From Calothrix sp. NIES-4101 (GTDB lineage: Bacteria; Cyanobacteriota; Cyanobacteriia; Cyanobacteriales; Nostocaceae), in NCBI GenBank assembly GCA_004296455.1, contig AP018280.1:930001-994000 (forward strand): 64,000 nucleotides of DNA. The letters run 5' to 3'. The stretch's first letter is position 1; every line of letters starts with the position of its first letter. A program made the position numbers and the translations under genes. The notes under the pieces were generated by a model. The model saw only the letters and a program-made list of their open reading frames with translations. It did no database searches and was not told the origin of the DNA. Positions 1-64,000 of the stretch are shown here, in pieces.

Positions 1-132
1 GTAATCGATCACAGGCGATCGCAAATTACAAGAAAATGAAACCCTTGTGTTTCCAAGAGTTATAGGTCAAAAGATGAAGGTAATATATTAATTGAAATAG
101 GGGAATAACTTCGTAGGTTTTCAGCAACATTT

Positions 133-1657
133 TTAACAGCAACTTCTATCCGCAGGAATTTGGGGAAGTAAAGTAGGAGTTGGTTGATTGTGACGCTTAG
201 AACTAACAGCTTGAGTCATAAATTCCAAGACATTTCGACGTTGGGACTTTAGGGTAGTAACAACGGTCAACATTCTGGCAACGAAATTGCTGCCAGCCTT
301 TGTTTGAGAGCCAAAACTGGTACGTCGCCAGATCACGGCAGGACGTATTGCTCTTTCGGCAGCATTATTTGTCGGTTCCACACCCTCAACTTCGACAAAC
401 AGCCACAAAGCTTGCTCAACTTTTAAGAGTTGACGACAGGTACGAACAGTTTTTGCCAGTGGAGTTTTTTCCTGTGCCCCAATCTCATAATTTGCAGCTT
501 CTTGTAAAGAAGACTTGATTAAATCGCGAATCTCTGTAACTAAAAGTTGAAACTCGCAACGGCTCAAAGTTCCATCTCGAACCCGATGCCACAGTTCAAA
601 TAATTTTTCTTGTTGTTTAACCAGAGCATTGCCAATATTTGATGAAACTCCAGAACGCTCAGATATTTTGATAAATTCCCGTTTTAAATGTGCCCAACAT
701 AACTGCCGTTGCTCCAAGTCAACCCAGTTATACGATGCATATCGGTCGGAGTTTAAAATTCCACCGAAGTTCTCTCCCAGTAGATTTTTGGCTGTGTCCG
801 TACAACGGGAAAGTGTGACTTGAAAAAACGTAACTAGGGGTGTAACTGCAACCCAGAGCCAAGCTTTTCTGTTTTTGTCATTACATCCATCAACATTTCC
901 TTAGAAGACAGCTTGTTTCATCTACTCCAACTACAGGAGAATTTTGCACGTATGTTTTTGCTTCTGATACTGCTCCTGCAATTGCATCGCTTGCTTCTTT
1001 CTTCAGTTTATTGACTGTACCTAAGCACATCGTGACTCCAAAGATATCTTGCATTGCGCTTTGTACCATTCGAGTACTATGGCGGTATAACCCACTTAAT
1101 ACTGCTACAAGTGCCACTACCCTTACACCATAACCACGAATTGGCACATCTGCTGGTAAGGTTGCACGAGTCAAGGTTCCACAATGCTGACATTCGAGTT
1201 GATGTAGTCGATGTTCTACGATTATGGGATTTATCGGTGGAATTTCAACTACTTGATGCCTTCTGGGATTGCTATCAACTCCTATTAACTTTTCTCCACA
1301 ACCAGAGCAAGTTTCTGGCTGATGTTCTAAAACGCTATCGCATTCGGATACATCATACAGGTTACGACTATGCCCTTTATGTCCTAGCTGTCCACCTCGC
1401 TTTTTATCACTCTTCTTTTTTGATAGAAGTTTTTCGCTATTGAGTGGGTCGCTTGACGGTGGAGATGATGAGTTTTTTGATGTTCGATTGATTTTTTCTA
1501 ATAGTTCTTGATTTTTGGCAACTTCTGACGCTAACTCTTGTTCGGATTGCTTGATGCGCTGCCCCATTTTCTCCACCAGTTCTTTGATGCTGGCTGGAGT
1601 TTTTTCCCAATCTGAGCTTGGGATTTCAATCCCGTAAACGAGGCACATTACATCCAT
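133..1657 (-). pseudogene. IS66-family transposase, split by a frameshift
   Basis: This is a DDE transposase of the IS66 family broken into two frames. The N-terminal part (1657 to 890) has a coiled coil, a basic stretch, a CxxC...CxxC zinc-ribbon-like region and the first catalytic Asp in GVDETS. It then goes out of frame near 901-915 and stops at 890-892. The other frame is open from 900 down to 133 and carries the second Asp (NSDRYASY) and the Glu (NNAAERAIRP). Conceptual joining gives one ordinary full-length transposase, and one extra base near the junction explains the break. I could not identify terminal inverted repeats or a target duplication. It is probably inactive unless the shift is a sequencing error. 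Confidence 0.88.
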
Positions 1658-1889
1658 GCATCTTAATTTACCATCTATTGGTACTTAATTTACTTGGTAA
1701 CACTTTAAATCCTGTGAACGACTACTATTGCAGTAATTTTCTATTGCTATAAAATTACACTTCAGAAATGTTGGAATTAGTTAATGGCTGAAGAAATAGT
1801 GCCAACTATTAGCGATTTTCCTGTAGGAGAGGCAACGATGGCGGATAAGCTGCCTAGCAGCTAAGTTCAAAAATTATAACTTTTGTGGT

Positions 1890-1906
1890 GCGGGCATCTT
1901 GCCCGC
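1890..1906. repeat. GCGGGC/GCCCGC intergenic hairpin of a dispersed family
   Basis: A perfect 6-bp GC stem with loop ATCTT stands in otherwise AT-rich DNA. It is preceded by TTTGTGGT, and a related core (TTTGTAGTGCGGG) occurs at 28134 and in the element at 60819. It occupies the 320-base gap between the IS66 remnant and cpeT, where I see no other feature. Palindromes like this are scattered between genes of Nostoc-type genomes. It may fold in RNA but lacks a following U-run, so I do not call it a terminator. Confidence 0.5.
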
Positions 1907-1977
1907 TTTAGATATACAAATTAGGCGCTTAACAGCTTATATATCAGGGTGGAGTAGTTTATATAGTTTAATGATTT

Positions 1978-2604
1978 ATGAAGTTAAATGAGAGAAATTT
2001 AATGCTTTCTTCAGAAAACATGGATAATTTAACAACCCTAGCTCGATGGATGGCAGGGGAATTTAGTAATTACAAGCAATCTCAAGAAAACCCTCGTGAT
2101 TATGCCTACATACACATATTTTTTCGTCCCTTACCCTTTGAATTTTTCTCCGCTATTGGTTTCTATTCCGAACAGGTTTACGACTATGATTTGTGGAGTC
2201 CTTACCGCCAAGGAGTCCATTGTCTAGTTGATCGTGGCGATGATATTTATATTGAAAATTATAGCCTCAAAGATGCGATCATTTATGCCGGAGCCGCACG
2301 GGAATTGTCAATACTCCAAACGATTACCCCGGCTAGCGTGGAGCGACGTTATCATTGCTCCATGATTTTCAAACGCGATGGCGATCGCTTTTTGGGCAAT
2401 GTGGAACCGGGAAATCAGTGTTTAATCCACCGTCATGGTTGTCAAACTTACTTGGTAAGCGAAGTGGAGTTAACTGAAAATACTTGGAAAAGCATCGATC
2501 GAGGGATGGATGTTAATAGCCATCAGCAAGTTTGGGGTTCGGAACATGGCTGCTTACAATTTGAAAAGGCTCAAAATTTTGCCGACGAATTATTTCTGGA
2601 TTGA
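1978..2604 (+). CDS. cpeT: CpeT/CpcT-family phycobiliprotein bilin lyase
   Basis: A T-type bilin lyase, expected to attach phycoerythrobilin to a beta-subunit cysteine (Cys165 type in studied CpeT/CpcT proteins) in the cytoplasm. The 208 residues show family hallmarks: LARWMAGEFSN near the start, a FRPLPFEFF segment, EQVYDYDLWSPYR, IENYSLKD, and a conserved C-terminal region with DRGMDV and VWGSEHG. The length is close to the usual ~200. The start is uncertain: ATG at 2002 (residue 9) has a nearby GAGAGAA and fits the family start at least as well as 1978. It lies 146 bases upstream of cpeB on the same strand, which favours CpeT over CpcT. In Fremyella-type operons cpeT sits with the linkers and cpeR, so the position here suggests rearrangement. 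Confidence 0.85.
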   Translation: MKLNERNLMLSSENMDNLTTLARWMAGEFSNYKQSQENPRDYAYIHIFFRPLPFEFFSAIGFYSEQVYDYDLWSPYRQGVHCLVDRGDDIYIENYSLKDAIIYAGAARELSILQTITPASVERRYHCSMIFKRDGDRFLGNVEPGNQCLIHRHGCQTYLVSEVELTENTWKSIDRGMDVNSHQQVWGSEHGCLQFEKAQNFADELFLD

Positions 2605-2675
2605 GCTTGAAATTGCTACCCTTGAGCGAGGAAATGTTAAGGATTATTACTTTGTTTTTAATAAATGAGACTGGA

Positions 2676-2745
2676 GTCACCATGATTTTTTATGGTCAAT
2701 AGTGACCGGTCAGACAAAAAGACCTATCGTCCTTTACAAAGGAGA
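2676..2745 (+). promoter_or_regulatory. cpeBA leader: imperfect hairpin and strong ribosome binding site
   Basis: The 146-base gap before cpeB holds an imperfect inverted repeat (GTCACCAT at 2676-2683 against ATGGT at 2692-2696 and GTGAC at 2702-2706). A GGAGA Shine-Dalgarno sequence at 2741-2745, six bases before the ATG, fits a highly expressed pigment gene. Known CpeR-dependent control of cpeBA makes this gap the likely promoter and target. The exact promoter is inferred, not seen. Confidence 0.4.
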
Positions 2746-2750
2746 ACTAA

Positions 2751-3305
<555 letters not shown>

Positions 3306-3493
3306 TTTTGGTTGGGTTATTGTACCAAACTAGTTTTGGACTAGGGTGGAGGTCAGGGAGTAGTCTGTGATGGGAGTAGATTGTCGAAAATATAATGGCC
3401 TAGCTTACATTTCCTTGTTGCACGACAAAATAAACCAAAACCATAAACATCAAAACTCAATCGTCGAAAAAAGCAAAGTTAATCTGGAGATAA

Positions 3494-3994
<501 letters not shown>

Positions 3995-4033
3995 TTCAGA
4001 GATGAATTGATTCAGTTGTTAGCCAATTAACTT

Positions 4034-4095
4034 AGAGACTTAATTGTCTATTGCTTTGCCTAACCGTAGGTTAAGTTATTGGCAATTGAGTCTCT
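4034..4095 (+). terminator. Long two-tier hairpin between cpeBA and cpeYZ
   Basis: An outer inverted repeat, AGAGACTTAATTG at 4034-4046 against CAATTGAGTCTCT at 4083-4095, pairs over 13 positions with one G-T. An inner CCTAACC/GGTTAAG pair surrounds GTA. TTAATTTTGGTTTT follows. Placed just after cpeA, it is well suited to stop most transcripts or protect the 3' end of the abundant cpeBA message while letting some read-through reach the lyase genes. Confidence 0.65.
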
Positions 4096-4170
4096 TAATT
4101 TTGGTTTTGCTGCCAATAAAATCTTTAAAATTAATTTTAAGTTGATTCAATTTCATTAATAATTAGAATT

Positions 4171-5469
4171 ATGGATAAACGTTTTTTTCAAATTTTTAAT
4201 TTGACAGAAGCAGAAGCGATCGCTCTTTTAGATACCCCTCAAAACCAAATCAGCGCAGATGATTCTCGCTACATTGCAGCTTCCCACCTCATTAACTTTC
4301 CAACAGAGGACTCGATTGATGCCTTGATTAGAGCAGTACAAAATACAGAGGCTTCTCTGGATAACCGGATTGTGCGGCGAAAATCCGTCGAGACATTGGG
4401 TAGATTGAAAGCAAGCAAAGCTTTGCCAGTTATTTGCACCTGCCTCACAGATGAGGATTGTTACACCGTGGAAAATGCCGTCTGGGCAATTGGTGAAATT
4501 GGTACCAAAAATCCGGATATTTTGGAAAGTATTGCTCAGTTGTTAGAAAAGCCAAACCAAATTTATCGAGTCATAATCCATACTTTGGCAAAACTAGATT
4601 ACCAAGATGCGATTGAGCGTATAAATGGGTTTGTGGAATCAGAGGATAAACCAACAGCTAGTGCTGCGATCGCTGCTGTTTGTCGATTGACGGGAAATTA
4701 TACGGAAATGGAAAAGGTGGTGTCTTTATTGCAACACCATAATTGCACCACCCGTCGTGCTTGCATTCAAGACCTAATTGATGCCCATTACTACCCGGCT
4801 ATCCCTGAGATTGCTAGATGTCCAGTTTCTATCGTTTTTCGACTGCGAGCAATTAGGATGCTAGCGGACATTGGGGTTGAACGGGGAGAAGTAACTTTTG
4901 AGACAATTAGGCCAGTTTTGTCACAAACACTATGCGATCGCCCAGATGATCTAGATTTAGTTCACGAGTACGATCTACCCCCCAGCCTCGATTTTTTGAT
5001 TCGGGAATTGTACGAAACTGATTTCGGTCGCTGCTATCTGGCGAGTAAAACCCTGATGGAGAATTACCCAGAACAAGCACCTGCGGCTTTGCTGCAAACC
5101 TACGCAGAAGAAGCATATACAGATTATGGCGCTCACTATCACGTCATCAAATTACTGGGTTGGCTGCGATACACCCCTGCCTATGACCTATTAATAGAGG
5201 CATTACACAATCGAGAACCCCAGTTCCAGAAATCTCGTGCGGCTGCCGCGCTGGCGTTAGGTGAGCTAGGGGATCGACGAGCAATTCCAGATTTGCGGAT
5301 ATGTTTGGCAACTCCAATTTGGGATTTGAAGTATGCTGCCTTAATAGCGTTAGAAAAACTCGGTGATACTAGCGATCGCGATATCCTTACTCAAGACTCG
5401 GATTGGTTAATTCGTGCTGCTGCAAGTGCGATCAAATTGGGAAATTCAGTCACGCAAATCGCCTGTTAA
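4171..5469 (+). CDS. cpeY: CpeY, HEAT-repeat phycoerythrobilin lyase subunit
   Basis: Large subunit of an E/F-type bilin lyase; with CpeZ it attaches phycoerythrobilin to alpha-phycoerythrin in studied cyanobacteria. It is 432 residues long with repeated HEAT/PBS-lyase helices throughout, for example around residues 70-130 (SVETLGRLKASKALP, ENAVWAIGEIGT) and 350-420 (AAALALGELGDRRAIPDL). It begins MDKRFFQIFNLTEAEA, as CpeY proteins do. It lies downstream of cpeA past the hairpin and 19 bases before cpeZ, matching the cpeBAYZ arrangement. A PecE/CpcE role is much less likely given the length and the neighbours. Confidence 0.93.
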   Translation: MDKRFFQIFNLTEAEAIALLDTPQNQISADDSRYIAASHLINFPTEDSIDALIRAVQNTEASLDNRIVRRKSVETLGRLKASKALPVICTCLTDEDCYTVENAVWAIGEIGTKNPDILESIAQLLEKPNQIYRVIIHTLAKLDYQDAIERINGFVESEDKPTASAAIAAVCRLTGNYTEMEKVVSLLQHHNCTTRRACIQDLIDAHYYPAIPEIARCPVSIVFRLRAIRMLADIGVERGEVTFETIRPVLSQTLCDRPDDLDLVHEYDLPPSLDFLIRELYETDFGRCYLASKTLMENYPEQAPAALLQTYAEEAYTDYGAHYHVIKLLGWLRYTPAYDLLIEALHNREPQFQKSRAAAALALGELGDRRAIPDLRICLATPIWDLKYAALIALEKLGDTSDRDILTQDSDWLIRAAASAIKLGNSVTQIAC

Positions 5470-5488
5470 TACCTAGAAAAATAATAGA

Positions 5489-6106
5489 ATGATTATGGAC
5501 TCTTTTTTGGAACAATTAAAACATCCCAATCCCCACCTCAGAGAACGGGCAATGTGGGAAATCGCAGATACTCGCGATGCCAACACTATCCCTCGATTAA
5601 TGGATGTGCTGGGGGAAGAAGATGTTGTCTATCGACGGTCTGCTGTGAAAGCATTGGGGATTATTGGCATGGATGCTGTTTCTCTCTTGGTAGAATCATT
5701 ACTCAATAGCGATAATGTCACCATTCGTGGTAGTGCCGCAAAGGCATTAGCACAAATAGCCGTTCAACATCCCGACGTTCCTTTTGCCAGCGAAGGTTTA
5801 CAGGGTTTAAAGCAAGCCATGAACGATCCAAATCCGGTAGTTCATATTGCCTCTGTGATGGCACTGGGGGAAATTGGTTCTCCTGCCTTTGATATTTTGG
5901 TTGAAGCCCTAAAAACGACGGATAATGTAGCTCTACAAGTCACGATTGTAAATGCACTGGCATCCTTGGGAGATGGGCAAGGAGCCGAAATTTTGGCAAA
6001 TCTGGGGAATGATCTGTCTGTAGACTCCTATGTGCGGGAATCGGCAGTTAGTGCATTATCCAGACTGGATTTAGTTAGTCAATTTAACAAGAGAGAAGAA
6101 GAGTAA
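5489..6106 (+). CDS. cpeZ: CpeZ, HEAT-repeat lyase partner/chaperone
   Basis: Small partner of CpeY in phycoerythrin chromophorylation; it also acts chaperone-like toward other phycoerythrin lyases in studied strains. The 205 residues are almost entirely HEAT/PBS-lyase repeats (DANTIPRLMDVLGEED, AVKALGIIGMDAV, SAAKALAQIA, ASVMALGEIGS), the usual CpeZ length. Two candidate starts exist: ATG at 5489 and ATG at 5495 (MDSFLEQL); the second looks more like family starts. It forms an operon with cpeY. It ends in a convergent region facing cpeF. Confidence 0.92.
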   Translation: MIMDSFLEQLKHPNPHLRERAMWEIADTRDANTIPRLMDVLGEEDVVYRRSAVKALGIIGMDAVSLLVESLLNSDNVTIRGSAAKALAQIAVQHPDVPFASEGLQGLKQAMNDPNPVVHIASVMALGEIGSPAFDILVEALKTTDNVALQVTIVNALASLGDGQGAEILANLGNDLSVDSYVRESAVSALSRLDLVSQFNKREEE

Positions 6107-6170
6107 AGAAGGCAGTAAGGATAGCCTGTCTTGTGCTAGGGTTGTCCCTCTTCCTTCTTTCCCACATTCC

Positions 6171-6232
6171 TCACCCTTCGGGTACTCTTCGAGAAGGGCT
6201 TCGCCCAACGCCAGTGCCTACGACGGGACGGA
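6171..6232. repeat. Dispersed Nostoc-type palindromic repeat between cpeZ and cpeF
   Basis: The convergent gap holds a GC-richer stretch with small palindromes (CTTCGAGAAG, GGGCTTCGCCC) followed by AACGCCAGTGCCTACGACGG. This resembles the short interspersed repeats common between genes of Nostocales. It may serve as a two-way terminator between the converging cpeZ and cpeF transcripts, but that is inference. Confidence 0.45.
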
Positions 6233-6252
6233 AACCGACACCGCCGACTGGC

Positions 6253-7122
6253 TTACTCCCAATCATCCGGCTCGTAGTGTTTCTCCAGTTGGGAAATTGC
6301 CAATTTGATAATGGTTTGTACGGCTAATTCTGTTTCTTGACTCAGGGCAAATTGCAGGGAAGCGATCGCAGTTGGTTCACCTATTTTCATCAATGCTAAA
6401 GCCGCAGCTTTCCGACTTTCGACATGATCGTGGGACAATAATTCCACCAAATTGGGAATAGCCGCTCGATAAGCCAAATTTCCCAATGCGGATGCGGCTT
6501 CACACCTGACATTTTCGGAATCATCGCCTAAGGCATTAATTATGAATGTGAATGCTCTTTCCTCTGGTTGCTCTTGGGCAACTTTGGCAATTGCTCCAAT
6601 GACAGCGCAGCGAACTTCTGGCGACTCGGAAGTGATTTCCTGGTACAGTTGCTCCTTCGCTTCCACACCAATAAACGCCAATGCCCATGCTGCATGACCT
6701 TTGGTACTTTCTGGATTCTCCGGTGATGCTAAAATTTCCAGCAACACTGGTACTGCGGCTTCTCCCATTCTGGCAAGCGCTCCCACGGATGAACCTTTAA
6801 CAACCGTATCTTCATCATTGAGTAAAGCCTGGATTAAAGCTGGAATAGAACTATGATCTGCAATCAGAGTTAAAGTTTTGGCAGCAGATCGTCGCACAAT
6901 CACGTTTTCGTGCTGGGCTAATGCTTCTATTAAAACCGGGGTGGCTGGTTTTCCTATTTCTCCCAAGGTTTGGGCACAACGCAACCTCACCATTCCTCGT
7001 GAATCTCCCAAACACTCGACCATTTGCTCTAACAGTTGTTCATCGTTGGCAGAAAATGTCTGTTGCGTAATCTGTTCCCCAACGCGATCGAGTAGTAAAT
7101 CAACTTCTTTTTGAGCTAGCAA
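6253..7122 (-). CDS. cpeF: CpeF (MpeV-like) HEAT-repeat lyase for the doubly linked bilin
   Basis: HEAT-repeat bilin lyase resembling CpeF, the enzyme that attaches the bilin bridging Cys48/Cys59 of beta-phycoerythrin in Fremyella. It is 289 residues of regular ~31-residue repeats (RCAQTLGEIGKPA, SAAKTLTLIADHSS, GHAAWALAFIG, EAASALGNLAYRA). The start is decided by the ribosome site: a GGAGGT at 7132-7137 sits nine bases before a TTG at 7122, with no in-frame ATG there. It follows the 84-residue gene by only 31 bases and lies downstream of ccaR on the same strand, so it may belong to a light-regulated unit. Another E/F-type lyase is possible, but the intact Cys48/59 pair supports CpeF. Confidence 0.8.
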   Translation of the reverse strand: MLAQKEVDLLLDRVGEQITQQTFSANDEQLLEQMVECLGDSRGMVRLRCAQTLGEIGKPATPVLIEALAQHENVIVRRSAAKTLTLIADHSSIPALIQALLNDEDTVVKGSSVGALARMGEAAVPVLLEILASPENPESTKGHAAWALAFIGVEAKEQLYQEITSESPEVRCAVIGAIAKVAQEQPEERAFTFIINALGDDSENVRCEAASALGNLAYRAAIPNLVELLSHDHVESRKAAALALMKIGEPTAIASLQFALSQETELAVQTIIKLAISQLEKHYEPDDWE

Positions 7123-7153
7123 AACTGAAGTACCTCCGGGTTATCTATGTCTG

Positions 7154-7408
7154 CTAAGAATTTAAAGTTCCTTGTTGGTCTCGCAGCGTAGCGATTGTGG
7201 CATCGATTTTGGCAAGTTCTGGCTCTAGTTGTGCCATTACGGCTGACTTCATCAATTTAGCTTTTTTTGCTGTTTCCAAGGTCTCATTCAGCAGTCTTTC
7301 CCGATACTTTTCAAACTCTTCAATCAACTTCGCGATTTCTTGAACATTTGTTTCTTGCATTTCTGTTTCTTGTGTTTCTGGGGAAATAGCAAATTCTGAA
7401 TTATTCAT
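7154..7408 (-). CDS. Unknown 84-residue acidic coiled-coil protein
   Basis: I do not recognise a family. The protein has an acidic N-terminus (EFAISPETQETEMQE) and then a continuous amphipathic helix rich in Glu, Lys, Ala and Leu (about residues 24-80), predicted to form a coiled coil. It has no cysteine and no membrane segment. It is a real gene by its signals: AAGGAGA precedes the ATG at good spacing, and it sits 31 bases upstream of cpeF on the same strand, almost certainly in one transcript. Its place between ccaR and a bilin lyase suggests a role in phycoerythrin assembly or regulation, but nothing in the sequence proves that. Confidence 0.75.
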   Translation of the reverse strand: MNNSEFAISPETQETEMQETNVQEIAKLIEEFEKYRERLLNETLETAKKAKLMKSAVMAQLEPELAKIDATIATLRDQQGTLNS

Positions 7409-7564
7409 AAAAATCTCCTTATTATGTTTTGTGAATGAATGTGAACCAGATGCCAGTGGTACTGATTGTTTAGGCAGTTGTTGTTAAATTACTTTTGATT
7501 TTGTTCTTAAAGAAAATATCAATTAGAAAACGTGAATATTTTAATTCAATTTAATTGACACTTT

Positions 7565-8245
7565 CTAGCCATATTCCTTATTCAGTCGATAGCCCATGCT
7601 GTGGACGGTTTCGATAAAGTTTTCGGGTGCCCCAACTGCTTTGAGCTTCTGACGCAAGCTTCTAATATGCACTTTGACCGTATCCTCTTCTGGTGGAGTT
7701 TCAATTGGCCAAATGTGCCCGATGATAGCGCGACGACTGAGAACACGCCGACCATTGCGTAGCAGTAACTCTAAAAGACTATATTCTTTTGGAGTTAAAT
7801 GCATTGGGTTACTGGCATAGATAACTTCGTAGGTGCTAGGGTCTAAATCTAAATTGCCCCATTTCAAAATTGGTGGCAAGGAAGAATGTCCTCGGCGTAA
7901 CAAAGCTCGAATCCGGGCAAATAACTCTCCCAGATCGACGGGCTTGACAATATAATCGTCTGCTCCAGCGTCTAACCCAGTAATTTTATCGGCAATTGTA
8001 TCACGGGCGGTGAGTATCAAGATAGGTATTTGATAGCCATGCGATCGCAATCTTTGACAGAGGTTAAATCCATCAACTTCCGGAAGCATTACATCCAGTA
8101 GCAGCAAGTCATACTCAAAAGCCTTGGTGTAATCCAAAGCCGATTCTCCATCGATGGCAATGTCAACTGTATAAAGCTGATCGGTAAGGGCTTCTGCTAA
8201 AGTCTCAGCCAAGCGAATATCATCTTCTATTAAAAGAATCCTCAT
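7565..8245 (-). CDS. ccaR: CcaR, green-light response regulator (OmpR type)
   Basis: DNA-binding response regulator of the CcaS/CcaR green/red system. The receiver domain (residues 1-115) has acidic EDD near the N-terminus, phospho-acceptor Asp51 (LLLLDVMLPE) and a Lys in VKPVD. A winged-helix OmpR domain follows (about 130-225: LTPKEYSLLELLLRNGRRVLS, EEDTVKVHIRSLRQKL). The sequence matches my recollection of Synechocystis CcaR along its length, including LAETLAEAL near residue 14 and the SPPEEDTVKVH-like segment. I chose the ATG at 8245 (MRILLIEDD); an upstream in-frame ATG at 8299 would add 18 residues not seen in the family. It is divergent from the cpeR operon. Confidence 0.9.
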   Translation of the reverse strand: MRILLIEDDIRLAETLAEALTDQLYTVDIAIDGESALDYTKAFEYDLLLLDVMLPEVDGFNLCQRLRSHGYQIPILILTARDTIADKITGLDAGADDYIVKPVDLGELFARIRALLRRGHSSLPPILKWGNLDLDPSTYEVIYASNPMHLTPKEYSLLELLLRNGRRVLSRRAIIGHIWPIETPPEEDTVKVHIRSLRQKLKAVGAPENFIETVHSMGYRLNKEYG

Positions 8246-8443
8246 AAAATTTACTTGAGATATGTGAAAAAAATCGCAACGATCAGGGGTTAAAAGCATG
8301 AATCGAGAGGCGATCTAGTCTGCCATATCCATACTTCCATTTTTGTGGTCTTTATTTAATATCTCTTTAAATATATGTCTTAATTATATTTAGTTTTACG
8401 AAGAAATATTTAGCTATGTAAAGTTTTTCTCCAAACCAAAATC

Positions 8444-8475
8444 TTTCCGATTTTTTTACCATTCTCTCACCGTTT
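8444..8475 (+). promoter_or_regulatory. Probable CcaR-binding box (three 11-base-spaced repeats)
   Basis: Three similar nonamers start exactly 11 bases apart: TTTCCGATT at 8445, TTTACCATT at 8456 and a weaker CTCACCGTT at 8467. OmpR-type regulators bind such head-to-tail repeats, and the CTTTCCGATTTTTTTAC core closely resembles the G-box I recall upstream of CcaR-controlled cpcG2/cpeC operons. It sits about 60 bases before the first linker remnant and points toward cpeR, so it should make that operon green-light responsive. Confidence 0.72.
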
Positions 8476-8531
8476 TTATTACGGTAAATCTAGTAAGTAT
8501 TTAATAACTTAAGTATTCAGGAGAATTCTCA

Positions 8532-8654
8532 ATGGCGATTGGGCGTACATCCGAGCTTGGCGTAAGTTTGTTTGAAAATACCCCACTCTTGGAATTGGTA
8601 TTGAGCAACTCAAAAAAAGAGTTAGAAAGCATAATTTGTGCTGTGTGTCGTTAA
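8532..8654 (+). pseudogene. N-terminal stub of a phycobilisome rod linker
   Basis: A 40-codon open frame (MAIGRTSELGVSLFENTP ... ELESIICAVCR, stop at 8652-8654). The pattern GVSLF-TP, then ELES-I-AV-R, is the beginning of the rod-linker (Pfam PBS_linker_poly) domain in CpeC/CpeD-type proteins, where AVYRQVLGN would follow. Here the frame stops at that point and none of the three frames after it continues the domain. An AGGAGA ribosome site at 8520-8525 is retained. It is the first gene after the CcaR box. It could be a translated micro-peptide, but decay of a linker gene is simpler. Confidence 0.72.
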
Positions 8655-8836
8655 AAATGATTCATCTGTGAATTAGGAATCAAGTAAAAATTAATTGAGT
8701 TTAAGTATCTTGATTGACGCTAAATATCCTCAACTTTTCAACTGGATTTTTACAGAATTTCTTACTGCTTAGAAACGCTAATTAAATTTTCCATTTAATC
8801 AATTATTATAGCAAGTTATATCTGAGGAGAAATTCA

Positions 8837-9117
8837 ATGAGTGTCATTTTAGATGCGCCGGTAGAGCTTCGAGCCAATAGTAGCTCAGAGGAAATTAATA
8901 CTGTAATTCGTGATGTTTACAAACAAGTGCTGAGTAATCCTCACATTATGGAAAGCGAGCGATTGGTGACACAAGAATCGCAATTGTGTAATGGTGAAAT
9001 CAGTGTCAGAGATTTTGTTCGCCTGAATATTTTGTCTCTGGTGCAAAAATGACTACACAAATTCAACGCATCCACCGGTCTGGTGGAATCATTGTCAGTA
9101 TCAAAGAAGTCGTCTGA
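8837..9117 (+). pseudogene. Rod-linker gene with a large internal deletion
   Basis: The frame opening at 8837 (behind GAGGAGA) encodes a linker-domain start: [24 protein letters not shown], then [25 protein letters not shown], and ends at 9052. From about 9022 the -1 frame instead reads [20 protein letters not shown] followed by GGIIVSIKEVV to a stop at 9115-9117, which is the C-terminus of the CpcD domain that ends CpeC/CpeD/CpeE linkers. A gene of about 270-290 codons has therefore lost roughly 190, with an out-of-frame junction near 9020-9025. In my memory of Nostoc punctiforme, cpeC stands in this position before cpeR. Confidence 0.82.
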
Positions 9118-9197
9118 AGATAAGAAGTTTTGCTATTCCTCTTCATTGAAACTGCCCTATCTCCCGAGTTTAATCTCCTAATTCTGCTGATTTTAAT

Positions 9198-9222
9198 AGA
9201 GCGAGTATTAAAAACTCGCTCT
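9198..9222 (+). terminator. Hairpin between linker remnants and cpeR
   Basis: A perfect 9-bp stem, AGAGCGAGT (9198-9206) against ACTCGCTCT (9214-9222), with a 7-base loop, followed by GTTTCTCG. It lies 36 bases before cpeR. It may attenuate read-through into cpeR or stabilise the processed cpeR message. The U-run is short, so termination should be partial. Confidence 0.55.
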
Positions 9223-9258
9223 GTTTCTCGAGCTTTTCTGAAGATGAGGAAATGAAGT

Positions 9259-9564
9259 ATGTTGCCCCCATCGGCTCGTAAAAAAATGCAAACTTGGATT
9301 AGAAGCCGCCATTTAATTTGTGATGGTCAGTTTCTAATTTTTGAAAGCTTAGAATATCCAGCTATTGAAAGATTTGAACAATGTATTACTAGTTTGGGAG
9401 GGAGTTTAATTTCTGTGGAACTATGCAAGCGAGTTTGGATGGGGAATCACCGACAAGTAATACTCTACCAAGCAAAAGCAAGTTTATATACACCTAACCA
9501 TGATATCAAACAATATTGGTTCAAGTACGGTGGTTGCTATACAAGATTTGACGAACGTCCCTGA
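9259..9564 (+). CDS. cpeR: CpeR, activator of phycoerythrin genes
   Basis: CpeR is needed for expression of cpeBA in Fremyella and Nostoc. This 101-residue protein has the family start MLPPSARKKMQTWIRS, HLICDGQFLIFESLEYPAIERFEQ and RQVILYQAKASLYTP, and looks complete. A GAGGAAATGAAGT stretch precedes the ATG. It is the last gene downstream of the CcaR-type box, after two destroyed linker genes, so it is the one clear target of the light switch still intact. CpeR resembles PP2C-type phosphatase fragments but lacks a full catalytic set, and its mechanism is unsettled. Product identity is firm from sequence and context. Confidence 0.9.
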   Translation: MLPPSARKKMQTWIRSRHLICDGQFLIFESLEYPAIERFEQCITSLGGSLISVELCKRVWMGNHRQVILYQAKASLYTPNHDIKQYWFKYGGCYTRFDERP

Positions 9565-9721
9565 CAGATTTAAATTTTTGAGCTTTTTCGCGAAGTCATA
9601 AGAAGAACAAGTGTCCATCTGCTAATATTTTTGGATCGGGCAATTTGGTAACTGGATTATGTTGGGCAATATTGCTGTTACCGTCATCAAATTGGGTATT
9701 AATCCAGATAGAGATGATTTT

Positions 9722-12361
9722 ATGAGTCAGCTTGGTATTTATTTATCGTTGGGGACTGTTGTTTTTCTAACTATTTGCTACCTATTTAAATGGCAAGTCG
9801 CTCAACGCTATCAAGCGGAAGTTGTTCTCAGCCAACAAACCAAACGGGAGCGGGTGGTTAATCAAATAGCCCAACATATCCGTCAATCTTTGAACCTAGA
9901 AAAAGTTTTGGTAACGACGGTATCAGAAGTTAGAGAATTTCTTGATTGCGATCGCGTACTAATTTATCGTATTTGGGAGGATGGTACTGGCAGTGCGATT
10001 ACAGAAAAAGTTTTAGAGCGGTATCCAAGTATTTTGGGAGAAACATTTTCCGAGGAAGTTTTTCCGGGAGAGTACCATCAAGCTTACATTTGGGGAAAAG
10101 TCCGTGCCATTACCAATATTGATCAAGCCGATGTCGAATCTTGTCTGGCAGAATTTGTCAAACAGTTTCAGGTTAAGGCAAAACTTGTAGTCCCGATTAT
10201 CCAAGAAATTAGAAACCAGGAGGAAGGGAGCAGGGAAATATCTAATTCATCTTCCGAAGCTACCCCATCTCCTTATCTATGGGGATTGTTAATTGCCCAT
10301 CAATGCAGTCAACCCCGACAGTGGCAAGCTTTAGAAATTGATTTAGTCAAGCAGCTGGCAACCCAAGTAGCGATCGCTATTCAGCAATCTGAGCTTTATG
10401 AGCAACTACAACAACTTAATGCCCAACTCGAATACCGAGTTCAGCAACGTACCGAAGAACTCGCTTTAACTAACGATTCCTTGAGAGCGGAAATTGTCGA
10501 ACGTCAACGCACCGAAGCTGCTTTACGACACACAAATCAAACTTTGCAATCTTTGATTGCTGCCTCTCCCCGTGCTATTTTTACTCTCAACCTTCAAAAT
10601 CGAATCGAGATTTGGAACCCCGCAGCAGAACGCATGTTTGGCTGGACAGCAACAGAGATTTTAGAACATCTAAATCCTGCAATCTTCCTGGGAAGTATGG
10701 AGGGATACGAAAAAATCGAGCAGAGTGTTTTACAAGGAATAACTCCTCCCAGCTTGGAGGTGCGATGGCAAAAAAAGGATGGTTCTCCCATCGATATTGT
10801 TTTCTCTTCTGCACCTCTAACAGATCGGGATGGTAAGATTAATGGGCTGGTAGCGGTTGTTGCTGATATTACCGAGCAAAAGCGTCAAGCCGAACAAGTA
10901 CGCTTGCTCCAATCTGTTGTTGTTAATACCAATGATGCAATTATAATTACTGAGGCAAATCCCATCGATGAGCCAGAAGCCTGTATTCTCTACGTGAACC
11001 AGGCATTTACCCGACTCACTGGTTACACCCTCGAAGAAGTTTTAGGTAAAACACCCCGCATTCTTCAAGGTGCGAAAACTTGCCCCACGGAGTTAGAAAA
11101 AGTCCGCTCTGCCCTATCTCGACGGGAATCTATTATTGTCGAAGTTATTAACTACCGCAAAGATGGTTCCGAATTTTGGTCGGAATTTAGCGTAGTTCCG
11201 GTAGCTGATAAAAATGGTCGATATACCCATTGGATTTCGGTACAGCGAGATATTACGGAACGCAAACATACAGAAGAAGCATTGCGTCGCAGCGAAGAAC
11301 GTTTTCGCTCCCTGATCGAAAATGCCCTAGATATTATTACTATTTTGGGTGCTGATGGCATTATCTATTATGGAAGTCCTTCGGTTGAAAAAGTTTTGGG
11401 TTACAATACCACGGAATTAATCGGTAGAAACTTTTTTGAATACATTCACCCTGAAGATTTAGCCAACTGCCGTAATATTACTAATGTGATTCAAATCCCA
11501 GAATTGACACGTCCAATTGAATTTCGATGCCGACATAAGGATGGTTCTTGGTGCAGTTTGGAAGCGATCGGTCAAAAATTTGTTGACGACGCAGCTGAAT
11601 CTAGAATTGTGATCAATTCTCGCGATATAACCGAACGAAAACGTTTAGATGAAGTGCGATTAGCATTAGAAAAAGAAAAAGAATTGAGTGTCCTGAAAAT
11701 CCGTTTTTTCTCAATGGCATCCCATGAATTTCGTACACCACTTAGTACCGTTTTAGCAGCAGCCCAACTATTAGAAAATTCTCCTCTGGAAAATGCTGAA
11801 AAAAGGTTGAGAAATCTGCGTCGGATTCAAGAATCAGTTAAAAATATGGTGCAGCTTTTAGATGATATATTAACTATTAATCGCGCCGAAACAGGAAAAT
11901 TAGAATTCAATCCCAAACCTCTTGACCTGGAACAATTTTGCCGACAATTTGTCGAAGAAATGCAGTTGAGTGCAGGAAATCAACACACACTCACATTTGT
12001 CTGCCAGGGAGAATCGATCGATGCTTATTTAGATGAAAAGCTATTACGATCTATCCTCGCAAATTTTCTCTCTAATGCCATCAAATATTCTCCTAAAGGT
12101 GGTCAAATACATTGCTCTTTAAAATTCGAGCGAGATTATGCCAGTCTCCAAATTCGCGATCGCGGTATTGGTATTTCTCCGGAAGACCAAAAGCAACTTT
12201 TTGAACCTTTTTATCGTGGCAAAAATGTCCGCCATATTTCTGGAACTGGATTGGGATTAGTTGTTGTCAAAAAATGCGTAGATTTACATGGAGGCAAAAT
12301 TGAAATTACCAGTAATCTCGGTCAAGGAACAACTGCAACTATCACCCTCCCGTTGACATAA
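9722..12361 (+). CDS. ccaS: CcaS, green/red cyanobacteriochrome histidine kinase
   Basis: Membrane-anchored light sensor that phosphorylates CcaR. Counting from the upstream ATG at 9659: transmembrane helix ~26-44, GAF ~65-245, three PAS domains (~295-420, 420-545, 550-665), HisKA with SMASHEFRTPLST, and HATPase to residue 900. The GAF contains Cys162 in SCLAEFVKQFQVK, matching the Cys-Leu chromophore site I recall in Synechocystis CcaS, plus DRVLIYRIWEDGTGSAITE and GEYHQAY. I chose ATG 9722 (MSQLGIYLS), which puts the membrane helix first as in known CcaS; 9659 would add 21 residues. A third PAS domain is present compared with the two I recall for Synechocystis. Confidence 0.9.
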   Translation: MSQLGIYLSLGTVVFLTICYLFKWQVAQRYQAEVVLSQQTKRERVVNQIAQHIRQSLNLEKVLVTTVSEVREFLDCDRVLIYRIWEDGTGSAITEKVLERYPSILGETFSEEVFPGEYHQAYIWGKVRAITNIDQADVESCLAEFVKQFQVKAKLVVPIIQEIRNQEEGSREISNSSSEATPSPYLWGLLIAHQCSQPRQWQALEIDLVKQLATQVAIAIQQSELYEQLQQLNAQLEYRVQQRTEELALTNDSLRAEIVERQRTEAALRHTNQTLQSLIAASPRAIFTLNLQNRIEIWNPAAERMFGWTATEILEHLNPAIFLGSMEGYEKIEQSVLQGITPPSLEVRWQKKDGSPIDIVFSSAPLTDRDGKINGLVAVVADITEQKRQAEQVRLLQSVVVNTNDAIIITEANPIDEPEACILYVNQAFTRLTGYTLEEVLGKTPRILQGAKTCPTELEKVRSALSRRESIIVEVINYRKDGSEFWSEFSVVPVADKNGRYTHWISVQRDITERKHTEEALRRSEERFRSLIENALDIITILGADGIIYYGSPSVEKVLGYNTTELIGRNFFEYIHPEDLANCRNITNVIQIPELTRPIEFRCRHKDGSWCSLEAIGQKFVDDAAESRIVINSRDITERKRLDEVRLALEKEKELSVLKIRFFSMASHEFRTPLSTVLAAAQLLENSPLENAEKRLRNLRRIQESVKNMVQLLDDILTINRAETGKLEFNPKPLDLEQFCRQFVEEMQLSAGNQHTLTFVCQGESIDAYLDEKLLRSILANFLSNAIKYSPKGGQIHCSLKFERDYASLQIRDRGIGISPEDQKQLFEPFYRGKNVRHISGTGLGLVVVKKCVDLHGGKIEITSNLGQGTTATITLPLT

Positions 12362-12532
12362 GTACTTAGGCAAAAATATTTATACTCTAGCGAGTCAATT
12401 TAATTTAACTCAAACCCTTGTGATTACGTTATTATGCGCTCCACTCGCAATGACAAATATAAGAATCCGATAAGAATCATGTTTGCTTGTTGTTGGCGTA
12501 GCCTGTGCTTTGCACTTACAAAATCTCGTATT

Positions 12533-12613
12533 TTAGGGTGTGTTAGAACAGAGTTCGTAACGTACCAAATCCCTGCGAATGCTACGTTACGCTGTCGCTA
12601 ACGTACCCTACAT
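12533..12613. repeat. Dispersed palindromic repeat upstream of and inside the invertase 5' end
   Basis: CGTAACGTA (12556-12564) faces TACGTTACG (12583-12591), and TAGGGTGTGTTAG near 12535 faces CTAACGTACCCTA ending at 12611. This is the familiar Nostocales GTAGGGTGTGTTAGCG-type intergenic repeat. Its right half overlaps the first codons of the invertase frame. Confidence 0.6.
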
Positions 12614-13964
12614 ATATTTTCAATCATCAAATCGGACTCCTGTATCTCATGAAGATGATTTATCCTGCCAGCCAGTACACTTTGCTATAAATAAAATCAC
12701 TTTGTACTTAAATCTGATTTTTAGCGAATGTTTTATTCGTGATTTTGTCTTATCAGCGCTGGCTTTTTTGATTAACGGTAAAACGGAGATTGTCCGCAAT
12801 TTTTTGACCGGAACTCTCAGTTTGCAGAGTCATGAGCCGCAAATGGACTCTTTTAAACCGGGGTCAGGACTGATGCCAGCTAGTTTTAAAGTCGTTGTAC
12901 AGAATGGGAAAGAGTATTTAACTGCTGATTTTGGGGAACATGCGATCGCTAGAGTTCCACCTGTTGATTCTTGCTTTTGGTGGATTATTTTACTTCGAGC
13001 TTATGTAAAAGCCACAGGAGATTTTACCTTTGCCCAACAACCCGAATTTCAACAGGGAATCAAACTAATTTTAGAAATGTGTCTTGCTCATCGGTTTGCA
13101 ATGTATCCAACCATGTTGGTTCCCGATGGCGCTTTTATGATTGATCGCCGTATGGGTGTCTATGAACATCCTTTAGAAATCCAGGTGCTCTTTTATGCTG
13201 CCTTAAGAGCCGCAAAGGAATTACTTTTGCCCAATAATCATAATGCTTTCTGTATTCAAAATCTCAATCAACGTTTAGTACCTCTTACCTATCATCTGCG
13301 TGAATATTACTGGATTAATTTAAATAGATTAAACGAAATTTATCGCTATAAAGGTGAGGAATTTGGTAAAGAAGTAGCTAATAGGTTTAACATTTATGCT
13401 GATTCTATTCCAGCTTGGTTAACAGAGTGGTTACCAGAAACTGGTGGTTATCTCGCAGGTAATCTTGGCCCTGGACGGATGGATTTTCGTTTTTTTGCTT
13501 TGGGTAATTTAATGTCTATTATTACCTCTTTAGCTAGTGAAAAAGAAGCTCAAAGTATTATGAATTTAATTGAGCAACGCTGGCAGGATTTAATTGGATA
13601 TATGCCAATGAAAATCTGTTTTCCTGCCCTTGAAGGCGTCTCGTGGCAAATTGTTACAGGTTGTGACCCCAAAAATATTGCTTGGTCTTATCATAATGGT
13701 GGTAATTGGCCAGTTTTACTTTGGTTGCTAACAGCAGCAGCCCAAAAAACAAATCGCCCAGAGATTGCCCATAAAGCTATTGAAATTGCCGAAAATCGTT
13801 TATTTGAGGATGAATGGCCAGAATACTACGATGGTAAGAATGGTCGATTAATTGGTAAGGAAGCCAGGAAAAAACAAATCTGGACAATCGCTGGTTTATT
13901 AGTAGCAAAAGAACTAATGAAAAATCCTCACCATTTAAAATTAATTAGTTTTGAGATGGAGTAA
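12579..13964 (+). CDS. Alkaline/neutral invertase, GH100
   Basis: Cytoplasmic sucrose hydrolase of family GH100. Visible motifs: [52 protein letters not shown], Asp189 in [15 protein letters not shown], and Glu415 in EWPEYYDG. These correspond to the catalytic Asp188 and Glu414 I recall for Nostoc InvA. The length (461) is normal. The first ~50 residues are unlike the family, and the first ~11 codons lie inside a dispersed repeat; no convincing ribosome site precedes the ATG, so the true start is uncertain. It is followed by a sugar-type dehydrogenase after 47 bases, hinting at a shared sugar-metabolism unit. Confidence 0.87.
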
Positions 13965-14011
13965 ATTACATCAAAAGATAGGCATCAAAAAATTCATAGA
14001 GGGAAAATGGA

Positions 14012-14821
14012 ATGAGAGGATTAAAAGGGAAAAACGTCCTAATTACAGGTGCTAGTTCGGGTATTGGGCAAGCGATCGCCATTCGTCTGGCTGAAGAAGG
14101 TTGCAACATTGCTATTAATTACCACAAAAGTTCCGAAGATGCGGAAAATACTGAAGATATAGCAATGCAAACAGCCTGTGGCAATATTGAAAATTGTGGT
14201 GTGCAGTCTCTAGTGATACAGGGTGATGTCTCCAAGGAAGAAGACATTGTGCAAATGGTCAACACTGTAGTTGATACATTCGGTTGTTTGGATATTCTGG
14301 TTAATAATGCCGGAATTCAAACCGAATGCCCATCCCACGAAGTCAAAACCGAAGACCTTGACCGAGTAATTGGAGTAAATTTACGAGGTGCTTACTTATG
14401 TGCCCGTGAAACAATTAAACAGTTGCTCTCTCAAAATCGGCCAGGAATCATTATTAATATATCCAGCGTTCATGAAATTATTCCCCGACCGATGTATATT
14501 AGCTATTCCATCAGCAAAGGCGGGATGGAAAATATGACCAAAACTCTGGCACTAGAATACGCGAACCAAGGTATTCGCGTGAATGCGATCGCACCCGGAG
14601 CTACTATTACCCCCATCAACGAAGCTTGGGTGAACAACCCACAACAAAAAGCAGTTGTCGAAAGTCACATCCCCATGGGTCGTGCGGGGACGGCCGAAGA
14701 AATGGCAGCAGCAGTAGCTTTTTTAGCATCTGATGAAGCCGCATATATAACTGGACAAACCCTGTTTATTGACGGTGGACTAACGCTATACGCTGACTTC
14801 CGGGAAGCCTGGTCTGCATGA
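14012..14821 (+). CDS. Short-chain dehydrogenase, glucose 1-dehydrogenase-like
   Basis: NAD(P)-dependent oxidoreductase of the classical SDR family. It has the nucleotide-binding TGASSGIGQAIA near residue 12, NNAG at ~98, catalytic Ser in INISSVHE, YSISKGG (Tyr-x-x-x-Lys) at ~166, and the FIDGGLTLY C-terminal motif typical of glucose 1-dehydrogenases. It is 269 residues long. GAGGG precedes the ATG. It lies 47 bases after the GH100 invertase on the same strand, which suggests action on a sugar released there, though the substrate cannot be read from sequence. Confidence 0.85.
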   Translation: MRGLKGKNVLITGASSGIGQAIAIRLAEEGCNIAINYHKSSEDAENTEDIAMQTACGNIENCGVQSLVIQGDVSKEEDIVQMVNTVVDTFGCLDILVNNAGIQTECPSHEVKTEDLDRVIGVNLRGAYLCARETIKQLLSQNRPGIIINISSVHEIIPRPMYISYSISKGGMENMTKTLALEYANQGIRVNAIAPGATITPINEAWVNNPQQKAVVESHIPMGRAGTAEEMAAAVAFLASDEAAYITGQTLFIDGGLTLYADFREAWSA

Positions 14822-14863
14822 GAGCCACGCATTAAAAACCATTAATCATTACAAATAATTGAT

Positions 14864-16432
14864 ATGCACACAACATCTCAACCTGATCCAGTTCGTTTAG
14901 AAATATTTAAAAATCTTTATCAATTTATTGCTGAACAAATGGGAATTGTCCTCCAAAATACGGCAGCTTCCGTAAATATTAAAGAAAGACTAGATTTCTC
15001 CTGTGCGATTTTTGATGATTCCGGTTTATTAGTTGCAAATGCTCCACATATTCCCGTACATTTAGGCTCGATGAGTGAAAGTGTTCGGAGTTTAATTAAT
15101 GATAAAGGTGACAGTATTAAACCAGGAAATGTCTATTTATCAAACAACCCTTATAACGGCGGCACTCACCTTCCTGATGTCACTGCCATTACCCCTGTTT
15201 TTTTAGATAATCAATTAGTATCTCCAAAAGCTCCAATTTTTTACGTTGCTTCTCGCGGACATCAAGCTGATATTGGCGGCATTACCCCTGGCTCTATGCC
15301 TCCCAACAGCACTAATATTGAAGAGGAAGGAATACTTTTTGATAATTTTCTGTTAGTTGCCGCAGGAAATATTCTCGAAATATCGGTTAAGCAACATCTC
15401 TCAAATCATCCCTATCCCGTACGTAATCCCAACCAGAATATTGCTGATTTCAAAGCCCAAATTGCTGCCAATGAAAGAGGTGTTCAAGAACTGCGGAGAA
15501 TGGTGACTCAATATGGATTGCAAACAGTGCAAAACTACATGAAATTTGTCCAGAATAATGCTGAAGAAGCAGTGAGGAAAGCAATTGATGTTTTAAAGGA
15601 TGGCTCTTTTATTTATGAGATGGATAACGGTGCAAGTATTCATGTCAATGTAAAAATTAACCGTGAAGAACGTAGTGCAATTATTGATTTTACAGGGACT
15701 TCTCAGCAATTAAACAGTAATTTTAATGCCCCGAAAGCAGTCACCCAAGCTGCTGTTTTATATGTATTTCGGACTTTAGTAGATGATAATATTCCCCTGA
15801 ATGCGGGATGTTTAAAACCTTTAGAAATTATTCTTCCCCCTGATTGTATGCTGAATCCAACCTTTCCAGCAGCAGTAGTTGCAGGTAATGTGGAAACCTC
15901 TCAAACCATAGTTGATGCTTTATATGGTGCGTTGGGTGTGATGGCTGCATCTCAGGGAACCATGAATAATTTCACCTTTGGCAATGATAAATATCAATAT
16001 TATGAGACTATTTGTGGTGGTTCTGGTGCTGGAGTTGACTTTGATGGTACGGATGCGGTGCAAACTCACATGACAAATTCCCGCTTAACCGACCCTGAAG
16101 TTTTAGAAACTCGTTATCCTGTAATGGTGGAAAGCTTTAGTTTGCGCCCTGATAGTGGGGGAAAAGGGAAATTTTGTGGCGGTAATGGAGTGATTCGCCA
16201 GATTAAGTTTTTAGAACCGATGACAGCTAATATCTTATCAGGAAATCGCGCGATCGCACCTTTTGGGTTAAATTCTGGAAAGCCGGGAAAAGTGGGGCGT
16301 AACTATATTCAGCGTCGTCATGGTAGTGAAGAGAGTCTAGGCAGTACGGCAACGGCGAAAATGCAATCTGGAGATGTTTTTATTATTGAAACTCCTGGGG
16401 GTGGAGGGTTTGGAAGGGCTGACTCATATTAA
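14864..16432 (+). CDS. HyuB-type hydantoinase B / 5-oxoprolinase subunit
   Basis: Beta half of the ATP-dependent hydantoinase/oxoprolinase family. The start [38 protein letters not shown] is diagnostic, followed by [34 protein letters not shown] and the glycine-rich end ETPGGGGFG. It has 522 residues, the usual B-subunit length. The partner A subunit, which carries the nucleotide site and is often fused or adjacent, is absent from the flanks. The gene follows the dehydrogenase after 42 bases. The substrate (5-oxoproline, hydantoin or another) cannot be decided. Confidence 0.9.
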   Translation: [522 protein letters not shown]

Positions 16433-16727
16433 GTTGACTTAAGTGCTTGTGATAAAACTGACGCGGAGATGAGAGATGGGATATGGGGAGACAATGCAAT
16501 TGAGGCAAAAAAGAAGGGGAAGAAAAATCTTCTCCCCCTTGCTTGTTATTTTTATTGTGCTTATTTTGCTTTTTAGTTTGATTGAGATTGTCTGCTTTGC
16601 TTTCTTCTTGAAGTCGTTTGCGTAACATTTGTCGTTGCTTCTTCAATTGTCGCTGTCTTGCAGAGCCACCTCTACCTTTGTCATTTCTCCCTTCTCTGCG
16701 AGGAGATTCCCAGCTTTTGAGTCTCAT
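16383..16727 (-). CDS. Possible small basic protein, unknown
   Basis: An open frame of 114 codons whose first ~40 residues are very rich in Arg and Lys (RLKSWESPRREGRNDKGRG, ARQRQLKKQRQMLRKRL), a composition I would not expect from chance. The remainder crosses a probable terminator and the last 50 bases of the preceding gene on the other strand, so any true protein may be shorter. No clear ribosome site is visible. Function unknown. Confidence 0.28.
   Translation of the reverse strand: MRLKSWESPRREGRNDKGRGGSARQRQLKKQRQMLRKRLQEESKADNLNQTKKQNKHNKNNKQGGEDFSSPSFLPQLHCLPISHLSSPRQFYHKHLSQLNMSQPFQTLHPQEFQ
16513..16550 (+). terminator. Hairpin after the oxoprolinase gene
   Basis: GAAGGGGAAGA faces TCTTCTCCCCCTT across an A-rich loop with one or two bulges, followed by GCTTGTTATTTTTATT. 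It lies about 80 bases after the stop codon, so it is a plausible intrinsic terminator for the invertase-dehydrogenase-oxoprolinase group. The rest of the gap up to 17073 shows nothing I recognise besides the small basic frame. Confidence 0.45.
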
Positions 16728-17073
16728 GATTAGTATTGGGTTTATTGAGTCACTTACTTATTGTAGTTTAGCGTAATACAATAGTCAAGTAGTCGCTCAA
16801 TTATTTAAGTTTTTGCTCTCCCATCTGCGGTTTTATCTCTTTTCTGTTCCTCGCCGAACTACAAATTAAACTATCAACTTCTGAGACACAAACAACATGA
16901 GGAGCAATTACAAGTAAAAAGGCTTGATGTCTTGGTTTTTAAGCCTACATAACATAAGTTCATTTACTTGCAGAGTCCTGTGATTTCAAAGGATAAATAG
17001 CTAGAATTATTACATCTCTACCCGTAGGTAAAGTCGAGCTTCTAACTTGTTTATTTTTGGTTAACTTAGTAAG

Positions 17074-17155
17074 TGGGCGAGGAGAGAATCGAACTCTCAT
17101 ACCTTTCGGTGGCAGATTTTGAGTCTGCTGCGTCTACCAATTTCGCCACCCGCCC
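17074..17155 (-). tRNA. tRNA-Leu (anticodon CAA)
   Basis: Reading the minus strand, the acceptor stem GGGCGGG pairs with CTCGCCC (one G-T). The D-arm is TGGCGAAATTGGTAGACGC, the anticodon stem GCAGA/TCTGC encloses CTCAAAA with anticodon CAA, the long variable arm is of leucine type, and the T-loop is GTTCGATTC. Discriminator A is present; CCA is not encoded. The 5' 22 bases are shared with the end of the upstream protease reading frame. Confidence 0.95.
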
Positions 17156-18012
17156 TTGGGTGCAACCTCACTATCATAACCTACCTTTGGATATTTTTGC
17201 AAGAGTTTTTGATATTCTGTGCTGGCAGCCCAATGATCGATTTCCCGTGCCCGGAGTACAGGAACTGGGTGAGTTAGTTGTGCGGTGCGTGCGGCTTTGA
17301 CGGTTTCGCCAAGTTCGGTTTTGCTGATATCGTCGTAAGCACGGGCTTGAGCAATGAAAGCATCGAGGTTAAGTTTTGGGGCAAGAGTAGGGGAGCCACC
17401 AGCGAGTTTCATTAATACAGACATAACAGCTTTGGGGTTTTGGGTAGCGAGTAATGCGGCGCGATCGCATGTAAACTCGGCACACCGTACCCATTCTAAA
17501 AGCTGTGCTTGAATTGATTGGGCAAGAACAGTACCAATTGTTGGTACAGCAGCAGCCGCGAGGATTAAGAGATTAACAGGGGTTAGATAAACACTATGGT
17601 CACATTTGAGATGTCCGAGTTCGTGGGCAATTACAGCCTGAATTTCTTCGGGTGTGAGCATCTCAATGAGGGAAGTATGCACGACAATAAAAGGCTGTTT
17701 CCCCCGCATGGCAAAAGTGTAAGCATTCGGTGCTGGATGTTGGCGCAGGTAAAGCTGTGGAGGTTCTATATCCAAAATTTTGCAGGCTTCGAGTAACAAA
17801 TTGTGCAATTCTGGTAACTGGTTTTCTCCTACCAATATGCTCGATGCAATATTTTCCACATAAAAAACTTGTTCGGCAACAGGCCCCAGGAGGTTTCGCA
17901 CCACCATATCCAGACCTGGTATCTGTTTTAAAGCCTGTGTTGCTTCGAGATCGAGGGGATGGCGAAACGAGTCGGCTTTGAGACCAATTAGTTGAGTCTT
18001 AAAAAAGGACAT
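17134..18012 (-). CDS. M48-family zinc metalloprotease
   Basis: A 292-residue M48 peptidase. The zinc motif HELGH is in VIAHELGHLKCDHS (~130), with a downstream Glu in the ECAEFTCDRAA-like segment (EFTCDRA) as third ligand. A hydrophobic stretch (VNLLILAAAAVPTIGTVLA) may be membrane associated. M48 proteases of this type act in membrane or protein quality control. The stop codon lies inside the following tRNA-Leu gene: the last codons (GWRNW stop) are spelled by the tRNA 5' end, a 22-base overlap on the same strand. The start ATG at 18012 encodes MSFFKTQLIGLKAD. Confidence 0.88.
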   Translation of the reverse strand: MSFFKTQLIGLKADSFRHPLDLEATQALKQIPGLDMVVRNLLGPVAEQVFYVENIASSILVGENQLPELHNLLLEACKILDIEPPQLYLRQHPAPNAYTFAMRGKQPFIVVHTSLIEMLTPEEIQAVIAHELGHLKCDHSVYLTPVNLLILAAAAVPTIGTVLAQSIQAQLLEWVRCAEFTCDRAALLATQNPKAVMSVLMKLAGGSPTLAPKLNLDAFIAQARAYDDISKTELGETVKAARTAQLTHPVPVLRAREIDHWAASTEYQKLLQKYPKVGYDSEVAPKGGWRNW

Positions 18013-18201
18013 GGGGAAGGGGTTTGCAACTTACGTTTTGATCTAACTAAGTATTTAGTATAGCTAATACTAATTTTAAAAAGAGTGTTCTGATTTCATT
18101 AGCACTTACGTGTCTATTTCCAGACTGTATCAAACAAATGTAGAGACGTTATAGGTAACATCTCTACTCAAAATCAACTATTTTGACTTAATTTGCTGAG
18201 T

Positions 18202-19572
18202 TTAATGGGCTGCACTAGCGATCGCAGCATCAGCATCAACTTCACGAATTCGTTCAACTTTAGCCCCAAGCTGCTGTAACTTCAGATCGAGGCGATCGTA
18301 ACCGCGATCTAAAAACTGCAATCCTTTGATTGTTGTTTCGCCACTCGCCGCTAATCCTGCCACAACTAACGCCGCAGCTGCTCGCAAGTCGGTTCCCAAT
18401 ACTGGTGCGCCAGATAACAACGGTACTCCTCGGACAAAAGCAATATTGCCTTTGACACGAATATCAGCCCCCAAGCGATTCAATTCTGAAGCATGGCGCA
18501 AGCGGTTTTCAAATACGGTTTCGCTAATTAAACTATCACCGTCAGCAATGGCTAATAGCGACATGAATTGGGCTTGCATATCGGTTGGGAAACCTGGGTG
18601 CGGTAATGTTTCAATGTCCGCAGCCTTGAGAACCTCTGCTGGCATTACCCGTAAGCAATTGGGTGCCTCCTCAATGATGTTCACTCCCATTTCTTGCAGT
18701 TTGGCAATTGCCGGGAGTAAATGATCGGGAATTACAGGAGATAGTAATAACTCCGAATGGGTGATTGCGGCTGCGGTTAAAAATGTGCCAGCCTCAATGC
18801 GATCGGGAATTACTTGATAATCGGTTGAGTGTAGCTGACTCACACCTTTGATGTGAATGGTACTCGTTCCTGCACCCGTGATTTTGGCTCCCATCGAATT
18901 ACAGAAATTTGCCAAATCAACAACTTCTGGTTCACGAGCTGCATTCTCAATTACTGTTTCACCATCTGCTAGCGTTGCCGCCATCATCAGGGTTTCAGTT
19001 GCACCGACACTGGGGGAATCCAAATAGATTTTTGCGCCTTTGAGCCTACGGTTACTACCGGGAACGTAGGCATTACAGATACCATGCTCAATTTGAACTT
19101 CTGCCCCCATTGCTTGCAAGCCTCGGACATGTAAATCTACAGGTCTTGCACCAATAGCACAACCACCAGGAAGAGGCATTTGTGCTACTCCTAATCGTGC
19201 TAGTATCGCCCCGATCGCAAAAAAACTTGCCCGTAACTGCGTCACAAGTTCGTAGGGAGCTTTCGAGGTGCTAAAGTCTTTGGCGTTGATATCCAAAGTC
19301 TCACCATTACGTTCGATGCGTACACCCAAAGCTGATAAAACTTGAGCCATACGTTCCACATCGGCGAGCATGGGCACGTTGTGGATACGACAATCTTCAG
19401 AACAAAGTAAAGCACCAGCCATAAGGACTAATGCTGAATTTTTTGCCCCACTTATCTTGACATGACCTCGCAGAGAATGACCGCCCCATATCCGCAAGAC
19501 TGAGGAGTCTGCTTCAGGTGCATTCTTTACATCTGGTAAGCCGCTCACAGGATTAATAAGCCTACCCTCCAA
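18202..19572 (-). CDS. murA: UDP-N-acetylglucosamine 1-carboxyvinyltransferase
   Basis: First committed step of peptidoglycan synthesis: transfer of enolpyruvate from PEP to UDP-GlcNAc in the cytoplasm. Motifs: [15 protein letters not shown] near residue 43, [15 protein letters not shown], the catalytic cysteine loop [14 protein letters not shown], and [15 protein letters not shown] toward the end. It is 456 residues; the first ~25 ([18 protein letters not shown]) extend beyond the core and are common in cyanobacterial versions. It is a single gene between two leucine tRNAs with no evident operon partner. Confidence 0.96.
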
Positions 19573-19833
19573 AAAACAATTAAAAATTTATGCGTTGGAA
19601 GTTGGTTTTGATTTTTACAGTAAAGACTGAATTTGTCTACATTTTGAACTACACAATCTCGGAGAATAGGTAGTGGGAAGTTACAGTAAGGGTAAAAACA
19701 TAAAGATACATCACTTTTGTCACAAAAATATAGCCAATAGATTATTTCCTTGACAAATACAAATTATTTAGCAACAATAAAAAACTGTTGATTGTAATCG
19801 ATTGATTGTAATTGACAATTTTCAAAAACGCTA

Positions 19834-19915
19834 GCGGAACTGGCGGAATTGGCAGACGCGCATGATTCAGGTTCATGTGCCGCAAGGCTTCCGGGTTCAA
19901 GTCCCGGGTTCCGCA
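19834..19915 (+). tRNA. tRNA-Leu (anticodon CAG)
   Basis: Acceptor GCGGAAC pairs with GTTCCGC. The D-arm has AATTGGCAGACGC, the anticodon stem CATGA/TCATG holds TTCAGGT with anticodon CAG, a long leucine-type variable arm follows, and the T-arm CCGGGTTCAAGTCCCGG is perfect. Discriminator A is present; CCA is not encoded. The 261-base gap before it, upstream of murA, shows nothing else recognisable. Confidence 0.96.
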
Positions 19916-20001
19916 TTCATAATTCAGTTAAGAGCAAAGGGTCAAGAGAGAGAAATATCTCAGCTAACTCCTAGCTCCTAATTTTCAACTCCTAACTTTC
20001 A

Positions 20002-20805
20002 ATGCTGACTAGTTTACAAAATTCTTTAGTTAAGCAAGTTCGCAAGCTGCATTCAGCCAAAGAACGTCACAAGCAGGATTTATTTTTATTGGAGGGTACA
20101 CATCTACTGGAAGAAGCTTGTGCAGTGGATTATCCTTTGGAGGTGCTATTTTGTACCCAAGAATGGCAAACAAAGCATTTGCAATTATGGCAGCAGCTAA
20201 CTCAGAAATGCGATCGCCTGGAAATTGTCAGTACAGAAGTTTTACATGCCCTAGCCACGACAGTACAGCCTGATGGTGTGGTGGCAACCGCAAGGCGAGG
20301 AATACACTCGTCAGAGGGCAATAATCCCGGAACCCAATCAGTGCAATTTTCCGGTTTAGTATTAGCATTGGAAACAATTCAAGACCCCGGTAATTTAGGA
20401 ACAATGATTCGGACGGCGGCGGCGGCGGGAGCATCGGGGTTAGTTGTGAGTGAGGACTGTGTTGATTTAGACAATCCTAAAGTTTTGCGAGCCAGTGCAG
20501 GGCAATGGTTTCGCTTACCGATGGCAACAAGCGAAGATTTAAAAGCGACAATACTTCAGGCGAAAAATGCTGGTATGCAAATTGCGGCAACTGTACCAAA
20601 AGCCACCCTGACTTATTGGGATGTGGATTGGGGTAAACCAAGTTTGCTATTGTTGGGAAACGAAGGCGCAGGATTATCCGCAGAATTAGCAGCAATGGCA
20701 GATGTATCTGTCAGTATACCTCTAGCCCCAGGAGTTGAGTCATTGAATGTGGCGATCGCATCGGCGCTGATATTGTATGAGGCACGCAGGCAAAGAAGAA
20801 ATTAA
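20002..20805 (+). CDS. TrmH/SpoU-family RNA 2'-O-methyltransferase
   Basis: SAM-dependent methyltransferase of the SPOUT knot superfamily that methylates ribose in rRNA or tRNA. An N-terminal substrate-binding domain (residues 1-95: LTSLQNSLVKQVRKLHSAKERHK) precedes the catalytic part with the three motifs ALETIQDPGNLGTMIRTA, LLLLGNEGAGLS and SIPLAPGVESLNVAIASALILYE. Length 267 is typical. The exact target nucleotide (RlmB-like or TsnR-like) cannot be told. It is a single gene just downstream of tRNA-Leu. Confidence 0.93.
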   Translation: MLTSLQNSLVKQVRKLHSAKERHKQDLFLLEGTHLLEEACAVDYPLEVLFCTQEWQTKHLQLWQQLTQKCDRLEIVSTEVLHALATTVQPDGVVATARRGIHSSEGNNPGTQSVQFSGLVLALETIQDPGNLGTMIRTAAAAGASGLVVSEDCVDLDNPKVLRASAGQWFRLPMATSEDLKATILQAKNAGMQIAATVPKATLTYWDVDWGKPSLLLLGNEGAGLSAELAAMADVSVSIPLAPGVESLNVAIASALILYEARRQRRN

Positions 20806-20946
20806 TAGAAAATGGGGAACAAAATGATTTTGGATTACTTGATTGCAGGATAATTAGAGAATTTGCCAAAATATTCCTTGCCTATCTCGCTCTTCCCCCT
20901 TGTGTAGAAAAAACATTCCCAACCTCATGCCGAATACTAAAAAATA

Positions 20947-21990
20947 ATGGTCAAATCTTCCTCAAATATTGCCGATTCCCCTCGCCGGGCGATACCAACT
21001 CCTGATTTTTATCATACTTTTTCCGAAGTAGAAATTTTAGAAATTATTGATGCCTTAAAAATCAGACAAGAAATACCTCTCAAGTTTTCCTATAAGGGTA
21101 GAGGAGCGAAAATTTGGGATGATTTTTATCGCAAATATATTATTCCCACTTGGTATCGAACTTCAAATGTCGAAATCGAGCTTTTAAAAGATAATTTTCC
21201 ATATTTAAATGATGCTTGTCAGGTAGGTAATAAGGTTAATATTATTGATGTCGGAGCCGGAAATTCCTTTCCAGTGAAAAGCTTTATTCATCGGCTAGAT
21301 AAATTAAAGAAAGTTAATCAATATATTGCTTTAGATATTAGTGGGGGATTACTTGAGGTATCTCAGAAAAACTTTAACAAGTGGTTTCCACATATTAATT
21401 ATCTCAACGGCGTAATTGATATTGAAAATAGTTGTATCCCCGCAAATTTACTAGACAACCAACCTGGTGCTCAAGCTGAAAATAATTCGATAACGAACAT
21501 CATTTTACATTTAGGTGTTACTATCGGCAATCATCATCATCGCGCCAGAGTTTTCAGCAATTTTAAAAATAGTATGCAGGCAAATGATGTTTTAGTTTTG
21601 ACGAATGAAATCGGGTCTAACTCTCAATGGAATGGTCAAGCAAGAGGTGGTTGTGATTATCATGCTGAGAATATATATCGGTGGATTAAAGAGGTAATTG
21701 GTATTCCATCTTCAGATTGCCAACTGGTAAGAAAGTATGATTCTGGGAGAGATAGCGTAGTTGCAAACATCCAGTTCCTTTATGACTACACTATCGATTT
21801 TTCAATTCAAGGAATAGATAAAAGTATTAATTTTGCCGCAGGTGATCATATTACTATTTGGAGACATCATAAGTTTGAAATACCCAAATTGCGCCAGGAA
21901 TTAGAACGAGCTGGATTACAACTTGTGCGCTACAGTACAAATAAATATTCTTCGCATATTATGGCAATTTGTACATTAATTGCCCAGTAA
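20947..21990 (+). CDS. Histidine-specific methyltransferase family (EgtD-like) protein
   Basis: Member of the Methyltransf_33 family, which includes the ergothioneine enzyme EgtD. Seen: YKGRGAKIWDDFYRKYIIPTWYRTSNVEIELL (the counterpart of the N-terminal substrate loop), the SAM site IIDVGAGNSFPVKSFI, ALDISGGLLEVS, and LHLGVTIGNHHH, where EgtD has a GSTIGN-like segment. It has 347 residues. No EgtB-type sulfoxide synthase gene is next to it, and the loop residues differ from canonical EgtD, so the substrate may not be histidine. Confidence 0.72.
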   Translation: MVKSSSNIADSPRRAIPTPDFYHTFSEVEILEIIDALKIRQEIPLKFSYKGRGAKIWDDFYRKYIIPTWYRTSNVEIELLKDNFPYLNDACQVGNKVNIIDVGAGNSFPVKSFIHRLDKLKKVNQYIALDISGGLLEVSQKNFNKWFPHINYLNGVIDIENSCIPANLLDNQPGAQAENNSITNIILHLGVTIGNHHHRARVFSNFKNSMQANDVLVLTNEIGSNSQWNGQARGGCDYHAENIYRWIKEVIGIPSSDCQLVRKYDSGRDSVVANIQFLYDYTIDFSIQGIDKSINFAAGDHITIWRHHKFEIPKLRQELERAGLQLVRYSTNKYSSHIMAICTLIAQ

Positions 21991-22184
21991 TTAAGAATAA
22001 TAGAGAGTTGAGAATATATAACTTGGAATCAATAAACACCTACTAATTGATTTTCCTTGATGTGATTTTGCATTTTCGGGAAAAAATAATTATTTTATCA
22101 TCGAATATTTTTAACAAGTAATGTATTAATTGTTATCCTAGATGTTATAGCTCAAAAGATTTTCGAGTATGGAACTCTGAGATT

Positions 22185-24950
22185 ATGAATAATCGTGGGG
22201 ATAAACTTTACAAAAATTTGCTTTTGTCATTGAATCCTACACAAACGAGACGTGGCTGGCTTCCTTATGTAATTTTACTCGGAACATTGTTGTTAACCAG
22301 TTTATTTTCATATTATGCCGCGATCGCATCTCAGACAAAAGACAGGTTGCGATTTAAGAATGAAGTTGAACAGACTCACAGCAATATTCAAAATCGCCTA
22401 CATACTTATGTAACATTATTGCATAGTACAAGCGGTTTATTTGCAACTAATTATCAAATCACCAGGCAGGATTTTCAGTCTTATGTGAAGCATTTAGAAT
22501 TACGGAAAAACTATCCTGGTGTTCAAGGAATCGGTTTTTCGATTCGAGTCATGCCTGAAGATGTCCAGTCATTAGTCAACAAGATGCAAAAACAAGGATT
22601 TCCTAATTTTGCATTACGTCCAAATACACCTCGAAGCGAATACCACACGATTATTTATCTAGAGCCTTTAGACAAACGCAATCAAGTTGCGATCGGCTAC
22701 GATATGTTTAGCGAAGCAACTCGTCGTGCGGCAATGAAACGCGCACGAGATACGGGTTTACCTGCGGCTTCTGGGCGAGTCTACTTAGTCCAAGAAATTG
22801 AACAGCATAAACAAGCTGGCTTTTTGATTTATTTGCCTATATATCGTCGAGATCGTCAGATAAAAACTGTAACAGAAAAAAGAGATGCATTGTTAGGGTT
22901 TGTTTACAGCCCATTTCGAGCAGATGATTTATTCGCAGGAATTTTACAGGATCAGCAAAACCCTTTAATTAATGTTGATGTCTATGATAATACAACAATA
23001 AGTCCAGAACATTTATTACATAGTTCTTCGGCAAATAATTATTGGAATAATTATTGGAATAATTCCTCAGCAACAGCAAAATTTAAAACTACTAAAAATT
23101 TAAATATAGCCGGGCAAAATTGGACAATAGTCTTTTCTTCTCGGCGTGAATTAGAAACAGACTTAAGCAGTCACTACTTACCCTATATGCAGTTAGCAGG
23201 GGTGACATTGAGTTTGATTTTATTCATAATGGTGCGATCGCAGGTTAATGCATTCAATGCTACACAAAAGAGTAATCGACAGCTGGGTTTTTTGTATGAA
23301 ATATCGAGTAATTTACTCGTGCAAGCAAGACCCAAGGAATTTATTAGTAGCATATTTAACCAACTTTCTGAGCAATTACAACTTGAAATTTATTTTAATT
23401 ATTTATTAGACAACACCAGAGACAGTAATCATCAGCGCTTGCGACTTCATGCATATGCTGGTATTAGTGAAGACTCAGCAAAAAAAATTGAATGGCTCGA
23501 AGTTGGAGAAGCATTATGTGGAACAGTCGCCCAACAAAAAAAACAAATCATCGTCGAAGAAGTTCAAGAATCAACAGATAATAAAGCTGACTTAATTAGA
23601 AATTTGGGAGTTACAGCATACGCTTGTTACCCATTATTATCAGGGCAACAATTAATCGGCACATTAACATTTTGTACCTGTTCGCGAACCTATTTCCAAT
23701 CAGACGAATTGGCATTATTACAAATAGTATCAGATTTAGTCGCTACCGCACTTGAACGCGATCGCCTCATTCGCCAATTACAAGAACACACCGAGGAATT
23801 ACAACAGGCTAATCGGATTAAAGATGAATTTCTCGCCACTCTTTCCCATGAACTACGGACACCCCTAAATGCAATTCTGGGCTGGATACAGCTTTTACAA
23901 ACCCGCAAATTGGATGAAACCAAAATAGCCCGTGCCTTAGAAACTATCGATCGCAATTCTAGATTACTGGGGCAACTAGTTGAAGACATTTTAGATGTAT
24001 CCAGAATTATTAGTGGCAAATTTCGCCTCCAGGTTGAAGAAGTAAATGTCAAATCTGTAGTTATATCTGCGCTCGATACAATTCAACCCGCAGTTGATGC
24101 TAAACAAATTCACATTACCACCCAACTACACCCAGACGCATTAATTTGGGGTGATGCAAATCGCTTGCAACAAGTTATCTGGAATTTAATCTCCAACGCC
24201 ATTAAATTTACCCCAAAAGATGGACAAGTCAAAATCAGTCTCGAAAAAATTTCTTCCCAGATTCAAATCCAAATTACTGATACAGGACAAGGTATAAAAC
24301 CAGAGTTTCTGCCCTATGTATTTGACCGTTTTCGTCAGGCAGATGGCTCGAGTACCCGTTCTTTTGGGGGATTAGGTTTAGGCTTGGCAATAGTGCGGCA
24401 CATTGTTGAATTGCATGGTGGAACTGTTAGCGCTACTAGCCCCGGAGAAGGTAAAGGAGCCACATTTACTGTTGAATTACCAGTTTTAGCTATCCGCCAA
24501 AAAAATCCCAACTCTGCACCAAAAAGCATAATTCCCCATCAAGTCTCAGCTAAATCTCAACGCATTTTAGATGGCTTAAAAATTATCCTTGTCGAAGATG
24601 AAAGCGATGCACGAGAATTAATCGCCACTGTACTTGAAGAAGCTGGTGCAGAGGTGATACTGGCAGCAAATGTTGCTCAAGCCCTGTATACACTTCAGCA
24701 AAGTAAACCAGATATTCTCATCAGTGATATTGGAATGCCCCAAGAAGATGGGTATATGCTAATTCGTAAAGTTAGAGCACTATCATCAGAACAGGGAGGA
24801 AAAACACCCGCCCTCGCATTAACAGCATTTGCAGCCGAAGAAGATAAAAATCAAGCCATTAATGCAGGATTTCAAGGACATCTTGCCAAACCAATTGAGC
24901 CAACAGAGTTAGTCACACGCATCGCAAATTTAGTTAAGTCGATGAATTAA
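22185..24950 (+). CDS. CHASE-GAF hybrid sensor histidine kinase
   Basis: A 921-residue membrane sensor kinase. Order: transmembrane helix ~22-45; extracytoplasmic CHASE domain ~75-260 (YPGVQGIGFSIRV, RAAMKRARDTGLPAASGRV); second helix ~330-350; GAF ~370-515; HisKA with phospho-acceptor His in ATLSHELRTPLNAILGW; HATPase with SNAIKFTPKDG and GGLGLGLAIVRHIVELHGG; and a C-terminal receiver (~800-920) with DILISDIGMPQEDG. CHASE domains sense small outside ligands. The GAF lacks a bilin cysteine signature. No cognate regulator gene is adjacent. Confidence 0.93.
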   Translation: MNNRGDKLYKNLLLSLNPTQTRRGWLPYVILLGTLLLTSLFSYYAAIASQTKDRLRFKNEVEQTHSNIQNRLHTYVTLLHSTSGLFATNYQITRQDFQSYVKHLELRKNYPGVQGIGFSIRVMPEDVQSLVNKMQKQGFPNFALRPNTPRSEYHTIIYLEPLDKRNQVAIGYDMFSEATRRAAMKRARDTGLPAASGRVYLVQEIEQHKQAGFLIYLPIYRRDRQIKTVTEKRDALLGFVYSPFRADDLFAGILQDQQNPLINVDVYDNTTISPEHLLHSSSANNYWNNYWNNSSATAKFKTTKNLNIAGQNWTIVFSSRRELETDLSSHYLPYMQLAGVTLSLILFIMVRSQVNAFNATQKSNRQLGFLYEISSNLLVQARPKEFISSIFNQLSEQLQLEIYFNYLLDNTRDSNHQRLRLHAYAGISEDSAKKIEWLEVGEALCGTVAQQKKQIIVEEVQESTDNKADLIRNLGVTAYACYPLLSGQQLIGTLTFCTCSRTYFQSDELALLQIVSDLVATALERDRLIRQLQEHTEELQQANRIKDEFLATLSHELRTPLNAILGWIQLLQTRKLDETKIARALETIDRNSRLLGQLVEDILDVSRIISGKFRLQVEEVNVKSVVISALDTIQPAVDAKQIHITTQLHPDALIWGDANRLQQVIWNLISNAIKFTPKDGQVKISLEKISSQIQIQITDTGQGIKPEFLPYVFDRFRQADGSSTRSFGGLGLGLAIVRHIVELHGGTVSATSPGEGKGATFTVELPVLAIRQKNPNSAPKSIIPHQVSAKSQRILDGLKIILVEDESDARELIATVLEEAGAEVILAANVAQALYTLQQSKPDILISDIGMPQEDGYMLIRKVRALSSEQGGKTPALALTAFAAEEDKNQAINAGFQGHLAKPIEPTELVTRIANLVKSMN

Positions 24951-25237
24951 GTTATAAATTAAGCTGAATCTGGCATTAATCAACGCGAGTGTATTTGATT
25001 TTATTACCTAAAAATCTATATAATTGCACATCTAGAATTTGCATTGATATCATGTTAATAGAAAGCTATATCAAATCTGTTTAAAGAGTTATCGTTTATG
25101 TTGATGCGAAGCCTGTGAGAAGCGGGAACGCAAAGAGAAATTAATGATAACTAAATTATCCAGACTTGATCTCAGTATAATCGCCTTAAGCATTATTCTT
25201 TCCTTTCGGATTAACAGATTCAAAGCTTATTGTCGTA

Positions 25238-25477
25238 ATGATACCAGCAGAAAATGCGCGTCTCCCTATTTGCGAACTCGAAGCAACGCCAGAATGGTTA
25301 ACAATTGAAGCGATTTATTATGTTGTTGAATGTATCAACGACTGCGAAAATATGCTAATGCTGGCTCAACTAAGACAAATTTTCCCACGCGCAGTTTTAA
25401 CAGAAGCATCTCGATATGTTAAAGGACAACAACGCCAAAATTTACGACTGTGGCTAACCCAACTCAATAATCAATAA
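25238..25477 (+). CDS. Small conserved-looking cyanobacterial protein, unknown
   Basis: A 79-residue soluble protein with no family I can name. It is mostly helical, with two cysteines (Cys12 in PICELEATPEW and Cys33 in VECINDCENM, plus Cys36) and a C-terminal half with basic residues (SRYVKGQQRQNLRLWLTQLN). Codon use resembles that of its neighbours and the composition looks protein-like, so I think it is real. It stands alone between two histidine kinase genes. Confidence 0.55.
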   Translation: MIPAENARLPICELEATPEWLTIEAIYYVVECINDCENMLMLAQLRQIFPRAVLTEASRYVKGQQRQNLRLWLTQLNNQ

Positions 25478-26083
25478 ATCTATATGAAGTGTAAATATTT
25501 GAAACATTCATCATTTCTTACTTATTGAAATTAAGTCTTGAGACTCTGCACAATATTCATCTATATACTTGGGTTGTTGAATGTACACCTCTCGCTAAAT
25601 GTTCCAGTATTTGTAGCTCTACATCTATTGCCGTACATTAATTATCAAGTTTTACTTTTTCATCCTCTATTAATTATACTCGGAGAGTGACAACTGAGGT
25701 ATAACCCTGACAGCATCACTAAGCCAAGGGAAATTAAGCAATTTATCCAGTTAATTCGCTGAATTGATGATTTTTGCTTAACATTAGTCCAATTTCTACC
25801 TGATACGTAATCTCTAGTGTGAAAGCAGAGAATTATTCAAATAAAATTCTAATTTAATTGACGTAATTAATTTGTAGAATTAGTGTATTCCCACTATCTA
25901 CAGAGCATAAACTGTGCGAATTTCCGCGATATATTAAATATTGAATCTCACCTATTTAGTTAAGAGTATTGCAAATTTTACATAAATTTAGGGTTCAATA
26001 TATTCTCAGTCCAAAATATTTGAGCATAGAGATTATTGTTCGACTCATCCAAAATCGCAGTCAACTTTTTCGACACAATTTTT
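25478..26083. other. 606-base gap without recognisable features
   Basis: AT-rich DNA between the 79-residue gene and the REC-kinase gene. I find no convincing reading frame, tRNA, palindromic repeat or strong hairpin. It presumably contains the promoter of the downstream kinase. Confidence 0.4.
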
Positions 26084-27256
26084 ATGACTAAAAAAACAAT
26101 TCGGATTTTACTAGTAGAAGATAGTTTCACAGATGCATCTATTATACTCAGAATATTTGCGCGCTCCAATTCAGAAGAATGGCAAATAACACATGTAGAC
26201 AGATTAAGTGAAGCGATGGCAATTTGTAGTCGAGAATCAAATTTTACAGATGAGGATGTTTCTAGCCCAAAAAAACGAACCTTTGATATTATCTTACTAG
26301 ATTTGTATTTACCAGATTCCACTGGAATCGATACCCTCAGAACATTTCGCTATGTAGAACCTAATATACCAGTAGTAGTATTAACTGGTTTGGATGATGA
26401 AGATTCCGGACTACAGGCAATGGCAGAAGGGGCACAAGATTATCTTGTCAAAGATGCAGTGACAATTCAAAGATTACTACGTTCTATTCGTTATGCATTT
26501 GAACGTGGACAAATATTGGTACAGTTAAAAGAAAGTGAAGAACGCACTCGCGCTGCCCTTCGCAAAGAGCAAGAATTAAACGAACTTAAATCAAGCTTTG
26601 TGGCAATGGTGTCCCATGAATTTCGCACACCTATGAGTACTATTGTGACTTCACTTGATTTACTACGCTACCATGAAGAAAATATAACTGAAGATAAAAA
26701 AATTCAATATTTTCAACGCATCGACAAAGCCATTAACCAGATGCTCAAAATGTTAGATGAGATATTATTTCTCAGTCGTAATGAAATTGGCAAAGGAGAA
26801 TTTCACCCTAATCTTGTAAATTTAGAACGTTTTTGTCAAGAAATCCGCGAATTAATTCAATTTAGTATTGGCAAAGAGCATATTATTAGCCTGAATATAA
26901 TTGGTGACTGTTCTCAGGTGAATATAGATGAGGAATTAGTCAATTGTATGATCACAAATTTACTATCTAATGCTGTTAAATATTCTCCCACGCAAAGTAC
27001 TGTCAACTTTGATGTAAGTTGTCAGCAACATCTGGCTATTTTCCAAATTATAGACAGGGGTATAGGTATTCCCGAACAAGACAAAATACATCTATTTGAA
27101 TCCTTTTATCGTGCTACCAATTCGCGTAAAATTCAAGGCACAGGTCTAGGATTAGCAATTGTCAAACGATGTGTAGAAATACACCGAGGAGAAATTAAAG
27201 TTGATAGTAAAGAAGGCATCGGTACAACTGTAACCGTGAAGCTACCACTTACATAA
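26084..27256 (+). CDS. Receiver-histidine kinase fusion
   Basis: A soluble 390-residue protein with an N-terminal receiver (1-130: LLVEDSFTDAS, phospho-acceptor Asp in IILLDLYLPDSTG, VKDAVT), a short coiled coil, then HisKA (VSHEFRTPMSTI) and HATPase (LLSNAVKYSP, GTGLGLAIVKRCVEIH). I chose the ATG at 26084 because MTKKTIRILLVED begins the receiver domain; the upstream ATG at 26036 adds 16 unrelated residues. The kinase core is the same subfamily as CcaS at 9722, with matching spacing and an identical LPLT ending. It probably relays a phosphate from another kinase; no partner is adjacent. Confidence 0.9.
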   Translation: MTKKTIRILLVEDSFTDASIILRIFARSNSEEWQITHVDRLSEAMAICSRESNFTDEDVSSPKKRTFDIILLDLYLPDSTGIDTLRTFRYVEPNIPVVVLTGLDDEDSGLQAMAEGAQDYLVKDAVTIQRLLRSIRYAFERGQILVQLKESEERTRAALRKEQELNELKSSFVAMVSHEFRTPMSTIVTSLDLLRYHEENITEDKKIQYFQRIDKAINQMLKMLDEILFLSRNEIGKGEFHPNLVNLERFCQEIRELIQFSIGKEHIISLNIIGDCSQVNIDEELVNCMITNLLSNAVKYSPTQSTVNFDVSCQQHLAIFQIIDRGIGIPEQDKIHLFESFYRATNSRKIQGTGLGLAIVKRCVEIHRGEIKVDSKEGIGTTVTVKLPLT

Positions 27257-27395
27257 TAGTAGTGAGAAATTAATTTCCTGGAACTTTTTCTATTCCTCTG
27301 CTTCTGCATGGATAAAAATCCCAACTTGATAAATTCTCTAAATCTAATCGCCAATAACTATTAAACTAAAAAACAGTGAATTCAGAGTGGTTGCA

Positions 27396-28040
27396 ATGAC
27401 AACTCCAATTAACGCCCGTGAGTTATTTCAAACCGCTTACGCAAGTCGCTATACGTGGGATGAAAATTTTCCTGGCTACACTGCTAATGTAGAATTGAAA
27501 CAAGATCAGGCAATTTATACAGGCAATGCTCGGATTAACCACGACTTGGTTGTAGAGGTTACGGGTATTGCAGATAAACAGGTGCAAGAAGGAATTATCA
27601 CCCAGTTAACTGATTTAACTATTACTTGCCAGCGCCTTAATTTTGAACAAGCATATGGTACGCACGAGTTTATATTTGGAGAAGAGGACAACACAGGTGC
27701 AATAGAAGTATTCGTCAAGGGAAACTCGATTGATTTACAATATAAAATCCGTGGCCAAGAAATTTGCCAAATCAGTCGAACTATTGGTAATACATCTGCC
27801 GTGTTTGTATATCATACAAATTTTAACACCGGAGAAGGTTATATTCGCGATCGCTACGAAGCCATTTTTCGCAATGCCCAAACCCAGGAAATTAGCGAAA
27901 GCATCAACTTTCAGGATACTTACACTAAAGTTGGTAATTATTACCTGTTGATGCACCAAGTTGTCCAAGAAAGTCCGATGGCTGGCACTACAGAATTTAC
28001 ATACTCCAATATTCAACTTCTGGAATCAGCAAAATTATAG
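27396..28040 (+). CDS. DUF3386 family protein
   Basis: A protein of about 214 residues of the cyanobacterial DUF3386 family. It starts TTPINARELFQTAYASRYTWDENFPGY, then mixed beta strands with no membrane segment or signal peptide. The function is unknown. I placed the start at ATG 27396; an in-frame GTG at 27387 would add three residues. It is a lone gene following the receiver-kinase by about 140 bases. Confidence 0.75.
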   Translation: MTTPINARELFQTAYASRYTWDENFPGYTANVELKQDQAIYTGNARINHDLVVEVTGIADKQVQEGIITQLTDLTITCQRLNFEQAYGTHEFIFGEEDNTGAIEVFVKGNSIDLQYKIRGQEICQISRTIGNTSAVFVYHTNFNTGEGYIRDRYEAIFRNAQTQEISESINFQDTYTKVGNYYLLMHQVVQESPMAGTTEFTYSNIQLLESAKL

Positions 28041-28108
28041 TCGGGGCTGAGGAATAAAGAAAAGGATGAGTGACAAATTCAAAATATCTGATACTTGTTC
28101 CCTTGGAA

Positions 28109-28222
28109 GCATCCCAAATGTGTAAATTGTTTTTTTGTAGTGCGGGATTCTAGCCCACTTCCTGAAGATTAGAGAGCTTTACGGCTCCCACTACAAATTA
28201 TATTTTTGCAAAATTGGGATGC
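28109..28222. repeat. Nested inverted repeat, MITE-like
   Basis: Outer arms GCATCCCAA (28109-28117) and TTGGGATGC (28214-28222) are perfect complements. Inside, TTTGTAGTGCGGGA near 28135 faces TCCCACTACAAA near 28187. The core matches the hairpins near 1885 and 60845. It has no coding capacity and lies between DUF3386 and nfu. Confidence 0.6.
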
Positions 28223-28351
28223 TCCCAGTTGCCTTTAGCCTTTCTTCCTTCCCCCTTCCCTAAATTCGGTCTAGGATGGTTCTAGCAATGCTTGAAAAAT
28301 TTTTTGGCTAATTAGACCATCATTAAATTACAAATTACAAGGTGACAAATT

Positions 28352-28582
28352 ATGGAACTAACTCTAGACAATGTTGAAAAAGTGCTAGATGAAATGCGCC
28401 CTTACCTAATGTCGGACGGTGGTAATGTGGAAGTTGTGGAACTTGATGGTCCCATTGTTAAGTTACGTTTACAGGGTGCTTGTGGTAGTTGCCCTAGTTC
28501 TACAATGACTCTACGTATGGGTTTGGAACGCCGTCTCAAAGAAATGATTCCCGAAATTGCTGAAGTTGAACAAGTAATTTAG
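28352..28582 (+). CDS. nfu: Nfu/NifU C-terminal domain iron-sulfur scaffold
   Basis: A small iron-sulfur cluster scaffold/carrier of 76 residues, essentially one NifU C-terminal domain. The cluster-ligating CxxC is seen in [33 protein letters not shown] is the usual preceding motif. AAGGTGACAAATT precedes the ATG. Single-domain versions serve housekeeping and photosystem I cluster delivery in cyanobacteria. It is a single gene. Confidence 0.95.
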
Positions 28583-28783
28583 GAAAATGGGGAAAGCGAA
28601 AAGGGTAATGGAGAAAGGGTAATTTGTATCGCTTCCCTTCTGCGCTATAACAATGCAAACCGCTTGCAGAGTAGTATTATCTCACTCTGGCGTAGTCTTT
28701 CCCATAGGGTAAAGTACACTATGTGACACTTACCCTTTTCTCCCTTACCCCTCTGCCCCTTACTCTCTCTCCCTCACTCCCCC

Positions 28784-31018
28784 ATGCCTCATCCCTTATA
28801 TATCGCTTTTATTTGGCATCAGCATCAACCTCTGTATAAGTCTCCTGGTAATAGTGGCGCATTCTCTGGTGAGAAAAGATACCGCTTACCTTGGGTCAGA
28901 TTGCATGGTACTAAAGACTATTTGGATTTGGTACTGATTTTAGAAAAGTACCCTAAGTTACATCAAACGGTGAATTTGGTGCCTTCCCTGATATTGCAAT
29001 TGGAAGATTATATTGCTGGGAATGCATTTGATCCCTATTTAGAAGCAAGTTTGACACCGACAGAAAAACTCGATCGCAATTTGCGTGAGTTTATTATTCA
29101 GCATTTTTTTGATGCCAATCACCATACCTTAATTGATCCCCATCCTCGCTACGCCGAACTCTACAACCAGCGTCAGGAAGAGGGAAATAGTTGGTGTTTA
29201 GAAAATTGGCAACCCCAAGATTACAGCGATTTATTGGCTTGGCACAATTTAGCTTGGATTGATCCTTTGTTTTGGGATGATCCGGAAATTGCGGCTTGGT
29301 TACAACAGGATCGAGGTTTTAGCTTAAGCGATCGCCAACGTATATACTCGAAACAACGGGAAATTCTCCGTCGCATTATCCCCCAACACCGGAAAATGCA
29401 AGCAGCAGGACAATTGGAGGTGACAACTACACCCTACACTCACCCGATTATGCCTTTGCTGGCGGATACTAATTCTGGAAGGGTAGCTGTGGCAAATATG
29501 ACATTGCCGGAAACCCGGTTTCAATGGGCAGAGGATATTCCTCGGCATTTACGGAAAGCTTGGGATTTATATACAGATAGGTTTGGGCGAGAACCACGAG
29601 GATTGTGGCCTTCAGAACAGTCGGTTAGTCCCTCGGTATTGCCGTATATTATTAAACAGGGTTTTCAGTGGATTTGCTCAGACGAAGCCGTTTTGGGTTG
29701 GACTTTGCAGCACTTTTTCCACCGCGATGGTGCGGGTAATGTCATCGAGCCGGAATTGCTTTACCGTCCCTATCGGCTCAATACACCCACTGGAGACTTA
29801 GCAATTGTTTTCCGCGACCACCGTTTATCCGATTTAATTGGTTTTACTTATGGTTCCATGCCCCCCAAGCAAGCAGCATCCGACTTGGTGGGACATTTAG
29901 AAACCATCCACAAAATGCAACGCGATCGCGACCCAGAAAAGCCTTGGTTGGTGACAATTGCTCTAGATGGTGAAAATTGTTGGGAATTTTACCAGCAAGA
30001 TGGTAAACCTTTCCTCGAAGCCCTGTATCAAAGTCTGAGTAATGAACCACACCTGCAACTAGTGACAGTGAGCGAATTTCTGGACAAATTCCCCGCCACA
30101 GCGACAATTCCCGGAGAAAAATTGCATAGTGGCTCTTGGGTGGATGGCAGCTTTACCACCTGGATTGGTGACCCCGTGAAAAATCGTGCCTGGGACTACC
30201 TTAAAGCCGCACGGGAAGTCATGGCCAAACATCCTGAAGCCACCGAAGAGGTTAATCCTGCCGCTTGGGAAGCATTGTATGCTGCTGAAGGCTCCGATTG
30301 GTTTTGGTGGTTTGGTGAAGGACATTCCTCGAACCAAGATGCCATTTTTGACCAACTATTTCGCGAACATCTCTGCGGTATTTACCAAGCATTAAATGAG
30401 CCAGTACCCGCATATCTGCGCCAACCTCTAGAAAGTCACGCAATCAGGGGAGATTGTCGTCCGCAAAGCTTTATTCATCCCGTAATTAATGGCAAAGCTG
30501 ATGAACAGGACTGGGACAAAGCCGGACGCATTGAAATTGGTGGTGCCAGGGGAACCATGCACAACAGCAGTGTGATCCAGCGTTTGTGGTATGGTGTAGA
30601 CCATTTTAATTTTTACTTGCGACTGGATTTGAAGACAGGAGTACAACCGGGGAAAGAGTTACCACCGGAATTAAATTTGCTGTGGTTTTATCCTCACCAA
30701 ACCATGCACAACAGCCCCATGCCCATCGCGGAAGTACCTGATATTGCCCCTCTCAATTATTTGTATCATCACCATTTGCAAATTAATTTACTCTCGCAAT
30801 CGGTACAGTTTCAAGAAGCTGGGGAACATTATCAATGGCACTATCGCACCAGCCGCGCTCAAGTCGGGTTAGATAACTGTTTAGAATTAGCCGTACCCTG
30901 GGCAGATTTACAAATACCACCCGATTATTCATTGGAATTGATTGTAGTTCTTTCTGATGAAGGATGCTATCAGAATTTTTTACCAGAGAATAATTTAATT
31001 GCGATCGCAGTTCCTTAA
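28784..31018 (+). CDS. Glycoside hydrolase family 57 protein
   Basis: A cytoplasmic 744-residue GH57 enzyme, expected to act on alpha-glucans such as glycogen (amylase or debranching-like). Motifs: FIWHQHQPLY at the N-terminus, LWPSEQSVSPSVLPYI with its Glu in the middle, ALDGENCWEFYQQDGKPFLEALY, and SDWFWWFGEGHSS later. The C-terminal ~190 residues form a beta-rich, DOMON-like region common to this cyanobacterial group. There is no signal peptide. Exact specificity cannot be read; family annotation as alpha-amylase is only a guess. Confidence 0.9.
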   Translation: MPHPLYIAFIWHQHQPLYKSPGNSGAFSGEKRYRLPWVRLHGTKDYLDLVLILEKYPKLHQTVNLVPSLILQLEDYIAGNAFDPYLEASLTPTEKLDRNLREFIIQHFFDANHHTLIDPHPRYAELYNQRQEEGNSWCLENWQPQDYSDLLAWHNLAWIDPLFWDDPEIAAWLQQDRGFSLSDRQRIYSKQREILRRIIPQHRKMQAAGQLEVTTTPYTHPIMPLLADTNSGRVAVANMTLPETRFQWAEDIPRHLRKAWDLYTDRFGREPRGLWPSEQSVSPSVLPYIIKQGFQWICSDEAVLGWTLQHFFHRDGAGNVIEPELLYRPYRLNTPTGDLAIVFRDHRLSDLIGFTYGSMPPKQAASDLVGHLETIHKMQRDRDPEKPWLVTIALDGENCWEFYQQDGKPFLEALYQSLSNEPHLQLVTVSEFLDKFPATATIPGEKLHSGSWVDGSFTTWIGDPVKNRAWDYLKAAREVMAKHPEATEEVNPAAWEALYAAEGSDWFWWFGEGHSSNQDAIFDQLFREHLCGIYQALNEPVPAYLRQPLESHAIRGDCRPQSFIHPVINGKADEQDWDKAGRIEIGGARGTMHNSSVIQRLWYGVDHFNFYLRLDLKTGVQPGKELPPELNLLWFYPHQTMHNSPMPIAEVPDIAPLNYLYHHHLQINLLSQSVQFQEAGEHYQWHYRTSRAQVGLDNCLELAVPWADLQIPPDYSLELIVVLSDEGCYQNFLPENNLIAIAVP

Positions 31019-31277
31019 CTTCTGGAAAAATTTAATAGTGGGTAGGGGATACAGAGAAGTAAGATAATTTCCGCTCTATTTCTCTGACTTTTCTGTATAA
31101 TTTACATGCTTTGAAGAGCAAATCCCGGATACTTGGATAAAAGGTTAGGTTTTTGCAAAGATACAGTAATGCTACTAGCGGCAAGCTGTATTTGTGGATA
31201 AATTAAAGACATTACACATTAGCTATTAATTTCAGTTATTAGTCTAATATCTTAAATTTGAACCTATCTAATTGCTA

Positions 31278-32351
31278 ATGAATCACTTCTCCCAGAAAGT
31301 GTCTAATTTTCACGACGATATCTTACAAGAAACCCAGCTTGGGCAGTTGTGCGGTTCCAAGCTCCTGTTTCGCGATCGCTATGAAATCCTCCGTATTTTA
31401 GGTAGAGGTGGGTTTGGTGTCACCTTCTTAGCCAAGAACATGAGTTTACCAGGGAATCCGCTATGCGTGATTAAACAACTTTGTCCCAAGGTGACAAAAC
31501 CTAAAAGTTGGCAACGTGCTTGTGTACGCTTTGAAAAGGAAGCTAAAACACTGGGAAAATTGGGCACTCATTCCCAAATACCGATGTTATTGGATTATTT
31601 TGAAACTAATGGTGAATTTTACTTAGTTCAAGAATATGTACGTGGTTTAACTATTGCCCGAGAAATCCGCAAAAATGGTACTAAAAATGAAGCTCAAGTA
31701 AAGCAATTTTTACGAGAATTATTACCAGTTCTCCAATATATCCACAAAAATGGCGTAATTCATCGTGATATTAAGCCACATAATTTACTGCGGTGTGACG
31801 ATGATGGCAGGTTGGTGTTAATCGATTTTGGAGCGGTGAAGGAGGAACTCGTCAAAAACAGCGATGGAGAATCAAAAAGTGCTACAACCAATTTTGTCGG
31901 CACAATGGGTTTTGCACCCCCAGAGCAATTTTCCTTGCGTCCAGTTTATGCTAGTGATATTTATGCTGTTGGTGTAACAAGTCTATTTTTGCTGACTGGA
32001 AAAGCACCTTTGGAATTTGATTATGATGCGGATACGGGAGAAATATCTTGGCAAAGAGAAGTACAAATTAGTGAACATTTTGCCCAAGTATTAACCAAAA
32101 TGGTGAAAATTCCTTTGGAGGAAAGGTATAAAACAACTGAAGATGTTATGTGGGATTTGGGCATGGAATCTTATTTGCCAACTCTCTCCAACTGCATGAC
32201 TTCCCAGCGACTCAGCGCTACTGGTAACAGTAATAGCGAAGAAATTCCCGAAGGTTATGTTTCACCTGTAACTCGAACTGCGATCGCAATTCGCGAATGG
32301 CGAAAAAAGCTCAAGCAAATACAAATTAAAAACCCCAAACCGAAAAGTTAG
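31278..32351 (+). CDS. Ser/Thr protein kinase
   Basis: A bacterial Hanks-type kinase of about 357 residues. Glycine loop ILGRGGFGVTFLAKN, Lys in CVIKQLCPK, Glu in FEKEAKTLGKL, catalytic VIHRDIKPHNLL, LIDFGAVKE and GTMGFAPPEQ are all present, so it should be active. There is no WD40, zinc ribbon or membrane segment; the C-terminus is basic (EWRKKLKQIQIKNPKPK). I take ATG 31278; a TTG at 31272 is in frame. A clear hairpin follows at 32399. A second, larger kinase gene lies downstream but after 480 bases. Confidence 0.92.
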   Translation: MNHFSQKVSNFHDDILQETQLGQLCGSKLLFRDRYEILRILGRGGFGVTFLAKNMSLPGNPLCVIKQLCPKVTKPKSWQRACVRFEKEAKTLGKLGTHSQIPMLLDYFETNGEFYLVQEYVRGLTIAREIRKNGTKNEAQVKQFLRELLPVLQYIHKNGVIHRDIKPHNLLRCDDDGRLVLIDFGAVKEELVKNSDGESKSATTNFVGTMGFAPPEQFSLRPVYASDIYAVGVTSLFLLTGKAPLEFDYDADTGEISWQREVQISEHFAQVLTKMVKIPLEERYKTTEDVMWDLGMESYLPTLSNCMTSQRLSATGNSNSEEIPEGYVSPVTRTAIAIREWRKKLKQIQIKNPKPKS

Positions 32352-32398
32352 TTAATAGTTCATGTTGAATATTTTCCTGTTTTTATCTGGTAAATATA

Positions 32399-32431
32399 AT
32401 ATCCCCGGTTTCTTCTAGAAGTCGGGGATAT
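32399..32431 (+). terminator. Intrinsic terminator-like hairpin after the kinase gene
   Basis: ATATCCCCG (32399-32407) pairs perfectly with CGGGGATAT (32423-32431); the loop itself contains TTCTAGAA. CTATTTGTATG follows. It sits 48 bases past the stop codon. The remaining 400 bases to the next gene are AT-rich with nothing else recognisable. Confidence 0.7.
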
Positions 32432-32832
32432 CTATTTGTATGATTTGATTCATGATTTTTGTTGGTTTAATTACAGAATATTTAGCAATTATAAATAAAC
32501 TATAAATAAACCACAAATTTTGCTAATTCATAACTCAGGAATCCTAGTTTATTCGGAAATTACAAAGAAGATATAAAGAATTACGCTGTTTTTTAAAATA
32601 GTCTTTGTATAATAACAAAACAGCCTGATTTTATGTTTTCTCTCCAAAATGTTGATAAGTTATTGATAAAAATGTCCTGATTTTTATTTAGCAATCCCCA
32701 ATTATTGATAAATAAACGCTGCTCAACATCTCCTAGAAGTTGGGTATATTAGGGATAGTGATAAACTGAATTATTTTGATATTAGTGATATTTAAAATTT
32801 CATGATAATGCCTATGCAGTTGGACTTTTCAA

Positions 32833-34893
32833 ATGACAATCTGCTGCTTAAATCCTGATTGCGAAAATCCAGTTAATCCCGATGGTAATAGATTTTGCCA
32901 ATCTTGTCGTACTCCATTAGTGCCATTGTTACGAAACCGTTTTCGTGTCATGCGCGTACTTTCCGATGAGGGTGGATTTGGCAAAACATATTTAGCAGAA
33001 GACATTGATAAACTTGAAGAGACTTGTGTTATCAAGCAATTAGCTCCCAAAGCTGAAGGAAGTTGGGCACTTAAAAAAGCGATCGAACTATTTCACAAAG
33101 AAGCACGGCGATTGCAAGAATTAGGCGAACATACCCAAATTCCCACGCTAATAGCTTACTTTGAAGAAGATAGCTATCTGTATTTAGTTCAGCAATATAT
33201 TGATGGACAAAATTTACTACGGGAGTTGAATGCACGTCGTCAAGGTAAAAAAAATAAAAGCTTTCAATTACCATTTGGAAATTCCACGGCTTTGAGGGCA
33301 GATACCCAAGGTTCACTGTATACAGAAGCAGAAATTCGTCAGATTTTACTGGATTTATTACCCGTACTCAAGTTTATTCATACTCGTGGAGTCATTCATC
33401 GTGACATCAAACCACAAAACATTATCCGTCGTCAAAATAGCAAGCAATTAGCTTTAATTGATTTTGGCTCATCAAAGCAGTTAACAGCAAAATTCCAGGC
33501 GAAAATGGGGACTTCGATTGGTTCACATGGTTATTCACCAATCGAACAAATTCGTGATGGTGCTGCATATCCAGCGAGCGATTTATTTAGTTTAGGCGCT
33601 ACTGTATTCCATTTGCTCACTGGTATTTCCCCATTTAAGTTGTGGACAGAACATGGTTATGCTTGGGTAAGCTACTGGCAAAATTATGTGACAGTACCCC
33701 TGAGCGAAGGATTTGTGTTGGTTTTAAATAAGTTATTGAAAAAAGATATTCACCAACGCTATCAATCGGCTGATGAAGTGCTGCAAGATTTGAGCCCAGG
33801 ATTGCATTCATCACCAATTAGTTCTCATTCCTCTTACTTTTCTCGCAACAAACTCCAAGTGGCAGTTGTCGCGATGGCTGGAGTCCTATTATTAGTATTG
33901 GGAGAGTTTTGGTATAAGCAATTTCATCTTGATGCTGTGAGTCCCTCCAACCTCAGTCAACCCGATCGCCTCACCGCTGATACAATTGGTCGGAAGACAA
34001 TGATGCCTGATTTTAGCTTGGCAGTTACTATTCGAGGTTATTTAAGTAGTGTTTTATCAATAGCCATTACTCCTGATGGCAAGACAATTGCTAGTACAAA
34101 TGACCGCGCCATTCAACTATGGAGTTTAGAAACAGGACAGGCGGTGGCGACATTATCAGGACATAATCAACAAGTAAATGCGATCGCCATTAGTGCTGAT
34201 GGTAAAATCCTGGCGAGTGGGAGTGAAGATAGCACCATTAAGCTCTGGAACCTGGTGAATGGGCAGGAAATAGGTACTTTGGTGGGGCATCAAGCTGCAA
34301 TTCATACAGTTGCCATTAGTGCTGATGGCAAATATCTGGCGAGTGGTAGCGATGATAAAAGTATCAAAATTTGGAATATCGCCACCCGTGAACAAATCTA
34401 CAGTTTAACTGGACATGAAGCGACTGTCAGAAGCGTGGCATTTAGCCCCGATGGTAAATATTTGGCGAGCGGTAGTTTTGATGCAACCATTAAATTATGG
34501 AATTTGGAAACTGGACGCGAACTGGGCATTTTTAAAGGACATCGGGAAAAAGTGACAGCAGTTACCTTTAGTCCTGACGGTAGATATCTTGCTAGTGGCA
34601 GTAGTGACAGAATAATTAAAATTTGGCATCTGGAAAATGGCAAATTTCTCCGTAATTTGGAAGGACATACAGGAGAAGTAAGTGCGATAGCTTTTAGTCC
34701 TGATGGCATGACTTTAGCCAGTAGTAGCAGTGACAAAACCATCAAACTCTGGAATTATATCACTGCCAAAAATATTCGCACCCTGGCGAAACACCAGGAT
34801 GGAGTTACATCTTTTGTATTTAGCAAAGATGGTAAAGTTATTGCTAGTGGTGGAAGCGATCGCACTTTGAGAATTTGGCGGTTATTATACTAA
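32833..34893 (+). CDS. Zinc-ribbon Ser/Thr kinase with WD40 propeller
   Basis: A 686-residue protein: an N-terminal zinc ribbon (CCLNPDCENP...FCQSC, residues 4-25), kinase ~36-310 (CVIKQL, VIHRDIKPQNII, LIDFGSSKQL, GYSPIEQ), a transmembrane helix ~337-358, then seven WD40 repeats (~390-686), each with the VAFSPDGKYLASGS...IKLWN pattern. The glycine loop is unusual: SDEGGFGKTY instead of GxGGFG. The propeller would lie on the far side of the membrane from the kinase, a layout common in Nostocales receptor-like kinases. Substrates are unknown. Confidence 0.93.
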   Translation: MTICCLNPDCENPVNPDGNRFCQSCRTPLVPLLRNRFRVMRVLSDEGGFGKTYLAEDIDKLEETCVIKQLAPKAEGSWALKKAIELFHKEARRLQELGEHTQIPTLIAYFEEDSYLYLVQQYIDGQNLLRELNARRQGKKNKSFQLPFGNSTALRADTQGSLYTEAEIRQILLDLLPVLKFIHTRGVIHRDIKPQNIIRRQNSKQLALIDFGSSKQLTAKFQAKMGTSIGSHGYSPIEQIRDGAAYPASDLFSLGATVFHLLTGISPFKLWTEHGYAWVSYWQNYVTVPLSEGFVLVLNKLLKKDIHQRYQSADEVLQDLSPGLHSSPISSHSSYFSRNKLQVAVVAMAGVLLLVLGEFWYKQFHLDAVSPSNLSQPDRLTADTIGRKTMMPDFSLAVTIRGYLSSVLSIAITPDGKTIASTNDRAIQLWSLETGQAVATLSGHNQQVNAIAISADGKILASGSEDSTIKLWNLVNGQEIGTLVGHQAAIHTVAISADGKYLASGSDDKSIKIWNIATREQIYSLTGHEATVRSVAFSPDGKYLASGSFDATIKLWNLETGRELGIFKGHREKVTAVTFSPDGRYLASGSSDRIIKIWHLENGKFLRNLEGHTGEVSAIAFSPDGMTLASSSSDKTIKLWNYITAKNIRTLAKHQDGVTSFVFSKDGKVIASGGSDRTLRIWRLLY

Positions 34894-34903
34894 AGACTGT
34901 ATA

Positions 34904-37219
34904 TTAACTTGACATTCCCAAGACTTTAACCAAAAATCCCCACTTATCTGTCGATTCTTCAATCACTTTTGTTGTGGGTTTACCCGCACCATGTCCGGCT
35001 TTGGTTTCAATCCGAATCAACACAGGCGCATTGCCGCGATGGGCAGCTTGTAGTGCCGCCGCAAACTTAAAACTATGGGCAGGAACAACGCGATCGTCAT
35101 GATCTGCGGTAGTAATTAATGTAGCAGGATAAGCTGTACCTGGCTTTAAATTATGCAGTGGTGAGTAGCGATATAAAGTCTGGAAATCCTCAAGCTTCTC
35201 TGGTGAACCATATTCCGAAATCCAAGCCCAGCCAATCGTAAATTTATGGAATCGCAACATATCCATCACACCAACAGAGGGTAATGCGGCAGCAAATAAA
35301 TCAGGGCGTTGAGTCATACAAGCACCAACCAAAAGTCCACCATTACTACCTCCTCCAATTGCTAACTTAGCTGGTTTAGTATATTTATTGGCAATTAACC
35401 ATTCTGCGGCGGCAATAAAATCATCAAATACATTTTGCTTATTTTTCTTCATGCCAGCTTGATGCCATTCTTCGCCATATTCGCCACCACCGCGCAAATT
35501 TGGCATCACATAAATACCACCCATTTCCATCCACACCAAAGCACTAACTGAAAAATTTGGTGTGAGTGAAACATTAAAACCACCATATCCATATAAATAA
35601 GTGGGATTATTGCCATCTAATTTAATTCCCTTTTTATGCACAATAAACATTGGTATTTTCGTACCATCTTTGCTGTCATAAAAAACTTGTTTAATTTCGT
35701 AATCTGCGGGATTAAATTTAATTGTTGGTTGTCGAAAAATACTACTTTCTCCCGTCACCATGTTGTAACGATATATGGTTCCCGGAGTGGTGAAGTTAGT
35801 AAAGCTATAAAATGTTTCCGTGTCGTTGCGTTTCCCAGCAAAGCCTCCTACGGAACCAATTCCCGGTAATTTTGCCTCACGTACTAATTTTCCTTTGAGG
35901 TCAAAAATTTGAATTTGACTGCGGGCATCTTTGAGATAATCAGCAACAAATTGATTATTGACAATTCCTACACTTTCCAGTGTTTCGGTTGCTTGAGGAA
36001 TAACTTCCTGCCAATTTGGACGAGTCGGATTTTTGGTATTAATAGCAATTACTCGTCCGCGTGGTGCATCTAAATCAGTACGAAAATAGAATGTACTACC
36101 ATCATTATCAATAAAGCTAAAGTCAGATTCAAACTGATTAATTAATTCGACAACTTTTGTATTGGGTTTGGTCAAATCTTTGTAGAAAATTAAATTGCGA
36201 GAATCAGTTCCCTGCCACACAGAAATAATCAAAAATTTACCATCTTCCGTTACATTACCACCAAAACCCCATTCTTTATGTTCTGGGCGATCGTAAATTA
36301 AAATATCCTCAGATTGGGGAGTGCCAAGTCGATGATAAAAAAGCTTTTGAAAATAATTGATATCCTCTAATTTGCTTTTTTGATTTGGTTCGTCATAACG
36401 ACTATAGAAAAAGCCTTGACTGTCATTTGTCCAGGATGCGCCAGAAAATTTAATCCATTTCAACGTCTCTTCTAAATCTTTCCCAGTTTCAATTTCACGA
36501 ATTTTCCATTCTTGCCAATCGGAACCCGACACTGATAAACCATATGCTAAATATTTACCATCATCACTTACCGATAAACCAGATAATGCAACAGTTCCAT
36601 CTTCAGAAAGCGTATTCGGATCAAGTAAAACTTTGGGTTCATCATCAAGATTGTCGAGAGTATAGAGAACACTTTGGTTCTGTAAGCCGTTGTTTTTGAA
36701 ATAAAAATAGCGCTTACCTTCTTTAAAGGGAATGCTGTACTTTTCGTAATCCCAAAGTTTAGTCAAACGTTGCTTAATTTGATCTCGAACGGGAATTTGA
36801 TTTAGATAACCAAAAGTCACTTGATTTTGTGCTTTTATCCAAGCCTGGGTTTCCGGAGAGTCAGGGTTCTCTAACCAACGATAGGGATCACTAATTTTTA
36901 TCCCATGATATTCATCAACTTGACTGTCTTTACGGCTAATTGGATAAGTTAAGGATGTTTCCGCAGTCATATTTTTACCTGGTACTTTCTTTTTAGATTC
37001 TTGATTCTGATTCCTGACTACTATATTCTCCACAGTTTCATGAAAAAATAGTTTTGTATCATCTTTGACTACTGCGATCGCTGGTGTCAGTATAAATCTT
37101 AACAAGAGTGTTGTTGTCATAAAAATTACAACAAACTGATGTAATCCAGGAGTAAATTTTTGAATGTATTTTGAAATATACTTTTGAATATATTGAATAT
37201 ATTTATTCATTTGTGTCAA
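34904..37219 (-). CDS. Prolyl oligopeptidase (S9A), exported
   Basis: Serine peptidase that cuts short peptides after proline. An N-terminal hydrophobic segment (~29-50, VVIFMTTTLLLRFILTPAIAVV) suggests export or membrane anchoring. A seven-bladed propeller occupies ~140-500 and the alpha/beta-hydrolase domain carries Ser in GGGSNGGLLVG, Asp in DHDDRVVP and His in KAGHGAGKPT. It has 771 residues, longer than the classical ~690 because of the N-terminal extension. The gene converges on the WD40 kinase with only 10 bases between the stops. Confidence 0.94.
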   Translation of the reverse strand: MTQMNKYIQYIQKYISKYIQKFTPGLHQFVVIFMTTTLLLRFILTPAIAVVKDDTKLFFHETVENIVVRNQNQESKKKVPGKNMTAETSLTYPISRKDSQVDEYHGIKISDPYRWLENPDSPETQAWIKAQNQVTFGYLNQIPVRDQIKQRLTKLWDYEKYSIPFKEGKRYFYFKNNGLQNQSVLYTLDNLDDEPKVLLDPNTLSEDGTVALSGLSVSDDGKYLAYGLSVSGSDWQEWKIREIETGKDLEETLKWIKFSGASWTNDSQGFFYSRYDEPNQKSKLEDINYFQKLFYHRLGTPQSEDILIYDRPEHKEWGFGGNVTEDGKFLIISVWQGTDSRNLIFYKDLTKPNTKVVELINQFESDFSFIDNDGSTFYFRTDLDAPRGRVIAINTKNPTRPNWQEVIPQATETLESVGIVNNQFVADYLKDARSQIQIFDLKGKLVREAKLPGIGSVGGFAGKRNDTETFYSFTNFTTPGTIYRYNMVTGESSIFRQPTIKFNPADYEIKQVFYDSKDGTKIPMFIVHKKGIKLDGNNPTYLYGYGGFNVSLTPNFSVSALVWMEMGGIYVMPNLRGGGEYGEEWHQAGMKKNKQNVFDDFIAAAEWLIANKYTKPAKLAIGGGSNGGLLVGACMTQRPDLFAAALPSVGVMDMLRFHKFTIGWAWISEYGSPEKLEDFQTLYRYSPLHNLKPGTAYPATLITTADHDDRVVPAHSFKFAAALQAAHRGNAPVLIRIETKAGHGAGKPTTKVIEESTDKWGFLVKVLGMSS

Positions 37220-37384
37220 ACGAGGATGAATATTTGGATCGGAAGTTCAAAATTATAACAGTTATTAATTTGTGATTACTCAGACGTGATTTAAATGACT
37301 TTATGTTTCTGAATGGCAAAAAAAATTAGATTTGGAATTGTCAATCCCAAATCTCTAATTTCCAATCCTCAATTTCCAATCCGA

Positions 37385-40300
37385 TTAACCATTACTAACT
37401 AGCTTTTCACCTTTAAGCATTCGTGCTGCCGCCTCCAGTAATGCTTCTTCAAGATAGGGTTTAGTGAAATAACCACTAGCACCTAAATTAATTGCCATTT
37501 GTTTGTGCTTATCAGCACCTCGCGAAGTCAGCATTGCGATCGGTAAATGATTGAGACTGGGTTCTTTTTGAATCCGTGAAAGTAGCTCTAGTCCATCGCA
37601 ACGGGGCATTTCGATGTCACAGAAGACGATATCGCAAGGCAAACCAGAACGCAATTTATCCCAAGCTTCCTGTCCATCACGGGCTTGTTCCACCCGGTAG
37701 CCAGCTTTATTAAACGATAGTGAGAGCAATTCCCGCACTGTAATTGAGTCATCAACAATTAATACAGTTGGGTCAATTTTCGCACCCATATTATCCGTAC
37801 TACCATTGTTGGGAGCGTCGAAAATAGTCACAGCACTTTGTTTCGATGTCCGTCCTTGGAAAATATCAATAATCTCCAAAACATCGGCAATGGGCATAAT
37901 GCGACCATCCCCAAGTACGGTAGCACCTGCTACACCTATGGGCTTAGGTGCTGGCCCTTCAAATTGCTTAATTACTATTTCCTGCTCGCTTAATACTTGG
38001 TCTACTTGCAGGGCAATTAGTGTATTCCCGGAGCGGATGACAACAACTGATACCATGTCATCATCGCGATTCCCTCCGTAAACACTACCTCGACTGAGTT
38101 GACGGTTTAGAGTTAATAGGTCTTTGAGTGGTTTGAAAGGTAGCTGGGTATCGCGCCAATAAATGAATGATTCACCGGCAGAATTTTTCTGGATATTTCT
38201 GACTGGTACATCGAGAGTGTCTTCGACACCATCCATGGGAAAAGCGACTCGTGCTTTATCGGAGACACAACTGAGGGCTTTACAAATACTTAGGGTTAGG
38301 GGTAAACGAATTGTGAAATTTGTACCTTTGTTCAGAGTCGAATCAGTATTAATTGTGCCTCGAATTTCGCTAATACTAGTACGTACTACATCCATTCCCA
38401 CACCACGACCAGCCAAATCATCAGCTTGATCTCTGGTACTAAAATTAGGTTGGAATAATAGTTCGTATACTTCAATACGTGGCATTGTTTTTGCCTGTGC
38501 GGGGGTAATTAAGCCAACCCTAATTGCTTTTTGCTTAACTTGTTCGGGATCAATTCCCGCGCCATCGTCACTGACAGAAATAACAGTTTGGTTCCCTTGA
38601 TGGAAAGCGCGAACAGTGATGGTACCTACCGGAGATTTGCCTTTACTTTGTCTTTCTTCCGGAGTTTCGATGCCATGAGCGATCGCATTATTCAACATAT
38701 GTACAAGCGGATCGGTCAAATGCTCTAAAATCATCTTATCGATGAGAGTATCTTGACCTTCGATAACTAATTCCACCTGTTTACCGCATTTAATCGCATT
38801 ATCGCGTACCCCACGTTTGACGCGATCGGTAACTTGGGAGAAGGGAACCATTCTCGCTCTCGTCAACCCTTCTTGTAGTTGAGTCGTCACTTGGCGAAAC
38901 TGTCGCGCTACCCGTTCGGTTTCTTCAGTCACAAAATCAATATCGCTGGCTGACTCCCGTACTCGGACAATTAACTCAATCATTTCTTGAGATAAGGTGT
39001 GGAAGGGTGTAAACCTGTCCATCTCTAGTTCTGAGAAACCGCGATCGGTGTCTTTATGGCTAACGACATTAGCAGTATTACTAAAGCTACCTTTACGAGT
39101 TGCTAACAATGATGCTTCTAAAAGCGATCGCTCATATAATTCCTGCATCCTGGCTCCCACATCTGATAAATGGTGAACCTGAATCAGCAAATTATCGAGT
39201 GACTGACGTAAGCGTTCTTGATCCTGTTCTAAGGTGTTGCGGTTAACCACTAACTCCCCAACCAGGTTACTCATGTCATCAAGGTGCTTAACTGGGACTT
39301 TCATTAATTGCTCAAATCTCGCAGTGCGCCTTGCTGTCACACGTTGAGTTTTTGCTGCATTTGCTCCTGTAGTTGGTGCTGATATACTTTGATCGGCATC
39401 GGCTAGTAGCTTTTCTAAGTCGCCAAACTCATCCAGATGATCGGTTTTAGCAGTTGTTGCACCCATAACTGTTGCTGCGCCTGCTGTAAAACCAGAAGTC
39501 ACATTCGGTGTAGTATCGTTACCAAGCAGTGCATCCAGGGCTGCAAAATCCTCATCCTCTAGGGAATCAGCATTGGATTTAGGTGTAGTATCGTTACCAA
39601 GCAGTGCATCCAGGGCTGCAAAATCCTCATCCTCACTTGCTTCTTTTTCCAGGTTATTAATTTCTTCGCTAGCGAAACTAGAATTTTCTACTGCAATTAA
39701 TGGTACATCTTTTGATGGGATAGTCTCTGGGATAGAAGTTTCTGATTTTTCAGAAATATGTGTTTCCATGGAAGCTTCTAAACTTTCCTCGAAGCTTTCC
39801 TGCAAATGTTCCACATTATCTGTAATCTCGGATTGGGTATTCAGACTTGGTAAAACACTTTCGTTTGTATGTATATCAGTTTCTGCTATAAAAGGAAGTA
39901 AATTTTTACTTTCTGGAATATTACTTTTATCAAAATTATTCTTATTATTTTCGTCTGGATGTTCTTCGCCTAATTGGGGAACTGTGCTTTCGCCAAATAA
40001 ATTATCAATGAAATCAATTTCTGCATTAGTTAGTGCTGTAGGTTCATTTTCTAAAATATTATGATTACTTTTCTCTTCATCGAATAAATTATCACCTAAA
40101 TTTTGATGACTATCGTTTTCATTATTAAAATCTGCATCATCTGATTTATGGAATATAACTATTTTAGTTTCTACACTAGCTATGTCGATTTCTAGAGATG
40201 CACTCTCATTATCTATATTCTCGGTTGTAGTTGATATATTTTGCGTAAATTCTGGTGTGAACTCAAGTGATTCTGGTTGTTGTGCATAATTAGGCGATTC

Positions 40301-42910
40301 ATTTGTATCAATTTCTGCGGCAGATAATGGTATGATTTGAGACGGTGTTAATTCCTCAAATAAATCGCCTGCCTCATCATCAAAGAAATCAAACGATTCT
40401 TCTGTTTCCGGGAAAGAAATATCTAAATCATCCAGTTCGAAATCACCACTTTCGTTCATAGAAATAGCAGCATCTTGACTTGTCTCAAAAATCTCATGAT
40501 ACAAAGTTACTTCAAATAAACTTTCCTCTAATGCTTTACCAATATCTGCATTAGATTCAGGTTCTAATGATTGCTGTTCTTGTACTAATTCTGTTTGTGC
40601 CCAGAAGTCAACTATATCATCTTGCTGCTGAGAAAGTTCCCCATGGGCAAACTCAATAACTTCGGGTTCAAGACTATCAAACAGCATATCTAATGTATCT
40701 GCTGCTGGATTTGTAGATAAACTGTCATTACTTTCTGAATTTGCTAAGAAGTCATCAAATTCTAATTGTTTTTCTACACTATTAAAAGTCGCTATGTCTA
40801 CATCTTCCTGTTCTACAGGATGAACAATTTCGTTTAGTTCTAATTTACTTTCTGCTGGCAATTGGTCAAATTCTGGGTCAAATTCATCATTAGATTGTGG
40901 AGAACTTACCAGATTGCTATCTCCACTACTAGCTAAGTCTTGAACCCGATATTCAGATGCTTTACTATTATTAATATTTATATTATCAGGGCTATCTGGA
41001 AAATTTTTATCAGAAAATTCTAAGTTATCATTAAAACCAGAAGAAAATAAATTATCTTCCGTTTCCATTAAGTTTATATTAGTAGTCTCTAAATCATCTA
41101 AAAACTCAAATTCTTCGGGAATTGGCGCAATAATTGTATAGTCTTGCATCTCACGATAAGCATTGCTTAATTCCTCCGGAATATCGTGACTTAATTCTCC
41201 ACTTGCGGCTGATTCTGAAGGTTTTTCTAATGTTGGTTCATCCTCATCCAAAAAATTTCCAAATAGCTGCATTATGGTTAATTCTTCACTACCATTAGCA
41301 GCATGTTCGTGAATGCTAGTGCTATCTTCAAATATTAGTAAATCTTCAACTTCTCCAGCAGCCTCAGTATCAGTTTCACTTTCCTCTGAATTTGCTTCAT
41401 TGGTAACTACTATATCTACATTTTCTTCCCCGTTCCAATTCCCATCAAGTTCGGGTGCATCATCTTTAAATAGTTCATCAAGTTCAGTAAGCTCAGCAAT
41501 ACCAACTTCGGGGCCATGAGAATCGAGAATAATATTAGTTATTGCGGCTTCTCCTAACTCATCATCTACACTTTCGACATCAATATCTTCAATATCGATA
41601 GACAGGAAGTTAATATTTTCATTCTTATCTTGGGTAATATCTTTAGTAGTAAATAACGTCTCTTGCGAATCCCCATCTATTTGCGTAGACAACTCTAAGA
41701 GTGAATTGATATTGTCATTGCTATCTGCTGTTACCAATTCAGAGTTTAAATCGACAATATTTGTAGTCTCAGAGTCCATTTGTTCTGATAGTTCAAATAA
41801 AGACTCAACAACATCTTCATCTTTTGTTGATAACAAATCTTCCTCTGCTGTATTTTGATGATTGAAATCATCAGACATTTCAAACAGCGAATCAATATTA
41901 TGATCACTATCTTCAATATCCAAGCCAGCATGGGTCATAAAATCATAAATATCATCAGCAATTGTATTAGCTTCTGTATCCTCAGATGTCTGAGAACCAG
42001 TAGTGAGTTCCTCAAGAAAATCACTACTCAGTTCTAATAATTCAATTTCTGGTACACCCAGCAACACTTCAAGTTGTTGACTAATTTTGATTTCGGCATC
42101 TCTACCTGTTAAAGCAAGCTCTTGCGCTTGTTTAATATCTGTAATTACAACTTTCGCTAGCGTCAAATAACTATTATCTTGGTTAACGATCGCACTACCA
42201 CAAGCTCGGCACAAATGACACCAATTAGTTAAATTTAAATCATCACCTATTATTGCTAAATACTGACAGCAAGCCTCCAATCCTTTGCGATTTTCAGGTG
42301 TGGGTTCTTGTTTAAATAATTGCAACATGTTTCTCAATTTTTGCAGCACTTGGTTTTGAAACTGCTGCCAGCTATCTCCACTCGCAAGAGGTGTGATAGT
42401 TGACTGAATTGGTGTAGGAGTCGGTGTTAATGTAGGTGTAGGTGTCGTGAATAATTCGGGTTTTTCAATGTTGATAGTACCGCCTTGTTCCCCAACTAAT
42501 AACTCTAAATGTTCATGTAGCCAACCAAATACAGGTTCGGCTTCTGACATGATAGTATTAGCAGTTTCTTCTGATAAGCTAAAGGGACCACTGAGATGCT
42601 CTAATAGTGATTTTAAAGTATCAGAAACACCAAGAAATAAAGACTCCAATTTTTGATCAACTTGAATCGGATTTTCTTTTAAAACCTTAAAACAATCTTC
42701 TAATCGGTGTGCAGTTCTTTGAATACTGCTTAAGCCGAGCATGGCTGAACCACCTTTAATTGAATGTGCTGCCCGGAAAACTTCATTAATCATTTCTGGA
42801 TCATTTAAAGTCCCTTGCAGGTTTAACAAACCTTGTTCAATAGTATTTAGGTGGTCTCTGGCTTCTTCGATGAAATAACCTAAAATACGCTGTTGTTGTT
42901 CCGGTAACAT
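37385..42910 (-). CDS. hmpE: CheA-type hybrid kinase of the hmp cluster (HmpE-like)
   Basis: Central kinase of a pilus-motility chemotaxis system. It has 1841 residues: an N-terminal HPt (His49 in AAHSIKGGSAMLG), a second helical region to ~290, an extremely acidic low-complexity linker (~300-1170) rich in Asp, Glu, Ser and Asn, then CheA dimerisation and ATPase regions (HMLNNAIAHGIETPEER, GRGVGMDVV), a CheW-like domain and a C-terminal receiver with Asp in VFCDIEMPRCDG. It is the last gene of the run patA-like, cheY, cheW, mcp, cheA. A 25-codon exact duplication lies in the linker. PilL/PixL naming is also used for such proteins; the order fits hmp. Confidence 0.9.
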   Translation of the reverse strand: MLPEQQQRILGYFIEEARDHLNTIEQGLLNLQGTLNDPEMINEVFRAAHSIKGGSAMLGLSSIQRTAHRLEDCFKVLKENPIQVDQKLESLFLGVSDTLKSLLEHLSGPFSLSEETANTIMSEAEPVFGWLHEHLELLVGEQGGTINIEKPELFTTPTPTLTPTPTPIQSTITPLASGDSWQQFQNQVLQKLRNMLQLFKQEPTPENRKGLEACCQYLAIIGDDLNLTNWCHLCRACGSAIVNQDNSYLTLAKVVITDIKQAQELALTGRDAEIKISQQLEVLLGVPEIELLELSSDFLEELTTGSQTSEDTEANTIADDIYDFMTHAGLDIEDSDHNIDSLFEMSDDFNHQNTAEEDLLSTKDEDVVESLFELSEQMDSETTNIVDLNSELVTADSNDNINSLLELSTQIDGDSQETLFTTKDITQDKNENINFLSIDIEDIDVESVDDELGEAAITNIILDSHGPEVGIAELTELDELFKDDAPELDGNWNGEENVDIVVTNEANSEESETDTEAAGEVEDLLIFEDSTSIHEHAANGSEELTIMQLFGNFLDEDEPTLEKPSESAASGELSHDIPEELSNAYREMQDYTIIAPIPEEFEFLDDLETTNINLMETEDNLFSSGFNDNLEFSDKNFPDSPDNININNSKASEYRVQDLASSGDSNLVSSPQSNDEFDPEFDQLPAESKLELNEIVHPVEQEDVDIATFNSVEKQLEFDDFLANSESNDSLSTNPAADTLDMLFDSLEPEVIEFAHGELSQQQDDIVDFWAQTELVQEQQSLEPESNADIGKALEESLFEVTLYHEIFETSQDAAISMNESGDFELDDLDISFPETEESFDFFDDEAGDLFEELTPSQIIPLSAAEIDTNESPNYAQQPESLEFTPEFTQNISTTTENIDNESASLEIDIASVETKIVIFHKSDDADFNNENDSHQNLGDNLFDEEKSNHNILENEPTALTNAEIDFIDNLFGESTVPQLGEEHPDENNKNNFDKSNIPESKNLLPFIAETDIHTNESVLPSLNTQSEITDNVEHLQESFEESLEASMETHISEKSETSIPETIPSKDVPLIAVENSSFASEEINNLEKEASEDEDFAALDALLGNDTTPKSNADSLEDEDFAALDALLGNDTTPNVTSGFTAGAATVMGATTAKTDHLDEFGDLEKLLADADQSISAPTTGANAAKTQRVTARRTARFEQLMKVPVKHLDDMSNLVGELVVNRNTLEQDQERLRQSLDNLLIQVHHLSDVGARMQELYERSLLEASLLATRKGSFSNTANVVSHKDTDRGFSELEMDRFTPFHTLSQEMIELIVRVRESASDIDFVTEETERVARQFRQVTTQLQEGLTRARMVPFSQVTDRVKRGVRDNAIKCGKQVELVIEGQDTLIDKMILEHLTDPLVHMLNNAIAHGIETPEERQSKGKSPVGTITVRAFHQGNQTVISVSDDGAGIDPEQVKQKAIRVGLITPAQAKTMPRIEVYELLFQPNFSTRDQADDLAGRGVGMDVVRTSISEIRGTINTDSTLNKGTNFTIRLPLTLSICKALSCVSDKARVAFPMDGVEDTLDVPVRNIQKNSAGESFIYWRDTQLPFKPLKDLLTLNRQLSRGSVYGGNRDDDMVSVVVIRSGNTLIALQVDQVLSEQEIVIKQFEGPAPKPIGVAGATVLGDGRIMPIADVLEIIDIFQGRTSKQSAVTIFDAPNNGSTDNMGAKIDPTVLIVDDSITVRELLSLSFNKAGYRVEQARDGQEAWDKLRSGLPCDIVFCDIEMPRCDGLELLSRIQKEPSLNHLPIAMLTSRGADKHKQMAINLGASGYFTKPYLEEALLEAAARMLKGEKLVSNG
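39507..39634 (-). repeat. 75-base-period tandem duplication within hmpE
   Basis: Two identical 53-base copies (39507-39559 and 39582-39634) begin exactly 75 bases apart, so the reading frame is kept and the peptide EDEDFAALDALLGNDTTP appears twice. This indicates a recent in-frame duplication in the acidic linker. Confidence 0.9.
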
Positions 42911-43126
42911 AATTTTTAAAGTTAATAGTTATGAGTTAATAATTATTAGTAAAGGAGTTAATAGTTCTTCGTTAGAGTTGTAAATTTTCAGTTAGGAATT
43001 ATTCATTTGTAGGTTTTTAATTCAGCACCGTGAGTTATGAGTGATAATATCCTAATCTTTTAATTCCTAAATTCTCACATTGACTCTGAACTATTAACCA
43101 CTAACTATTAACTCCTAACTGACTAT

Positions 43127-46100
43127 TTATCTTGATTCGGCAGTTTCAACACGGAAACGTTCCACAGATGCAATCAAGTCTCGAGATACACCTACCAAGT
43201 GTTGTAATGCACCAGAAACTCGTTGTGCTTCTTGTGAGGTTTCTTGCGCTGTTAATTCTACCGATTGCATTACCTGCGCCACAGCACGGGAGGTTTCCGT
43301 TTGATCTACAGTGTCAGCAGTAATTGATCGCACGAGAATATCAATGCGGTTGGCAACATGGATAATGTTATCAAGCGATCGTTTTGCCTCTTCAGCCAGT
43401 CTCGTACCTGTAATTACTTGCTGTGTCCCTTCTTCCATCGCCGTCATTACCGAACTGGTTTCGCCTTGAATTTGCATCACGATTTGTTCGATTTCTTTCA
43501 GCGATTTTGCCGATTTATCTGCCAACTGACGAACCTCATCCGCAACGATGGCAAAACCACGTCCTGCTTCACCCGCACGTGCCGCCTCAATCGATGCGTT
43601 TAGTGCCAGCAAGTTGGTACGCGAAGCAATCTGCGAAATCAAAGCCACAATTTTGGAAATTTCTTGCGATGATTCTGCTAATCGCTTGACTTTTCGAGTA
43701 GTTTCTGCTACTGTTTCGCGAATTTCTAAAATACCCGCCACAGTATTTTCCACCGCTTCGCCACCTTTGAGAGCGATTTCACTGGCATCTCGCGCGACTG
43801 TTTCTGCTTCGCGTGCTGCTTCTGCCACTCGCTGAATCGAATCTGTCATTACCTGTACCGAATTTAAGGTAACAGCTAATTCTTCTGCTTGACGCAATGC
43901 ATCAGTTGATAACGCCCGTGCAAATGTTTCCGAATTTGTTGCTCCTTTGGTGACTTCTCGGGCGGCGACTTTCACCTGTTGGACGATATCGCGCAAATTT
44001 TGAATTGTTAAGTTAAAAGCATCTGCAACCGCACCTAAAACATCTGCCGTCACCTCTGCTTGCACTGTTAAGTCACCTCGCGCGGCACCTTCCACGTCGT
44101 CAAGCAAGCGAATTACCTGCCGTTGCAAGTTTTCTTTTGCTTCTTCCTGCTCGTGGGCTTTTCGTGTTGCCTCACTGGTGGTGGTAAAAATTACGCGAGT
44201 CATTTCGTTAAAGCCAGCTGCTAATTGTCCGAATTCATCTTCGGAATACACAGTAGCTTGTACTTCCAGGTTTCCTTGGCGCACCGCATCAAATTGGTTT
44301 TGTAAATCTTTGGTGGTGCGACGAATTTGCTTGTATGTCAGGTTACCCATAAATCGAGTAGTTGCACACCCCGCCAACCCCGCAGCTAACGCCATTACCA
44401 ACCCTGTATTGCGAATGGGAGCGCGTTCTTCCGGTTTGGAGAAAAAATTAGCTGAGACAAAGCTCACAGATGCTACGGCAAGGGCAGAAATTACGCCCAC
44501 AGTACCCGCAATAAACCATTGTTTTGTCTCTAAGGGAGCATTTTCTAAAGGTGCTAGCAAACCCTGCTCGACACTGACTTGGGGTTCAATGTGGCTGACA
44601 TCAGATTGGGTGAAAATTGGTACTGATTCTTGGGTGGAGGTGATGCTAAATAATTCATCTTCGCGTTCCCCTCCAGGGTTAGATTTGCCTAGATTTCGCT
44701 TACTACTGGTATTGCCAAAGTTAAGTGATTCTCCTAAAGAATCGCCAAAGTTACTACTTGTTTCTTTGCTTTTTGATTTCGCAAAAGATTTATCTGCTGA
44801 TGATTTCACGGCATCAAACGAATTTGAATGCAGCTGTTGCGAAGCCCCAAAAGTTGATTCTCCAGTTAAATCAAATCCAGGAATATTTCCAAAATCATCA
44901 AAATCATCAAAATCGTCTAAAAATTCAACATTTTTCTCCTGAGGAGTTTTGCCGCTAGTAATATTACCAGTAACATTACTAATGTCTCCAGTCGCTGAAG
45001 GTTTGTTGTCTGCTAGACTATCTGAGCCAAAGGCTGACTCAAAGGCTTCAAAATCAAAACTGTCATCGGCATCAAAACTATCTCGTGACGCGGTGTTTCC
45101 AGAGTCAGAGGTTTTTCCTTCTTGATTTAAATCAATGCTAAAGGTTGAAAACTCTGCGGGGCGTGTGTGCGTCTCTGTAGTTGATTGAGCAATATTTTCG
45201 CTGTCATCCTCAAGCTTGTTGGCAACAAAGTTATCTTGGCTGTGAACTTGGGAAGTATCTTTATCAGTTCCCGCTCCTACTTCTTGATCTCTTTTTTTAC
45301 TGATATATTGCGTCTCATCATTAATACTATCTATATTAAATTTAAAATTGCCTGCGGTATCAGCTTCGTTTGTTTCTCCAAAAAGTGAGGTAGGAGTTTC
45401 AAAAGTTGTACTTAAAGGTAAATCTAATTCCTCGAAGGGTGAATTATTCATATCTTCGGAAATTAAATTATTACTATCAATTGTGTTGCTAGTAAAACTA
45501 TTAGTAGGAATTTCATCTTGCCAAAATTCAGGCAATTCTAAGCCAGTCGGTTTTTCTTCTTCATCTGCATGACTTGTAGCTTGGTTGGGCTGAGATTTCC
45601 CCTTAGCAACAGATGCAAAAGGATTTTCATCTAAATTTCCTGAAATCTCCTCAGAGAGAGTTTCCAGCACCGCACTATCAGTGGGGATGTCAAAAGGATT
45701 ATTTGTAGAGTAATCTTCAAATACATTCCCGCTTCCATAGCTGTCACCAAGAGCATTTAAGTCAAAACTACTATTATTTAAATCTCCAAATGGCGATTCG
45801 TTATCTCCATGATGACTTTCAAATTCCCCTGGTTCGACTAAATCAGAGAAATTGATTTGCTCATTTTCTTCGATATCAGATACATCAATATCATCAAACT
45901 GTGCCTGGTATTGATGAATACTTTCTAAACCATTTTTGGCAAAACCAACAATTTCGACATCATTGCTTAATTCAAGTACTTTCTGATACTCATCTTTGGC
46001 AATATCGTATTTTTGTAACACATAGTAAACATGTCCCCGCAATAGATGGGTATTGGGGTCTTGTGGTAGAGAAATCACCACTTGGTCGATTAAAGTGGCT

Positions 46101-46180
46101 GCTTCTTCGTAACTTTGCTGTGCATAGGCTGTCAGAGCCTGCTGATAAATCTGCGCGTAATCTTCTATACTTGCTGCCAT
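43127..46180 (-). CDS. hmpD: Methyl-accepting chemotaxis protein of the hmp cluster (HmpD-like)
   Basis: Chemoreceptor of the pilus system, about 1017 residues. N-terminal TPR-like helices ([14 protein letters not shown]... to ~90), a long acidic Ser/Asn-rich region to ~530, two hydrophobic segments ([18 protein letters not shown] and [13 protein letters not shown]), HAMP, then a long coiled coil with the receptor signalling tip [37 protein letters not shown]. No GAF is present, unlike the phototaxis receptor PixJ. I chose ATG 46180, preceded by GGAGAC; ATG 46201 overlaps the cheW stop as ATGA and is also possible. The 216-base gap after it contains only AT-rich short repeats. Confidence 0.92.
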
Positions 46181-46197
46181 TTCACTGTCTCCGAATT

Positions 46198-46728
46198 TCA
46201 TCCTGCCCACCGCGCACTCCGCAGTATTGCGGTCTGATCCAGCAGTCGCAGACACTGAGTGCTTTCTGCGTTTAACATCCATTCACCCCGTAGAAACGGA
46301 GCCATTGTATCGGGAAGATTAGTTGGTGCCACTAAATTTTTGACATCCAGCCAATCCATACCGCCGATTTCATCTACCGCTAAACCCACAATTGTTTCTT
46401 GTTCTTCAATTGCAATTACGGGTATTTCGGCTCTGTCGGTGTTTAATGCCGTTGCATCTCCAAGAAACTGCCCCAAATCTGCCACCCAAATAACTCGACC
46501 TCGTAAATTTAGAGTACCCAAAAGTAGAGGCGAAGCATTAGGAATGGGGGTAATTCTGTCAGGGCTGAGTTCGATGACTTCGCGAATCCCTGTTGCCAGT
46601 AGTGCAAACTCCTGATGCGAGGGAATAAAAAATCGCAAATGCAATTCACCTTCAGGACTTTCGACCTGAAATTCAGGACGAAATTGATCATCTCCACTGC
46701 CCACCAAAAAGTCCGGTTTACTAACCAT
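46198..46728 (-). CDS. hmpC: CheW-like adaptor (HmpC-like)
   Basis: Coupling protein linking the receptor to the CheA kinase. A single CheW domain in 176 residues: [45 protein letters not shown] and [11 protein letters not shown]. An N-terminal ~25-residue extension is not recognised. It lies 13 bases after cheY and abuts the receptor gene, clearly in one operon. Confidence 0.93.
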
Positions 46729-46741
46729 GCTTTCTTTATCC

Positions 46742-47107
46742 TTATCCTCGCAGCAGTTGTTTGACTGTTCCTACCAGTTCAGTTGGCTGAAACGGTTTGG
46801 CAATGTAAGCATCTGCTCCCTGTTTCATTCCCCAGTAGCGATCAAATTCTTCTCCTTTGGAGGAACACATAACCACAGGGACATTTTGGGTCTTCGGGTC
46901 GGATTTTAAGCGACGGCAAACCTCATAACCATTCATTCGGGGCATGACAATATCCAAGACTACTAAATCGGGGGGTTCGCTGAGGATTGCTTCTAAAGCC
47001 TCAACCCCGTCACTAGCGTGGGTAACTGTCATCCCGCTCGCTTTCAGGAGGTCTGTAATCATCTCCCTCTGTGCGATACTATCTTCCACAATCAGAACTG
47101 TATTCAT
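46742..47107 (-). CDS. hmpB: CheY-like response regulator (HmpB-like)
   Basis: A 121-residue stand-alone receiver: VLIVEDSIAQREMI, phospho-acceptor Asp in LVVLDIVMPRMNGYE, Ser in CSSKGEE, Lys in AKPFQPTELV. In this cluster it is the PilH/HmpB-type regulator of the pilus motor. It follows the PatA-type gene by 86 bases and precedes cheW by 13. Confidence 0.94.
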   Translation of the reverse strand: MNTVLIVEDSIAQREMITDLLKASGMTVTHASDGVEALEAILSEPPDLVVLDIVMPRMNGYEVCRRLKSDPKTQNVPVVMCSSKGEEFDRYWGMKQGADAYIAKPFQPTELVGTVKQLLRG

Positions 47108-47193
47108 ATAAGCCTATCTACCTCCTGACGTAGATGTCCCTCAATATGGAACATTCCCTGAATCCCCGCAATCAATTAATGTATAAATTAATT

Positions 47194-48600
47194 CTATTCC
47201 TTGACAAATTTTATAAGCGATCGCTTTTTATTGGCTTCGGCAAATTCTTTGATATTATTTTGTACCCCTTCTAGGGTAGTATCGACAACTCTAGTATCAT
47301 TTTTATCTTTGTAATTGCAATTATCCCCAAGGTATTTTTTAATTAGCATTATTAACTCATGTTCGTGAAAGGGTTTAGCTAAATAGTCTGTTGCTCCAAC
47401 CATCTGGGCTTTTGTACGATTGATAAAATCATCTTGACTAGCCAGCAAAATAATTGGTAAAAATCGAAAAATTTTTGATTGTCGCAACATTGCACACATT
47501 TCGTAACCATCCAATTCTGGCATGGTAATGTCGCAGAGGATTAAATCTGGCTTGAGTGCCAAGGTGCGACTTAGTGCTTCTAAGGGATTTGTCAAGGCGA
47601 TCGCCTCAAAGCCTTGGGAATGTAAAATTGACTCGACCGATTTACAAACACTAATAGCATTATCAATACAAACAATTTTAATTTTGGGCTTTTCCTCTAA
47701 ATTTACCCCCTGACTATCATGAGTATGTATTATTTTTGGCGTATTCGTATATACTAGCTTCACCCAGCCTTGTTGTACGTAAGGAAATATTGCCTTAGCA
47801 ACAGTTAATATATCTCGGTTGAGATAGCGTGCTAGTTGACGTAGGGAAGTTTTTCCATCAGCCCATTGCTTGAGCTTATCGATAGTGGTTGTTTGCAGGG
47901 AGGCGCGTAACTGGATCACATCGGAGAGCATTGGCAACTGATCGGGTGATTGAATATATGGATACAGCTGTTTCCAACCTTGCACTTGTCTAGCAATTTT
48001 TGCCGCAATTGGTGCCGTTTGCCAAGTTGTTAACAGGGGTGCAAGTGGAGGAGTTACTTTAAAAATAAAATTTCCTTGCCGGAGATTTAATAAATCAAAA
48101 ATAGTTTCATCAATTAAGCCTTGGATAATAATCCGAGCTTGGGTAGGATTGATGATGTTTTGTTCGAGTAGTGCCCATAAATAACTGTATTCAGGAATCG
48201 ACTGCGACAAATTGGCAGTTAATAAGGTTTCATCAAGGCGCACTTTTACCCGATAATGGCGCAAATAATCATCCAACCGCGATAAACTGAGTCCGTGATC
48301 GGTTGCATAAATGATGTGACCATTCAGAAAAAAAACAAACCAACTACTTTGCTGGGAGTGGTCTAAAGAAGCTGGTTTGAACAAAATTTGGTTACTATTC
48401 GTATCCAATTGATTGTGGTATGAAGTTTGCGAACTACTGGCTCCACACTTAGTTATTAAGCTGTGCCGATCGCTATTCTTCATACCACGCTTGATTAAGC
48501 AATTACCATCGGTTTCGACCAATAGCACTCCTGTTTGCTGCCCCAATTCAATCAATTGCAGGATACTGCGAAGATCGATTTCATGTAAATTTCCCTGCAT
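47194..48600 (-). CDS. hmpA: PatA-type response regulator (HmpA-like)
   Basis: First gene of the chemotaxis operon, 468 residues. The N-terminal PATAN domain (MQGNLHEIDLRSILQLIELGQQTGVLLVE) spans to ~120, a middle helical region to ~310, and a C-terminal receiver ~320-440 with Asp in LILCDITMPELDGYEMC and Lys in AKPFHEHEL. This architecture is shared with PatA and with PilG/HmpA regulators. Position at the head of the cheY-cheW-mcp-cheA operon assigns it to the Hmp system rather than heterocyst patterning. Confidence 0.88.
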   Translation of the reverse strand: MQGNLHEIDLRSILQLIELGQQTGVLLVETDGNCLIKRGMKNSDRHSLITKCGASSSQTSYHNQLDTNSNQILFKPASLDHSQQSSWFVFFLNGHIIYATDHGLSLSRLDDYLRHYRVKVRLDETLLTANLSQSIPEYSYLWALLEQNIINPTQARIIIQGLIDETIFDLLNLRQGNFIFKVTPPLAPLLTTWQTAPIAAKIARQVQGWKQLYPYIQSPDQLPMLSDVIQLRASLQTTTIDKLKQWADGKTSLRQLARYLNRDILTVAKAIFPYVQQGWVKLVYTNTPKIIHTHDSQGVNLEEKPKIKIVCIDNAISVCKSVESILHSQGFEAIALTNPLEALSRTLALKPDLILCDITMPELDGYEMCAMLRQSKIFRFLPIILLASQDDFINRTKAQMVGATDYLAKPFHEHELIMLIKKYLGDNCNYKDKNDTRVVDTTLEGVQNNIKEFAEANKKRSLIKFVKE

Positions 48601-49038
48601 TTAGTTCCAAGGCACTCCTCATCATCCGGTTTGCACTTGATGCTATTGTGCCCATTTATATCTCGATATTTACAAATTGATGAAAATTAAGGGATTGAAC
48701 AATTAATAGACGCGAACATGGGAACATCAAAAAGCTTTTTTCTATCTCTCTTTATTTCTTTGTTTCCATGCCCCCACATCCTTCTGTCTAGGTCTTTTTA
48801 TGCTTGCTAATGCCAGTGATAACACGGTAGCCATCCCTGTAGCACTAAGGACACAATGTAATGACGTGGCAGACTAGTTGAATAAATTTCTGGTTAATTC
48901 TTATTTTAATAATGTCGCGTATATAAATAGTTATACCTATCTTATCTGTCATTAACTACGTCAGATCAGGTAAGCAACGTAGTTATTTAATGTATAGCTC
49001 TTAACAATATCCATAAGTGCATCAAAAGGAATAGAGGT
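48601..49038. promoter_or_regulatory. Divergent control region between hmpA and hmpF
   Basis: A 438-base AT-rich gap separates the two divergent motility transcripts and must contain both promoters. A small palindrome, AAAAAGCTTTTT, lies near 48728. I could not pick out a defined sigma-factor box. GTG 49039 is preceded by GGAATAGAG. Confidence 0.4.
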
Positions 49039-50787
49039 GTGCTGTATTTAGCAGAAGTACAAAAACAAAAAGGCGGTTTACTCAGTGGAGGTAAAGCTGA
49101 ACTGAAGCTTTTAGCTTGTCAGCGAAACGACCAAAGCTGGAGTTCTATACCGGATGAAGTAATTACCGCAGAGGAAGCTAGTAAGTTAAATGACGGCGCG
49201 TTGGTTATGGTGGAATTAAGTCCCCAACGCCAAGTGCAACGCATTCAAGAAGCTGGACGACCTTTAGTTAATATTTTGCAGAATTATTCTCGCCAAGTAG
49301 AAAAATTTAAGGCAAAAGAAGAAGAAATCGACCAGTGGAAGGAGTCGCTGACATTCCAAGCTCAGGAACTTAGCCGTCGTGAACTGGACATGGAAGATCG
49401 GTTGGCACAACTCCAACAGTTAGAGGATGAATGTCAAAATATCGACGCGGAAAAACAAGCAGTTGAAGCTTCCCGTGCGGAATTTGAACGCTTGAAAGAA
49501 GATATTGAACGCAATCGTCAAGAACTTGAAGGTGCTTGGGAGCATCTGCGAGGTGAGCAGCGTCGTTTGGAGGAATACCAGGCGGAATGTCAGCAGGGAA
49601 GTTTTGTTGATGCAGAACGTGCTGCGGGATTACGTGAGTTAATTGATCGGTTGGCAAATGCTTTACCGAATGTAGACGGGGTGCTAGAACATTTGGGTTT
49701 TGCTTTTGAGATGGCGGATATACAGCAGCAGTTGTTAAATCCTCATTGGCAGAAATTTGAGCAGCGCAAAACTGAGGTTGAGCAACAGCAAACAGAAATT
49801 GAGACTTTGTTGGCAGAATTGGCTGAGGTTCAAAATGAATTGCAGCTCAGTGAAACCGCTTTGAATCATCAAACATCTGAGTTGCAAGATAGTATTGCCA
49901 AGCTCAATAGCAAACAACAGCATCTTGGTATTTTAAAAGGATACCTACGCTATCAAGAAGATATGTATCAGCAAGTATATAGCTTGGCTGCCATGTCTGG
50001 AAGTGTAGCTCTAAATACATCGTTTGATATTGAAGCTTTACAATCCATGTCGTTGGAAGAGTTAGAGCAAACGGTACAGGATTTACAAGAAAAGCTAAAT
50101 ATTGATTCGAGCTTTGTCAACGATCAAGAACAAGAACTTAAGTATAAGCAAGAAACTATAGAAGACCTCAAACAAAAAGTTAGCCAAGCAGCAGAGAGCG
50201 ATCGCGCTGCCTATGAAGAAGAACTTGAAGATGAAAAAGACCTTTATCAGATGTTAAATGAAACACTGGTAGGACAACGGCGTAATTTAATACAACGTCA
50301 AGACCAATTACGGACACATCAAACAGTTCTACTGCAAAGACAAGGCAAAGCACCAAGTTGTGATAGCGAAAATCATGTTGATTTAAAGCCGATTTTGGCA
50401 CAAATAGAATCGCAACGTCTTACCCAATCTGAGGCGGTACAAAATCTGGAAAGCGAAATTGCCCAAATTCAAGCAAGTATAGATTTAGCTCAGGGGACGA
50501 TTGATAACCAAGCTCAAGAAATGGAGGAGCAACGCCAAGAGTTGAAAGTTAAACAAGAAAACTTACAACTGTTGCAAACTGCTTTAGCAGAAACAAAAGC
50601 GATATTAGAGTTCTATGAAGAGGAATTACAACCGATTCAGGATAGTGTCGATAGTTTGCGCCATAAATTACAAGCCGTAACCTCTTCTGTGACACAAGTT
50701 CAAGAATCTGGAGATTCCCAACTTCAGGCAGTTAATGAGATGCGACAAGCAATAATGAGTCTCATGACCCAAGCTGAGTTGGTGTAA
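49039..50787 (+). CDS. hmpF: HmpF, pilus motility coiled-coil protein
   Basis: Filament-forming motility protein required for type IV pilus activity and localised at cell poles in hormogonia of Nostoc punctiforme. It has 582 residues; a globular N-terminus (~1-80, starting MLYLAEVQKQKGGLLSGGKAELKLL) is followed by almost uninterrupted coiled coil rich in Gln, Glu and Leu. Translation starts at GTG 49039. It is transcribed away from hmpA-E, whose products it works with. The recognition rests on the distinctive N-terminus, the length and the context. Confidence 0.9.
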   Translation: MLYLAEVQKQKGGLLSGGKAELKLLACQRNDQSWSSIPDEVITAEEASKLNDGALVMVELSPQRQVQRIQEAGRPLVNILQNYSRQVEKFKAKEEEIDQWKESLTFQAQELSRRELDMEDRLAQLQQLEDECQNIDAEKQAVEASRAEFERLKEDIERNRQELEGAWEHLRGEQRRLEEYQAECQQGSFVDAERAAGLRELIDRLANALPNVDGVLEHLGFAFEMADIQQQLLNPHWQKFEQRKTEVEQQQTEIETLLAELAEVQNELQLSETALNHQTSELQDSIAKLNSKQQHLGILKGYLRYQEDMYQQVYSLAAMSGSVALNTSFDIEALQSMSLEELEQTVQDLQEKLNIDSSFVNDQEQELKYKQETIEDLKQKVSQAAESDRAAYEEELEDEKDLYQMLNETLVGQRRNLIQRQDQLRTHQTVLLQRQGKAPSCDSENHVDLKPILAQIESQRLTQSEAVQNLESEIAQIQASIDLAQGTIDNQAQEMEEQRQELKVKQENLQLLQTALAETKAILEFYEEELQPIQDSVDSLRHKLQAVTSSVTQVQESGDSQLQAVNEMRQAIMSLMTQAELV

Positions 50788-50829
50788 TCTTTAAGATAAG
50801 ATCGCCATCACAAATGAGCATGGATTTGT

Positions 50830-51855
50830 TTAGCGCCAGCAAATCCATTCACCGTCAACAAATGCAATTACACCTCCAGGAAACGGATCGGTTTGGGTTT
50901 TTTGTGGTGCTGCTATCAAAGCTGTCAATTTTTCAATATGCTCAAAATTAGGTGCATAGGGAAGCATTTCTAGTAAAACCTGACGCATTACTCGTCTTTG
51001 CAGTGCGAGTGGTGCGTTTTTCAATACCTGGCGATTAAGTCGGAAGAATTGATGACTATTAGTTGATAGTTGATTTTGCTTCTCGTCACTTTCTCCTCCC
51101 CTCATTGCTGCTTGCCGTAATTCCTGAGCTGCTTGTTCTAAATATTCAACTTCGGCTTGTAGTAGCTCGGCTGTTTGTGCCAAATTTGATTCAACTTGGG
51201 GATTGAAATTCTCGCGCAAATAGGGAATTAACTCCTGACGAATGCGGTTGCGAGCGTATTTGAAATTGTGATTAGTTGAATCTTCCCAAATTGGTAATTG
51301 AAAATCTTGGCAAAATTTTGCAGTTTCCGCACGATTAATTTCTAAAAGCGGACGTACTAACTGAATATTTTTGCTTAAATTGCGTTTCCATGTTAAAGCT
51401 TGTAAACCATCCGCACCAGTCCCACGCATCAAATTATAAAGCAGAGTTTCAGCGCGATCGCTTGCTGTATGTCCGGTAATAATACAGGAATAATTGTGCA
51501 TCAGTGCAACTGATTCCAATACCCGATAGCGCCAATTTCTTGCAGTTGCTTCACTATCGATAGGTTCATCAGCAGTTTCTAAATAGAACGGGATTGACCA
51601 ATTTTGTGCTAATTGTTCTACGTGTTCTGCATTGGCTGTGGAATCATCACGCCAAAGATGATTACAATGGGCAATACCTAAATTCCACTCCCACTTTGCT
51701 TGTAAATCTAACAGTAATTTAATTAAACATAAAGAATCTTGTCCGCCAGAAACAGCCACTAATATATGCTGCTGGCGCTTCAATAATTTCCGTGCGCGGA
51801 TAGTCCGATGTATTACCGCATGAAGAGGAGTCCATCCCATTTTAGATTTGGGCAA
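50830..51855 (-). CDS. tilS: tRNA(Ile)-lysidine synthase
   Basis: Makes lysidine at C34 of tRNA-Ile(CAU), which is essential for AUA decoding. The ATP pyrophosphatase loop VAVSGGQDSLCLIKLL appears at ~34, with HCNHLWRDDS and GHTASDRAETLLYNLMRGTG further on. It has 341 residues, a family-typical short cyanobacterial form. It converges with hmpF, 42 bases between stops. Confidence 0.96.
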   Translation of the reverse strand: MPKSKMGWTPLHAVIHRTIRARKLLKRQQHILVAVSGGQDSLCLIKLLLDLQAKWEWNLGIAHCNHLWRDDSTANAEHVEQLAQNWSIPFYLETADEPIDSEATARNWRYRVLESVALMHNYSCIITGHTASDRAETLLYNLMRGTGADGLQALTWKRNLSKNIQLVRPLLEINRAETAKFCQDFQLPIWEDSTNHNFKYARNRIRQELIPYLRENFNPQVESNLAQTAELLQAEVEYLEQAAQELRQAAMRGGESDEKQNQLSTNSHQFFRLNRQVLKNAPLALQRRVMRQVLLEMLPYAPNFEHIEKLTALIAAPQKTQTDPFPGGVIAFVDGEWICWR

Positions 51856-52017
51856 GGGTGCCAGGAGTCAAAATCGAGAATATTCTTTAATTATACTTTG
51901 TATTTATTTGTACTATTTGACTATAATCATGTCTATTATCCCAAATTGAATTTGTTTATAAACATTTTTACTTCTAACTACTGAATTTTATATTTTTAAT
52001 CTTCTTTTCTGTAATGA

Positions 52018-52311
52018 TTAATTATTACCTTCGTTAAAATCTTCCAGGGGAGACTCATCTTTATCTGGGCAAAATTCTAGTGTTAAGCGCACTTTCCCCT
52101 TTCTCCAGCTATTGGCGCGGAAACGTAGAACTTCACACTCAATACCTGTATCAAATAAAGATGATTCTGGACTTTCTAAACCAACTAGTTCTTTAATTGC
52201 TTGTAATAATTGAATGACTTTAAATGTAGTTGCAACCTCAAAACTCTCAAGTGTTTCCGAATTGACAGACACAACTTCATGATGATGCAGTCTTTGAAAT
52301 TCATTTTCCAT
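52018..52311 (-). CDS. KGK-domain protein
   Basis: A small 97-residue protein of the cyanobacterial KGK domain family, named for the Lys-Gly-Lys motif seen here in SWRKGKVRLTLEF (~70). It begins MENEFQRLHHHEVVSVN, the usual family start. The C-terminus is acidic. The family has no established function. AGAGAA precedes the ATG. A second, frameshifted paralogue lies immediately upstream on the same strand. Confidence 0.8.
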   Translation of the reverse strand: MENEFQRLHHHEVVSVNSETLESFEVATTFKVIQLLQAIKELVGLESPESSLFDTGIECEVLRFRANSWRKGKVRLTLEFCPDKDESPLEDFNEGNN

Positions 52312-52548
52312 AAATTTTCTCTATAACTACATCTATTTTTGATAACAACTCAAGATTTAGTTAAAAATAACAGAAAATTTTAATAATAAATTTATATACC
52401 ATGTATTATGTATTTCCCTCATGTGTTGATGGAAATACGATTCAGATAAATTGTATAGATTTACATATGTTTAAAAATATATAGCCGATTTATTTTATTA
52501 ATTGTGATTGATGCTGTCGCGAATACACCCTACTACATAAAATTTTAT

Positions 52549-52916
52549 TTATTCGTTGAATTGTTGACGTAAATCATCTAATGGAGATAGTTTGTAATTC
52601 TGATCTGAATCACTAATCGGAGATACTTCTTCATTATTATCTTCATTTTCTACAATATCTAAAGAAAATGTAAAATTTAATTGAAGTTTACCTTTTTTCC
52701 AACCAATATCATTTGACATGAGGACTTCACAATCTATGCCATCTCCCATTAATAACTCTTTTTCGTCAAGAGAAATATTATGATTGAGTGATTCTTTAAT
52801 TTTCCTCAATATGTGGATATATTTAAATGTTGAATGTTGAAAAATGCTTTTTTTAAGACTTGTGCATTGATTGATACGACATCATTATCTTTAAGTAAAA
52901 TAAATTTATTCTCCAT
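52549..52916 (-). pseudogene. Second KGK-domain gene, frame changed at an A7 run
   Basis: The ATG at 52914-52916 opens MENKFILLKDNDVVSINAQVL, clearly parallel to the neighbouring KGK protein, but the frame ends soon after (ISTY stop). A -1 shift at the seven-A run (complement of 52848-52854, codons TTA AAA AAA GCA) restores a continuous frame through FKYIHILRKIKESLNHN and IGWKKGKLQLNFTFSL to the stop at 52549. The run is an in-phase A AAA AAA slippery heptamer, so slippage could still give the full protein of about 121 residues. Otherwise it is a pseudogene or a sequencing error. No function is known. Confidence 0.75.
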
Positions 52917-53089
52917 AAGATTTTCCAAATAAATAAGTTATTTTTCAAAAACCAATGTCTCAGGACATGACAATATTGTGCCTCTATATAATATATTTCC
53001 CACCAACCATAAAAAATCTCCAAAATGATCACAAAAAATTCCCCCTCTCCATAGTTTGCCAAGAAGGGGAAGGAAAAAGAAAGAGGTTT

Positions 53090-54181
53090 CTAAAAGAACC
53101 AACCATAGGAATGTAAACCTTTACCCAAAAGATTTACACCCAAATAACAAATCCAGACTACAACAAAACCACTTGCAGCTAAAATTGCTGGACGACGACC
53201 TTGCCAACCCTTGGTAATGCGAGAGTGGAGATATGCTGTAAATACTAACCAAGTAATTAATGCCCAAGTTTCTTTCGGGTCCCAACTCCAATAGGAGCCC
53301 CAAGCTTCATTTGCCCAAACTGCGCCAGCAATAATACCAATCGTTAATAAGGGAAAACCCAAACCAATTATTCGGTAGCTGATATTGTCTAACGTTTCGG
53401 CGAGGCTCAGGCGTTGTGGTGATAAAGTCGCAGGTGATGTTGCATCTGATGCTGCCACTGCTTGAGTGCCCGCAGTTACTAAATCGAGAACGGCTGTTTT
53501 CCCATTTCCGTTACTATTCCCATTGCTGTTAACTTCAAATCTGGCGTAACCGTTATTTTCTGCATTGTCTTCTAACGACGGTTCGGTGACAAGTTGACCT
53601 GCTTTATGGAGTTTGTAACCGTTGCTGCGAAAACCACCATTACCAAACGAACTGCCTTGCAGTTGAATATCTTTACCTTTTGTAACAATCAAAAATGCGA
53701 TCGCCAGTAATGAACCTACCATCAAAGCCGAATAACTCAACATCATCACACTGACGTGCATCATTAACCAGTTTGATTTGAGTGCGGGAACCAATGGTTC
53801 CGAGTTTTGCATTTCTGATGGTAGTGTCAATGCCGCGAATGCTGTAATACCCATGGCAACAGGGGCAGTGGCAACACCTACCAAGCGACTACCACTACTA
53901 TTTTCCGCAATTAAATGGATGGTAGTAATACCCCAAGTCAAGAAAAACAAAGATTCGTACAAATTACTTAGGGGAAAATAACCTGCTTCAATCCATCTAG
54001 CACCCAATAAAAAGGCGATACATAGATTTGCGATCGCCATTCCCGCAGTCCCTAATCCAGGTAAAACAGGGAGATTTGGAAATGCAGCCCCACACCAATA
54101 AACAAGCATGGTGATAAATAAGACTGCAAATGCAGCATTGTCCAGCCAGTTCTGGAGGATAACCAGATCGACAAAACTCAT
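53090..54181 (-). CDS. ccsA: Cytochrome c biogenesis protein CcsA (CcsB in some annotations)
   Basis: Membrane subunit of the System II heme-handling complex that delivers heme to thylakoid-lumen c-type cytochromes. It has 363 residues and about eight transmembrane segments, with the tryptophan-rich heme motif [18 protein letters not shown] and flanking histidines ([34 protein letters not shown]). A loop of ~80 residues with Asn/Ser/Gly runs (~170-250) is longer than in plastid Ycf5. It is a single gene. Confidence 0.93.
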
Positions 54182-54577
54182 AAAAATTTCTCCCCAGTTA
54201 ATTCTTAAATACTATTTATTTTGTCATGCTTCGATCCTACCTGATGAGAAGAAGGGAAAAGCGAAACGGTGAATATGGCATGGTACAGTTTCCAAAAGGA
54301 TAACCCTGACAGTAAATACTTACATATATGTATTTATATACACTTCTAAATTTACTTACTTAATTTTGGATACCAGTATATTTAACAACTGAGTATTTTC
54401 TGAAGACAGCCTCAAGAGCAGATGTTACCGTGGTGTAGTTTCGAGTCAACAGATAAAAATTTACTACTATCGAAAAATCTATTGTCCCAATTGTAAAGAA
54501 CAGAGCAAGTTACGGGAACAATATTCCAGTAACTTGAAATGTGACAATAACTTGTACTGCCCAACAACAGAAAAATT

Positions 54578-55414
54578 ATGAATAACAGTTTTGCAGCAAC
54601 GACAGCTTCCCGCACTCTCAAGATTGTCGGAATTATCCTGATTTTGTCCTTCGCGATCGATTTTTTGCTTTTGCTATTTCCCTTCCAACCTACAGATAAA
54701 GAATGGCAGATTAACTTGGCAACCGCATTAGTTGACCGAGGAATTGTTCCACTGGTGGGTTTAGGAATGCTATTTGCGGGATATTGGGCAGATAGCTTTA
54801 ATAGCGATGGATTTGGTGGTTTTGACTTAAGAATGCCTGCTCTCGTCATATCCAGCCTTTTGGGTTTAATGTTTTTGCTAATTTTCCCCTTACATTTGAA
54901 TAATATTCGTCAAGCGAGCAACCAAACAGTCGAGCAAATCAACAAACGCGCTGAACAAGCAGAGACACAGCTCAACAGCCAATTATCACAAGTACAAGCT
55001 CAACTTGGTAATGAGCAAGTCAAAGCTGAACTCGAAAAGCAAAAAAATCAAGTTAAAACTCAATTTACTGAATTACTCAAAGATGAGCAAAAATACAAAC
55101 AAGCTCTAGAAAATCCCAACTTGCCTGCACAACAGAAAGAATTGCTCAAGAAATTCAAAGCAAATCCCCAAGAACTTGATAAGTTTATTGCTCAACAAAG
55201 TGACCCCACTCAATTGGCAGAGCAACAAAAGCGCCAAATTCGTGAACAAAAAGAAGAAGCTGAAAAACAAGCCAAAGACCGTGCTTGGAAGTCTGGGTTA
55301 CGGATTGGAATCAGCAGCTTGTTGTTATCGATTGGTTACATTATCATCGGCTGGACTGGCTTAAGAAGTATGGGTTTTGGACAAGGTAGCACACGTAAAG
55401 TTGCTGCACGCTAA
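54578..55414 (+). CDS. HpsJ-like membrane protein
   Basis: A 278-residue membrane protein of the HpsJ family, linked to hormogonium polysaccharide production in Nostoc. Three hydrophobic segments are in the first ~110 residues (IVGIILILSFAIDFLLLLF; GIVPLVGLGMLFAGYWA; LVISSLLGLMFLLIFPLHL), then a Gln/Lys/Glu-rich coiled coil (~115-240), and a final helix (LRIGISSLLLSIGYIIIGW). A strong terminator hairpin follows. It lies 4 kb from the hmp motility genes, consistent with but not proving a motility role. Confidence 0.75.
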   Translation: MNNSFAATTASRTLKIVGIILILSFAIDFLLLLFPFQPTDKEWQINLATALVDRGIVPLVGLGMLFAGYWADSFNSDGFGGFDLRMPALVISSLLGLMFLLIFPLHLNNIRQASNQTVEQINKRAEQAETQLNSQLSQVQAQLGNEQVKAELEKQKNQVKTQFTELLKDEQKYKQALENPNLPAQQKELLKKFKANPQELDKFIAQQSDPTQLAEQQKRQIREQKEEAEKQAKDRAWKSGLRIGISSLLLSIGYIIIGWTGLRSMGFGQGSTRKVAAR

Positions 55415-55477
55415 TACTTCGCTGATTGGGACATACCCAAAAATTAATGTTCCTAATCTCATCCATTTTGCCTTTTC

Positions 55478-55501
55478 AGGGGCGCAGGATATTGCGCCCC
55501 T
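55478..55501 (+). terminator. Intrinsic terminator after the HpsJ-like gene
   Basis: A perfect 9-bp GC-rich stem, AGGGGCGCA (55478-55486) against TGCGCCCCT (55493-55501), with loop GGATAT, followed by AGGTTTCTTCC. It lies 64 bases downstream of the stop codon. Confidence 0.72.
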
Positions 55502-55639
55502 AGGTTTCTTCCTCAATGAAAATTTCGAGAAATTTTCTCAAAATTATAAAAATATTTATTATTATTGTTGCTTTACCTAAACTTTACCGCGCATAAAGTA
55601 GTATTTGATACTATAAGTTAAATATTATTTGAGTATAAA

Positions 55640-56503
55640 ATGATATCAATTTACATATTGACTTATAACGAAGAACTAGATATTGCTGCTTGTATTGAAT
55701 CTGCAAGTTTATCTGATGACATTATTGTTGTGGATTCCTGTAGCAGCGATCGCACTGTGGAAATTGCCAGTCGTTATCCAGTTCGCGTTGTCAAACATGC
55801 ATTTGAAAGCCACGGTCGCCAGCGTACTTGGATGCTGGAAAATATAGCCCCTAAATATGAATGGGTTTATATACTGGAAGCTGATGAGCGTATGACTCCA
55901 GAATTGTTGGCTGAGTGTATCACCGCCAGTCAACAATCTGACTTTATTGGTTACTATGTTGCCGAACGAGTCATGTTTATGAATAAGTGGATTCGCCGAA
56001 GCACACAGTATCCACGCTATCAAATGCGATTATTTCGACATGGTAAAGTTTGGTTTAGTGATTACGGACATACGGAACGGGAAGTTTGCGATGGCGCAAC
56101 CAGCTTTTTAAAGGAGACTTACCCGCATTATACTTCTGGTAAAGGTTTAAGCCGTTGGATTGACAAGCATAATCGTTACTCTACAGACGAAGCCAAGGAG
56201 ACTGTTTATCAACTGGAAAATGGCAGCGTCAAATGGCAAGATTTAATCTTTGGAAAGTCAGAAGTAGAACGCCGTCGTGCTTTGAAAGATTTATCATTGC
56301 GTTTGCCAGCCAGACCAATAGTGCGATTTATTTACATGTATTTTCTTTTGGGTGGTTGTTTGGATGGACGCGCAGGCTTTGCTTGGTGCACCTTACAAGC
56401 TTTTTACGAGTATTTAATTTTACTCAAAGTTTGGGAAATCCAACATATGTCTCAAACCAGTGTGGATGTGAAAATCTTGGAAGGAGTAGGGAATCGGGAA
56501 TAG
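55640..56503 (+). CDS. Family 2 glycosyltransferase
   Basis: A GT-A fold transferase of 287 residues in the WaaE/KdtX-like group. ISIYILTYNEELDIAACIESA starts the nucleotide-sugar site, with VVDSCSSDRTVEIA, the metal-binding-type VYILEADERMTPEL, and QMRLFRHGKVWFSDYGHTER typical of this group. A hydrophobic stretch near 235-255 may touch the membrane. It likely adds a sugar to a surface polysaccharide; the acceptor is unknown. It follows the HpsJ-like gene on the same strand, separated by a terminator. Confidence 0.9.
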   Translation: MISIYILTYNEELDIAACIESASLSDDIIVVDSCSSDRTVEIASRYPVRVVKHAFESHGRQRTWMLENIAPKYEWVYILEADERMTPELLAECITASQQSDFIGYYVAERVMFMNKWIRRSTQYPRYQMRLFRHGKVWFSDYGHTEREVCDGATSFLKETYPHYTSGKGLSRWIDKHNRYSTDEAKETVYQLENGSVKWQDLIFGKSEVERRRALKDLSLRLPARPIVRFIYMYFLLGGCLDGRAGFAWCTLQAFYEYLILLKVWEIQHMSQTSVDVKILEGVGNRE

Positions 56504-57401
56504 TGGCGAAGCTAAAATTGACGGGGATGGGGAGATTTTTATGCCGGCGAAGTTGCTTTGTGGATTCCTAGGCAAAGGCAAAAGAAAAACAGACTCAATA
56601 CCCTAATGCCCACCCAAATATTTTTAATATAAATTAATACTGAGAGGATAATTCTGAGAATTGTGTTGCTGTGATTTCCCACAATGATAATTTCTCAAAA
56701 TTGATTCTAGTTTGACAAAATCTTGTTTTGGTAAGCTTCAGCAGGTTTTGATCTGGTGCGGTAGTATTAGTATTATCATTAAAAGACTTGCAACAATCTT
56801 TTACAAGTCTGACACAATTCAGTTAATTAAAAGCAGAGAGTTTTTTGCTGTCTCTATGCTAATTTATTGCCATTTGTTTTGAGGTGTATTTACTGGGCTT
56901 AACATAGCTTAACATTTAGCTGATTGGCGGAATGTTTAGCGGATTCTATTTTTGGGGCAGCCAGAGCTTTTATTTCCACAAAAATCTTTTCATTGCCCAA
57001 CCAACTCAACTATACAGAGTCTAGAGAGTAATAGGGTAGGACATACCTTGCCAATCATCCTCAAAGGTACAAATGAAAAGCAAGACAGGTAATTAACTGG
57101 TGAGTGATTAAAGTAATTGTGATGTAATTACTGCAATTGCCCATAATCACATACTCAAGTTGCCATTTTAAATGCTGGGGCTGAAATTTCTGTTTGATGA
57201 CGAGGCTCAATCCTGTAATACCATTTCACGAAAAATCTGATACAGATGTAAATACTGAAAGCTTTGCTGCATCTCAGTTTTTTAATTGCGTAGCTTGCTT
57301 CTCGCGACAGCCAGTATTGCGAATTGCGAATTGGTATAAGGGGTGTCGTTATCAGCAGAGTCTGAAAATATGAGGATGTTATAGTTGACAAATTTGCTTA
57401 T
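56504..57401. other. 898-base gap, no gene recognised
   Basis: AT-rich sequence with a weak hairpin (AGACTTG near 56785 facing CAAGTCT) and a short direct repeat GCTTAACAT near 56898. A 78-codon minus-strand frame near its end lacks protein-like composition. I see no tRNA or riboswitch that I can identify. Confidence 0.4.
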
Positions 57402-58187
57402 ATGGGTAATAAGAAAAATTCTAATAGCTCAATTGAGGAGAGTCAGGGTTTGGTAATCGATCGCTTGAAGCAGGACTTAAAAAATGACCTGATTGCTGGA
57501 TTATTAGTTGTGATTCCACTCGCAACAACAATTTGGCTGACGATTACTATTGCTAATTGGGTAATTAATTTTCTCACCCAAGTCCCTAAACAGCTTAATC
57601 CTTTTGATGGATTACATCCTATTTTGGTAAACATACTTAACCTCTTAGTTGGTTTAGCTGTACCATTAGTAAGTATTCTGGCAATTGGCTTAATGGCTCG
57701 GAATATCGCGGGGCGGTGGTTACTAGATTTTGGCGAGAAATTTTTACAAGCGATTCCTCTAGCGGGACAGGTGTATAAAACCCTGAAACAGTTATTGGAA
57801 ACGATTTTGAAAGATTCCAATGGTAAATTTCGCCGAGTTATTTTAGTCGAGTATCCTCGACGCGGAATTTGGGCGATCGCATTTGTTACTGGTGTGATTA
57901 GCAACGATATTCAATCACAAATGTCGCGTCCGATGCTGAGTGTATTTATCCCCACAACTCCTAACCCAACCACCGGATGGTATGCAGTTATTCCTGAAGA
58001 TGAAGTTGTTAACCTGTCAATATCAATAGAAGATGCCTTCAAAATTGTAGTTTCTGGCGGAATTGTTGCCCCAAATTCGCAATTACCACAGCTTGTCATG
58101 GCTAAAGAACGTAAAGTTGAAATGCCCCTAGCCGAAATTCAGCGTCCCGAAACCAAGCGAAAAACAATCCCCATGGAAGAAACTTAG
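57402..58187 (+). CDS. DUF502 membrane protein
   Basis: A 261-residue inner-membrane protein of the DUF502 family (function unestablished; plant relatives include COV-type proteins). Two hydrophobic segments at ~30-55 (LIAGLLVVIPLATTIWLTITIANWVI) and ~72-97 (LVNILNLLVGLAVPLVSILAIGL), then IPLAGQVYKTLKQLLETIL and VEYPRRGIWAIAFVTG, VFIPTTPNPTTGWYAVIPEDEV, all family signatures. It lies 103 bases upstream of nusB on the same strand, as is common in cyanobacteria, so they are likely co-transcribed. Confidence 0.9.
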   Translation: MGNKKNSNSSIEESQGLVIDRLKQDLKNDLIAGLLVVIPLATTIWLTITIANWVINFLTQVPKQLNPFDGLHPILVNILNLLVGLAVPLVSILAIGLMARNIAGRWLLDFGEKFLQAIPLAGQVYKTLKQLLETILKDSNGKFRRVILVEYPRRGIWAIAFVTGVISNDIQSQMSRPMLSVFIPTTPNPTTGWYAVIPEDEVVNLSISIEDAFKIVVSGGIVAPNSQLPQLVMAKERKVEMPLAEIQRPETKRKTIPMEET

Positions 58188-58290
58188 AATAATTTCCGCA
58201 AAATCACGACCAATCGAATTATTATTAATTGTCTAACTCTACTATGTTTCCGCCTACACAGTCTCCTCCTAAACAAACTTACTTACCCCT

Positions 58291-58929
58291 ATGCAAGAAC
58301 GTAAACCCCGTCAAATTGCCCGTGAATTGGCATTGCTGAGTCTGAGCCAATTGCCTACAAATCCCAAAAAACTGACCGAAGAACAATTACCGAAACTAGT
58401 ACTCGCAGCAGTTCGTACCCTTCGTTCCGAAGTTCAAGATACCCTGGACAATGCAGCTGGCGAATTGCAGCGTAGTAATGATCGCCTGTTAACTAGCGAA
58501 ACTCGTGCCAGTGACTTAGGTACGGCTCGCAACATGCTCAAAGAAGCTGTAACCTACACCCAAGCCGCAATCAATAAATTAGGAGCGGCAATTGAATTTC
58601 CCGAATTAATTCAACTTGCTAACCAAGATAAAGAAGTTGCCCGCTATGCGATCGAAATCGTCCGTACCGTAAATGAGAATCAAACCCTCATTGATGCAGA
58701 AATTTCTCAAGCCTTGATTGATTGGCAAGTAAACCGTCTCGCCCAAATCGATCGCGATATTCTACGCATCGCTGTCACCGAAATGCGATTTATGGGATTA
58801 GATGCCCGAATGGCAATCAACGAAGCCGTAGAACTTGCCAAACGCTACAGTGAAACTGATGGACACCGTTTTATCAATGGGGTTTTAAGGCGAGTTACCG
58901 AACAAAAACAACCCGTGAAATCTAGTTAA
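58291..58929 (+). CDS. nusB: Transcription antitermination factor NusB
   Basis: RNA-binding helical protein that with NusE promotes antitermination in rRNA operons. It starts [19 protein letters not shown], and the C-terminal half has [49 protein letters not shown], the NusB core. At 212 residues it is longer than the E. coli protein (~139) because of a helical insertion (~35-110) seen in cyanobacterial versions. It is followed by ftsY after 164 bases containing short repeats. Confidence 0.95.
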
Positions 58930-58951
58930 TTCGTTGGTAATCTGGAAATAA

Positions 58952-58998
58952 AGAATTCAGAATTTAGAATTCAGAATTTAGAATTTAGACTTTAGAAT
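58952..58998. repeat. Short tandem repeat array before ftsY
   Basis: Reiterated AATTCAG / AATTTAG heptamers are seen in a row, with a TTCTGAC/TTCTGGC set shortly after. These are short tandemly repeated heptamers typical of heterocystous cyanobacterial intergenic DNA. Confidence 0.65.
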
Positions 58999-59093
58999 CA
59001 ACATTTGCTGTATTCTGGCTTCTGAGAACTGTATTCTGACTTCTGACGACTGTATTTTTTCTTGATAATCAACAACTAATACTGCTAGCTGCA

Positions 59094-60791
59094 ATGGTTT
59101 TTAATTGGTTTCGCCGTCAATATAACGAATCTTCCGAACAGCCTTCGACTGGGACAGAACCAGAAACTTCTTCACCCCAAGAATCCCCAATTCAAGAATC
59201 CGAAGTTAAATCAACCGAAGTGGAAACGCCATCTGAATCGACAACCAATGTTTCGGCATCGGATACTGTTGATATGTTGGCATTTGCTAAAGCTGCATAT
59301 AAAAATATTCAGCAAAAACAGCAAATAGACAGTGTTGAAGACAAGCCATTATTAGAAGAGAAAATTTCTGAAGAAGTTGCTGCCATCACGGAAACAGTCG
59401 AAACGCGATCGCTGGAGGCGCAAGATGAGAATATTCAAGATGAGAACATTAATGAACCAGCAGCAGCAGTTACAATCGCAACGGAAACCGAGACTCCGGC
59501 AAGCGAAACCATCACCAGCATAAGTCAAGTTGCTGAAAATATTCCGGAAACAAATATTTCAGAGACAAATACTTCAGAGACAAATACTTCAGCCACTTCA
59601 TCTTTCTTAGAACGGGCAGCAGCTGAACGCGAAACCAAACAAGAACGTTTCATTGCGAGTGCGATCGAATTTCCCGAACTGGAAATGCAACCCGGTGTTG
59701 CCTACAACGCAGCAACAACACCGACAACCCCAGAAACCACATCAGAAAATAATATTGAAACCACCACCGAAATCTCCGACTTGAATTTCGATGAAGGGTT
59801 TATGTGGTCTGCGGAAGTGCTGGCAGCCCAAGGTCGTCGTCCTGAAGATGTTTCGATTGAGGAAATTAACTGGCTGAAAAAATTACGCCAGGGTTTAGAT
59901 AAAACTCGTCGTAATCTCCTCAACCAACTCAAATCTATTGTTGGACAGGGACCACTGAACCAAGCGGCAGTAATGGAAATTGAAGCATTACTACTGCAAG
60001 CTGACGTAGGCGTTGAAGCCACAGATTTTATTATTGATTCCTTACAACAGAAACTGCGAGAAGAAGTATTACCTCCCGACGCTGCGATCGCATATCTGAA
60101 GCAAATCCTGCGGGATATGCTGGATACACCCATCCAAAAATCGCAAAAATCAGTTTTTGCCCCGGAAAAAGAAACTTTGAATATTTGGTTGATGACGGGT
60201 GTCAACGGTGCAGGAAAAACAACTACCATCGGCAAACTTGCCCACTTATCCCAAAAATCGGGCTATAAAACCCTGATTGGTGCTGCTGACACTTTTCGCG
60301 CCGCCGCAGTCGAACAAGTGAAAGTATGGGGAACCCGCAGTGGTGTAGAAGTTGTATCTAATCCTGGCAAAAATACTGACCCCGCAGCCGTAGTTTTTGA
60401 TGCAATTAATGCTGCGACATCGCGTAATATTGAACTTTTATTAGTAGATACGGCAGGGCGCTTGCAAAATAAGAAAAATTTGATGGAAGAACTCAGCAAA
60501 ATCCGTCGAATTATTGATAAAAAAGCACCAAATGCCAAAGTAGAATCACTATTAGTTCTCGATGCCACCTTAGGACAAAATGGCTTGCGACAAGCCGAAG
60601 TTTTTTCCCAAGCAGCCCAGTTAAGCGGAGTAGTCCTCACCAAACTTGATGGAACTGCCAAAGGCGGTGTTGCCCTTGCAGTTGTCAAACAACTCGGTTT
60701 ACCAATTCGCTTTATCGGCGCTGGTGAGGGGATTGAAGACTTACGTCCTTTTTCCAGCTATGAGTTTGTTGAAGCATTATTAAGTGGCTAG
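59094..60791 (+). CDS. ftsY: Signal recognition particle receptor FtsY
   Basis: GTPase that docks ribosome-SRP complexes at the membrane. It has 565 residues: MVFNWFRRQ at the start, an acidic Glu/Thr/Ser-rich A domain (~10-245) including ETNTSETNTSAT repeats, then the N domain (LRQGLDKTRRNLLNQL) and the G domain with GVNGAGKTTTIGKLA, DTFRAAAVEQ, VDTAGRLQNK, TKLDGTAKGG and FIGAGEGIEDL. All nucleotide-binding motifs are intact. Confidence 0.96.
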   Translation: MVFNWFRRQYNESSEQPSTGTEPETSSPQESPIQESEVKSTEVETPSESTTNVSASDTVDMLAFAKAAYKNIQQKQQIDSVEDKPLLEEKISEEVAAITETVETRSLEAQDENIQDENINEPAAAVTIATETETPASETITSISQVAENIPETNISETNTSETNTSATSSFLERAAAERETKQERFIASAIEFPELEMQPGVAYNAATTPTTPETTSENNIETTTEISDLNFDEGFMWSAEVLAAQGRRPEDVSIEEINWLKKLRQGLDKTRRNLLNQLKSIVGQGPLNQAAVMEIEALLLQADVGVEATDFIIDSLQQKLREEVLPPDAAIAYLKQILRDMLDTPIQKSQKSVFAPEKETLNIWLMTGVNGAGKTTTIGKLAHLSQKSGYKTLIGAADTFRAAAVEQVKVWGTRSGVEVVSNPGKNTDPAAVVFDAINAATSRNIELLLVDTAGRLQNKKNLMEELSKIRRIIDKKAPNAKVESLLVLDATLGQNGLRQAEVFSQAAQLSGVVLTKLDGTAKGGVALAVVKQLGLPIRFIGAGEGIEDLRPFSSYEFVEALLSG

Positions 60792-60818
60792 CAAAAGGAT
60801 GTGCTAATCAGGATGTAG

Positions 60819-60964
60819 TAGTCTGTCAGGGTTGAAATGAGGGACTGTAGTGTGAGCAAGACGCTCACGCGGGCAAGATGCTCCGGAGTTTTCGGTCAAG
60901 AATATCTCCCCGGAAACTCCTCTTTGCACTACCACAAATGTCTCAAAACAAAATTGACAGACTA
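60819..60964. mobile_element. MITE-like element with 10-bp terminal inverted repeats
   Basis: TAGTCTGTCA (60819-60828) and TGACAGACTA (60955-60964) are perfect complements, and GTAG lies just outside both ends, a possible 4-base target duplication. Nested inside are TGTAGTG/CACTAC, the stem GTGAGC/GCTCAC, and GGAGTTTTCGG facing CCGGAAACTCC. It is non-coding, about 146 bases, 27 bases after ftsY. The core resembles repeats at 1890 and 28134. Confidence 0.68.
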
Positions 60965-61898
60965 GTAGTTAAGATGTGGTATCCAGAAAACGAGCTAGGT
61001 GAGAGGCTAACGCGGAACTGGAAAATCTGGAGATTGAGAATACCGAGAATTCTGAATCATTTAGTTATTAGCCAAAGTGAATCTGATCATAATCCAGTCG
61101 AAAAAGGTAAAACCAGAGGGAATCAACCTTTTTCCTGCTGCATCCTGAGTTCGGAATTGTAGCTTCTAACACTAGTTTGCAACAATCCATCAGCAAAATA
61201 AATTAATTACTTTTGAGCCTGATTATTATTTCACAACTAATTAATTGAATATTTAAAAGTTTCTGGTATTATTTTCCTGAAATCTCTGATACGCACAACC
61301 AGCTTGAACCTTAACCAATCTGATTAGCGATCGCGCTCAATCTAGCTTTATCTGCTAGAATCTCACATTAAATAGCCAAACACACACATATCCGCAAAGA
61401 TTTATCCGGCAAATATCAATAGTTCTGGCAAAATCACTTGATATCTATAAAAAAATAGTCCCCATCAACTCCTAACCTCTAATAACGAAAACATCTTCGA
61501 GCAAAAGCTAGTTATCAAACCCTAATAAATATGGCACTAAATCAGCAGCTTGATTTTAAATTTATTTCCCCTCTCAGGTATATGATATGTGAAATAGAAA
61601 TTGTGCGGTATAAATTATGAAAAACTGAAGATACCCTAGTTGCATATTCGGAAATACTATATATTCAGAGATTATGGTTGGGTAAAAATAACTAAATTTG
61701 CTGCGGTTCATTATTAAGAAATTAAATCCGAAAATGAAAGACTTATAAAATTTTTACACTACGTCTTTATACCCTTGCTAAAATTACAAACTTTATCCCA
61801 ATATGGTTTAGCAATAATAGGCAAAATCACATCCCAATTAAGCTAAATTAACGTAATACTTACAATCCCGCAATATTTAATAAATTAAAACAACGCCT
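60965..61898. other. 934-base AT-rich gap without a recognised gene
   Basis: No protein-like frame, tRNA or strong hairpin was found. One HIP1 site lies near 61328. It probably includes the promoter of the PP2C gene at 61899. Confidence 0.4.
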
Positions 61899-63293
61899 GT
61901 GCCTCAACCACCTTCCCAACCTACTGATAGTAATAACAGTGCCACTACGGATGTCACCCCCGTCGTCGCGCTCAAAGAACTTGTGGCAAGGCTACATCGT
62001 GAACAAAATAAAATTCAAGATTTACTCAGTTCGTTGGGATTTGCACTGAGAAGTTTTAACAATTTGAATCAGTTTCTCGAATTAATACCGTTAATGGCAA
62101 CAAGAGTGACTGACGCTGACGGCAGTGCTTTATTTCTCTACAAACCTAATGGGCAAGTACGATTAGAACAATTACACTGGCAAGATAGTCGTCAACGCAA
62201 AGATATTCGTAAAGCACTGGAAACAGCCAGTAGTCAAATCGCATTGCTATCCAATACTGTCCCATTAACGACAACTACAGGGATGCTAGACGACCAAATG
62301 CATCGCTGCTTAGGCCCAGATGTACAGATTTTTGGTACGGCAATATTAGTAAAGCATAATGAACGTGGATGGCTGTACGTTTTGAGTCGCGACCCAGATT
62401 ATACTTGGACAGAAACCAGGCAGAAGTTAGTCCGTTTGGTTGCAGATCAAACCGCAGTCGCCATTGAAAACGACGAATTAGCAGTTGAACTGCGGAAAAA
62501 AGAACGTCTTGATCAAGAATTAGAAATTGGCGCAGAAATTCAAAGGCGACTTTTACCACGTCAATGTCCGATAATTCCTGGTGTTGCTCTAGCTGCACGT
62601 TGTAAACCAGCGAACCGAGTTGGTGGTGATTATTATGATTTTATTCCTACCAATCACGACCAAATTCAACCCAGTGGTAAAAATCCTATCGCCACAGAAG
62701 AAATAGGTCGTTGGGGCTTGGTTGTGGGGGATGTGATGGGTAAAGGTGTCCCTGCTGGCTTAATTATGACAATGATGCGGGGAATGTTGCGGGGCGAGGT
62801 TTTACATGGTCATCCACCACGACGAATTTTACAGAATTTGAATCGCGTTATGTATGCAGATTTGGAAAATTCCAATCGTTTTGTGACGTTATTCTATTCT
62901 GAATTTGACCCCGATACAAAAATTTTGTCCTATAGCAATGCTGCACATAATCCTCCTTTATGGTGGCACGCTGCGACAAAAACAGTTACCCGTTTAGATA
63001 CTTTAGGAATGCTGATTGGTTTAGATGCCAATAGTCAATATGAAGATGGGCAAGCCCTGTTAGAATCAGGAGATGTTGTAATTTATTATACTGATGGTAT
63101 GACGGATGCGGCATCTGCAAGTGGCGATCGCTTTGATGAAGAGAATCTAATTGAGTCACTAAATATTGCTTGTCGCATTTATCGTGACCCTCAAGAAATA
63201 CTTGATTATATGTTTAATAAGGTACAGGATTTCATCGGTGGTGAGAAGCAAAACACTGATGATATGACATTAGTTGTGTTGCAAGTCAAGTAA
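61899..63293 (+). CDS. GAF-containing PP2C (RsbU/SpoIIE-type) phosphatase
   Basis: Regulatory protein phosphatase of 464 residues. A coiled helix (~25-50), a GAF domain (~55-195), a linker helix (LRKKERLDQELEIGAEIQRRLLP) and the PP2C_SIG domain (~215-464) with RVGGDYYDF, VVGDVMGKGVPAGLIM, YSNAAHNPPL, IYYTDGMTDA and NTDDMTLVVL. The metal-binding aspartates are present, so it should be active. Such proteins dephosphorylate anti-sigma antagonists, but no partner is adjacent. Translation starts at GTG 61899. Confidence 0.92.
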   Translation: MPQPPSQPTDSNNSATTDVTPVVALKELVARLHREQNKIQDLLSSLGFALRSFNNLNQFLELIPLMATRVTDADGSALFLYKPNGQVRLEQLHWQDSRQRKDIRKALETASSQIALLSNTVPLTTTTGMLDDQMHRCLGPDVQIFGTAILVKHNERGWLYVLSRDPDYTWTETRQKLVRLVADQTAVAIENDELAVELRKKERLDQELEIGAEIQRRLLPRQCPIIPGVALAARCKPANRVGGDYYDFIPTNHDQIQPSGKNPIATEEIGRWGLVVGDVMGKGVPAGLIMTMMRGMLRGEVLHGHPPRRILQNLNRVMYADLENSNRFVTLFYSEFDPDTKILSYSNAAHNPPLWWHAATKTVTRLDTLGMLIGLDANSQYEDGQALLESGDVVIYYTDGMTDAASASGDRFDEENLIESLNIACRIYRDPQEILDYMFNKVQDFIGGEKQNTDDMTLVVLQVK

Positions 63294-63542
63294 TAATTAG
63301 TGAGTCTGGCAAGTAAGCACTTAGATAGAATTAATAACTTCGGATGAGGTGTGGATTTAAGTGACCATTTCTTTACCAGCCTAAGAGCCAATTGGGTTCA
63401 GCATAGCCGCCACAATGCGAATACCTGCGGTATTATCTGCGATCGCACATCACTTTCCTTTCACAAAATCACTCTTGATGAGAGAATATTAAAGATATGT
63501 TACGTAGCTCTCTAATTACTCCCAGCCCAAGGAATAAAAAGA

Positions 63543-64000
63543 ATGTGGAAAAGACTTGGATTAATTTTTTTATTAGTTTTTAGCTTGAATTTTAGCTATT
63601 CTAATATGGCGGTGGCAGCTGGACTCAAAAGTTTTGCAGATACAGATGACGGCTACGAGTTTACATACCCGACTGGTTGGGTACAAGTTAAAGTTGCTAA
63701 TGGTCCCGATGTAGTATTCCACGATATTATTGAACCATCAGAAAACGTATCCGTGGTGATTAGCCCAGTTCCAGGAGGAAAAACCCTATCTGAGCTAGGG
63801 ACACCTGGAGAAGTCGGTTATAAATTAGGAAAAAATGCTCTGGCACCTGAAGGTTCGGGGCGCGAAGCTGAATTAGTCGATGCTGCCGAAAGGGAATTTA
63901 ATGGCAAAAAATATTACAAATTTGAATATTTAATTAAGCTTCCCAATAATAAGCAACGTCACAATTTAGCCAGTGTTTCTGTTAGTCGTGGTAAATTATT
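63543..64000 (+). CDS. PsbP-like photosystem II protein (CyanoP), 5' part
   Basis: An open frame running off the window edge. A signal peptide (MWKRLGLIFLLVFSLNFSYS) is followed by AGLKSFADTDDGYEFTYPTGWVQVKV and ENVSVVISPV, the PsbP-family start. CyanoP is normally a lumenal lipoprotein that helps photosystem II assembly. No cysteine is present in the signal region here, so lipid anchoring is not predicted. AAGGAATAAAAAGA precedes the ATG. Confidence 0.88.
   Translation, partial: MWKRLGLIFLLVFSLNFSYSNMAVAAGLKSFADTDDGYEFTYPTGWVQVKVANGPDVVFHDIIEPSENVSVVISPVPGGKTLSELGTPGEVGYKLGKNALAPEGSGREAELVDAAEREFNGKKYYKFEYLIKLPNNKQRHNLASVSVSRGKL

Follow-up and report, generated by a model that had tools for sequence, protein, structure and literature searches.

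Previous studies described operons controlled by the sensor kinase CcaS and the response regulator CcaR, in which CcaS phosphorylates CcaR in green light and CcaR induces an operon that carries either a phycoerythrin (PE) linker together with CpeR or the linker CpcL (PMC4417701, PMC4424290, and PMC12461855). PMC4417701 further proposes that the copy number of PE rod linkers sets PE content. The CcaS-CcaR pair has also found wide use as an optogenetic part. Here we compare these systems with a locus of Calothrix sp. NIES-4101, located in a window of 64,000 nucleotides (the whole stretch of DNA that was analysed). With the type II chromatic acclimation operon of Geminocystis NIES-3708/NIES-3709 (cpeC-cpeR or cpeE-cpeR; PMC4417701, PMC4424290), the locus shares the sensor pair, a box-driven operon, and an operon-encoded CpeR; however, both of its linker genes are truncated, leaving CpeR as the only product that it could deliver. 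The regulatory logic is likewise that of the Nostoc punctiforme CcaR operon, which holds PE genes and cpcL (PMC12461855), but the operon in the window has neither CpcL nor an intact PE linker. By published descriptions, a CcaR operon induces CpeR together with a PE linker or CpcL. Loci that have lost the linkers but kept the box and CpeR separate the two outputs and let one ask whether green-light induction of a linker is needed at all, and what linker serves PE assembly where CpeC is missing.

The CcaR locus and its two linker stubs

The ccaR-type gene, encoding an OmpR-class response regulator (PF00072 and PF00486), lies on the minus strand at 7568..8242 in query coordinates (open reading frame 7565-8299, likely ATG near 8245). 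From 8243 onward the plus strand carries, in this order, a CcaR box, linker stub 1, linker stub 2 with a CpcD tail, cpeR, and a histidine kinase gene. The regulator is 89-90% identical to those of genomes G104, G107, and G108; it is named from its class, the box, and synteny, because an NCBIfam equivalog search returned none at its cut-off for this protein. The predicted CcaR-binding G-box (8443..8464, plus strand) is located 68 nt upstream of stub 1, is conserved in alignment A1, and is identical at 19 of 22 bases to the published G-box CTTTCCGATTTCTTTACGATTT (PMC8256508). The exact 17-mer core of the box has a single site in the whole 7.59 Mb genome; allowing one or two mismatches adds 13 sites, compared with 7 for the reversed control. 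Twelve of the 13 have two mismatches; the one with a single mismatch, at 5,470,291, falls within another gene and was taken as chance.

Downstream of the stubs, cpeR is intact (9259..9564, plus strand, 101 codons) and has its own GAGG site; it is 86-91% identical to its counterparts in three syntenic loci, L121-L123. The ccaS-type sensor kinase gene (9659..12361, plus strand, 900 codons) is also intact, and its product, with GAF, three PAS, HisKA, and HATPase domains, is 80%, 79%, and 69% (partial) identical to the kinases of L121, L122, and L123, respectively. The upstream G-box, the adjacent OmpR-class regulator and GAF/PAS kinase, and the operon-encoded CpeR are those of a CA2-type CcaS-CcaR operon; however, such an operon encodes a PE rod linker, and both linkers in the window are truncated.

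The three syntenic loci share the gene order of this one, and in each of them both linkers are intact. L122 belongs to Calothrix sp. C42_A2020_038 and L123 to Calothrix sp. PCC 7716; L121 is a contig of a metagenome-assembled genome labelled Gracilibacteria, with clearly cyanobacterial gene content and a full PE/ccaR-ccaS operon, and its bin label (Candidatus Gracilibacteria) is probably a case of mis-binning. The intact linkers have 289 and 255 codons (256 in L123 with an upstream TTG), and each contains both PF00427 and CpcD (tested on the L121 copies). Stub 1 (8532..8654, plus strand) retains codons 1-40 of a CpeC-type rod-linker gene, followed by a stop, with 249 codons missing; alignment A1 likewise places the cut in linker A after codon 40. 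It aligns with 65% identity to the start of the intact 289-aa linker of L123 (residues 1-40), and alone it gave no match in a Pfam search. The roughly 180 bases after stub 1 have no significant alignment to the linker-A/intergenic stretches of the relatives (the best local alignments of 8655-8836 were equalled by 22, 104, and 15 of 200 shuffles).

Stub 2 (8837..9052, plus strand, 71 codons) consists of the first 62 codons of a second rod-linker gene plus nine frameshifted codons and a stop. It aligns with 76% identity to the intact second linker over residues 1-62 of the latter, and the other frame does so with 64% identity over residues 220-255. Its PF00427 match (E=1e-14) covers only profile positions 2-48 of 126, an incomplete domain. 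The deletion junction falls at 9022/9023, where 487 nt (162 codons and one nucleotide) are missing, the same against each of the three orthologs. Beyond it, the out-of-frame CpcD tail can be read as a 22-codon open reading frame (9049..9117, plus strand), with an ATG that overlaps the stop of stub 2 (ATGA); the tail matches PF01383 at 9025-9105 with 28.1 bits, barely above the 27-bit cut-off. GGAG stands upstream of both stubs. The source genes are CpeC/CpcC-type rod linkers (PF00427 plus CpcD), but whereas the intact orthologs have both domains, the stubs keep at most a third of one domain and a frameshifted tail. An earlier sequence-only reading had described a 40-codon linker N terminus and a second linker without its middle between a CcaR-type box and an intact cpeR, with an out-of-frame junction near 9020-9025 and good ribosome sites on both stubs, and had suggested comparing the locus in close relatives. 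All of this is borne out by the comparison except the length of the missing middle, put too high at about 190 codons. The homology with linker and CpcD domains that it assumed is found in stub 2 and the tail; stub 1 aligns to the intact linker without a Pfam match of its own.

Between stub 2 and cpeR is a GC-rich hairpin (9192..9234, plus strand) with a predicted RNA fold of -16.9 kcal/mol. It has no T-run, stops about 36 nt short of cpeR, and received no call in terminator prediction. Equivalent hairpins occur at 9682-9722 in L121, 9802-9843 in L122, and 9810-9851 in L123 (-13.6 to -13.9 kcal/mol). They may be attenuators or processing sites that set the linker-to-CpeR ratio.

An unlinked 337-aa linker

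We give a probability of roughly three in four to the reading that this is a CA2-type PE operon under CcaS-CcaR control in which both rod linkers were destroyed by internal deletions, so that the switch delivers CpeR only, and that a 337-aa linker encoded elsewhere in the genome now serves PE. As known biology would have it, green light would lead CcaS to phosphorylate CcaR, which would activate the box. CpeR activates PE genes, and as the sole product deliverable by the operon it would then do so here. The 337-aa linker would be the one now used for PE, and its presence would have made the operon linkers dispensable in this strain. The proposal of PMC4417701 that fewer PE linkers go with less PE would predict short PE rods here: with the 337-aa linker, the rods would probably be shorter, or PE less abundant.

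A search of the genome with PF00427 gave 11 matches. Four are ApcE domains, two are of CpcC type, and three are of CpcG/CpcL type; the remaining two are the 337-aa linker and the stub. The 337-aa linker gene is intact and located at 5.62 Mb, unlinked to the operon. Its product contains PF00427 but no CpcD domain (none of the seven PF01383 matches in the genome falls there). The C-terminal half is helical and ends in a conserved motif, GEAxLNKWRxRxF, common to 16 aligned orthologs; the AlphaFold model is poor (mean pLDDT 53.2). The gene has a dN/dS of 0.15 relative to that of same-genus genome G002. In a tree of 38 linkers, the protein belongs to none of the CpeC-type, second-linker, and CpcC-type clades and lies near its relatives from G002, Scytonematopsis, and G009. 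PF00427/NCBIfam naming gave CpcG matches only, all below cut-off; the nearest solved chains by sequence are the multi-domain linkers CpcN, Glr2806, and Glr1262, with no close single-domain PE linker among them. No CcaR box was found at the gene, the best site scoring 13/22 (shuffles: mean 12.8, maximum 16). A literature search, outside whose coverage most subscription journals lie, found nothing relevant on pseudogenised PE linkers or on any named linker like the 337-aa one, and we do not claim that either is unpublished.

We then took a census of 217 genomes of the family, with thresholds set here (337-aa orthologs, E<=1e-75; cpeA, E<=1e-65; CpeC-type, E<=1e-80). By these E-values, orthologs of the 337-aa linker were found in 47 genomes, cpeA in 92, and CpeC-type genes in 77. 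All 47 genomes with the 337-aa type are cpeA-positive (hypergeometric P=3e-22, a value inflated by relatedness among the genomes), and in relatives the gene often lies beside cpeR or cpeY. By the same thresholds, the 92 cpeA-positive genomes divide into 39 with both linker types, 37 with the CpeC type only, 8 with the 337-aa type only (this strain, G009, G123, G162, G172, G183, G185, and G187), and 8 with neither (G141, which is 72% complete, G151, G152, G161, G163, G175, G212, and G224). In G009, one of the genomes whose CcaR locus is also eroded, there are eight PF00427 matches, and the only PE-type one is of the 337-aa class.

These data bear on whether the PE discs might instead be held by CpcC-type phycocyanin linkers, the 337-aa linker doing something else. 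The two CpcC-type linkers in the genome and the cpeA-positive genomes with neither PE linker type are in keeping with such an arrangement, but the tracking of PE by the 337-aa linker in 47/47 genomes and its frequent position next to cpeR or cpeY make it unlikely; it is because of the co-occurrence with cpeA that we favour the 337-aa linker over a phycocyanin linker for PE assembly. It is not a general substitute, since 8 of the 92 cpeA-positive genomes, the eroded G151 and G152 included, show neither type. Tentatively, the 337-aa proteins could represent a class of PE linker that has drawn little notice, built from PF00427 and two long helices at the C terminus with no CpcD, and able to organise PE without CpeC-type linkers. 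Wherever a genome has this or some other linker, the operon under green-light control might repeatedly shed its own linkers and become a regulator-only switch, chromatic acclimation in these strains then setting the amount of PE through CpeR and not through inducible rod linkers.

Phycoerythrin genes and the history of their cluster

At lower coordinates than the regulator, the plus strand carries a CpeT/CpcT-family gene (1978..2604; PF06206, E=1.6e-66), intact cpeB (2751..3305, PE beta subunit; NF058508 over cut-off), intact cpeA (3500..3994, PE alpha subunit; NF058506 over cut-off), cpeY (4171-5469; NF058505 over cut-off), and a HEAT-repeat partner of cpeY (5489-6106) that scores below every curated cut-off and that, by position, we take to be cpeZ. 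Two conserved neighbours follow on the minus strand: a gene for a HEAT-repeat lyase-like protein (6253-7122) and one for an 84-aa protein (7154-7408), which repeatedly adjoins the lyase-like gene in the PE loci of relatives. Between pebAB and the PE genes, an IS66-type transposase is split over two separate frames (window 133-1657). CpeA, CpeB, CpeY, PebA, and PebB all score over curated NCBIfam cut-offs, and the genome encodes three bilin reductases. Computed against L238, L240, and L121, dN/dS is 0.06-0.12 for cpeB, 0.07-0.10 for cpeA, 0.05-0.06 for the ccaR-type gene, 0.04-0.09 for cpeR, and 0.09-0.13 for the ccaS-type gene; the PE, lyase, and regulator genes are under purifying selection. 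A second cpeR copy is located at 1,404,293-1,404,592 (L033 4288-4836), in a 182-aa frame with a long repetitive in-frame N-terminal stretch; its neighbours encode a CpeT-like protein, a protein that combines a CpcD domain with a charged tail, a linker resembling CpcL, and an allophycocyanin-like subunit.

The sequence-only reading had proposed that the strain lost its PE rod linkers while keeping regulator, pigment, and lyases. For this operon the proposal stands: the curated matches and low dN/dS values speak for retention, and the genome search that it had called for found no other CpeC-type gene (E<=1e-80). Strain-wide it is too strong, because an intact PE-associated linker without CpcD sits elsewhere. 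That the entire PE system is being lost, with the linkers merely the first genes to go, is quite improbable. The transposase pieces between pebAB and the PE genes and the lack of a cpeA match in same-genus genome G001 point that way, but the frames of cpeA, cpeB, cpeR, ccaR, ccaS, pebA, pebB, and the lyase genes are intact, with dN/dS of 0.04-0.16 where tested.

The PE cluster and the rest of the genome likely have a mixed history, judging by sequence similarity. Relative to G104, G107, and G108, the window has 91-93% identity in cpeA and 89-90% in CcaR, versus 76% and 74% relative to same-genus G002, whereas cpcA, cpcC, and the 337-aa linker are closer to G002 than to the other three. Horizontal replacement of the PE cluster was rejected as a firm claim, as the similarities do not show which lineage exchanged the cluster. 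In G002 and G108, the clusters L236 and L237 combine a second ApcE-like protein with several allophycocyanin-like subunits and with D1-like proteins of photosystem II, a make-up resembling that of far-red acclimation clusters.

Linker erosion at other CcaR loci

We examined 32 CcaR-type loci, which are not a random sample; 20 regions were chosen partly for erosion already seen. Among the 30 best regulator matches (L091-L120), 7 loci are eroded. cpeR lies beyond the regulator in 23 of the 32 loci, or 22 after leaving out L127, which has cpeR and both linkers but a regulator that is only 54% identical and on a long branch. Of these 22 loci, 10 retain an intact PE linker and 4 have CpcL but no PE linker; the other 8 are eroded, namely the one in the window and those of G009, G140, G151, G152, G155, G162, and G172. 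Like the locus in the window, the other seven keep box and cpeR (8/8 in all) with linkers truncated or gone, but their remnants differ in length. G151 and G152 keep a 109-codon linker piece and G162 keeps 28 codons; in G140 and G155 a stop follows after five codons; G172 has a relic without a start codon (read by eye); and G009 has no linker remnant, only the box being recognisable. Box scores are 19/22 for the window, 21/22 for the other seven eroded loci, and 19-21 for the ten intact loci. On the regulator tree, the eroded label needs five changes (bootstrap 4-5), of which well-supported branches force just one. The eroded loci are probably separate events. G140 and G155 have CpeC-type genes elsewhere in the genome.

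The retained pieces have themselves diverged. Where the three orthologs agree, window-specific replacements affect 9/40 codons of stub 1, 8/61 of stub 2, and 3/101 of cpeR, while L121 differs from the other two orthologs at 4, 4, and 5 such codons. Tyr39, present in 50/50 compared sequences (paralogs included), is Cys in the window. With synonymous sites near saturation, dN/dS is 0.16-0.21 for stub 1 compared with 0.07-0.11 among intact copies, and 0.08-0.18 for the stub-2 region, overlapping the 0.08-0.14 of intact pairs. Because of these replacements and the series of end states in other genomes, we call the stubs remnants; they look like decay products, ordinary in kind for pseudogenes.

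The same evidence speaks to the other suggestion of the sequence-only reading, that the stubs are translated and useful, either as leader peptides tuning cpeR or as micro-linkers (the 71-residue N-terminal piece and the 22-residue CpcD tail). The kept GGAG sites, the ATGA overlap, which would permit re-initiation, the persisting 65-76% identity to orthologs, and a stub-2 dN/dS that is not clearly raised are what such a role would predict. However, stub 2 keeps just 48 of 126 PF00427 positions, the remnants of seven other genomes (109, 28, 5, or 0 codons) have no common length, and the unusual replacements, Tyr39 to Cys among them, are more frequent than in cpeR, so the suggestion finds no support and is very improbable. 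Least credible is an assembly or sequencing error that collapsed two real linker genes: it would have to account for two separate deletions in one operon, one of them frameshifted, and for additional substitutions, of a sort that no collapse would produce, in what remains of the two genes, within a 7.24-Mb contig of a 6-contig assembly and with comparable end states in other genomes.

Erosion can reach cpeR too: the CcaR locus of G234 (L299) retains a mere cpeR fragment (residues 65-94, 57%), which lies before cpcL.
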